DNA of 38,224 nucleotides from NCBI GenBank assembly GCA_903883965.1, contig CAISCU010000055.1, positions 1 through 38,224 of the forward strand, in the 5' to 3' direction. Shown here piece after piece: positions 1 to 38,224 of the stretch. Under the pieces are notes generated by a model. That model had not been told where the DNA came from and ran no database searches. It saw nothing but the letters and a program-made list of their open reading frames with translations. Position 1 is the stretch's first letter. The number at the start of each line of letters is the position of its first letter. Made by a program: the position numbers and the translations under genes. The stretch is from an uncultured Bacteroidota bacterium. Lineage in GTDB: Bacteria > Bacteroidota > Bacteroidia > UKL13-3.

Positions 1-337
1 ATCATGGTGAAACCATAAACCCTGCAGCTTGATTGTTTCATCTAAAATTTATTATTTCCTCAAATTGCCGCCAACCAGCAGCGCAGGATTGGTCCACTTC
101 TTTAGCCAGGGGAATCATGAATAAAATTCATAAACCCTGCAGCTTGACAAAGCAGCCAAGGGAATCATGAATGAAATTCATAAACCCTGCAGCTTGTAAA
201 AGCGGCCAGGGGAATCATGGTGAAACCATAAACCCTGCAGCTTGATTGTTTCATCTAAAATTTATTATTTCCTCAAATTGCCGCCAACCAGCAGCGCAGG
301 ATTGGTCCACTTCTTTAGCCAGGGGAATCATGGTGAA
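1..337. repeat. Direct-repeat array of hairpin units (213-bp period)
   Basis: Positions 1-119 recur at 214-332 at a spacing of exactly 213 bp, and the window starts inside the array. The basic unit is a block of about 34-36 bp (partial at 1-31; full at 111-146, 161-196, 211-244; truncated at 324-337) that ends in CCCTGCAGCTTG. Each complete unit holds a small hairpin whose arms change together: ATGGT-GAA-ACCAT at 4-16 and 217-229, ATGAAT-AAA-ATTCAT at 117-131, ATGAAT-GAA-ATTCAT at 167-181. Units are separated by either 14 bp (147-160, 197-210) or an identical 79-bp spacer (32-110, 245-323). No convincing protein is encoded. The last copy breaks off in the first hairpin at 337. This looks like an intergenic palindromic repeat family; its function is unknown. 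Confidence 0.85.
111..210. repeat. Two tandem 50-bp units, each with two hairpins
   Basis: Units 111-160 and 161-210 are near-identical. Besides the ATGAAT/ATTCAT hairpin, each can form a second stem. In the first unit CCCT (135-138) pairs with AGGG (159-162) and GCAGCTT (139-145) with AAGCAGC (150-156) around loop GACA, leaving one A-A mismatch. In the second unit the same stem forms at 185-211 around loop GTAA with an A-G mismatch. The 79-bp spacers elsewhere in the array appear to sit in the loop of this second hairpin. Pairing is read directly from the sequence; whether it acts as RNA or DNA is not known. Confidence 0.7.
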
Positions 338-526
338 GCTAACTTTAACATTACTCAAACTAATTATTCTACACCCTCTGTTTCAAACAAAACCAATACC
401 TTAAAAACAAGTCATCTCATTGTTAATCTGACAATTAAAACAATCTCAAAATCTAAATGCTATAAATAAACCCTTAGAAAAGGGAGTAAACATGGTTGTT
501 TTAATTAAAAAGTAAAGATTAACAGC
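338..526. other. Non-coding stretch between repeat array and phosphate operon
   Basis: No credible gene is seen here. The only structure noticed is a short inverted repeat, CCCTT (471-475) and AAGGG (480-484), without a T-run. The stretch is AT-rich and probably an intergenic spacer upstream of the phosphate genes. Confidence 0.5.
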
Positions 527-557
527 TTGTCTCAATGGGTTTGAGTGAATAGATTTG
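527..557 (+). promoter_or_regulatory. Candidate Bacteroidota-type promoter of the DUF47-pit operon
   Basis: TTG at 527-529 and TAGATTTG at 550-557 are 20 bp apart, matching the TTTG-N19-TAnnTTTG pattern known for Bacteroidota housekeeping promoters. The inferred start site near 560-563 gives a leader of about 75 nt. That leader holds a short inverted repeat, TTGAAAA (565-571) and TTTTCAA (574-580). Motif match only. Confidence 0.4.
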
Positions 558-636
558 CGTATAATTGAAAACTTTTTCAAGAGCAATGAATTGAAATCAA
601 TTGTACTTGAACTGCAAAAAATAATACCAAACAAAC

Positions 637-1284
637 ATGTCGCTTTCAAACATTCTTAAATTTTTCCAACCCAAAGACAAAATCTTTTACACCTTGTTCG
701 AACAAGTCACCGAAACATTGACCGAAATGGGAACTATTTTCCATCAGGCTTTGCACGAAACTGATTTTGCTAAAAGAGAAGAATTGTTGAAAAAACTGGA
801 AGATTTGGAACACAAAAACGATGAAACAACCCATACCATTTTTATTGAATTGGGCAGAAATTTTATTACACCATTTGACCGAGAAGACATCCATTACTTG
901 GCAACATCATTGGATGACATTGCTGATTACATTTGGGGTGCAGCTAAGAGAATTGTCAATTACAACATGGTTGATATTGATGAATCAACCAAAGGATTTT
1001 CAGTGATCATTAAAAAATCAATCACAGAATTGCACAAATGCATTGGTGAATTGCGTGGTATGAAGAAAATTAGATCAATCACTGAATCATGCATCAAAAT
1101 TAACAGCTACGAAAACGAAGGCGATGATTTGTTAGATAGTTCAATGGTTCAACTCTTCAATGCTGAAAAAGACCCAATTGTGGTCATTAAGAAAAAAGAC
1201 TTGTACCAAATGTTAGAGATTGTTACAGACAAGTGTGAAGATGCTGCCAATGTCATTGAGTCTATCATTGTAAAATACGCTTAG
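637..1284 (+). CDS. DUF47 family (PhoU-like) phosphate transport regulator
   Basis: This 215-residue, all-helical, acidic protein belongs to the DUF47/PhoU-like family, which accompanies PiT phosphate transporters and is thought to control them or bind metal in the cytoplasm. Conserved features are the long helix near residues 20-60 with LEHKNDETTH and the segment FITPFDREDIHYLATSLDDI, typical of this family (E/DxxxD metal-binding pattern). No signal peptide or membrane segment is visible. The ATG follows a candidate promoter at 527-557, and pit begins 17 bp after the stop, so the two genes are almost certainly co-transcribed. Full length for the family. Confidence 0.9.
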   Translation: MSLSNILKFFQPKDKIFYTLFEQVTETLTEMGTIFHQALHETDFAKREELLKKLEDLEHKNDETTHTIFIELGRNFITPFDREDIHYLATSLDDIADYIWGAAKRIVNYNMVDIDESTKGFSVIIKKSITELHKCIGELRGMKKIRSITESCIKINSYENEGDDLLDSSMVQLFNAEKDPIVVIKKKDLYQMLEIVTDKCEDAANVIESIIVKYA

Positions 1285-1301
1285 TAAATAGAACCATACA
1301 C

Positions 1302-2975
1302 ATGACTTTTTTAATTGTCATCATTGCCCTTGCACTTATATTTGACTACATAAACGGTTTTCACGATGCCGCCAATTCTATAGCAACCATTGTTTCTACA
1401 AAGGTATTGACTCCATTTCAGGCGGTTATTTGGGCTGCCATGTTCAATTTTGCAGCTTATTTTATTTTCCAAGATCATGCCGTTGCCAATACCATTGGCA
1501 AAACGGTTTATCCAGAGTACATAACCTTGCCTGTTATTTTTTCAGGATTGATAGCAGCCATTTTCTGGAACCTATTGACTTGGTGGCTAGGCATTCCCTC
1601 TTCGTCTTCACATACCTTGATAGGAGGTTTTGCTGGAGCAGCCATTACACATGCTTTCATGACAAAAGGCTGGGTGGCAATGAGTGATATTGTAGAAATG
1701 GAAAAAATAGGTAAAACCGTATTATTTATTTTCTTGGCACCAGTAATTGGCATGTTAATTTCAGTTTTTATCACTTTGGTAACCATCATGCGCAATGTGT
1801 GGTCAAGAATTGCAATCATTGCTATTACCACTGTATTTACAGTTTTCTTATTCAACATGTTTGAACAAAACAAAATGAAAGAAAACATTGCTAAAATTTA
1901 CAAGGTTGACAAATACGAAAAAGAGGTAAAAGCTGACCCTAGCAATACTGAAAAATCAGAAAAACTTCACAAAGCAAAAGACCATACTGACAAAGCAATG
2001 CACTTTGTGGCCCTGTATGATAAAATTGGACCGAATGCTGTAGCAGATAGTTTAAACAACAGTGGCTTGCTCAAAACCATTGAATCTGGTAAAGTAAAAG
2101 ATGCTATTAAAAAAGCCATTCATTTAGACAGTTTAGTGAAATTAGGCAAAAGCAATGCTGAAATGAAGGCATTTGCTGATAGTTTGGTTCATTTTACAGA
2201 CAATGCAAAACCTATTTATGCGTTGTATGGCAGTATTCCTGCTGAGCAGTTGGCAGATACTTTGGCCCTTACTTTTAATTTAGACGAAAAGAAAAAAGCC
2301 AAAATTTTAAGCAGCATCAAAGACATCAATGCCAAATCTGACATTGTAAAATCTTTGAAAAAAGCCGACAATTCAATGATTGTTTATTGCTTAATTGGAC
2401 TGGTAATTTTGTTTGTCTTGACTTATATTTATGTTGATTCGTTAAGAGAACCAAACGCATTTAGAAAAGCCAATATATTTAAACGTTTGCAATTGGTTTC
2501 ATCTGCGGCATTTAGCTTAGGACATGGTGGCAACGATGCCCAAAAAGTAATGGGTATTATTGGTGCTGCTTTTGTTGCTTACAACAGCCAAAAATATGGA
2601 GATGTAAGTGTAGCCTTAAAAGAATTGACTTGGGTTCCTTTGGCTTGTTATGGAGCAATTGGTTTAGGTACTTTGAGTGGTGGTTGGAAAATTGTTAAAA
2701 CCATGGGAACCAAAATTACAAAGGTCTCACCATTAGAAGGTGTTGCCGCCGAAACTGCGGGTTCTATTACATTGTTCATGACCGAGCAAATGGGTATTCC
2801 AGTTTCTACTACGCATACCATCACAGGAGCCATTATGGGTGTTGGTGCCTCTAAAAGACTTTCAGCTGTAAGATGGGGTGTAACCATCAATTTGCTTTGG
2901 GCATGGATTTTAACCATTCCTGTAAGTGGATTGGTTGCAGCTTTGGTTTACTGGATTGTGAGCTATTTTGCTTAA
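1302..2975 (+). CDS. pit: Inorganic phosphate transporter, PiT family, with central insert
   Basis: Low-affinity phosphate permease of the PHO4/PiT family (557 residues), in the inner membrane. The two inverted family signatures are present: GFHDAANSIAT at about residues 19-29 in the first half and GHGGNDAQK at about 407-415 in the second. SSSSHTLIGG near 100 and PVSTTHTITG near the end form the matching second pair. Between the halves, residues about 188-357 form a lysine-rich, hydrophilic, mostly helical segment with no membrane spans, which makes the protein longer than compact bacterial PiT proteins. Expressed with the upstream DUF47 gene and followed by an intrinsic terminator at 2995-3027. 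Confidence 0.93.
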   Translation: MTFLIVIIALALIFDYINGFHDAANSIATIVSTKVLTPFQAVIWAAMFNFAAYFIFQDHAVANTIGKTVYPEYITLPVIFSGLIAAIFWNLLTWWLGIPSSSSHTLIGGFAGAAITHAFMTKGWVAMSDIVEMEKIGKTVLFIFLAPVIGMLISVFITLVTIMRNVWSRIAIIAITTVFTVFLFNMFEQNKMKENIAKIYKVDKYEKEVKADPSNTEKSEKLHKAKDHTDKAMHFVALYDKIGPNAVADSLNNSGLLKTIESGKVKDAIKKAIHLDSLVKLGKSNAEMKAFADSLVHFTDNAKPIYALYGSIPAEQLADTLALTFNLDEKKKAKILSSIKDINAKSDIVKSLKKADNSMIVYCLIGLVILFVLTYIYVDSLREPNAFRKANIFKRLQLVSSAAFSLGHGGNDAQKVMGIIGAAFVAYNSQKYGDVSVALKELTWVPLACYGAIGLGTLSGGWKIVKTMGTKITKVSPLEGVAAETAGSITLFMTEQMGIPVSTTHTITGAIMGVGASKRLSAVRWGVTINLLWAWILTIPVSGLVAALVYWIVSYFA

Positions 2976-2994
2976 TCTATAAATTGTATTCAAG

Positions 2995-3027
2995 AAAAAC
3001 AGTCATCCAAAAGATGGCTGTTTTTTT
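2995..3027. terminator. Bidirectional intrinsic terminator between pit and recG
   Basis: AACAGTCATC and GATGGCTGTT (one G-U pair) form a 10-bp stem with loop CAAAA. T7 follows on the plus strand, and a T-rich run follows on the minus strand (A-run at 2995-2999). It lies between two converging genes and can serve both. Confidence 0.8.
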
Positions 3028-3033
3028 ATGCTT

Positions 3034-5133
3034 TTATGAAACCCTTCCCCATTTGGCATTGCGCTGATACATGGCAAAATACCTGTTGAGGGCTTGGTGC
3101 TGTAATTGCTCTAAATTTAAGTCTAGCGAAAGCAATTCCTTGGCGTCGTTTCTGGCTTGTTCAATAATGGCAGTGTCTGAAGTAATGTCTGCAATGCGCA
3201 AATCTAAAATGCCACTTTGTGAGGTTCCTTCCAATTCTCCAGGGCCTCTCAGTTTCAAGTCAACTTCAGCTATTTTAAAACCATCAGCAGTTTCTGTCAT
3301 GGTTTTGAGCCTAAGCCTTGCGTCATTGCTGAGCTCTTTGCTGCTCATTAAAATGCAATACGATTGGTCGGCTCCCCTGCCTACCCTGCCCCTTAATTGG
3401 TGCAACTGAGATAGCCCAAATTTTTCTGCACTTTCAATGACCATTACTGAGGCATTGGGAACATTCACGCCCACTTCTATAACCGTGGTGGCCACCATAA
3501 TTTGAGTTTCTCCTTTGATGAAGCGCTTCATTTCAAAGTCTTTTTCAGCATGTTTCATTTTGCCATGTACCATGCTCACTGCATACTGAGGCAATGGAAA
3601 TTCAAGACAAATACTGCCGTAACCTTCAGTTAAACTTTTATAGGTAAGTTTTTCTGATTCATCTATCAAAGGATATACTATATAAACTTGCCTTCCCAAA
3701 CCAATTTGTTGCTTTAAAAATCCATACACATGCAATCGGTTGTTGTCGTATTTATGAATGGTTTGAATGGGTTTTCTGCCAACTGGCAATTCATCAATTA
3801 CAGAAACATCTAAATCGCCATACAAGGTCATGGCAAGTGTTCTTGGAATAGGTGTGGCGGTCATCACCAATACATGCGGAGGATACTTGTTTTTCTTCCA
3901 CAAACGGTAGCGTTGCTCTACTCCAAAGCGATGTTGTTCATCTACAATGGCCAATCCCAAATTCTGAAATTGCACTTTGTCTTCAATGAGTGCATGTGTG
4001 CCAATGAGCAATTGTAGTGCGCCTGATTGCAAGTCGGCATCAATTTGTTTTCTGGCCTTTGCACTAGTAGAACCCGTCAACAATTCAACTTTTATAGGTA
4101 AATCTTTGAGCAATTCTTTCACCGTATGTAAATGTTGTTGTGCTAAAATTTCGGTGGGAGCCATCATACAGGCTTGGTACCCATTGTCAATGGCCATGAG
4201 CATGCACATCAATGCCACAACGGTTTTGCCACTACCTACATCTCCTTGCAACAAGCGGTTCATTTGAATGCCACGTTTCATATCCGAACGAATTTCTTTG
4301 AGCACGCGTTTTTGGGCATTGGTTAAATCAAAGGGCAAATTGTGTTGGTAAAACGAATTAAAAAGTGGCCCAATTTGTTCAAACTGAATGCCGTTTACCA
4401 ACTGGGTTCTTTTCATTTTATAGCGCAACAATTTGAGCTGAACAAAAAACAACTCTTCGTATTTGAGCCTTTGTTGCGCAGCCGTTAGTTCTTGTAAGTT
4501 TTTAGGAAAATGAACCGCTCTAAAAGCTGTTTTACGGTCCATAAACTGGTATTTATGAATGATAGCAGCTGGTAAATTTTCGGGCATTTCAAATTTCACA
4601 TCAACAACCAAAGCATGTATCAATTTCATGATGGCTTTGGTGTCTAAGCCCCTTGCCTTCATTTTTTCTGAACAGGAATACAGTGGCATAATATGTTGGT
4701 ACTGCTTTTCTTGAATTTGCTCTGGATCTTCCATACTTGGATGCACCATGTTGTACGAACCATTGAACGCAGATGGTTTGCCAAACAACACATATTCTTT
4801 GTTTGGCTTGATTGATTCTTTTACCCATTTGATTCCCTGAAACCATACCAATTCAAGTAGGCCACTTCCGTCGGTAAAGTCGGCACAAAGCCTTTGGGTA
4901 CGGCCTGCGCCAAGCAATTTAAACTGCGTAATTTTACCCCTCAATTGCACATAAGCGGTGGCGGCATCTATTTCAGCAATGCGGTAAATTTTACTTCGGT
5001 CTAAGTGCCTATACGGAAAATGAAACAGCAAATCGTTGAAGGTAAAAATCTCCAGTTCTTTTTGAAGCAGTTCTGCCCTAGAAGGTCCTACGCCTTTCAA
5101 ATATACTATGGGTGTTTGGAGAAAATCGCTCAT
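3034..5133 (-). CDS. recG: ATP-dependent DNA helicase RecG
   Basis: RecG (699 residues) drives branch migration and regression of stalled forks and remodels Holliday junctions. The order is canonical: a helix-hairpin start (YLKGVGPSRAELL, about 11-23), a wedge OB-fold (about 60-130), then a superfamily 2 helicase core with Walker A GDVGSGKT at 297-304, DEQH box at 398-401, TATPIPRTLAMT, and motif VI HQLRGRVGRG near the C-terminus. Length is normal for the family. The ATG lies 122 bp from the divergent WG-repeat gene. It shares a terminator region with pit. Confidence 0.97.
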   Translation of the reverse strand: MSDFLQTPIVYLKGVGPSRAELLQKELEIFTFNDLLFHFPYRHLDRSKIYRIAEIDAATAYVQLRGKITQFKLLGAGRTQRLCADFTDGSGLLELVWFQGIKWVKESIKPNKEYVLFGKPSAFNGSYNMVHPSMEDPEQIQEKQYQHIMPLYSCSEKMKARGLDTKAIMKLIHALVVDVKFEMPENLPAAIIHKYQFMDRKTAFRAVHFPKNLQELTAAQQRLKYEELFFVQLKLLRYKMKRTQLVNGIQFEQIGPLFNSFYQHNLPFDLTNAQKRVLKEIRSDMKRGIQMNRLLQGDVGSGKTVVALMCMLMAIDNGYQACMMAPTEILAQQHLHTVKELLKDLPIKVELLTGSTSAKARKQIDADLQSGALQLLIGTHALIEDKVQFQNLGLAIVDEQHRFGVEQRYRLWKKNKYPPHVLVMTATPIPRTLAMTLYGDLDVSVIDELPVGRKPIQTIHKYDNNRLHVYGFLKQQIGLGRQVYIVYPLIDESEKLTYKSLTEGYGSICLEFPLPQYAVSMVHGKMKHAEKDFEMKRFIKGETQIMVATTVIEVGVNVPNASVMVIESAEKFGLSQLHQLRGRVGRGADQSYCILMSSKELSNDARLRLKTMTETADGFKIAEVDLKLRGPGELEGTSQSGILDLRIADITSDTAIIEQARNDAKELLSLDLNLEQLQHQALNRYFAMYQRNAKWGRVS

Positions 5134-5243
5134 GCTTTACGAAATAACACTATTTGTAGGAGAAATTGAAAGCCCTCAATGAGTAGCAGCTTGCTTATCA
5201 ACTTCATGTTTATAAAAAATTAAAAGTCATTGTTTGAAGCGAA

Positions 5244-5251
5244 TAGTTTTG
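5244..5251 (+). promoter_or_regulatory. Possible -7 box directly before the WG-repeat gene
   Basis: TAGTTTTG matches the TAnnTTTG box. It ends only 4 bp before the ATG at 5256, so transcription from it would give a leaderless or nearly leaderless mRNA. No TTTG is seen at the proper upstream distance, so this may be chance. Confidence 0.25.
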
Positions 5252-5255
5252 AAAG

Positions 5256-6398
5256 ATGAATTTTCCAAAACCAATCCAATTCAATTACAAAATAATTGGC
5301 CTAATTATTTGTTACATGGCCATGTTTCATTTACAAGCACAGAACCTTTATCCCATTGAAAAAAAGGGCAAATGGGGTTATATGGATGCCAATGGCAACA
5401 TGCAAATAGATTTCAAATATGATTTAGCAGGTGCATTCAATGAAGGGTTTGCAAGTGTGGCGCTCAACCGCATGCCTTGTTTAATCAATGCCAACGACCA
5501 AAGAATCATTGATACCGGCCTTTACCAATTTATTGGCCCTGCATCAGAAGCTTTGGTTTCTGTAATGGATTACCGATTTAAAAGACATTATTTAAACACC
5601 TCTGGGAAATTGGTTTTGAGCCTCGATTCTACCATTTATGATGCTGGAAATTTCCATGGTGGTTGGGCAAAAGTTGGAAAAAAGAAAACCTTACACCAAA
5701 ATAAATTTGGGTTTGATGTGAGCAATTTAGGGTATGCCTTTACTTTTATGAACACACAAGGCAATTATATGAGTGACTTTGATTTTGAAGATGTAGAAGA
5801 TTTCAACGCATCAGTTGCCCGTATCATACAAAACAATAAATATGGCTTAATCAACAACAAAGCTGAAATTATTTTAGCGCCACAATACAACCAAATTGGC
5901 CCATTCAATGAAGGCATGGCTTGTTTTGAACAAAATGGAAAATACGGTATGATAGATAGCAATGGGAAAATAACTATCCCTGCAAATTTTGATTTACTCA
6001 AAGCCGTAAATGAAGGCCTAGCTGCCTATTCAGATAAAAACAAGTTTGGATTTATCAACATGAAAGCTGAACCAGTAATTGCTGCAACATATAACAATGT
6101 GAGTCCATTTTCAGAGGGCTTGGCTGCTATTCAAATCAACGAAAATTGGGGATTCATTAATAAAGAGGGCAAACTGGTATTTCAACCCATTTTTGAGGCC
6201 ACAGGCTATTTCAATGAAGGCATTTGTCCTGTAAAAATGAAAGGCAAATGGGGAGCCATAGACCACACTGGTAAAATTTGTATTCCATTTGAAATGGAAT
6301 ACATTGGCTATTTTGAAAACGGCTTGGCTGAAGTGCAGTTCCGGGGACTTAACTTATACATCAACAAACAGGGCACAATTTGGCCTTTGTTAAAATAA
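5256..6398 (+). CDS. Secreted WG-repeat protein
   Basis: A 380-residue protein with an N-terminal hydrophobic stretch (about residues 10-28, ending HLQAQ) that looks like a signal peptide. The rest is built of WG repeats (WG_beta_rep type), with units carrying KWGYMDANG, KYGLINNK, KYGMIDSNG, KFGFINMK, NWGFINKEG and KWGAIDHTG, each followed by a P-x-(F/Y)-(D/N) and an FxEG(L/M)A element. This family forms beta-structured domains; its role in Bacteroidota is mostly unknown. It ends exactly where the converging protease gene begins (stop codons at 6396-6398 and 6399-6401), with no terminator in between. Confidence 0.85.
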   Translation: MNFPKPIQFNYKIIGLIICYMAMFHLQAQNLYPIEKKGKWGYMDANGNMQIDFKYDLAGAFNEGFASVALNRMPCLINANDQRIIDTGLYQFIGPASEALVSVMDYRFKRHYLNTSGKLVLSLDSTIYDAGNFHGGWAKVGKKKTLHQNKFGFDVSNLGYAFTFMNTQGNYMSDFDFEDVEDFNASVARIIQNNKYGLINNKAEIILAPQYNQIGPFNEGMACFEQNGKYGMIDSNGKITIPANFDLLKAVNEGLAAYSDKNKFGFINMKAEPVIAATYNNVSPFSEGLAAIQINENWGFINKEGKLVFQPIFEATGYFNEGICPVKMKGKWGAIDHTGKICIPFEMEYIGYFENGLAEVQFRGLNLYINKQGTIWPLLK

Positions 6399-8144
6399 CT
6401 AGTTCAATTTCATTACTTTTTCGGTGTAAGCACTGGATTTACTTTGAACCCTTATCAAGTAAATTCCTGCGGCAAATTCAGCAGGATTTAATTCAGGTTG
6501 AGTGAGCCATTCGGTTTCTTTTATAAAGGCACCATTTATACTATAAACACTTAGTTTAATAGGGGCATGCTCATTCTGCAAAATGCTTAAATTACTGGTA
6601 CCATTTGCAAAGCCTTGGGTATTCACCAATACCACCGCTCCCTTTAGTTCTTGTAGTTGAGGTACAGCCAAAGAAACAGCAAATCCTCTTTCAATTAACC
6701 TTTGTTTGAGTGGACCAAAATGAGCCTTGTTGTATAGCAAACTATCTGTCTGTACCAATAAATCTGCTGCTTCTTGTAATCCCATGCTATTGGCATAGTT
6801 GTACATAGAATAAAATAAGAGTTTAGTTGATACCTCCCTTCCTAAATCTAAACTGATATCATTCATCATGCTACTCCACAATTCACTGGTAGCATAGTAA
6901 TTTGAACTCACATCAGTTGGATATTTTTTATTGGTAGCCGCATTGCGCCCTTCCCAATATTCATTGTGTCCATCCCAATTAAACACTTGCCTCCAATTGT
7001 ATTCAGAAAATGCTCTTGAATATTGACAAGCCATAAAATCGCAATTGGCTTCTTCTAAGGCCATGCGTTCTAAACCAGAAGTGGTATTAGGAGTAATACT
7101 ATGGCTAATGCCATGGGTATATTCGTGTACCACAACATCAGCGTCTTCAGCATCGGGTACGCCACCTGTTCCAAAATACAATGCAGGCAAATCGGCACCA
7201 GTTAAGGAAAACCTTGATTGGTCTCTACCTTGATAAGCATGGGCATCCACTAAAATCTGAAAATTGGCAAAACTGTCTATTTGAATGCTGTGCAAATACG
7301 CTTGTAAGTTGGCTATATGAAACAATGTCATCAATTCTCGGAATGCAGGTTGTGCCCTTGTAAAATCAAATGTATTCTGGGTAGTTTTAAATGGCGCAAT
7401 GGTAGGGGTTTCTAGCTCTTTAACAATAGCATGTTTGTGCTCGGCATAAAAGGTGTCATTTTCAAATTTCAAAGGCACAGTAACAGCCAATCTTTGTGCG
7501 TTCAATTCTGAATAATCTATCCCATTTTTATTGGTCCATAAGCCATTGTCTGCCCCATAACTTTTTTGTGCAGTTGTTAATGGATCAGGAGCAAAAACCT
7601 TGGTTTGAACCAATGTATCTTGCTTGTTCATTAAATCGAGCACTTTCAAACTTAATAACTTACCAGTTTCATCAGTTACTTTTTCTTGCCAAATACCATT
7701 TTCATCTAGCACTTTTTGAACCAAGGCAGGCACTAATTGATCACCATATACAAACCAGCAATTGGCATTTACCCAAGTTGAAATAAATGGGGTTGAAATT
7801 TGAACCAAATTACTAAAGGCTTGAAGTAAATTGCCTTCTTTGGTAATGTTTACTTTTACATCAGAGCCATAAACAGGCAAGCCCTTGTAAGTATGTTGAA
7901 ACAAAAAATGCTGGGTTTTAGGTGTTGTTTTATACGATATAAACTTCAAAGATTGTTCATTAACAGCACTCAAAGCTTTTTGCAATAGCCAGCTTTCTAT
8001 TTCATTGCTTGTATTGATTTTGTTTGAGAACTGAACCTGCGCATGAATGACACGACATGTCTTTACTTGATTTAATTGCGGTACATGAGCGTGAACACTC
8101 ATTCCTATCACAAGTAACAAAACGATTATTAATTTATTTTTCAT
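6399..8144 (-). CDS. Secreted gluzincin metalloprotease (M4/M36-like) with T9SS sorting domain
   Basis: Zinc protease of the thermolysin/fungalysin type, predicted to cross the outer membrane by the type IX system. The ATG at 8144 is preferred over an in-frame TTG at 8165 because it gives a clean signal peptide (MKNKLIIVLLLVIGMSVHA). Then come an FTP-like propeptide (FQHTYKGLPVYGSDVKV), the zinc motif HEYTH at about 340-344, the likely third ligand in LEEANCD near 364-365, and a C-terminal type A sorting domain with SVYSINGAFIKE and AGIYLIRVQ. 581 residues. It overlaps the upstream yigZ by 11 bp and is the last gene of a minus-strand run. The exact peptidase family (M4 or M36) is uncertain. 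Confidence 0.87.
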   Translation of the reverse strand: MKNKLIIVLLLVIGMSVHAHVPQLNQVKTCRVIHAQVQFSNKINTSNEIESWLLQKALSAVNEQSLKFISYKTTPKTQHFLFQHTYKGLPVYGSDVKVNITKEGNLLQAFSNLVQISTPFISTWVNANCWFVYGDQLVPALVQKVLDENGIWQEKVTDETGKLLSLKVLDLMNKQDTLVQTKVFAPDPLTTAQKSYGADNGLWTNKNGIDYSELNAQRLAVTVPLKFENDTFYAEHKHAIVKELETPTIAPFKTTQNTFDFTRAQPAFRELMTLFHIANLQAYLHSIQIDSFANFQILVDAHAYQGRDQSRFSLTGADLPALYFGTGGVPDAEDADVVVHEYTHGISHSITPNTTSGLERMALEEANCDFMACQYSRAFSEYNWRQVFNWDGHNEYWEGRNAATNKKYPTDVSSNYYATSELWSSMMNDISLDLGREVSTKLLFYSMYNYANSMGLQEAADLLVQTDSLLYNKAHFGPLKQRLIERGFAVSLAVPQLQELKGAVVLVNTQGFANGTSNLSILQNEHAPIKLSVYSINGAFIKETEWLTQPELNPAEFAAGIYLIRVQSKSSAYTEKVMKLN

Positions 8145-8751
8145 TAGCAATGTTTTTAGGTTCAACCAACAAATTATCCTGAATTTTTTCTAGGATTTTA
8201 TCTCTCTTAGAAGGACTTACTTCAAATATAATGCCTTCTTGATCTCCTTGTATGGTTGGGTAAAATTTTAATTCGTCTTGTTTCAACAAACGAATCAACT
8301 GGTGTTGGTGTTCGTAAGGCATTAAAACCTCGTAAATATGCCTCACCTGCTTTTGCTTTTTAGGAGCATTCAGTAATACAGTATCGGCCGCTTTTCCGTA
8401 TGCAGCAATCAAGCCTGGCACACCTAATAATTTGCCACCAAAATAACGCACAACTACTATCAAAACATTGGTTAATCCTGCAGAAAGTATGGCTCTTAAA
8501 ATAGGTTTCCCTGCAGTACCAGATGGTTCTCTGTCGTCTGACGATTTTTGCAAAGAGGCATCTGCTTCCAATACATAAGCCCAACAATGGTGTGCTGCGG
8601 CATGGTGTTCTTTTTTTAAGTCAGCTAATTGTTTCTTTGCTTGCTCATCAGAAGTAACAAGGAATGCAAAAGCAATAAACCTGCTTGATTTTTCTTTGAT
8701 TTCAGCCGATTGGTTTGAGGCAATAGTACTATAATAATCGGGAAGTAACAC
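8134..8751 (-). CDS. yigZ: YigZ/IMPACT family protein (UPF0029)
   Basis: A 205-residue member of the YigZ/IMPACT family. The hallmark is VVRYFGGKLLGVPGLIAAYG around residues 100-120, preceded by HHCWAYVLEAD and DDREPSGTAGKPIL; a smaller C-terminal DUF1949-like part follows. The molecular role in bacteria is not settled; eukaryotic IMPACT regulates the GCN2 pathway. The start must be GTG at 8751, since no ATG occurs in the conserved N-terminus. It begins 1 bp after the stop of the DMT transporter gene, which suggests translational coupling. Confidence 0.9.
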   Translation of the reverse strand: MLLPDYYSTIASNQSAEIKEKSSRFIAFAFLVTSDEQAKKQLADLKKEHHAAAHHCWAYVLEADASLQKSSDDREPSGTAGKPILRAILSAGLTNVLIVVVRYFGGKLLGVPGLIAAYGKAADTVLLNAPKKQKQVRHIYEVLMPYEHQHQLIRLLKQDELKFYPTIQGDQEGIIFEVSPSKRDKILEKIQDNLLVEPKNIANEK

Positions 8752-8752
8752 C

Positions 8753-9622
8753 TTACAAAGCCATTAAAACAATTGCTATACTTGCCAATGCCAATCCTAT
8801 AAGTTTAAGCTGATTGAACTTTTCTTTGAAGAACACAAAAGCCAATAAAGAGCTTAACAAAACAATGCCAATATTGTTAATTGGAAACACCACACTTGCT
8901 TGCTGGGTTTGACCCAAGGTTTTTACTAAAAAGTACATGCTAAAGTAATTAGGTATACCCAGCAATAAACCCCAAATCAAAGATTTGCCATCTATGGTTT
9001 CTTTTTTTGTAAACAATTGAAAACCTAAAAAAAGTACTCCTAATACAAAGGCATTTAAAAAGATAGTTGTTACAATTTGATCGGCAGTAGATGGCGGTAT
9101 ATATGTCCTATTTAAATGATTTAAAAGGGTATCAATGGCTCCACTTCCTGTAAATACAACAATTGGCAACCAAAAAAATTGTTTGTTAACCGTTGTACTT
9201 TCTGTTGATTGTGAGGAACGACTCATTAAATAAACTGCCAATAAAGACAAAACAATGCCAATTGCACTCAACAAACTCAGCTGTTCACCTTGAAAGAACA
9301 ATGCAATTAAAACCGGAATTACTACCGATAACTTTGCAGCAACCATACTCACAGATACGCCTAATTTTTGTGCAGTTAAGCCAATGCAAAAGAAAATGGA
9401 TATAAATAAAAATCCTAAAACAACAGCATACCCATACCATGGCATAGTCCATACTTTTGCTTCAAATATGGTTTGGTCGGCAAACATGCTGCCAATTAAG
9501 CCACAACTGACATAGTTCATGACTATGGCCTGAAATGTTTTCACATTTTTAAGCTCAAACAATTTAAAAAAACTCACAGTGATACTTGAAAACAGCACAC
9601 TCAATAACAAATAATTAACCAT
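8753..9622 (-). CDS. EamA/DMT superfamily transporter
   Basis: A 289-residue, very hydrophobic protein with about ten membrane helices arranged as two repeated halves, as in the drug/metabolite transporter (EamA) superfamily. The short conserved loop at the end of the second half (SSLLAFVFFKEKFNQLKLIGLALASIAIVL) resembles the EamA signature; the first half has ALFFQGEQLSLLSAIGIVLSL at the matching place. The substrate cannot be told. It overlaps ribD by 8 bp at its start and yigZ follows 1 bp after its stop, so all are in one transcript. The neighbourhood with ribD does not by itself prove riboflavin transport. Confidence 0.85.
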   Translation of the reverse strand: MVNYLLLSVLFSSITVSFFKLFELKNVKTFQAIVMNYVSCGLIGSMFADQTIFEAKVWTMPWYGYAVVLGFLFISIFFCIGLTAQKLGVSVSMVAAKLSVVIPVLIALFFQGEQLSLLSAIGIVLSLLAVYLMSRSSQSTESTTVNKQFFWLPIVVFTGSGAIDTLLNHLNRTYIPPSTADQIVTTIFLNAFVLGVLFLGFQLFTKKETIDGKSLIWGLLLGIPNYFSMYFLVKTLGQTQQASVVFPINNIGIVLLSSLLAFVFFKEKFNQLKLIGLALASIAIVLMAL

Positions 9623-10664
9623 TTAAATAGCGTTTAAAAATACTCTGATCCAATTCAAATGTATCTACTAGCTTTCCTCCTATTGCTGGAGCAGGTACCC
9701 CATCCGAGAAATGTTTAGGCGTATAAAATACTTGAGCCTCTTGCCACAATCCACTATCTATAACATGGTTTAAAATATGGGCGCCTCCTTCTATGATCAA
9801 ACTTTGCAGGCCCAACTGATACATTTTAGTTGACAATACATTGAGCCAATTTTCATTTTCATCAAAAAAAACATACTCTATATTGGGCAATGTTTCTGAT
9901 TTTACTGAATTCATTACCCAGGTTGGGGTCTGGCCATCAAACACCTTCAAATGATTTGCCAATCTTAGCTGACGATCTACTACAATTCGCAAAGGATGCT
10001 TTCCTATCCATGCCCTTGCATTGAGAGCAGGATTGTCTGTTTCAACTGTATTGCGCCCTACCAAAATAGCCGCTTCTTCTGTTCTCCATTTGTGCACTTG
10101 CTTTTGAACCAACAACCCAGTAATGTGTCTTTGCTGTTCAAATGCTTCAGCACTCATTTGATGGGCATGTGGAGCAATATACCCACTCATGGTTTGAGCC
10201 CATTTTAAAATAACATACGGACGTTTGGTTTGAACAAAGTGTAAAAATCGCCTGTTGAGCCATTTGGCTTCAGCTTCCAATAGTCCAACCTGAACGTCTA
10301 TACCTGCGGTACGCATTTTCTCTATACCCCTACCCGCAACTTGTTCGAATGGGTCTAACTGAGCCACCACCACTTTTGGAATACCTGAAGCAATCACCAA
10401 ATCTGCACAGGGTGGTGTTTTTCCAATATGTGCACATGGTTCTAGGTTTACATAAAGCGTTGCCTGTTTTAACAATGAGGCATCTTTAACAGCTGCTATT
10501 GCATTTACTTCGGCATGGGCAGCTCCATAATGTTGGTGGTAACCTTCACCAATTATTTTGTTGTTCACTACCAAAACGGCTCCCACCAGTGGATTGGGTG
10601 CTACATTTCCCTTACCCAAGGCAGCAAGTTCAAGACAACGTTGCATAAATATTTTTTGCTCCAT
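9615..10664 (-). CDS. ribD: Bifunctional riboflavin deaminase/reductase RibD
   Basis: RibD performs two riboflavin steps: deamination of the pyrimidine and NADPH reduction of the ribosyl chain. The deaminase half has HAE (about 50-52) and PCAHIGKTPPC with zinc cysteines 77 and 86; the reductase half begins around LKWAQTMSGYIAP and includes IEGGAHILNHVIDSGLWQE. The ATG at 10664 is chosen over an in-frame upstream codon at 10724, because MEQKIFMQRCLELAALGKGNV matches the family start and the longer form would overlap prmC. 349 residues, usual length. It heads the minus-strand run with the DMT transporter and yigZ and has a promoter-like motif at 10673-10702. Confidence 0.95.
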   Translation of the reverse strand: MEQKIFMQRCLELAALGKGNVAPNPLVGAVLVVNNKIIGEGYHQHYGAAHAEVNAIAAVKDASLLKQATLYVNLEPCAHIGKTPPCADLVIASGIPKVVVAQLDPFEQVAGRGIEKMRTAGIDVQVGLLEAEAKWLNRRFLHFVQTKRPYVILKWAQTMSGYIAPHAHQMSAEAFEQQRHITGLLVQKQVHKWRTEEAAILVGRNTVETDNPALNARAWIGKHPLRIVVDRQLRLANHLKVFDGQTPTWVMNSVKSETLPNIEYVFFDENENWLNVLSTKMYQLGLQSLIIEGGAHILNHVIDSGLWQEAQVFYTPKHFSDGVPAPAIGGKLVDTFELDQSIFKRYLNG

Positions 10665-10672
10665 GCTGTTTG

Positions 10673-10702
10673 CGAAAGTAGTAATTTGCCGAACCAAACA
10701 AA
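10673..10702 (-). promoter_or_regulatory. Candidate ribD promoter
   Basis: On the minus strand TTTG (10702-10699), an 18-bp spacer, and TACTTTCG (10680-10673) fit TTTG-N19-TAnnTTTG with one mismatch in the -7 box. The predicted start site is about 4-8 nt before the ribD ATG. It sits in the 44-bp gap shared with divergent prmC. Confidence 0.45.
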
Positions 10703-10708
10703 TAAAAA

Positions 10709-11545
10709 ATGCAGATTCAGGCATTCATTCCTTTTATACAAAACCAATTGGCAACTTTATACGAACCAGAAGAAGCAAAACAAATTGGTTACATTTTATT
10801 AGAAGAAATTCTTTTAGTTAAAAGAAGTCATTTGCCAATTATACAAAAAGAAATAGGTGCAGACGAAGAAGAGAAACTCACACAAATCATTCTTGAACTC
10901 AAAAAGGGCGTTCCTTTGCAATATGTGCTTGGTTATGCTTGGTTCAAAGATTTGGTTTTTAAAGTCAGTCCTGCGGTATTGATTCCCAGGCCAGAAACCG
11001 AAGAATTGGTAGATTGGATTTTAGCAGATTATGACAATATCCCTCTCAAAGTATTGGATATTGGCACTGGATCTGGCTGCATTGCCATTGCTTTATCTTC
11101 AAACAGAAGCAACTGGGAAATATGGGGAATAGACCATTCAAAAGATGCAATTGATGTTGCACAATCAAATGCCCGTTCAATTCAAACCAATACAAAGTTT
11201 AAAGTTGCCGATTTATTTGACCCCAACACCCAAGAATGGATACACCAGCAACAGTTTGACCTCATAGTTAGCAATCCTCCTTACATACCTGAGTCTGATA
11301 AAGCTCAGATGCATGTGAATGTATTGAACCACGAACCTCATGATGCTTTGTTTGTAAGCGATGAAAAACCTTTGGTTTATTTTGAAACATTATTAGCTGT
11401 TTCAGAACAGGCTTGCTATGTTGAATTTGCGTATAATCTAGAGCCCCAAATGAACCAATTATTACAACATAGTTTATGTGAGTATGAAATTAAAAAAGAT
11501 ATGAGCGGTAACCCCCGCATGTGTAAATGGAATAAACGTAAATAA
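10709..11545 (+). CDS. prmC: Release factor glutamine methyltransferase PrmC (HemK)
   Basis: PrmC methylates the glutamine of the GGQ motif in peptide release factors 1 and 2 with S-adenosylmethionine. Visible signatures are an N-terminal helical substrate-recognition part, IPRPETEELVDW (about 92-103), the SAM-binding DIGTGSG at 117-123, and the catalytic NPPY at 189-192 followed by IPESD. 278 residues, normal length. Divergent from ribD. The closest downstream gene is 57 bp away and appears to have its own -7 box, so prmC may be monocistronic. Confidence 0.95.
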   Translation: MQIQAFIPFIQNQLATLYEPEEAKQIGYILLEEILLVKRSHLPIIQKEIGADEEEKLTQIILELKKGVPLQYVLGYAWFKDLVFKVSPAVLIPRPETEELVDWILADYDNIPLKVLDIGTGSGCIAIALSSNRSNWEIWGIDHSKDAIDVAQSNARSIQTNTKFKVADLFDPNTQEWIHQQQFDLIVSNPPYIPESDKAQMHVNVLNHEPHDALFVSDEKPLVYFETLLAVSEQACYVEFAYNLEPQMNQLLQHSLCEYEIKKDMSGNPRMCKWNKRK

Positions 11546-11568
11546 ATAAACAGCAATCCAAAAATGAT

Positions 11569-11576
11569 TATGTTTG
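11569..11576 (+). promoter_or_regulatory. Possible -7 box before the M16 peptidase gene
   Basis: TATGTTTG fits TAnnTTTG exactly and lies 26 bp before the ATG at 11603. No clear TTTG is found 19-20 bp upstream. Confidence 0.35.
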
Positions 11577-11602
11577 CAACAATCTATTAGAACCTTATAA
11601 AA

Positions 11603-14527
11603 ATGAAAAAAATACAACTGATTTTGGCATTTTTAGTCCTTTCAATTTGGGCAAATGCACAAGAAAAATTTGAAGTAGAAACTCAGCTATCACCTGACGG
11701 AAAGTACAGCTACAGCATTGTTAAAAACGACCCTTTAAAAGTGCGTACTTACCAATTAAAAAACGGATTAACCGTTATGATGAGCGTAAACACCAAACAA
11801 CCACGCATACAAACACTCATAGCCACTAAAGCAGGTAGCAAAAACGACCCAGCAGACAATACGGGTTTGGCACATTACTTAGAGCACATGTTGTTTAAAG
11901 GAACAGACCAATATGGCACTTTGAACTGGGCAAAAGAAAAAGAACAACTAGACAAAATTGATGCCTTGTACGAAAGCTACAACAAAACAACAGATGAAAC
12001 CAAACGCAAAGCAATCTATCATTTAATAGACAGTGTATCTGGAGTAGCATCAAGCTTTGCAATTGCAAATGAATACGACAAAATGATGCAAGTAATTGGT
12101 GCCCAAGGAACCAATGCATTTACCTCTTTAGAGCAAACCGTTTATGTAAATGACATTCCTGAAAACAACCTCAGTAAGTGGATTCAAATAGAAGCTGAAC
12201 GTTTTAGAAACCCAATTCTTCGTTTGTTCCATACTGAATTGGAAGCGGTTTATGAAGAAAAAAATATTTCATTAGATAACGATTCAAGAAAAACATTTGA
12301 ACAAGTATTAAAAGGCTTGTTTAAAAACCATCCATACGGCACCCAAACAACCATTGGCACTGTTGAACATTTAAAAAATCCTTCTTTGATTAAAATCAGA
12401 AACTACTACAATTCATATTATGTGCCTAACAACATGGCCATCATTATTGCTGGTGACTTTAACCCAGACAAAGCCATTGAACAAATTGATGCAAATTTTG
12501 GTTACATGACACCCAAACAAGTACCTGCTTTTAATTTTACACCTGAACCTTTAGGCAACCCCGCTCAAACTTATTCGGTATACGGCCCTGATGCTGAAAA
12601 TGCCATGATAGGTTTCAGATTACCAGGCGCAGGTACCAAAGAAGCATTGATGTTACAATTGGTTGATATGCTTTTAGCCAATTCAAAAGCAGGTTTAATT
12701 GATTTGAATTTAATCAAAAAACAAGCTTTGTTAAGTGCAGAATCTTCTACTTGGATCAACAAAGATTATTCGCTGTTATTTTTAAGTGGCAAACCTAAAA
12801 AGAATCAAAGTTTAGAAGAAGTCAAACAATTGTTACTCGACCAATTAGAGGAAATTAAAAAAGGCAATATCAATGACGATATGCTCAAGGCAATTATTGC
12901 CAATATTAAAGTTTATAAAATACAAGAAAGAGAAAGTAACAGCGGCCGTGCTTATGCCATGTTAGATGCATTTACACTTGATAGAAATTGGCAAGATGTT
13001 TGTAAAGAAATTGCTGATTTGAGTACCATTAAAAAAGAAGAGCTGGTAGCGTTTTCCAATAAATGGTTGAGTAACGACTATGTAATTGTTTACAAGCGAA
13101 TTGGAGAAGACAAGGACATTCAAAAAATTGCCAAACCTACCATTACTCCAGTTGAAGTAAACAGGAATGATGAATCTACATTTCTTCAAGCAATCAATAA
13201 CAAACCTGCACCCCAAATTAAACCACGTTTTGTAGACTTTTCAAAAGATTTGAGTATCAAAGGCAATACCTATTATGTTCAAAACAAAGACAATGATTTG
13301 TTCCAATTGTATTATGTTATTGACATGGGAAAATACCATGATTTAAAATTGCCTTTAGCCATGAACATGTTACAATTCCTAGGAACAGACAAATACAGTG
13401 CAGAAGAAATTAGCAAAGAATTTTTCAGATTGGCTTGCAGTTTTAAAGTAAATGTGGGCACCGAACAAGCTTATGTAACACTTGAAGGGCTCAACGAAAA
13501 TTACGATGAAGCTGTGCGTTTGTTTGAACATTTATTGGCCAATGCAAAACCTGACCAACAAGCATTGAACCAGTTGGTAGACAGAATTCTCAAGGGCAAG
13601 GAAGATGCCAAGAAAAACAAGAGTACCATTTTTAGAGCCGCCTTACAAAGCTATGCCGTTTATGGAAGTAAAAATCCGTTCAAACATGAATTGTCAGCTA
13701 CAGAACTTAAAAATTTAACCGCTAACGAATTGGTAAATAGCATCCATCAATTAACGGCTTACCCTCATAAAATATGGTATTTTGGGCCTTTAAAATTGGC
13801 CGATTTCGAAACCAAAATGAAAACGTTACATCCTATTGCTAAAAAACAATTGCGCATACCTAACCCAGTAGTATTTACAAGAAATCAAACTACACAAAAC
13901 CAAGTTCTATTTGTGAATTACGACATGGTTCAGGCCGAGATTTTATGGTACAACAATTCAAACATTGCATACGATTCTAGCAGAACTCCAATAGTAACTT
14001 TGTTCAATGAATATTTTGGAGGTGGCATGTCTTCAGTGGTTTTCCAAACCATTCGTGAAAGTAAAGCCCTAGCCTACTCTACTTATTCGAGGTATTCACA
14101 ACCAACCAAAAAAGCAGATCCATACACCACAACAGCTTATGTAGGTACCCAAGCCGATAAGTTAAACGATGCTGTAGGCGCCATGAATGAGTTGCTTCAG
14201 AATTTACCACCTAACCAAAACATGTTCGATGCCGCAAAAGCAGCTATCACTAATAATATAGAAACAGAACGTACCAACGATGCTGACATCATATTTGCTT
14301 ATGCTGCCAACCAAAAACTCGGACTCACATCAGATATCAACCAATTGACTTATGAAACCCTTCCAAAATTAAAATTAAATGATTTGGAAAGTTTCCATCA
14401 AAACAATTACAAAAACAAACCTTATACTTATTGTGTAATGGGCTCAGCTACTAAAATTAAAAAAGCTGACCTAGAAAAGTATGGCAAAGTAACAGAGTTA
14501 ACTTTAGAAGAGATTTTCGGATATTAA
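11603..14527 (+). CDS. M16 family zinc metallopeptidase, two-domain, secreted
   Basis: A 974-residue pitrilysin/insulinase-type protease with signal peptide (MKKIQLILAFLVLSIWANA). The inverted zinc motif HYLEH is at 91-95 (H91, E94, H95), and the third ligand is probably in LEAVYEEKN (E218/E219). About 45 extra residues between them (charged helical, around 110-155) make the usual spacing longer. The second half (from about 530) is a non-catalytic M16 C-terminal domain, containing FGGGMSSVVFQTIRESKALAYS near 800. It acts in the periplasm or outside, probably degrading small peptides or proteins. The dehydrogenase gene follows after 4 bp, so the two are likely co-transcribed. Confidence 0.9.
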   Translation: MKKIQLILAFLVLSIWANAQEKFEVETQLSPDGKYSYSIVKNDPLKVRTYQLKNGLTVMMSVNTKQPRIQTLIATKAGSKNDPADNTGLAHYLEHMLFKGTDQYGTLNWAKEKEQLDKIDALYESYNKTTDETKRKAIYHLIDSVSGVASSFAIANEYDKMMQVIGAQGTNAFTSLEQTVYVNDIPENNLSKWIQIEAERFRNPILRLFHTELEAVYEEKNISLDNDSRKTFEQVLKGLFKNHPYGTQTTIGTVEHLKNPSLIKIRNYYNSYYVPNNMAIIIAGDFNPDKAIEQIDANFGYMTPKQVPAFNFTPEPLGNPAQTYSVYGPDAENAMIGFRLPGAGTKEALMLQLVDMLLANSKAGLIDLNLIKKQALLSAESSTWINKDYSLLFLSGKPKKNQSLEEVKQLLLDQLEEIKKGNINDDMLKAIIANIKVYKIQERESNSGRAYAMLDAFTLDRNWQDVCKEIADLSTIKKEELVAFSNKWLSNDYVIVYKRIGEDKDIQKIAKPTITPVEVNRNDESTFLQAINNKPAPQIKPRFVDFSKDLSIKGNTYYVQNKDNDLFQLYYVIDMGKYHDLKLPLAMNMLQFLGTDKYSAEEISKEFFRLACSFKVNVGTEQAYVTLEGLNENYDEAVRLFEHLLANAKPDQQALNQLVDRILKGKEDAKKNKSTIFRAALQSYAVYGSKNPFKHELSATELKNLTANELVNSIHQLTAYPHKIWYFGPLKLADFETKMKTLHPIAKKQLRIPNPVVFTRNQTTQNQVLFVNYDMVQAEILWYNNSNIAYDSSRTPIVTLFNEYFGGGMSSVVFQTIRESKALAYSTYSRYSQPTKKADPYTTTAYVGTQADKLNDAVGAMNELLQNLPPNQNMFDAAKAAITNNIETERTNDADIIFAYAANQKLGLTSDINQLTYETLPKLKLNDLESFHQNNYKNKPYTYCVMGSATKIKKADLEKYGKVTELTLEEIFGY

Positions 14528-14531
14528 TACA

Positions 14532-15233
14532 ATGGAATTAAACAATAAAGTTGCCGTTGTAACGGGAGTAAGTAAAGGAATTGGATTGGCGTTATGTCAA
14601 TTGTTAACCAATGCTGGAGTAAAAGTTTATGGCCTAGGTAGAACACAAAATTCGGAACTGCATGTTCCGAATTTTGTGTTTATTCAAACCGATGTAAGAG
14701 ACTACCAATCAGTTGTTCAGGCATTTGAACAAATTTTTCAAAAAGAAAACGCCATTCATATTTTAATTAATAATGCCGGATTGGGTTATTTTGGAAACTT
14801 AGAAGACATAGAACTAGCACATTGGAATGAAATGATGCAAACCAACGTAAACGGTATTTTTTATTGTTGCAAACAAGTCATACCCGCAATGAAACAAAAT
14901 GGCATTGGCCACATTGTAAATATTGCTTCAACTGCAGCATTAGAGGGTATGCCACAAGTTAGTGCCTATTGTGCCAGCAAATGGGCTGTCAAAGGTTTGA
15001 GCGAAAGCTTATTCAGAGAATTAAGAGATTTCAAAATTAAAGTCACTTGCATTTATCCAGGTTCTACAAAAACCGACTTTTTTAGAAACAGCCCAGGTAT
15101 TCAACCACATGATTATATGCTCATGCCAGAAGATGTGGCTCTAAGTATTGTTCAGGCACTACAAATGCCCGATAATTTTCATACAGTTAACCTAGAAATC
15201 AGACCATTACAACCAAAAGGACCTAAAAAATAA
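14532..15233 (+). CDS. Short-chain dehydrogenase/reductase (SDR)
   Basis: A classical SDR of 233 residues with NAD(P)-binding TGVSKGIG at 11-18, NNAG at 80-83, catalytic Ser133 (NIASTAA) and YCASK with Tyr146 and Lys150. The substrate is unknown; the family includes 3-oxoacyl-ACP reductases and many others. It begins 4 bp after the M16 peptidase gene. Codons 37-50 contain a striking 17-bp perfect inverted repeat (14642-14680) in the region after the second beta strand, where SDRs vary in sequence, so the protein fold is probably unaffected. Confidence 0.9.
   Translation: MELNNKVAVVTGVSKGIGLALCQLLTNAGVKVYGLGRTQNSELHVPNFVFIQTDVRDYQSVVQAFEQIFQKENAIHILINNAGLGYFGNLEDIELAHWNEMMQTNVNGIFYCCKQVIPAMKQNGIGHIVNIASTAALEGMPQVSAYCASKWAVKGLSESLFRELRDFKIKVTCIYPGSTKTDFFRNSPGIQPHDYMLMPEDVALSIVQALQMPDNFHTVNLEIRPLQPKGPKK
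14642..14680. repeat. 17-bp perfect inverted repeat inside the SDR gene
   Basis: AACACAAAATTCGGAAC at 14642-14658 and its exact reverse complement at 14664-14680 are separated by TGCAT. In RNA this gives a 17-bp stem with a 5-nt loop inside the coding region. No T-run follows, so it is not a normal intrinsic terminator. Confidence 0.95.
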
Positions 15234-15272
15234 ATCAAATAAACAAGATTTGGCAGGATTTCGTCAGTTTTA

Positions 15273-15302
15273 CTTTGATATCCTGTTGGAGAATGTATTT
15301 TT
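15273..15302 (+). promoter_or_regulatory. Candidate promoter of pdhB
   Basis: TTTG at 15273-15276, an 18-bp spacer and TATTTTTG at 15295-15302 match TTTG-N19-TAnnTTTG closely. The predicted start site lies 10-14 nt before the pdhB ATG. It suggests that pdhB is transcribed separately from the SDR gene. Confidence 0.55.
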
Positions 15303-15320
15303 GCATTTCTATTTAAGATT

Positions 15321-16298
15321 ATGAGATCAATACAATTCCGTGAAGCACTAAGAGAAGCACTTTCAGAAGAAATGCGTAGAGATGAATCTATTTTCCTGAT
15401 GGGAGAAGAGGTTGCAGAATACAATGGTGCCTATAAAGTAAGTCAAGGCATGTTAGATGAATTTGGCGCAAAGCGCATCATCGATACCCCTATTGCAGAA
15501 TTGGGTTTTGCTGGTATTGGTGTGGGTGCAGCCATGAATGGTTTACGTCCTATCATTGAGTTCATGACTTTCAATTTTTCATTGGTAGCCATTGATCAAG
15601 TGATCAATGCAGCAGCAAAAATGTATTCGATGAGTGGTGGGCAATTCAATATTCCAATGGTATTTCGTGGCCCTACTGGTAGTGCTGGTCAATTGGGGGC
15701 ACAACATTCACAAGCATTTGAAAATTGGTATGCCAATTGCCCTGGTTTAAAAGTGGTAGTGCCTTCTAATCCATATGATGCCAAAGGTTTGCTCAAAACA
15801 GCCATTAGAGACAACGACCCAGTTATTTTCATGGAAAGTGAACAAATGTATGGAGACAAAGGAGAAGTTCCAGAAGAAGAATATTTAATTCCTATTGGCG
15901 TTGCCGATGTTAAAAGAACAGGAACCCATGTTACTTTGGTTTCATTTGGCAAAATTATGAAAGTGGTTTTGGCAGCAGCTGAAGAATTAGCCAAAGAAGG
16001 CATTGAATGTGAAGTCATCGATTTAAGAACAGTCAGACCAATTGATTACAACACTGTCATTGAATCTGTTAAAAAAACAAACAGATTGGTGATCATTGAA
16101 GAGGCTTGGCCTTTGGCAAGTATATCATCTGAAATTACTTACATGGTTCAAAAAAATGCATTTGATTATTTAGATGCACCTATTAGAAGAATTACTACGC
16201 AAGATGTGCCATTGGGATACGCCCCAACCTTGGTTCAAGCTTTTTTACCTAGTATCCAAAAAACAGTACAAACTGTAAAAGAAGTATTGTATAAATAA
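15321..16298 (+). CDS. pdhB: Pyruvate dehydrogenase E1 component, beta subunit
   Basis: The beta subunit of the alpha2-beta2 type E1 that, with thiamine diphosphate, decarboxylates pyruvate in the pyruvate dehydrogenase complex. Family features are MGEEVAEYNGAYKVSQGML near 27-44, the TPP-related Glu60 in DTPIAELGFAG, the FMTFNFSLVAIDQ segment, and the C-terminal transketolase part with IDLRTVRPIDYNTVIESV and EEAWPLASI. 325 residues, full length. The alpha subunit, E2 and E3 are not in this window, so the complex genes are dispersed; branched-chain 2-oxoacid E1 beta is an alternative but the sequence reads as PdhB. Confidence 0.93.
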   Translation: MRSIQFREALREALSEEMRRDESIFLMGEEVAEYNGAYKVSQGMLDEFGAKRIIDTPIAELGFAGIGVGAAMNGLRPIIEFMTFNFSLVAIDQVINAAAKMYSMSGGQFNIPMVFRGPTGSAGQLGAQHSQAFENWYANCPGLKVVVPSNPYDAKGLLKTAIRDNDPVIFMESEQMYGDKGEVPEEEYLIPIGVADVKRTGTHVTLVSFGKIMKVVLAAAEELAKEGIECEVIDLRTVRPIDYNTVIESVKKTNRLVIIEEAWPLASISSEITYMVQKNAFDYLDAPIRRITTQDVPLGYAPTLVQAFLPSIQKTVQTVKEVLYK

Positions 16299-16317
16299 TA
16301 GCTATTCAAATTGATAT

Positions 16318-16352
16318 AAAACTGCAAGCTGAAAAGTCTTGCAGTTTTTTTT
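16318..16352 (+). terminator. Intrinsic terminator after pdhB
   Basis: AAACTGCAAG (16318-16328) pairs with CTTGCAGTTT around a 9-nt loop, followed by a run of eight T (16345-16352). Confidence 0.85.
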
Positions 16353-16357
16353 GTACC

Positions 16358-16373
16358 TTTTCTTCGAAGAAAA
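16358..16373. promoter_or_regulatory. 16-bp perfect palindrome just before the RsiV-like gene
   Basis: TTTTCTTCGAAGAAAA is a perfect palindrome ending 4 bp before the ATG at 16378. It could be a dimeric-regulator operator or a start-site hairpin; its low complexity also allows chance. Confidence 0.4.
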
Positions 16374-16377
16374 AGCC

Positions 16378-17133
16378 ATGAAATACCTCTTTTACCTAAC
16401 TCCGTTTCTAATGTTATATGCCTGCTCAAATGAGCCTGCTTCTAAAACAAATCAATCCATTGAAATGATGCCTGATTCCGTTTATGAATCCTTTACAAGT
16501 TCAGACAGTAGCAAAACACTTTTGATTGATTTTCATTACTTGACATTCAAGGCTCAAAATAAACAGGTAACCGATTCACTTAACAAATTTGTGATTCAAC
16601 AATTGGGCTATGATAACCTACCTGAAAATGCAAATCCAACAACTTATTTTAAGGATTATGCAAAAGCATTCAAACAAGAATTTATGGAGCTCATTGCTGA
16701 TTCAACAATGGAATACATTGGCTATGAAAATACCTTACAAATAGAGGTTTCCTACCAAACAGAAAATCGAATTGGGTTGGCAGCCAATGGCTATTTGTAT
16801 ACGGCAGGCGCACATGGAATTGGAAGTACATTGTTTGCAAATATCAGTACACAAAATGGCAGAAAACTCAGCATTGCTGACTGTTTTAAAAATACTGATT
16901 CAATTAGAGTCAATGCCGAAAAAACATTCAGAAGCAATCAAGGTATTGCAGCAAACGCAAGCCTCAATGAAGCCGGTTTTTGGTTTGATAATGATAAATT
17001 TACATTAACTGAAAATTTCTTATTAAAGGACAGCAGCGTTGAATTCTTTTACAATGTTTATGAAATAGCTCCTTATTCAAATGGGCCAACCAGTATAGAA
17101 GTACCGTTTCAAAAAAACCAATTGCGCTTTTAA
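16378..17133 (+). CDS. RsiV-like / DUF3298 domain lipoprotein
   Basis: A 251-residue lipoprotein. The ATG at 16378 is preferred over an in-frame upstream start at 16339 because it begins a lipoprotein signal (MKYLFYLTPFLMLYACS, lipobox cysteine at 16). The body matches the DUF4163/DUF3298 pair found in RsiV and PdaC: TAGAHGIGSTLFANIS, GRKLSIADCF, then the C-terminal VYEIAPYSNGPTSIEVPF. RsiV binds lysozyme in Firmicutes; Bacteroidota homologues are uncharacterised lipoproteins and no sigma factor gene is adjacent here. Palindrome 16358-16373 lies immediately upstream. Confidence 0.8.
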   Translation: MKYLFYLTPFLMLYACSNEPASKTNQSIEMMPDSVYESFTSSDSSKTLLIDFHYLTFKAQNKQVTDSLNKFVIQQLGYDNLPENANPTTYFKDYAKAFKQEFMELIADSTMEYIGYENTLQIEVSYQTENRIGLAANGYLYTAGAHGIGSTLFANISTQNGRKLSIADCFKNTDSIRVNAEKTFRSNQGIAANASLNEAGFWFDNDKFTLTENFLLKDSSVEFFYNVYEIAPYSNGPTSIEVPFQKNQLRF

Positions 17134-17135
17134 GC

Positions 17136-17408
17136 TTAAACTTTAGGGCTTGTATCTGCTAAATAATAGCTTGCAGTATTTTCAGAAATCAGTAAATGTA
17201 GAATATCTACCAAAATTTCTTTACCCATTTCCTCGGTTTCCAAATTAGTCATGCCGTAACACTTGAAACTACCAAAAAGAACCGCTCCAAGCTCAAGTTT
17301 AATAGGGGTTCTCATGAAACAAACCGAATAGTTTACGTCCTCTAATTTTACTGAAAACAGCCTGTTTTTCAGATTCACTTCTTGTACCACTCCATACATC
17401 TTGTTCAT
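17136..17408 (-). CDS. Small protein of unknown function
   Basis: An open frame of 90 codons from ATG 17408 (a GTG at 17417 is also possible). It is not recognised. The predicted peptide alternates short hydrophobic strands (YGVVQEVNLKNRLFSVKLED, YSVCFMRTPIKLELG, LFGSFKCYG) with a helix (EILVDILHLLIS), reminiscent of a small beta-barrel/OB-like fold, but that is a guess. It has no signal peptide. It fills the space between the converging RsiV-like gene and the cytochrome gene, and its stop is 2 bp from the neighbour's stop, which argues mildly for a real gene. Confidence 0.5.
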   Translation of the reverse strand: MNKMYGVVQEVNLKNRLFSVKLEDVNYSVCFMRTPIKLELGAVLFGSFKCYGMTNLETEEMGKEILVDILHLLISENTASYYLADTSPKV

Positions 17409-17525
17409 TACATGCACCTATCAATTTTAATGCATGTAAATGTATGTCTATTTTGTGCTCATTCCGGTAATACAATTGCAGTATTTTTATACGTATTCCA
17501 ATCAAAAATTAAGTGCAAAAAACTT

Positions 17526-18014
17526 TTAATTGATGACTAATTTTTTAATTCTTTTAATAGGTCCACTGCAATAACTCTGGTGACAATTGATGCATTTTGA
17601 AATGGCTACATTGTAGGCTTTTGCTTGTAATCCTTTGGTTTCAAATATTTGTTTGTAGGCTTCCTGAAACAGCCTTGCATTCTCATAAAAATTTGGTTCA
17701 AGTACATTGGGGTCAGTAGGTTCAACTAAGTAAAAGCGTAAAAAAGGAAAATCTTTTTCTGAAACACGTTCACCAGCTATTAATTTAGCTTTCATCTTAT
17801 CCATATTTACTACCATTTGTCTCATCATTAAAGCCATAGGTTTGGCATTGTTTGGGTCCATTATAATGGTAGGTTTGCTACAAGCAACGCTAGAATCTTT
17901 GTGAGGCTCTAGAGCTTGTTCTGGCTGTTTGGCTGTTTGCTTTGATTCATTGGTACATGCAATCCAAATCATAGCAAAAAGCAACACGAAAAAAATAACT
18001 ATTGGTTTTCTCAT
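17526..18014 (-). CDS. Class II cytochrome c-like lipoprotein
   Basis: A 162-residue lipoprotein (signal MRKPIVIFFVLLFAMIWIAC, lipid Cys20). A single heme motif CINCH at 141-145 sits close to the C-terminus after a helical body, the arrangement of class II c-type cytochromes (cytochrome c'/c556). The Met-rich first helix (ALMMRQMVVNMDKMK, about 61-75) could supply an axial ligand. It would be anchored in the periplasm by lipid and might carry electrons or bind gas; the partner is unknown. No oxidase or reductase gene is nearby. The DUF4920 lipoprotein lies upstream on the same strand, with a terminator between them. Confidence 0.75.
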   Translation of the reverse strand: MRKPIVIFFVLLFAMIWIACTNESKQTAKQPEQALEPHKDSSVACSKPTIIMDPNNAKPMALMMRQMVVNMDKMKAKLIAGERVSEKDFPFLRFYLVEPTDPNVLEPNFYENARLFQEAYKQIFETKGLQAKAYNVAISKCINCHQSYCSGPIKRIKKLVIN

Positions 18015-18022
18015 AGGAATAA

Positions 18023-18056
18023 AAAAACTGCACAGACGGTGGCCTATGCAGTTTTT
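18023..18056 (-). terminator. Intrinsic terminator after the DUF4920 gene
   Basis: AAAAACTGCA (18023-18032) and TGCAGTTTTT (18047-18056) are perfect arms; on the minus strand the stem is followed by a T-run. It separates the DUF4920 gene from the cytochrome gene. Confidence 0.75.
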
Positions 18057-18068
18057 AATAAATTTTAA

Positions 18069-18578
18069 TTATTTTAAAATAACCCCACTTGCTTCAAAAG
18101 CAAGTTCTTGTTTTGGAGAAGTAATTGCAGCGATTTCTTCTTTGCTTTTGCCAGCATCTTTTGCATATTCTTGCAAATCAGCAATACTGGTTTCTTCTAA
18201 TTTTGCAATGCCTTCAATAACGGCAGTTTTTCCGGCTGCATCTTTAGGCATAAAAAAAGCATAATCTTTAAAAGTAACTCTTAAAGGTTCTGCACCTTCA
18301 TTGGTAAGTTCCATCCAGCAACCTTTTTTCTGACAAACCCCTTCAATGGTTCCAACCAATTTTACTTTCATTTCTTTTTGGTTGCCCATTAGCGTTTTTA
18401 ATTCATTGATAGCAATGGCACTGTCATCGGTAATTTGTTCGCCAAAATAAAGCACAGTAGCAGCCGAATCAGCTGCAGGAGCTACTTGTAAAGAATCAGC
18501 AGCAGGAGCTTGAGAGCCTGAACCACCACATGCTGCAAATAAAACAGCAGCAAATCCAAAAACGAATATTTTTTTCAT
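18069..18578 (-). CDS. DUF4920 domain lipoprotein
   Basis: A 169-residue lipoprotein. The ATG at 18578 gives MKKIFVFGFAAVLFAACGG with lipid Cys17; the earlier in-frame codon at 18632 would bury this signal. After an Ala/Ser/Pro-rich linker, the DUF4920 domain begins at YFGEQITDDSAI (about 44). It contains VKLVGTIEGVCQKKGCWMEL with a Cys82-x4-Cys87 pair and ends in AFEASGVIL. The family is common in Bacteroidota; the fold is thought to be OB-like, with possible metal binding, function unknown. A -7 box and a long inverted repeat lie upstream. Confidence 0.85.
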   Translation of the reverse strand: MKKIFVFGFAAVLFAACGGSGSQAPAADSLQVAPAADSAATVLYFGEQITDDSAIAINELKTLMGNQKEMKVKLVGTIEGVCQKKGCWMELTNEGAEPLRVTFKDYAFFMPKDAAGKTAVIEGIAKLEETSIADLQEYAKDAGKSKEEIAAITSPKQELAFEASGVILK

Positions 18579-18594
18579 GTTAAACAATTTGTTA

Positions 18595-18602
18595 CAAAAA
18601 TA
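18595..18602 (-). promoter_or_regulatory. Possible -7 box of the DUF4920 gene
   Basis: The minus strand reads TATTTTTG here, a match to TAnnTTTG, 16 bp before the ATG. No good TTTG is seen at 19-20 bp upstream. The inverted repeat at 18631-18659 lies just outside the -33 position. Confidence 0.4.
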
Positions 18603-18630
18603 TTGTTTTGTCTGTAAACTGAACCATTTC

Positions 18631-18659
18631 AATTCCTAATTAATTCTTAATTAGGAATT
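18631..18659. promoter_or_regulatory. 13-bp perfect inverted repeat in the intergenic region
   Basis: AATTCCTAATTAA (18631-18643) and TTAATTAGGAATT (18647-18659) are perfect arms around TTC. It lies between the DUF4920 gene (minus) and the tRNA-Cys gene (plus). It could be a regulator site or a hairpin; it has no T-run of a normal terminator. Confidence 0.6.
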
Positions 18660-18705
18660 TATTTTACAACCAAAGCTTACTGAACAAAAAGAACCTGTTA
18701 AAAAA

Positions 18706-18737
18706 TTTGTGTATGCAGCAATTTTTTCTTTTCTTTG
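18706..18737 (+). promoter_or_regulatory. Candidate promoter of tRNA-Cys
   Basis: TTTG at 18706-18709, a 20-bp spacer and TTTCTTTG at 18730-18737 resemble TTTG-N19-TAnnTTTG with one mismatch. The implied start is a few bases before the tRNA 5' end at 18749. Confidence 0.45.
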
Positions 18738-18748
18738 CATTCCATTTT

Positions 18749-18819
18749 GGTACCGTGGCCGAGAGGCTAGGCAAGGCTCTGCAAAAGCTTCTACAGCAGT
18801 TCGAATCTGCTCGGTACCT
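18749..18819 (+). tRNA. tRNA-Cys (anticodon GCA)
   Basis: A full cloverleaf can be drawn: acceptor GGTACCG (18749-18755) with CGGTACC (18812-18818), D-arm with GGCCGAGAGGCTAGGC, anticodon stem AGGCT/AGCTT around C-T-GCA-A-A, and T-arm CAGTTCGAATCTG. The discriminator base is T (18819), the identity element of cysteine tRNA. The 3' CCA is not encoded and must be added. A terminator follows at once. Confidence 0.95.
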
Positions 18820-18820
18820 C

Positions 18821-18851
18821 AAAAGCCTCACAAATTTGTGGGGCTTTTTTT
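18821..18851 (+). terminator. Intrinsic terminator after tRNA-Cys
   Basis: AAAAGCCTCACAA and TTGTGGGGCTTTT form a stem with one G-U pair and a very small loop, followed by T7. It comes directly after the tRNA 3' end. Confidence 0.85.
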
Positions 18852-18906
18852 ATTTTCTTGTTTATAAATAGCTCCATTTTTTCCAATAAGCATTTATTTT
18901 GCGAGC

Positions 18907-19638
18907 ATGAACCATGAGATTATGCCCTGGATGGGTAGAACAGAACTCTTATTAGGACAAGAAAAATTACAAAAACTAGTTAACGCCAATGTACTTGTTG
19001 TGGGGCTTGGCGGGGTTGGCGGCATTGCTGCCGAAATGATTGCTCGTACAGGGGTTGGGAGAATGACAATAGTAGATGCAGATACGGTTGACCCCACCAA
19101 TAGGAATAGACAAATTCCAGCAACCAAAAGTACCGAAGGACAAGTGAAAGCAGTGGTTTTGGCAAAAAGACTATTAGACATCAATCCTGAGTTAAAATTA
19201 AGGGTCATACCCGAATACTTCAAAGACCGTATCACGGAAGAAGTTTTAGACAGCGAAAAATACGATTATGCCTTAGATTGCATTGATACACTTTCACCCA
19301 AAGTATTTTTTATTAAAGCTTGCTTAGACAGAAAAATACCAATTGTGAGCAGCATGGGTGCTGGCTCTAAAGTGGACCCAACCCAAATAAAAGTAGCTGA
19401 TATTAGTGAGACTTACAATTGCAAATTGGCCAGATATACACGAAAATACTTGCACCGTTTGGGCGTTTACAAGGGCGTAAAAGCAGTTTTTTCAGCTGAA
19501 GAAAAATTTGATGGAGCTCAAGTTGTAGAAAACCAAGGTCGCAACAAAAGATCTTTTGTTGGAACCATTAGCTATATGCCTGCAGTATTTGGTTGCACAG
19601 TGGCATCTGTTGCTATCAGAGACTTGTACAACCGTTAA
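18907..19638 (+). CDS. tcdA: tRNA threonylcarbamoyladenosine dehydratase TcdA
   Basis: A ThiF/E1-like enzyme of 243 residues that cyclises t6A to ct6A at position 37 of ANN-decoding tRNAs, using ATP. Features are RTELLLGQEKLQKL (start of the family), nucleotide-binding GLGGVGG at 33-39, VDADTVDPTNRNRQ near 55, DCIDTLSPKVFFIKAC, and SSMGAGSKVDPTQI. Length and motifs fit TcdA (CsdL) rather than MoeB or ThiF, which carry different partners. It stands alone after tRNA-Cys; the link between the two is not functional as far as is known. Confidence 0.93.
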   Translation: MNHEIMPWMGRTELLLGQEKLQKLVNANVLVVGLGGVGGIAAEMIARTGVGRMTIVDADTVDPTNRNRQIPATKSTEGQVKAVVLAKRLLDINPELKLRVIPEYFKDRITEEVLDSEKYDYALDCIDTLSPKVFFIKACLDRKIPIVSSMGAGSKVDPTQIKVADISETYNCKLARYTRKYLHRLGVYKGVKAVFSAEEKFDGAQVVENQGRNKRSFVGTISYMPAVFGCTVASVAIRDLYNR

Positions 19639-19725
19639 TTTATTTTTTTACTTTTAGAGCTTGCAACTATAAAGGAAGTGCATTTTAATTTCCTATTGCT
19701 TTAATAGGAGAACTCCAGTAATAAT

Positions 19726-20898
19726 TTATGTATTGTTCTGGTGGTAAATTAACCTTTGGTACAAACGAAATAAGGCTACTACTACACTAAATGACAAATA
19801 CTGAAACAAATGAGCAACTCGGTTACGTTCATGCTGCATTTGTTCTAAAGAAATCCTATGGCAATAAGGCAATACTTCTTTTTCTATGATGGTTTTTAAA
19901 TCTTGTTGTGCTTTTAAATCTGTACTTACCAGATTGGTTTCAATTGAAGAAAATTGGCTCAAATGATTGAGGTTATAGGAACCTACCGTAAAGCTACTTT
20001 TATCAAACAAGGCTACTTTGGCATGCAATACACTTTGGTTCCATTCATACAATTGTACGCCTGCTGTAAGCAATTCAGTATATATAAATCGGATGGCCTG
20101 TTGCATTATTAAAACATCTGACTTACCACTCAATATGATTTTTACTTGAACTCCCCTTTTAGCAGATTTAATCAACATTCTTCGGTATAACAATGAGGGT
20201 AAAAAATAACTATTGACTATGATGATTTCTGATGACGACTTCCTGAGTTCAGAAAAATAATAAGCAGCAATGTATTTTTTTCGAGCCAACCAATTGTTTT
20301 GAAGCACCCCTGCAGTTTGGTTAAAGTTAGCATAATTGGTTAAAGGCAGAAACTTGTCTTTTTTAAACCTATTAAATAAGAATCCGCCCCAATAACGCTG
20401 ACAAACTTTTAACAAGTCCTTCACTACCATTCCCTCTGCTATCATTACAAAATCGAGCCAATACTTATTTTCAAAAACGCCTGTTCCGGCATAGGCATCT
20501 GAAACATTCATACCTCCACATAGTGCCCATTTGCTGTCAATGACCACAATTTTGTGATGCAACCTTCTGCCTAAGCCTAATGGAAATTGAACTGGAGAAA
20601 ACCATTTTATTTGCATTTTAAGTTCGTTGCAATCATTAAGTATTTGATTAGGGAAACGCTTGCTTCCAAAATCATCTAATAACAAATAAACTTTTACTCC
20701 TCTTTGCGCAGCTTGTTGAAGTGCCTTCAGCACTTTTACACCAATGGCATCTAATTTAAAAATATAAAATTGTAAATGAATTTCTAGTTTTGCCTCTGCA
20801 ATTTGTGCAATGAGCAATTCAAAAAAACTGGGACCACTTTTGAGAATGGTTAAATTGTTTTGCAATCTCAAAAACTGTTTATATCCCTTGATAGGCAT
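19726..20898 (-). CDS. Phospholipase D-like protein, probable cardiolipin synthase
   Basis: A 390-residue protein with two HKD motifs (HxKx4D): H114-K116-D121 in LHHKIVVIDSKWALCGGMN, and LHAKVALFDKSSFTVGSYN near 285. This is the catalytic pair of the phospholipase D superfamily. Unlike ClsA it has no N-terminal membrane helices, so it resembles ClsB/ClsC-type cardiolipin synthases; a PLD-type nuclease or other transferase is possible but less likely. The C-terminus has a short hydrophobic amphipathic segment (LSFSVVVALFRLY) that may attach to the membrane. It starts 9 bp after yciH, at the end of a minus-strand run. Confidence 0.85.
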   Translation of the reverse strand: MPIKGYKQFLRLQNNLTILKSGPSFFELLIAQIAEAKLEIHLQFYIFKLDAIGVKVLKALQQAAQRGVKVYLLLDDFGSKRFPNQILNDCNELKMQIKWFSPVQFPLGLGRRLHHKIVVIDSKWALCGGMNVSDAYAGTGVFENKYWLDFVMIAEGMVVKDLLKVCQRYWGGFLFNRFKKDKFLPLTNYANFNQTAGVLQNNWLARKKYIAAYYFSELRKSSSEIIIVNSYFLPSLLYRRMLIKSAKRGVQVKIILSGKSDVLIMQQAIRFIYTELLTAGVQLYEWNQSVLHAKVALFDKSSFTVGSYNLNHLSQFSSIETNLVSTDLKAQQDLKTIIEKEVLPYCHRISLEQMQHERNRVAHLFQYLSFSVVVALFRLYQRLIYHQNNT

Positions 20899-20907
20899 AA
20901 TAACTAA

Positions 20908-21249
20908 TTAAGAGCCTGCTTTTTTTGCCTTGTAGTTTTCTTTGGTCAGCAAAACCAGTAATTTGTCTCTAAAATCTCCTTGAATGAGAATTTCACCGTC
21001 TTTAACAGCTCCTCCAACACCACAATGTTTTTTTAGCATTGAACCCAATTGGTTTAAATCTGCGTCTGACCCAACAAACCCATTAATTCTGCTCACTAAT
21101 TTACCACCACCTTTTCTGTCTAAAAATATTTTTAGTTGTTGTTGTTGGTTAGGCAAAGTATCCGTTTCAAATGCAGCAGCCAGTTGGTATTCAAAAGCAT
21201 TGTCCGTAGAATAAACTACACCTTCTCTGTTTTTATTTTTATTGCTCAT
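20908..21249 (-). CDS. yciH: SUI1/eIF1-like translation factor YciH
   Basis: A 113-residue protein of the SUI1 (eIF1) family found in some bacteria. The conserved core is [20 protein letters not shown], then [34 protein letters not shown]. In bacteria YciH has been linked to start-site selection and repression of some mRNAs under stress; its exact role here is not shown. The start ATG overlaps the stop of the amino acid permease gene by 4 bp (ATGA), so translation is coupled. The N-terminal ~35 residues are family-specific and poorly conserved. Confidence 0.92.
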
Positions 21250-22745
21250 TTGTTTTTCAAATTGCGCTTAATAGCAGCCTGCTTGGCACTGTACATAAAG
21301 TACACTATCAAGCCAATGATTAACCAAACCATTGCACTTATTAGTGTAGGCATAGGTAAACCAACTATCATTGCAAAACATACTACCATTCCTAAAATGG
21401 GCACCAAGGGCACCAACGGTGTCTTAAAATTCCTTTTTAGATTAGGCTCTTTTACGCGTAAAATCCAAACTGCAGCACAAACCAAAATAAACGCAAATAG
21501 GGTTCCTATACTGGTTAAATCACCAGCTACAGATCCGGGAACAAAGGCAGCAAAAAAACCAACAAACAAAAATAAAATCATGTTTGATTTATAAGGAGTT
21601 CTGTATTTAGGATGAACTTCAGCAAATACCTTAGGCAACAAGCCATCGTTTGCCATGGCATAAAATACCCTTGATTGTCCCATGAGCATTACCAAAATTA
21701 CAGAAGAAAACCCAGCTAATATGGCAACAGTTATAGAGAAAGAAAGCCATGAATAACCCGGCATGTATTTGGTAATGGCATAAGCAACTGAAGCTTCTTT
21801 TCCTTCTTTAATAAAATCGGTATAAGGCGCAACTCCTGTAAGCACATGTGAAAACAATACATACAATAAAGTACATACCAATAAGGAACCTAAAATTCCA
21901 ATAGGCATGTCTCTTTCTGGATTTTTGGCTTCTTGTGCTGCAGTAGAAACGGCATCAAAACCAATAAAAGCAAAAAACACGATACCAGCACCTGTAATGA
22001 CACCACCCCATCCGTGGTTCCAAAAATTAGAATAATCGTACCAATTGCCATCAGGCAATAAGGTTTTGGGAGCATCTTCAGGAATAAAATAAGGCACATG
22101 GTTTGCAGGATTAATAAACTGCCATCCCAATCCTATAAACAACAAAATGATTGCAACCTTTACAAAAACAATGATTGCATTTACAATTGCCGATTCATGT
22201 GTACCTCTTATGAGCAACAATGAAATCAATCCTAAAATTACCAAAGCTGGCAAATTCATGATACCACTGGTAAAAGTACCATCCAAATTTTTAATCGATT
22301 CAAAAGGTGAATGCATCCATTCATAGGGTATGGAATCACCCAATAGCTTGTTTAAATATTCGCTCCAAGCAATTGAAACGGTTGCTGCACCTAAAGCATA
22401 TTCTAATACCAAAGCCCATCCAATAATCCAAGCAACCAATTCACCCATTGTAGTATAAGCATAGGTGTAAGCACTTCCTGCTGCAGGAATAATAGAAGCA
22501 AATTCTGCGTAACACAATCCTGCAAAAGCACAACCTACTGCAGCAATTAAAAAGGAGATGGTAACGGCAGAACCCGCGTGCTCCCCTGCTGCAGCTGCGG
22601 TTCTAACAAAAAGCCCTGCGCCAATAATGGCTCCAATTCCTAATGCAATTAAATTGGTAACGGTTAAGGTTCTTTTTAACTGATGACCTTCAGAAGAAAC
22701 TTCGAGTAAATCTTTGAGTGATTTTTTGTAAAAATAGTTTGACAT
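21246..22745 (-). CDS. APC family amino acid permease
   Basis: A transporter of about 499 residues with twelve or more membrane helices. The first helix has the APC signature [17 protein letters not shown], followed by the Gly/Ala-rich second and third helices ([19 protein letters not shown]) and [28 protein letters not shown], typical of cationic amino acid transporters (CAT subfamily). The substrate is not certain. ATG at 22745 (MSNYFYKK) is taken; ATG at 22751 two codons earlier is equally possible. It lies 78 bp after the PBP1A gene and overlaps yciH by 4 bp. Confidence 0.9.
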
Positions 22746-22823
22746 GCGCATAAATTTCAGCCACAATATACAGATTCAAAACGAATTTAGAAATCTTACT
22801 ATTTTTAAAAAGTACAGGAGCAA

Positions 22824-25043
22824 TTATTCCATAAAATCAGGCTTAGCCTGTTGGTTCTTTACTTGTTTGTATTTGTCACAATCAATTTCAATGGTCAGGG
22901 GAGCTTGAGGCGCTTCCCATTCATTCACAATTTTAAACAAACCAGGTTTGGCAACAACCTTTTTCATATAATTGGCCCAAATAGGCATGGCCATTGCAGA
23001 ACCTGAACCTAAGTCCATGGTTCTAAAATGTATGGCTCTATCTTCCCATCCTACCCAACAGCCCGAAACCAAACTAGGTGTAATGCCAATAAACCATCCA
23101 TCTGAATAGTTTTGTGTGGTACCGGTTTTACCCCCAACGGCTCCAGGAATCTGGTATAAATACTTAACTTTTGCAGCCGTTCCATGTGCCGTTACCCTCT
23201 CCATCATTTTGCACATGACATAAGCAGTTTGTTCACTCAATGCTTCTTGAGAAACTTGTTTATTCTCATAAATCATATTGCCATTTTTATCTGCAATACT
23301 GAGTAAGTAAACAGGCTTCAACCAAACGCCTTTATTGGCATACGCACTAAATGCTCCAACCATTTCATAAATAGACACGTCAGATGTACCCAAAGCAATA
23401 CTCGGATAAGGTTCTAACGGGCTTGTTATACCTAATTTTCTAGCTAAATCAACTACCGATTTAGGCCCATTAGGACCCAACTGTTTCATCAAATGCAACA
23501 CAATGTTATTGACCGAAAATTGCAAGCCTCTGAATAAACTCATTTCAGGTTCGTTGTAGGTATTGTCTGCATTTTGGGGAGCCCAATCATTGAAATCTTC
23601 AAACACAACAGGCTTATTTGGAACCACCGTACACGGCGATGTTCCATTGTCAATTGCAAGGGTGTAAACAAAAGGTTTAAACGTTGACCCTACTTGTCTT
23701 TTAGCAGTTACATTCACATGGTCGTATTTAAAGTAATTGTAATTATGACCACCCACCCATGCCTTGATTCTTCCGGTTATTGGGTCCATACTCATAAGGC
23801 CACATTGTGCAAAATATTTGTAATACTTTAAACTATCCATAGGCGTCATTACAGTATCTACCTCTCCCCTGGTCATGCTATACACCTTCATTTTTACTGG
23901 TTCATTAAAATTAGCCAAAATGGCTTCTTGGTCCATGCCCATTTCTTTTAATACACGATAGCGCTCAGAACGCTTCATGCTTGCCGTAATGAGTTCTTTG
24001 AATTCACCCCAAGGCTCTCTTCCTTTCCAATGTGTATAAAACTTAGCCTGAATGTCTTTCATTTGCTCAACTACTGTTTCTTCAGCCAGTTGTTGCAATT
24101 GAGGATTGATGGTGGTATAAATTTTCAGGCCATCTTTATATAAATTATAGCCATTTTCTGCACACCAATCTAATAGTTCCAAACGCAATGTTTCTCTAAA
24201 ATAGGTAGCCAAACCTTCGTTATGGTCTTCTTCTTGGTAATTCAATTCAATGGGTTGTGCTTTTAATGTGGCACATTCTTCTGAACTGATGACCTCATTT
24301 TTTTCCATTTGGTTCAATACGGTATTGCGTCTGTACAATGCATTGGATGGATTGATAATTGGATTGAATTTGGTAATGGCTTTGAGCATGCCAACTAACA
24401 TGGCAGACTCAGGCACATTTAAATCTTTAGGTGATTTCCCAAAAAAGGTTTTAGCTGCTGATTTTATACCAAATGAGTTTCCTCCAAATTCAACAGTATT
24501 GAAATACATGGTTAAAATTTCTTCTTTGGTATACCGTTGTTCAATTAAAATAGCTGTTATCCATTCTTGTAATTTGGTAATGACTTTTTCGTGAATGCTT
24601 TTAAATCTTTTTCTGGGAAATAAATTTTTTGCCAATTGTTGGGTAATGGTACTACCACCCTGGCGTTTTCCCATTAAATTATAAATGACAATGGTAAACA
24701 AGCGGTTATTGTCAACTCCAGAATGGTTATAAAACCTTACATCTTCAGTAGAAACCAATGCATTAATTAAATGAGGGCTTAGGTCTTCAAAGTTGGCATT
24801 GCTTCTGTTTTGCAAATAATATTTACCCAAAATGGTTCCCTCTTCTGCGTATACCTCACTGGCCAAATAAGTTTTAGGATTCTCCAATTCTTCAATTGGA
24901 GGTAACTCTCCAAACCATCCCGATGCAATTGCAGCTATTAAGCCTATAAACGAACATATACCTAGTAGCAAAAACAACCAAATCCATTTTAGCCATTTCC
25001 AGAAGGGGTTATTAAAAAACAATTCGGTCAAACCTTTATTCAT
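22824..25043 (-). CDS. Penicillin-binding protein 1A (bifunctional)
   Basis: A class A PBP (739 residues) that polymerises glycan strands and cross-links peptides in the periplasm. One N-terminal membrane helix (about 17-42) is followed by the GT51 domain with catalytic Glu100 (STEDVRFYNHSGVD) and GGSTITQQLAKN near 130. The transpeptidase domain has the active SxxK Ser453-Lys456 (STFK), SVN at 510-512, and KTGT at 639-642. All catalytic residues are intact. It starts 5 bp after the PorW/SprE-like gene, so cell wall synthesis and a T9SS component share a transcript. Confidence 0.95.
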   Translation of the reverse strand: MNKGLTELFFNNPFWKWLKWIWLFLLLGICSFIGLIAAIASGWFGELPPIEELENPKTYLASEVYAEEGTILGKYYLQNRSNANFEDLSPHLINALVSTEDVRFYNHSGVDNNRLFTIVIYNLMGKRQGGSTITQQLAKNLFPRKRFKSIHEKVITKLQEWITAILIEQRYTKEEILTMYFNTVEFGGNSFGIKSAAKTFFGKSPKDLNVPESAMLVGMLKAITKFNPIINPSNALYRRNTVLNQMEKNEVISSEECATLKAQPIELNYQEEDHNEGLATYFRETLRLELLDWCAENGYNLYKDGLKIYTTINPQLQQLAEETVVEQMKDIQAKFYTHWKGREPWGEFKELITASMKRSERYRVLKEMGMDQEAILANFNEPVKMKVYSMTRGEVDTVMTPMDSLKYYKYFAQCGLMSMDPITGRIKAWVGGHNYNYFKYDHVNVTAKRQVGSTFKPFVYTLAIDNGTSPCTVVPNKPVVFEDFNDWAPQNADNTYNEPEMSLFRGLQFSVNNIVLHLMKQLGPNGPKSVVDLARKLGITSPLEPYPSIALGTSDVSIYEMVGAFSAYANKGVWLKPVYLLSIADKNGNMIYENKQVSQEALSEQTAYVMCKMMERVTAHGTAAKVKYLYQIPGAVGGKTGTTQNYSDGWFIGITPSLVSGCWVGWEDRAIHFRTMDLGSGSAMAMPIWANYMKKVVAKPGLFKIVNEWEAPQAPLTIEIDCDKYKQVKNQQAKPDFME

Positions 25044-25048
25044 GTGGT

Positions 25049-27745
25049 TTATTTTTTATTCTTTTTGATGGTTGCTGCCAACTTAGGATAAAATGAAACG
25101 TAAGTAGACAGTTTTTTATCTTTCATCGCTGACCTGAAATTTTTAATTGAAATAACAGATTGCATGGTGCTGTCTTTGCATTTTAATTTATCTGAAATAA
25201 AATTGATTGCTTTGAGTGTTTCAAGATAATCATTGGCCTCAGCTAAGTTTTTAAACTCTCGCACAACAATGAGTTGGTAGCCTTCATTACTCATCATCGC
25301 ATTTACCCTGAGCGAAGCATTTGCCATGTATGATTCATTGTGATTAGAATATGCGGCTAGGTAATCTGTTAAATCGGCTTTTTCATTTTTTACTCCTATA
25401 AAATAATAATACGGTACTTCAGTCTCAAGATCAAACTCAACTTGATTGGCAGTATCTCCAGTCCCAACCACTTCTGCCCTTTTTTGTTCTTTGTCCATTG
25501 CTGCCAAAATAGCTTTGGAATTGATACTCACTTCATGCTCAGGAAAAGCAGAAACAATACTTTGTAAAGACTTTTTAAATCCAGATTTATCTCCAGATTT
25601 CCCTATACACATAGCAATCATGTATTCACATTTTGCGCGGTAAATATTTCCAGGAAAATCTTTTTCCAAATTGCGTTTTAGCAGACTTACCGAATCACAT
25701 TTGCCATTTTGAAAAGCAGCAAGTAACAATTCATAAGCTTTGTTTAAAGCCGCATTTTGATCAGACTCATTGCTTTTTAAATTCTTTTTCTGAAGAATCA
25801 ACGCATACGGATGCTCAGGATATTCTTTTATCAACAACTCTTTATAGTAAGTTGCCATTTTCAAGGAATCCTTAATTTGGAAATTTTTATACAGAAAGTA
25901 ATAGGCTTTGGGTTCGTATTCATTCAATGGAAATCTTTTTTCTAACTCATTATAATAAAAAATACTTTGGTCGTAATCTTTAATTTTATCGTGGTAAATT
26001 TCTCCCAAATTATTCAGTGCTTCTAGCACCCTTGTATTGGAGGATTTTAATTGTTCTTTGGTAAAAGGCACATTCTTTATCCATCCTTCTTTTTCTGAAT
26101 TAACAGGTGGTTTTGCAACAGCTCTGTCATCAATATTTTTACCATCAGCTCCATTTTTTCTGTCTTTTTCAAGAGACTTTGTTTCTTCTGGCTTTGGACT
26201 TGCTTTTTCAGGTGTTGGGTCAACCGCTTTTACTTTTTCTCTACTTGCAATTTTCCAAAAATCTTCATTGGCCCTTTGTCCCCATTTTTTATTACTGAAA
26301 AATTCAGCTGCTCCTCCGTTTATCAAAGTTTGGTTATAAAAATACCAAGCTACATTACCCGTTCCAGGCAATGGAGTCAAGCCACCAGAAGTACCTGGCA
26401 TTGCTTCATTGGCCTTCATACTTTCAGCTATTAAGTCAATTTTTCTATTTTGTTTGAAAAGGGCTTCTTGTCTTTTGCGCTCTTGTATCATCCAAGTATC
26501 TAATCTTCTATTTAATTCATCAGTACTCAATAAAGCCAATTGTTGTAATGAGTCTTCCGTTTCAAATGCCTGTAAATTACTGATCAAATCTTTCAATGTA
26601 ATTTGCATAGATTTTACCTGTTCATATTGCTTGTTTTTATTATCTAAATACAACATGCAAGTGTCATAGTAGGCTTGCGCATTTTTGTATGATTTCAGTT
26701 TAAAATACAATTGAGCCAATTCTTTACAGGTAATAGATTTCTGAGTGGTATTTGCGCCACTTTTTATAGATGATAATTTCAAGTATTTAATGGCTTCATT
26801 GACATTTTTGAGATTCATTTCTAAACGACCCAATTCAAAATAGATCTGACCCAAGTAATCAATATTTTTATCGTCAGATGCCATGCGCTTTAAATTGCGC
26901 CTCACTTTAGCCAAAGATTTTTTATCTGTTAACTCAAAACACCTCACCAAATTAATGGTTGCATTGAAATTAAAATCATAAGCAGGTAACAAAGCAATTA
27001 CCTTCTCAAAATGATAGGCTGCCAAAGGTTTTTTATTTGACTCTAAACACAATTGACCCAATATAAAATGGTATCTGATTCTGTCTTCTTTAGAGACTTT
27101 TGCAGTCAATACCATTGTTAAATTGTCTATAGCTGATTGGTATTTAGCCAATCTAACATTAATATCAGCTGCAGTAGTGTAAACGTGGGCTATTTCTTTT
27201 TTGTTTAAGTTTTTTCGAGTCAACATTTCACCAATGATGGCTTCTGCTTCCTCAATTTTCTCTAAACCAACATAGCACCTAGCCATCCAACTGTTGATCA
27301 AATTTTTATACACGCTATTTTTGTAACGCGTTCCAACAAACTGAAAAGCTTCAATTGCTGAATAATAATCTCTTTTATAATAGAAACATTTGGCAATGCC
27401 AAAATAGGCATCATCCGTAAATTGTCCTACCTGATGCAATGCAATTGTACCTGAATATTTTTTACTGGCCTCATCAACTAGGTTGCCTGCTGCCTTCGCC
27501 GCTTCAGAAGTTCCGTAAGGAATTACATCTAAAATTTGATTGAAGTTATTCTGGTGACTAGCCTCCACCTGATCTTTCACTTCTAGTATTTTTTGTTCTG
27601 CGTTGAAATAAATATTGTAGTGACCAGTTAAGGTATGCCAATTTCTATTGATCCATCTATTTCTAGTAGGACTGCAAGCAGCAACAAGCACCAATAATAG
27701 GAGCAGAAAAAAAGGGTTTCTTTTAATTTGATACAATCGTTCCAA
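25049..27745 (-). CDS. T9SS lipoprotein PorW/SprE-like, TPR repeats
   Basis: A large TPR lipoprotein resembling PorW/SprE, a periplasmic part of type IX secretion and gliding. After the lipoprotein signal (NPFFLLLLLVLVAAC, lipid Cys about 24) comes the family's entry segment NRNWHTLTGHYNIYFNAE, then many TPR-like helices, a Pro/Lys-rich linker (about 610-650, EETKSLEKDRKNG) and more TPRs. The start is uncertain: TTG at 27745 or 27736 gives a proper signal, whereas the ATG at 27814 would leave a 47-residue tail before it and overlap the divergent gene's ATG. It is 898 residues from 27745 and is followed by PBP1A after 5 bp. Confidence 0.83.
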   Translation of the reverse strand: MERLYQIKRNPFFLLLLLVLVAACSPTRNRWINRNWHTLTGHYNIYFNAEQKILEVKDQVEASHQNNFNQILDVIPYGTSEAAKAAGNLVDEASKKYSGTIALHQVGQFTDDAYFGIAKCFYYKRDYYSAIEAFQFVGTRYKNSVYKNLINSWMARCYVGLEKIEEAEAIIGEMLTRKNLNKKEIAHVYTTAADINVRLAKYQSAIDNLTMVLTAKVSKEDRIRYHFILGQLCLESNKKPLAAYHFEKVIALLPAYDFNFNATINLVRCFELTDKKSLAKVRRNLKRMASDDKNIDYLGQIYFELGRLEMNLKNVNEAIKYLKLSSIKSGANTTQKSITCKELAQLYFKLKSYKNAQAYYDTCMLYLDNKNKQYEQVKSMQITLKDLISNLQAFETEDSLQQLALLSTDELNRRLDTWMIQERKRQEALFKQNRKIDLIAESMKANEAMPGTSGGLTPLPGTGNVAWYFYNQTLINGGAAEFFSNKKWGQRANEDFWKIASREKVKAVDPTPEKASPKPEETKSLEKDRKNGADGKNIDDRAVAKPPVNSEKEGWIKNVPFTKEQLKSSNTRVLEALNNLGEIYHDKIKDYDQSIFYYNELEKRFPLNEYEPKAYYFLYKNFQIKDSLKMATYYKELLIKEYPEHPYALILQKKNLKSNESDQNAALNKAYELLLAAFQNGKCDSVSLLKRNLEKDFPGNIYRAKCEYMIAMCIGKSGDKSGFKKSLQSIVSAFPEHEVSINSKAILAAMDKEQKRAEVVGTGDTANQVEFDLETEVPYYYFIGVKNEKADLTDYLAAYSNHNESYMANASLRVNAMMSNEGYQLIVVREFKNLAEANDYLETLKAINFISDKLKCKDSTMQSVISIKNFRSAMKDKKLSTYVSFYPKLAATIKKNKK

Positions 27746-27754
27746 TGAATTACT

Positions 27755-27762
27755 TACCTTTG
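27755..27762 (+). promoter_or_regulatory. Possible -7 box of the M23-like stub gene
   Basis: TACCTTTG matches TAnnTTTG. The nearest TTTG upstream (27727-27730) is 24 bp away, longer than usual. The implied leader is about 45 nt and the box lies in the shared region of two divergent genes. Confidence 0.3.
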
Positions 27763-27812
27763 AGCTTTGGTGGCACAATTTTAAACCAATCTTTACAATT
27801 TTAAGGAAAGAC

Positions 27813-28196
27813 ATGGAAAAGCCGAAAAAAAAACTCTTGCACAAGTTACGGTACAAATACCGTTTAATTATCATAAATGATGAAAACTTTAAAGAAAAGT
27901 TTTCATTTAAGCTCACGCCCATGAATTTATTTGTGGGGCTAAGTACTGCTATTGTATCATTAACCTTTTTGGTCATTGTATTCATTTTCTTTACACCACT
28001 CCGAGAATATGTTCCCGGATACACCGATAATCAAACCAAACGAAACATTCGGTATTTATTGTACAAGACCGACTCGCTAGAAAAAAGTTTACAAGCCAAA
28101 GAATCGTATTACAAAAACCTCTTGAACATTGTCAATGGAGGGTCTGGCATATCTGAAGGAACGGTCAATCCGCCTAATAAAGTCAGTAATCCTTAA
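27813..28196 (+). CDS. Membrane-anchor part of an M23-peptidase-like protein, no catalytic domain
   Basis: A 127-residue protein with a basic cytoplasmic start (MEKPKKKLLHKLRYKYRL), a segment RLIIINDENFKEKFSFKLTPMNLFV, one membrane helix (about 40-60), and a periplasmic piece with TPLREYVPGYTD and a short coiled coil (LLYKTDSLEKSLQAKESYYKNLLN). This resembles the N-terminus of the Bacteroidota M23 metallopeptidase family often found with bactofilin, in which a LytM domain of about 150 residues follows. Here translation stops right after the coil and no remnant of the peptidase is visible in the next 115 bp. It is divergent from PorW/SprE and directly upstream of bactofilin. The family assignment rests on recalled similarity and needs a search. 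Confidence 0.72.
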   Translation: MEKPKKKLLHKLRYKYRLIIINDENFKEKFSFKLTPMNLFVGLSTAIVSLTFLVIVFIFFTPLREYVPGYTDNQTKRNIRYLLYKTDSLEKSLQAKESYYKNLLNIVNGGSGISEGTVNPPNKVSNP

Positions 28197-28217
28197 CCCT
28201 ATCAAGATTTTTTAGTG

Positions 28218-28252
28218 TTTGATGCTTTTTTTATAAAAAATAAGTATGTTTG
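28218..28252 (+). promoter_or_regulatory. Candidate promoter of the bactofilin-atp operon
   Basis: TATGTTTG at 28245-28252 fits TAnnTTTG exactly; TTTG at 28218-28221 is 23 bp upstream, somewhat longer than the usual 19-20. The implied leader is about 55 nt. Confidence 0.4.
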
Positions 28253-28311
28253 TTATTGGCCTCATGGTCAGCTAGTAAATTTTCATCCATCCAAATTAAT
28301 ATCCTAAGCAA

Positions 28312-28773
28312 ATGGCTATTTTCAATTCAGATAAAAATTCAGGTTTCAACCCACAGGAAATCAACATTTTAAATGCAAGCACCACCATTCAAGGTGACCT
28401 CAATTCTGAAGGAGATATTCGCATTGATGGACAAGTAAAAGGAAATGTACAAGTAAAAGCCAAATTGGTACTAGGAAGTTCAGCTAAAATAGAAGGCAAT
28501 GTCAGTGCCTTTAATTGTGAGGTTTCTGGACAGGTAATAGGCAATATTAAAGCTACTGAAGTATTAACAATCAAACAAACTGCAAGCATTACCGGAGATA
28601 TCACTTGTAGCAAATTAATTATTGAATCAGGTGCCAGTTTCAACGGTAAAAGCGAAATGAAGGGCCCATTGAGCATTGGTAACGACTTTAACAAAAACAA
28701 AGCCAGCAAACCTATTGAAACCAAATCACCGGTAAATGGCGAAAATTCCATCCTCCAAAAAGCAGGGGCTTAA
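28312..28773 (+). CDS. Bactofilin
   Basis: A 153-residue bactofilin (polymer-forming cytoskeletal protein). The core at about 20-125 is a right-handed beta-helix with repeated hydrophobic/Gly pattern: INILNASTTIQGDLNSEGDI, RIDGQVKGNVQVKAKLVLG, AKIEGNVSAFNCEVSGQVIG, ASITGDITCSKLIIESGASF. The tails are disordered and charged. Bactofilins assemble into non-polar filaments at the membrane and organise cell-wall enzymes. The upstream gene is an M23-like stub; the downstream atpZ start overlaps the end of this gene by 38 bp, so bactofilin appears to be the first gene of the ATP synthase transcript. Confidence 0.92.
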   Translation: MAIFNSDKNSGFNPQEINILNASTTIQGDLNSEGDIRIDGQVKGNVQVKAKLVLGSSAKIEGNVSAFNCEVSGQVIGNIKATEVLTIKQTASITGDITCSKLIIESGASFNGKSEMKGPLSIGNDFNKNKASKPIETKSPVNGENSILQKAGA

Positions 28774-28954
28774 CCCCATTCTAAAATACTCGGGTATGGC
28801 CTTTCAAATGATAGGGGTCATTGTGAGTTTATCTTTGCTTGGCAAGTTTCTTGACCACCTGTTTGAAACGCATTTTCCAATTTTCACATTGGTATTTGTT
28901 ATCTGCTCTGTATTTGCAGCACTTTTTTTAACAATTCGTGATTTAATGAAGTAA
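28736..28954 (+). CDS. AtpZ/AtpI family protein
   Basis: A 72-residue protein with two membrane helices (about 19-42 and 47-67) and a basic N-terminus (AKIPSSKKQGLNPILKYS). The pattern SGMAFQMIGVIVSLSLLGKFLDHLFETHFPIFTLVF is that of AtpZ (Ca2+/Mg2+-related F0F1 assembly factors), usually found before atpB. It may help assemble the c-ring or work in ion handling. Its ATG lies inside the bactofilin gene (38-bp overlap, different frame), which couples translation. Confidence 0.82.
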   Translation: MAKIPSSKKQGLNPILKYSGMAFQMIGVIVSLSLLGKFLDHLFETHFPIFTLVFVICSVFAALFLTIRDLMK

Positions 28955-28971
28955 ATCTTTAGGTTTGCAGC

Positions 28972-29382
28972 ATGTTTAGCCGAAATTTTTATAAAATCAT
29001 TTCCATTTCAAGTTTGCTATTGGCTATTATTTTATGGCTCATAGATACTTTAAACAACTCATACTCAAATAGTTTACTAGTTTGGCCTACCTTGATTTAC
29101 CTCTATGGAATGAGCTGTATCATCTATTATATTTCCCATTCTGGGTTAAAAAAAGACAATAAAACTTTTATAACAAGAATGTATTCGTCTATAGGCATCA
29201 GATTTATTTTTAGTTTATCTCCTTTGCTCATTTACTTGTTTTTCATGCCTTCCAAGGATATTTATTTTATAATCACCTATCTTTTCTTGTATTTCTTTTA
29301 CACTGCTTTTGAAATTTATTTCCTTGTTGCTAACTTGCGCCCCGATTCAAAAAACCAATCGACTCATGCAAAGTTCCAATAA
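28972..29382 (+). CDS. Small membrane protein, AtpI position
   Basis: A 136-residue protein with four membrane helices and small polar loops; the C-terminus is polar (LRPDSKNQSTHAKFQ). The sequence is not strongly conserved, but its size, four helices and place between atpZ and atpB are those of AtpI-like proteins, which help build the ATP synthase c-ring. It begins 17 bp after atpZ and its end overlaps the atpB start by 17 bp. Assignment as an AtpI analogue is inferred from position. Confidence 0.7.
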   Translation: MFSRNFYKIISISSLLLAIILWLIDTLNNSYSNSLLVWPTLIYLYGMSCIIYYISHSGLKKDNKTFITRMYSSIGIRFIFSLSPLLIYLFFMPSKDIYFIITYLFLYFFYTAFEIYFLVANLRPDSKNQSTHAKFQ

Positions 29383-30514
29383 AAAGATTTTCAAGCGTTT
29401 AGCACTGACAGCCATTCTTGTATCAGCTATCGGATTCTGGAGCTTTCAATCTTTTGCCAACGAAACTGCAACAGATTCATTGACTGAACAGCAGTTGGTA
29501 ACTGAAAATCATGCTGAAGATCATGTTGCAGAAGTACATGAAGAAGGCAAGGTAGATGCTGGTAAATTAATTATGGAGCACATTGCCGATGCACATGATT
29601 GGCATATTGCCACTATTGGTACAGCTCATATCTCAATTCCATTGCCTGTTATCATCAAAGACGCAAATGGTGTAAAGGTTTTTCTTTCAAGTGCATTCCA
29701 CCATGGACATGAAAGTTTTGAAGGTTATGCCTTAAAAGAGGGTAAAATTGTTGCTGTTGATGCCAATAACCAAATCATTGAAGATGCTGACTTTTTAGAC
29801 TTGTCTATAACCAAAAATGTAGCAGCTATGTTTATTGCTGTATTTGTATTGTGCTGGTTAATGTTAAGAGTTGCGGCTCATTATACTAAGAACAACAACA
29901 AAGCTCCAAAAGGTATCAATAACTTAATAGAAACTTTGATTCTTTTCATTAGAGACGAAATTGCAAAGCCTTCTATTGGCCCTAAATACGAAAAGTTCTT
30001 GCCTTATTTATTGACTATTTTCTTTTTCATTTTTATCAATAATTTATTTGGCTTAGTCCCTTTCTTCCCGGGTGGAGCGAATGTAACAGGTAATATTGCC
30101 ATCACCTTGGTTTTGGCTATTTTTACTTTTGTTATCACATCATTCAGCGGAAACAAAAGCTATTGGGGACATATTTTTATGCCTCCAGGAGTTCCTAAAC
30201 CATTGTGGATTTTATTGGTTCCAATTGAAATCATTGGAATGTTAAACAAACCGATTGTTTTAATGATTCGTTTGTTTGCCAATATCACCGCTGGGCACAT
30301 TATTATTCTTGGATTCTTTAGTTTAATTTTCATTTTTGGAGCGATGAACCAATACATGGGCCTTGGGGTTTCAATATTGTCAGTTGCATTTACCACTTTT
30401 ATGAGCTTCTTAGAATTGCTAGTAGCATTTTTACAAGCTTATGTATTTACTTTACTTTCTTCACTGTATTTTGGTTCAGCAGTTGAAGAGCATCACCACG
30501 AAGAACATCATTAA
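29366..30514 (+). CDS. atpB: ATP synthase F0 subunit a
   Basis: Subunit a of the F-type ATP synthase, forming the proton half-channels. ATG at 29366 is chosen because it gives a signal-like hydrophobic start (MQSSNKKIFKRLALTAILVS); the in-frame TTG at 29309 lies inside the preceding gene. The N-terminal about 145 residues form a His- and Glu-rich periplasmic extension (TENHAEDHVAEVHEEG, HIADAHDWHIA, FHHGHESFEG), then the core with KPIVLMIRLFANITAGHII carrying the essential arginine, and a His-rich tail ending EEHHHEEHH. The long N-terminal extension is frequent in Bacteroidota. 382 residues. Confidence 0.93.
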   Translation: MQSSNKKIFKRLALTAILVSAIGFWSFQSFANETATDSLTEQQLVTENHAEDHVAEVHEEGKVDAGKLIMEHIADAHDWHIATIGTAHISIPLPVIIKDANGVKVFLSSAFHHGHESFEGYALKEGKIVAVDANNQIIEDADFLDLSITKNVAAMFIAVFVLCWLMLRVAAHYTKNNNKAPKGINNLIETLILFIRDEIAKPSIGPKYEKFLPYLLTIFFFIFINNLFGLVPFFPGGANVTGNIAITLVLAIFTFVITSFSGNKSYWGHIFMPPGVPKPLWILLVPIEIIGMLNKPIVLMIRLFANITAGHIIILGFFSLIFIFGAMNQYMGLGVSILSVAFTTFMSFLELLVAFLQAYVFTLLSSLYFGSAVEEHHHEEHH

Positions 30515-30537
30515 TCAACAATATAATCATCTATTAA

Positions 30538-30807
<270 letters not shown>

Positions 30808-30819
30808 TACACTTTGTAA

Positions 30820-30857
30820 AAGAAACACATAGTGCCGTTTGGCAATATGTGTTTCTT
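30820..30857 (+). promoter_or_regulatory. Long hairpin between atpE and atpF
   Basis: AAGAAACACATA (30820-30831) and TATGTGTTTCTT (30846-30857) are perfect arms; inside them TGCC and GGCA pair around GTTT. Together this gives a 16-bp stem with one G-A mismatch. No T-run follows (ATCTAG), so transcription probably continues; it fits an mRNA 3'-protecting or processing element after atpE. Confidence 0.85.
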
Positions 30858-30902
30858 ATCTAGTTGAGGCATTTCAATCAAAAACATTAATCATTAGAAC
30901 AA

Positions 30903-31397
30903 ATGGAATTAGTAAAACCTGGCTTAGGTTTAATTTTTTGGATGACCATTACCTTCAGTTTGGTATTGTTTATCCTTTCAAAATTTGCATGGAAACCAAT
31001 TCTTAACTCTATCAGAGAAAGAGAAGATTCTATCAACAATGCATTGAACGCTGCTGACGAAGCACGCAAACAAATGGATGCATTGAAATCAGACAATGAA
31101 AAACTATTGCAACAAGCACGCATAGAAAGAGATGCGATGCTCAAAGAAGCAAAAGAGATGAAAGACGAAATTATTGGCCAAGCAAAAAAATCTGCAGATG
31201 AAGAAAGCAGAAGAATTTTAACTGCTGCCAATGAGTCTATCGAATCTGCAAAAATAAAAGCATTGAATGAGTTAAAAACTCAAGTAGCTGTATTGTCTGT
31301 TGATTTAGCAGAGAAAGTTCTTGCTAAGAAAATGGAAGACCGTTCAGCTCAAGAAGCATTTGTAAACGAAAATCTGAAATCAATAACATTGAATTAA
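30903..31397 (+). CDS. atpF: ATP synthase F0 subunit b
   Basis: Peripheral stalk subunit, 164 residues. One N-terminal membrane helix (LGLIFWMTITFSLVLFILS) is followed by the conserved FAWKPILNSIREREDSI, then a long charged helix (about 40-150) rich in Ala, Glu, Lys for the right-handed coiled-coil dimer. Normal length. atpH begins 1 bp after its stop. Confidence 0.95.
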   Translation: MELVKPGLGLIFWMTITFSLVLFILSKFAWKPILNSIREREDSINNALNAADEARKQMDALKSDNEKLLQQARIERDAMLKEAKEMKDEIIGQAKKSADEESRRILTAANESIESAKIKALNELKTQVAVLSVDLAEKVLAKKMEDRSAQEAFVNENLKSITLN

Positions 31398-31398
31398 G

Positions 31399-31950
31399 AT
31401 GTCTGAAACCAGAGTATCCAATCGGTATGCAAAATCACTCATTGATCTTGCCAAGGAACAAAACATCCTTGACCAAGTTTTTAGTGACATTCAAGTCTTC
31501 AAATCAACTGTAGACCAAAACCCGGAATTGAGTAATTTACTCAAAAGCCCAATTGTTGATGCCGACAAAAAAAACAGCGTATTAAACAAAGTTTTTGCTG
31601 CATCTTTCAATCAATTGACCATTCGGTTTTTTGATGTCATTATCAGAAAAAAAAGAGAGTATTACCTGAATGATATTGCTATTGCATTCATTAACCAATA
31701 TAGGTTCATGAATAATATCACAACAGCAACTGTAACAACTGCCTCAGAAATGAGCAGCCAAACATTACAGGACATTACTCAACTCCTAGAGAAAAATACT
31801 GGAAAGAAAGTAATTATAAATAGTAAAATAAATCCGAGCCTGATCGGAGGAATGGTGGTTCAAATTGAAGACAAATTATTTGATGCTAGCATTTCGGGTA
31901 AACTCAGGAAAGCAAAACAAGAATTATTAAACACTTACATTTCAAAATAA
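31399..31950 (+). CDS. atpH: ATP synthase F1 subunit delta
   Basis: The OSCP/delta subunit connecting the peripheral stalk to the top of F1. N-terminal helical domain with [38 protein letters not shown], and [16 protein letters not shown]-terminal part with [35 protein letters not shown]. 183 residues, complete. It lies between atpF (1 bp) and atpA (10 bp). Confidence 0.95.
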
Positions 31951-31960
31951 TAAAGTCATT

Positions 31961-33541
31961 ATGGTAGAGATTAGACCCGACGAAGTATCAGCCATCATTC
32001 GTGAGCAGTTAAGCAATTTCAAATCTGCTACTGAACTAGAAGAAGTAGGTACAGTGCTGCAAGTGGGCGACGGTATCGCGCGCATTTATGGATTAACAAA
32101 AGTTCAATCCGGTGAATTGATTCAATTTGCCAATGGTGTTGAAGGTATCGTATTGAACCTTGAAGAAGACAATGTTGGTGCGGTATTGCTTGGTTCATCT
32201 GAAGAAATTAAAGAAGGTGATACAGTAAAAAGAACTGGCCGTATTGCATCAATTAAAGTTGGTGATGGTATGGTAGGTCGTGTAATCAATACCTTAGGTA
32301 GGCCAATTGATGGCAAAGGCCCAATTGCTGGTGATCTTTATGAAATGCCACTTGAAAGAAAAGCACCAGGTGTAATTTACCGTGAACCGGTTAAAGAACC
32401 ACTTCAAACAGGTATTAAGGCAATTGATGCCATGATTCCTATTGGTCGCGGACAAAGGGAATTGGTAATTGGTGACCGTCAAACAGGTAAAACAGCTGTT
32501 TGTATTGATGCCATTATCAACCAAAAAGAATTTTACGAAGCTGGAAACCCAGTTTATTGTATATACGTAGCTTGCGGACAAAAAGCATCAACCATTGCTC
32601 AAGTTGTTAAAACTTTAGAAGAGCGTGGAGCAATGCCATACACCGTAGTTGTTGCAGCTACTTCATCAGATCCAGCTCCTATGCAGTTCTTTGCCCCTAT
32701 GGCTGGAGCAGCAATTGGAGAATTTTTCCGTGATACCGGTCGTCCGGCATTGGTAATTTATGATGATTTATCTAAACAAGCTGTAGCATACCGCGAAGTA
32801 TCATTGTTATTGCGTCGTCCTCCTGGGCGTGAAGCTTATCCTGGAGACGTATTCTACTTGCACAGCCGTTTGCTAGAAAGAGCTGCTAAAATTAATGCAA
32901 CTGATAGCATTGCAAAACAAATGAATGACCTTCCAGATTCTATCAAACATTTGGTAAAAGGTGGAGGTTCATTAACAGCTTTGCCAATCATTGAAACTCA
33001 AGCTGGAGACGTTTCTGCTTACATTCCAACCAACGTAATTTCAATTACTGATGGTCAGATATTCTTAGAAGCAAACTTGTTTAACTCAGGAATCAGACCT
33101 GCTATTAACGTAGGTATTTCGGTTTCTCGTGTGGGTGGTAACGCTCAAATCAAGTCTATGAAAAAAGTAGCAGGTACTTTAAAATTAGACCAAGCTCAAT
33201 ACAGAGAATTGGAAGCTTTCTCAAAATTTGGTTCTGACTTAGATGCTGCAACCAAAGCAGTATTGGCTAAAGGATCTAGAAACGTAGAAATTTTGAAACA
33301 AGGACAGTTCTCTCCATTACGTGTTGAACAACAGGTGGCAATCATCTACTTAGGGACTAAAGGATTGCTTTCAAACATTCCTACACACCAAGTAAGAGAA
33401 TTTGAAGCTGAGTTCCACCAGTTCATGGAAACCAAGCACAAAGACACTTTGAACGAATTGAAAAAAGGCAATATCAATGATGAGGTTACTAAAGTAATTG
33501 AATCAGTTGCCAAAGACCTTTCAGCTAAGTACAACGCATAA
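31961..33541 (+). CDS. atpA: ATP synthase F1 subunit alpha
   Basis: The non-catalytic nucleotide-binding subunit (526 residues), which alternates with beta in F1. Features: the beta-barrel start ([11 protein letters not shown]), P-loop GDRQTGKT at 171-178, [21 protein letters not shown] in the middle, and the [20 protein letters not shown] segment. Full length. Its catalytic partner atpD is not in the window. Confidence 0.98.
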
Positions 33542-33553
33542 ACAAACAAGAAA

Positions 33554-34423
33554 TTGGCTAACTTAAAAGAAGTTCGAATTCGCATTGCATCTGTAAACTC
33601 AACACAGCAGATTACAAAAGCCATGAAATTGGTTTCTGCAACAAAGTTGAGAAGGGCGCAAAATGCCATTTTACAAATGAGACCTTATGCTCAAAAGTTA
33701 AATGGAATATTATCGAATTTGAGTGATTCAGTTGATGACGATTCACTCAAAGTATATTTCAACCAAAGAGAAATAAAGAAAGTTTTATTGGTTGTGATTA
33801 CTTCTGACAGAGGTTTGTGTGGTTCATTCAATGCCAATGTCATTAAATTAACCAACAAATTAATCAAAGAAGATTACAGCAACGCTGAAGTAACTGTATT
33901 GCCAATTGGCAAAAAGGGTTCAGAGTTTTTTGCAAAAACGAGTGTTTCAAGTATTGCTAAATACAAAGATGCACTTCAAAATTTGAATGCTGAAAATGGT
34001 TTTGAAATTGGTACTTATTTATTGAATGCCTTCAAAACAGGTAGTTTTGATAAAATTGAGATTGTATACAACCAATTTAAGAATGCTGCCACTCAGATTT
34101 TAAGTAAAGAAGCCTTCTTACCTATTGCAGCCAAAACAGATAGCAAAGCAAATAGTGCCAAGTCTGACTATATTTTTGAACCTTCAAAAGCTGAAATTTT
34201 AGAAGAATTAATTCCTAGAATTTTAAAAACACAATTGTACAAATCAATGTTAGATTCTTTGGCATCAGAACATGGAGCCCGCATGGTTGCAATGGATAAA
34301 GCAACTGAAAATGCAGGTGAATTGCTCAAAGGCCTCAAATTAGAATACAACAGAGCACGACAAGCCGCAATTACGAAAGAGATTTCCGAAATTGTCGGTG
34401 GTGCCGCAGCATTAAGTTCATAA
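33554..34423 (+). CDS. atpG: ATP synthase F1 subunit gamma
   Basis: The central rotor shaft (289 residues). The start codon is TTG at 33554, supported by the family N-terminus MANLKEVRIRIASVNSTQQITKAM; no ATG fits. The central Rossmann-like part has LLVVITSDRGLCGSFNANV, and the C-terminal helix SEHGARMVAMDKATENAGEL is conserved. It is the last gene of the operon; a strong terminator starts at its stop codon. Confidence 0.96.
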   Translation: MANLKEVRIRIASVNSTQQITKAMKLVSATKLRRAQNAILQMRPYAQKLNGILSNLSDSVDDDSLKVYFNQREIKKVLLVVITSDRGLCGSFNANVIKLTNKLIKEDYSNAEVTVLPIGKKGSEFFAKTSVSSIAKYKDALQNLNAENGFEIGTYLLNAFKTGSFDKIEIVYNQFKNAATQILSKEAFLPIAAKTDSKANSAKSDYIFEPSKAEILEELIPRILKTQLYKSMLDSLASEHGARMVAMDKATENAGELLKGLKLEYNRARQAAITKEISEIVGGAAALSS

Positions 34424-34452
34424 AAAAAAGCCACTCATTGAGTGGCTTTTTT
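34422..34452 (+). terminator. Intrinsic terminator ending the atp operon
   Basis: A stem of GCCACTC and GAGTGGC with loop ATT, flanked by A-run and T-run that lengthen it to about 13 bp. The T-run ends at 34452, 12 bp before the next gene's ATG. Confidence 0.9.
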
Positions 34453-34464
34453 ATTGCAATAAAC

Positions 34465-35157
34465 ATGGATCTTTATCCTTTTCAAGGCATACTTCTCGAC
34501 AAATTACTCGAAGCAGGTAATTACAGAATGCATCAGCAAGTATTTACAACAGACATGATATTTATGGATGATGCTGTTTTTGATGTTTACTGGTTAAGAA
34601 TTGCATTGCCCAAAATTCGGTATTCAAAATCACAATTAAAGATCCTTCAAACGAACAAAAGATTTAGAATTGAAATAGCTCCCCTATTGGTTACAAAAGA
34701 AATGGAGGAATTGTATTGGAATTACCGCAATTCCATTCAATTTGAACATGTACATGATTTAAATGATTACCTCAGTGATGGTACCCCTATCAACAGATTT
34801 GAAAGCAAACAAATTTGCATCTATGATGACAAAAAGCTCATAGCAGTTGGTATTTTCGACAAAGGAACAAAGAGCATTGCGGGTATCATCAACTTCTTTG
34901 ACCCAAGCTATAAAAAATACAGTCTTGGAAAGCAACTCATGCTTTTAAAATGTGAGTATGCCATAGCCAATCAAATGGCGTTCTACTACCCTGGATACAT
35001 TGCCGTTGGATACACTAAATTTGATTACAAAGTATTCCCAAACATTGAGGCTGTTGAAATCCTAGACACAATGAAACCAGATTGGTGTAGTTATTCTGCA
35101 GAAAAATTAGCCAGTTTACACACTAGATTCGAATGGTATATGAATCAAATGCAGTGA
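34465..35157 (+). CDS. Arginyltransferase-like (ATE/Bpt C-terminal domain) protein
   Basis: A 230-residue protein resembling the GNAT-type C-terminal domain of arginyl-tRNA-protein transferases: IAVGIFDKGTKSIAGIINFF, DPSYKKYSLGKQLMLLKCEYA, YYPGYIAVGYTKFDYKVFP. Such enzymes move an amino acid from tRNA to a protein N-terminus. The cysteine-rich N-terminal part of eukaryotic ATE is replaced by a shorter segment without a CxxC pair, so substrate and donor (Arg or Leu) are open. ATG at 34465 is chosen; the in-frame TTG at 34438 is inside the atp terminator. It stands alone. Confidence 0.78.
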   Translation: MDLYPFQGILLDKLLEAGNYRMHQQVFTTDMIFMDDAVFDVYWLRIALPKIRYSKSQLKILQTNKRFRIEIAPLLVTKEMEELYWNYRNSIQFEHVHDLNDYLSDGTPINRFESKQICIYDDKKLIAVGIFDKGTKSIAGIINFFDPSYKKYSLGKQLMLLKCEYAIANQMAFYYPGYIAVGYTKFDYKVFPNIEAVEILDTMKPDWCSYSAEKLASLHTRFEWYMNQMQ

Positions 35158-35192
35158 GTATTTGGTTAAAATCTTATACCCACAGCTGGAAA

Positions 35193-35213
35193 ATGTTTCA
35201 TTTTGGGAAACAT
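35193..35213. repeat. Inverted repeat downstream of the arginyltransferase-like gene
   Basis: ATGTTTC (35193-35199) and GAAACAT (35207-35213) with a 7-nt loop. No T-run, so termination is uncertain. It is one of three inverted repeats in 35158-35343, which holds no gene. Confidence 0.5.
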
Positions 35214-35265
35214 GACGAGTCGGTTTAGCAGCAATTTAAAAATCGTATCCATTTATATTTCAAGC

Positions 35266-35287
35266 ACTTAAGTAATATTATTTAAGT
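35266..35287. promoter_or_regulatory. 22-bp near-palindrome upstream of the LruC gene
   Basis: ACTTAA-G-TAATATTA-T-TTAAGT: the sequence reads the same on both strands except one central pair of positions. It sits about 56 bp before the ATG at 35344, where an operator would be expected. Confidence 0.5.
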
Positions 35288-35312
35288 TTGGCATCATTCT
35301 GTATGTAAAGCC

Positions 35313-35336
35313 ATACAACGCTTAACCTCGTTGTAT
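35313..35336 (+). promoter_or_regulatory. Leader hairpin before the LruC gene start
   Basis: ATACAACG (35313-35320) and CGTTGTAT (35329-35336) form an 8-bp stem, ending 7 bp before the ATG. Such a hairpin could cover the ribosome-binding site and regulate translation. Confidence 0.5.
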
Positions 35337-35343
35337 AACAACC

Positions 35344-37686
35344 ATGAATCAACTAATTAAACAAATGTTCAACAAAGTAATCGGGATTTCCCTGTTGCTT
35401 GCATTCTGGGTATGCTCGGTAAATGCTGCAATTGATGCCGGAAACTATCAAATGAACCTGAAAACAGGTGCTAGTTTGGTTACTGGAAGCAAGAACGCCA
35501 TTATTGGTGCAAACATCAGCAATGCAACTAGTTCAAGAATTACACTTCCATTTAATTTTACTTTTGATGGTACGGTGTACACACATTTTATTGCTTGTTC
35601 AGATGGATGGGTCAAACTTGGAAATTCAACCATGACTGCCAATGCTAATTTTAACAACAATTTAAACGATGTCAATGACAGACCTAAATTGGCCCCGTTT
35701 TGGGAGGAAATGAACATTCCATCTGGTGCCGGTCAGGGGGTATCAGCTTTTACAGCAGGAACAAGCCCAAGTAGAATGTTTGTTGTTGAATGGACCGTTG
35801 CCATTGTGAAAAATGGAACAGGTAGAGGTACTTTTCAATTGGTGCTGCATGAAGGAAGTAATCACATTGAATTTATTTACAACAACATGCAAAGAAATGG
35901 GAGCAACCAATTCTTTAGTAGTTACTCAGCAGGAATTGCCGGAACTGGAACAGACATTGCATCATTGACTATGCAAACAAATGGGAGCCATACAGTCAAT
36001 TACAATACAGCAAACAACTCCAATAGCAACACAATTCCTAATGGTACATCTGTTGTTTTTAGTAAAATCATCAATGACAATTCAAGTACCATGGCATTTT
36101 CAAATTTAAACACCCATGGTTTTAAAGCTGATTGGACAAAAGGAAACGGACAAAACAGGTTGGTAGTATGCAGACCAAGCAATGCTGCAGCAGTCACACC
36201 AAACAATTTCACAAATTATTATGCAAATGTTGGATTTGGATATGGTTCTTCTCTAGGTTCTGGATTTGTGGTTGCAAATGGAAATATCAATACAAGCACT
36301 GTTTATTATTTAAACAGCAATACAAATTATTGTATGGATGTTTTTGAATACTCTGGTTCTATTAGCGATGGATCAGCTGTATTTAAAACAGATAGTTACT
36401 ATTCTGCATGTCAAAACACATTGGCATTAATTGGGTCGAGCAATTTAGTTGTTACCGGAATTGGCTACACTTCTTTGTCATTTTCTTGGGACAATGGTAA
36501 TGGAACTGAAAGAATTGTTTTGGTTTCTAAAGGTGATACCGCTAACCAAATGCCAACAGATTATACTTGGTACAATGCCAATTTAAATTATGGTGCTGGT
36601 GATCAAATAGGAAACGCTTATGTGGTGTATTCTGGTTCTAATAATTCATTGAGCACCAATATTACTATCAATAATTTGGAAACAGGATCAACCTATTATG
36701 TAACTGTTATTGAATTCGAATATGATATTGAAGTGCCAATTTATGCTACACATTTAAAACTAACAGATGCAAGCCCTACCCTATCAAATGACATAGATGA
36801 GGACGGTGTAGCTGATGTGGACGACGCCTATCCATTTGATCCAAACAAAGCATACAAAACCAATTTTCCAGCAAGTGGATTTGGAACTCTCATGTATGAA
36901 GATTTATGGCCAGGGAAAGGCGATTACGACTTCAATGATTTGGTTGTAGATTACCAATACGAAATTGTTTCTAACGCGAACGACCAAGTAGTTGAAGCCA
37001 ATTATACATTTGTGACTCGTGCAATTGGTGGTGCTTTACACAATGCATTTGCATTTCAGTTAGACAGCATCAATCCAGCTAAGATTACTTCGGTAAATGG
37101 TACCAAAACTGATGGAACTACCTGGACCAATTTTAACAGCAATGGTACTGAAGCTGGAAACGAAAGCGAAACTAACATTATCGTATACAAAGATGCTTAT
37201 GATCTATTGCCAACAACTGGTGGATTTTGGTTTATCAATGTAGAAGCAGATGCCCCAGATGTTGGGAATGATACTACTTCTATATCTGTTAGATTTATCA
37301 ACAATGGCATTGCTCCTGAAGCTGGAACCATTACATCACAACAAATGGCAGCCTCTAAATTTAACCCATATATTATTGTAGGACAAGAAAGAGGGAGAGA
37401 AATTCATTTGGCGGATAAAAGACCAAGTAGCAAAGTAAACATGAACTATTTTGGAACTGTTGATGACAATAGTGTTCCTGCACAAAACAGGTACTATAAA
37501 ACTGAAACCAATTTGCCATGGGCATTGAACATTGATCGTTCAATACCATATGCTCAAGAAAAACAAGATTTCAGCAACTGCTTTTTAAACTTTAGCAATT
37601 GGGCTCAAAGTGGAGGCTTAAACAATACGAATTGGCATACCAATACAATTGAAAACAGAGACAATAATAAATTGATGAACAGATAA
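35344..37686 (+). CDS. Large secreted protein with LruC/DUF4842 domain
   Basis: A 780-residue exported protein (signal peptide to about residue 29, SVNA|AID). About 40-230: a beta-rich domain (LPFNFTFDGTVYTHFIACSD, then FWEEMN, TFQLVLHEGSNHIEFIYNN) seen in many Bacteroidota surface proteins. About 240-480: two fibronectin-III-like repeats. About 483-500: a calcium-binding-like stretch (DIDEDGVADVDDAYPFDPNK). About 505-740: LruC/DUF4842 domain with YEDLWPGKGDYDFNDLVVDY and a conserved end near RPSSKVNMNYFGT. No T9SS sorting domain is seen, so export may stop at the periplasm or outer membrane. The small lipoprotein follows after 10 bp. Confidence 0.83.
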   Translation: MNQLIKQMFNKVIGISLLLAFWVCSVNAAIDAGNYQMNLKTGASLVTGSKNAIIGANISNATSSRITLPFNFTFDGTVYTHFIACSDGWVKLGNSTMTANANFNNNLNDVNDRPKLAPFWEEMNIPSGAGQGVSAFTAGTSPSRMFVVEWTVAIVKNGTGRGTFQLVLHEGSNHIEFIYNNMQRNGSNQFFSSYSAGIAGTGTDIASLTMQTNGSHTVNYNTANNSNSNTIPNGTSVVFSKIINDNSSTMAFSNLNTHGFKADWTKGNGQNRLVVCRPSNAAAVTPNNFTNYYANVGFGYGSSLGSGFVVANGNINTSTVYYLNSNTNYCMDVFEYSGSISDGSAVFKTDSYYSACQNTLALIGSSNLVVTGIGYTSLSFSWDNGNGTERIVLVSKGDTANQMPTDYTWYNANLNYGAGDQIGNAYVVYSGSNNSLSTNITINNLETGSTYYVTVIEFEYDIEVPIYATHLKLTDASPTLSNDIDEDGVADVDDAYPFDPNKAYKTNFPASGFGTLMYEDLWPGKGDYDFNDLVVDYQYEIVSNANDQVVEANYTFVTRAIGGALHNAFAFQLDSINPAKITSVNGTKTDGTTWTNFNSNGTEAGNESETNIIVYKDAYDLLPTTGGFWFINVEADAPDVGNDTTSISVRFINNGIAPEAGTITSQQMAASKFNPYIIVGQERGREIHLADKRPSSKVNMNYFGTVDDNSVPAQNRYYKTETNLPWALNIDRSIPYAQEKQDFSNCFLNFSNWAQSGGLNNTNWHTNTIENRDNNKLMNR

Positions 37687-37696
37687 ATTAGAGAAT

Positions 37697-38083
37697 ATGA
37701 AAACGAATAAAATAATATTGGCAATAATTATAAGTATCAGTTTAACTGGAATTGCTTGTAAAAAACACAGCATTAACCCTGAAAATGGTAACACATCTGG
37801 GGCTAAATTTACTGACATCAAAGCACCTCAAACATTTAAATGGTCTACATTGAATACCATTTCAATGAAGTACACACCTGTTGCAAACGACGCTAGGGTT
37901 TCAACTTTGAGAATTGTAGATGCAGAAGGCCATATTTACTTACAAAGACTTCAAAAGGCAAGTCAAACATTTGAAGCATCTATTGAAGTACCAGGACATA
38001 TCAAACAACTTGAAATGCGTTATGCTGGTATTAAAAAAACAATTGCTGTTTCCAATGGCAAAGCAATTATTTCATTGAAATAA
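37697..38083 (+). CDS. Small lipoprotein paired with the LruC protein
   Basis: A 128-residue lipoprotein of unknown function: signal MKTNKIILAIIISISLTGIAC with lipid Cys21, then a single beta-rich domain (FKWSTLNTISMKYTPV, STLRIVDAEGHIYLQRL, FEASIEVPGHIKQLEMRY) ending in ISLK. It starts 10 bp after the LruC gene, so the two are co-transcribed; it may anchor or help the LruC protein at the outer membrane. Confidence 0.75.
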   Translation: MKTNKIILAIIISISLTGIACKKHSINPENGNTSGAKFTDIKAPQTFKWSTLNTISMKYTPVANDARVSTLRIVDAEGHIYLQRLQKASQTFEASIEVPGHIKQLEMRYAGIKKTIAVSNGKAIISLK

Positions 38084-38207
38084 ACTTCAAAAACATTGTA
38101 AAAGAAAATGGTGGCTCAAAAGGTCAGAGGGAGTAAAGATTTTTGTGTAAGTTACTAAAAGGTAGATGTAATAGGTAAAAGAATTAATTTTATAAAACCA
38201 TTACATC

Positions 38208-38224
38208 ATGAAAAAGCAGAAAGA
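38208..38224 (+). CDS. Possible start of a further gene (cut by the window end)
   Basis: ATG at 38208 followed by AAA AAG CAG AAA, an MKKQK start typical of exported proteins, continues beyond the window. The 124 bp before it (38084-38207) hold no other gene. Too short for any functional call. Confidence 0.35.

Follow-up and report, generated by a model that had tools for sequence, protein, structure and literature searches.

A possible array of attachment-site-like, gene-less hairpin elements behind ssrA in an uncultured Bacteroidota bacterium

The window analysed here, a stretch of 38,224 nucleotides that represents contig C55 of an uncultured Bacteroidota genome (G000, 2.48 Mb in 55 contigs), begins at a contig end within an array of short hairpin units. 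Judging from sequence comparisons, we give an even chance to the reading that attachment-site-like, gene-less DNA elements of less than 200 bp stand in tandem behind ssrA, the tmRNA gene, and that their array ends in the window. The parts of the array and the two genes that follow it are these:

1..32, forward strand: 3' part of a hairpin unit that the contig start truncates, with ATGGT/ACCAT as its inner stem; the part of the array on contig C18 ends in the same 32 nt
33..103, forward strand: spacer, the end of which, GCAGCGCAGGATTGGTCCACTTCTTTAGCC, contains TCCACTTC, a string also present in tmRNA just before the T-arm
104..153, forward strand: hairpin unit A, CCAGGGG..ATGAAT/AAA/ATTCAT..CCCTGCAGCTTG, corresponding to the tmRNA T-arm and acceptor strand with the T-loop replaced
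154..203, forward strand: hairpin unit B, ATGAAT/GAA/ATTCAT
204..245, forward strand: hairpin unit C, ATGGT/GAA/ACCAT
246..316, forward strand: second copy of the spacer (1-119 is identical to 214-332, 100%)
317..336, forward strand: truncated last unit, AGCCAGGGGAATCATGGTGA, the distal end of the array, with unique sequence beyond
637..1284, forward strand: PhoU-like gene (PhoU_div), which together with the transporter gene is conserved to the right of the ssrA array of G003
1302-2975: phosphate transporter gene, beside the PhoU-like gene and likewise conserved next to the G003 array

Units A and B, each of 50 nt, are 92% identical, and TRF reports one 50-bp array (104-245, score 221). There is also a higher-order period of 213 bp, composed of a spacer of about 72 nt and three hairpins. 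The initial annotation of this DNA had placed the inner stems correctly, with ATGGT/GAA/ACCAT at 4-16 and 217-229 and ATGAAT/ATTCAT at 117-131 and 167-181. It was also right in assigning the two ATGGT copies to a single duplication and in describing a second stem (GCAGCTT with AAGCAGC or AAGCGGC), which is present at the unit junctions.

The array continues at the end of contig C18, on the reverse strand, where it starts some 110 nt downstream of the tmRNA gene (L010:429-795, minus strand; Rfam RF00023, 118.7 bits). In the orientation of the window, the order on C18 is tmRNA, a palindromic block of about 110 nt with a T-tract hairpin in it (fold z -5.7), then a pair of hairpin units, a spacer and three more hairpin units, ending in the 32-nt overlap with positions 1-32 of the window. 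From this overlap, the last of the five C18 units may be the same copy that opens the window. C18 and C55 are very probably neighbouring contigs, because in G003, a species of the same genus, one contig leads from ssrA through the array and a HipBA module to PhoU and Pit genes like those in the window. The number of 213-bp periods is subject to the gap between the two contigs. Assembly contigs end inside or close to tail arrays of tRNA and tmRNA genes at position 1 of the window, at position 1 of L010 and at the ends of C51, C41 and C12 of this genome; copy numbers are therefore uncertain, and short-read genomes under-report such arrays, which are easily missed because contigs break inside them.

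The units resemble the 3' end of the gene that they follow. A unit consists, in order, of CCAGGG, AATC, the inner stem, ATAAA and CCCTGCAGCTTG, and the tmRNA 3' end of TCCACTTCCGGA, CCAGGG, TTCAACT, CCCTGCAGCT and CCAC. In this comparison the T-stem and acceptor strand are kept, an inner hairpin with its small variable stem replaces the T-loop, and TCCACTTC precedes the T-arm by way of the spacer. The alignment of a unit to the tmRNA 3' end scores 30.6 (p 0.0004-0.0008 from shuffles), a value reached by 3 of 2508 decoy stretches. The resemblance in the window is degenerate, with matches of 10, 6 and 8 nt, and common descent of the unit and the tmRNA 3' end appears likely on this similarity. 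Repeats of the Dehalococcoides type start in the T-loop; the g6 and g10 relatives described below have AATCCC..., and the window matches the T-stem and acceptor portions only. Because its upstream AAGC-GC half is approximately the acceptor strand inverted, a unit can form a short helix like that of the acceptor and T-stem.

The initial annotation had also pointed out that paired stem changes would be expected of a hairpin under selection. The repeat is indeed palindromic and its stem changes are two-sided, but among the 11 distinct units of the ssrA array, taken from three species, a single inner-stem pair has changed on both sides (A-T versus G-C), and two cells are broken (ATAGT/GCCAT in C18 unit 2 and ATGAAT/ATCCAT in G003 unit 3). 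The A-T to G-C difference is plausibly a single historical event, and for that reason the window cannot show selection. By reading, a further coupled change is seen in G003, from AAGC/GCTT to ATGC/GCAT, and another (TTGA/TCAA to TTTA/TAAA) is found in the first block behind ssrA. As a whole, the 213-nt repeat folds no better than its shuffles (RNA z -1.15, DNA z -1.50). This lack of excess structure, the one paired change with its two broken cells, the exact 119-nt duplication and the 50-bp tandem units all favour a neutral tandem repeat without function, in which the tmRNA 3' region and a palindromic terminator would have been duplicated by slippage at hairpins, the units homogenised by recombination and the stem changes coupled by template switching at quasi-palindromes. 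We regard this neutral account as rather unlikely, on grounds that come from other genes and genomes.

Among the four species of the genus, the array lies behind ssrA in G000, G001 and G003 and is absent from G002; in a scan of the genome collection, the records of G001 and G003, both Bacteroidetes MAGs, were the only ones to match. Elsewhere in the bacterial family, G006, G008, G012 and G029 have palindromic blocks behind ssrA, and after each block the tmRNA 3' end recurs in an exact or near copy (0 of 300 shuffles were as good). When the G029 block was used as query, relatives appeared in six g6 species and two g10 species, behind ssrA where the tmRNA gene shares the stretch, with others on contigs or at positions apart from it, as if displaced. 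Element copies are in tandem in G029 and in G020, and one copy in G020 lies behind tRNA-Ala(GGC), where the 19 nt repeated at its distal end come from tRNA-Ala and not from tmRNA. One element body is thereby found at two genes in G020, ending each time in the local gene's own 3' sequence. A covariance model search added relatives behind tRNA-Ser(UGA) in G024, G009 and G014, and in the first two the distal element copy matches the local tRNA-Ser end. Neither the shared body with its different terminal copies at tmRNA and tRNA-Ala nor the relatives at tRNA-Ser are explained by a neutral repeat. Behind the tmRNA gene of G013 (L049), the ssrA terminator region is repeated in tandem units of about 190 bp, in which the partial string GCTCCTTCGCCCTCC occurs; this looks like a tail array of yet another kind.

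It was of interest to compare these loci with the tRNA genes of G000 itself. A copy of the gene's own 3' end was sought downstream of 30 of the 31, and most have none, a point against the attachment-site reading. At tRNA-Glu(TTC) on C51, a terminator-like hairpin is followed by tandem units of about 140 bp, each ending in CCTACGGGCTAC (12 of 12 nt) and with the inverted TAGCCCTAGG upstream; C41 is probably the other side of the C51 gap, where the array continues. Behind tRNA-Met(CAT) on C12 there is a block of three hairpins, with a homologous block at the same gene in G003, and the distal 3'-end copy in G000 is short and not significant alone. In G002, what lies at tRNA-Met resembles a simple tandem duplicate of the tRNA 3' end plus terminator, a point in favour of the neutral account. 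The design that recurs is a palindromic block and then copies of the host gene's 3' end, often in tandem, and it is weaker at tRNA-Met in G000. At tRNA-Arg(CCT) (G000:C6:5048-5119, L157), a copy of roughly the 3' half of the gene lies some 70-110 nt downstream, longer than the other tail copies and different from them.

The tRNA-Glu element gives a far clearer picture of stem changes than the ssrA array. In 15 copies from nine genomes, 5 of 10 pairs have changed on both sides (24 cells), and the covariation score is 0.448; shuffles give 0.110, and slid pairings do not exceed 0.095. All standard-pair changes in the hairpin are two-sided and none is one-sided, as correction by template switching would yield under the neutral account; the missing wobble intermediates fit either this or strong selection on the palindrome. 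The end arms of the element track the host tRNA, since tRNAs with GGGCTA mostly have TAGCCC and those with GGACTA have TAGTCC or TAGTGC. The strong conservation of this element across genera is a further fact that a neutral repeat leaves unexplained. Selection or palindrome maintenance is thus well supported solely in this sister element and is weak at the ssrA array. We abandoned an argument about the strand of function that compared A-C with G-T cells in the hairpin of the tRNA-Glu element, as most A-C cells lie at the stem end.

Strong stem covariation, which the g6/g10 element shares with the tRNA-Glu element, could alternatively reflect function as RNA. The arrays would then be transcribed with or near ssrA (and tRNA-Glu) to give small acceptor/T-stem-like RNAs, for example decoys for enzymes that process or bind tmRNA and tRNA, and the mimicry of the T-stem/acceptor helix by the units speaks for this; the tyrT repeats of E. 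coli, with their rtT RNA, would be a precedent. We judge it improbable, since a T-tract hairpin lies between gene and array at both ssrA and tRNA-Glu, promoter-like sites are not beyond chance, units of the window family break their stems and the array has no Rfam match; a scan of the window and L010 at gathering thresholds returned only tmRNA and one tRNA. Conservation at one gene over several genera also means that a resident host function could lie behind the tRNA-Glu element, and target-site duplication by a transposase or casposase may have acted in place of site-specific recombination. No RAYT transposase was seen among the genes examined. The palindromic units with small loops recall REP elements, to which the initial annotation had likened them and which a RAYT transposase would spread, but the genome search, which did yield further copies on C18, found every match in the single array behind ssrA and no dispersed copies in G000 or the genus, making this explanation hardly tenable and the initial interpretation of a REP-like family under selection only partly right. 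A phage or plasmid origin was rejected: neither 50,697 phage records nor 72,556 plasmid records yielded a match, and the exact pattern was not found in IMG/VR.

The reading of the array as attachment-site-like DNA may be extended as follows. A site-specific recombinase would act on the T-loop and 3' end of tRNA and tmRNA genes and would insert a short palindrome that has no genes and at whose border the target 3' end is copied. Extra 3'-end copies would then multiply by unequal recombination or slippage, and drift, and could serve as a landing zone for integrase-bearing islands and toxin-antitoxin modules. The hairpins would work as DNA, either as inverted recombinase-binding arms or as passively maintained palindromes, and not as regulatory RNA. 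We propose, tentatively and as a possibility that is still doubtful, that a family of uncultured Bacteroidota possesses undescribed miniature integrative elements, gene-less palindromes of 90-170 bp that insert at tRNA and tmRNA 3' ends. Each would contain a terminator and finish with a copy of the 3' end of its target, and the elements would multiply in tandem and dock toxin-antitoxin modules and defence islands. By analogy, such elements would stand to tRNA-targeting recombinases as MITEs stand to transposases.

Several known systems share parts of this design. In E. coli, the 178-bp tyrT repeats lie in tandem behind a tRNA gene, each including the tRNA end, and are reported to be transcribed, as rtT RNA. 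The arrays described here are likewise in tandem behind a gene and end in its own 3' sequence; they differ in phylum and gene, and the rtT RNA model RF00391 was unmatched in the Rfam scan of the window and L010. Integron attC arrays consist of short imperfect palindromes that keep structure while sequence varies, with small genes such as toxin-antitoxin cassettes between them. The likeness to these is in working only, namely palindromes with toxin-antitoxin genes between; no attC consensus boxes were noted by eye, and the arms here, unlike those of attC, derive from tRNA and tmRNA 3' ends. The closest parallel in target is found in the ssrA islands of Dehalococcoides, which use the region from the tmRNA T-loop to the 3' end and leave tandem 3'-end direct repeats of about 20 bp downstream of ssrA, some with a large serine recombinase and others without an integration module (PMC3146451). 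The tmRNA 3' region as target and its tandem repetition are alike here, with the repeats of the window similar only in their T-stem and acceptor portions, and G020 has a large serine recombinase next to its tmRNA gene; the Dehalococcoides islands bear genes, whereas the present units are gene-less hairpins of 50-213 bp, and the design occurs at further tRNA genes. The displaced tDNA fragments of the Islander catalogue resemble our observations in that a 3' fragment of the tRNA or tmRNA gene is repeated downstream of it (PMC4383910), clearly so at tRNA-Glu of G000 and at tmRNA, tRNA-Ala and tRNA-Ser of its relatives, and in degenerate form at ssrA of G000. Islander rejects candidates that are shorter than 2 kb or have no integrase (PMC4383910), and the elements here, unlike its islands, are about 90-213 bp long, with no gene and hence no internal integrase. 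The only counterparts that literature searches brought up were ssrA and tRNA islands with genes. If the proposal is true, the biology of tRNA-gene integration sites gains a size class that lies outside the built-in criteria of a standard island finder (below 2 kb, no integrase), along with a comparative test of how tRNA and tmRNA 3' ends become attachment sites.

It would also help to explain the pile-up of islands and toxin-antitoxin genes at tRNA and tmRNA genes, of which there are several instances in these genomes. In G020, a stretch of about 35 kb (G020:C9; L238 610-2196 and L239) separates tmRNA from the four-copy element array; the large serine recombinase gene stands beside tmRNA, and a dnd-like (DNA phosphorothioation) gene set was read by eye from the ORF list of this island. 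Integrase-like reading frames, also by eye, lie behind ssrA in G018, G025, G030 and G032. No integrase linked to the short elements was found, nor was any excision, circular form or polymorphism between strains observed, and these points count against the attachment-site reading; there is no serine recombinase among the genes examined near the window array. In G008, a hairpin after the distal copy was dropped as a candidate for the original ssrA terminator; an ORF there reads like the C-terminus of the G020 recombinase, and the region is probably an island remnant. Toxin-antitoxin genes are found between or beside full and partial tRNA-Glu element copies on G000:C41 (L222 1-2671), where there are an MNT/HepT pair, PIN_3 and PemK. 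The HipA/HTH pair (HipBA) of G003 (L059 1197-2860), situated between the ssrA array and PhoU, is absent in the window species. On G003:C40, a nucleotidyltransferase gene comes after the tRNA-Glu array. Finally, G002 (C44:111000-112040, L267) has a small gene for a GIY-YIG nuclease that is flanked by tRNA-Asn on one side and by a repeat of the 3' end of tRNA-Asn on the other, in the manner of a 300-bp cassette.
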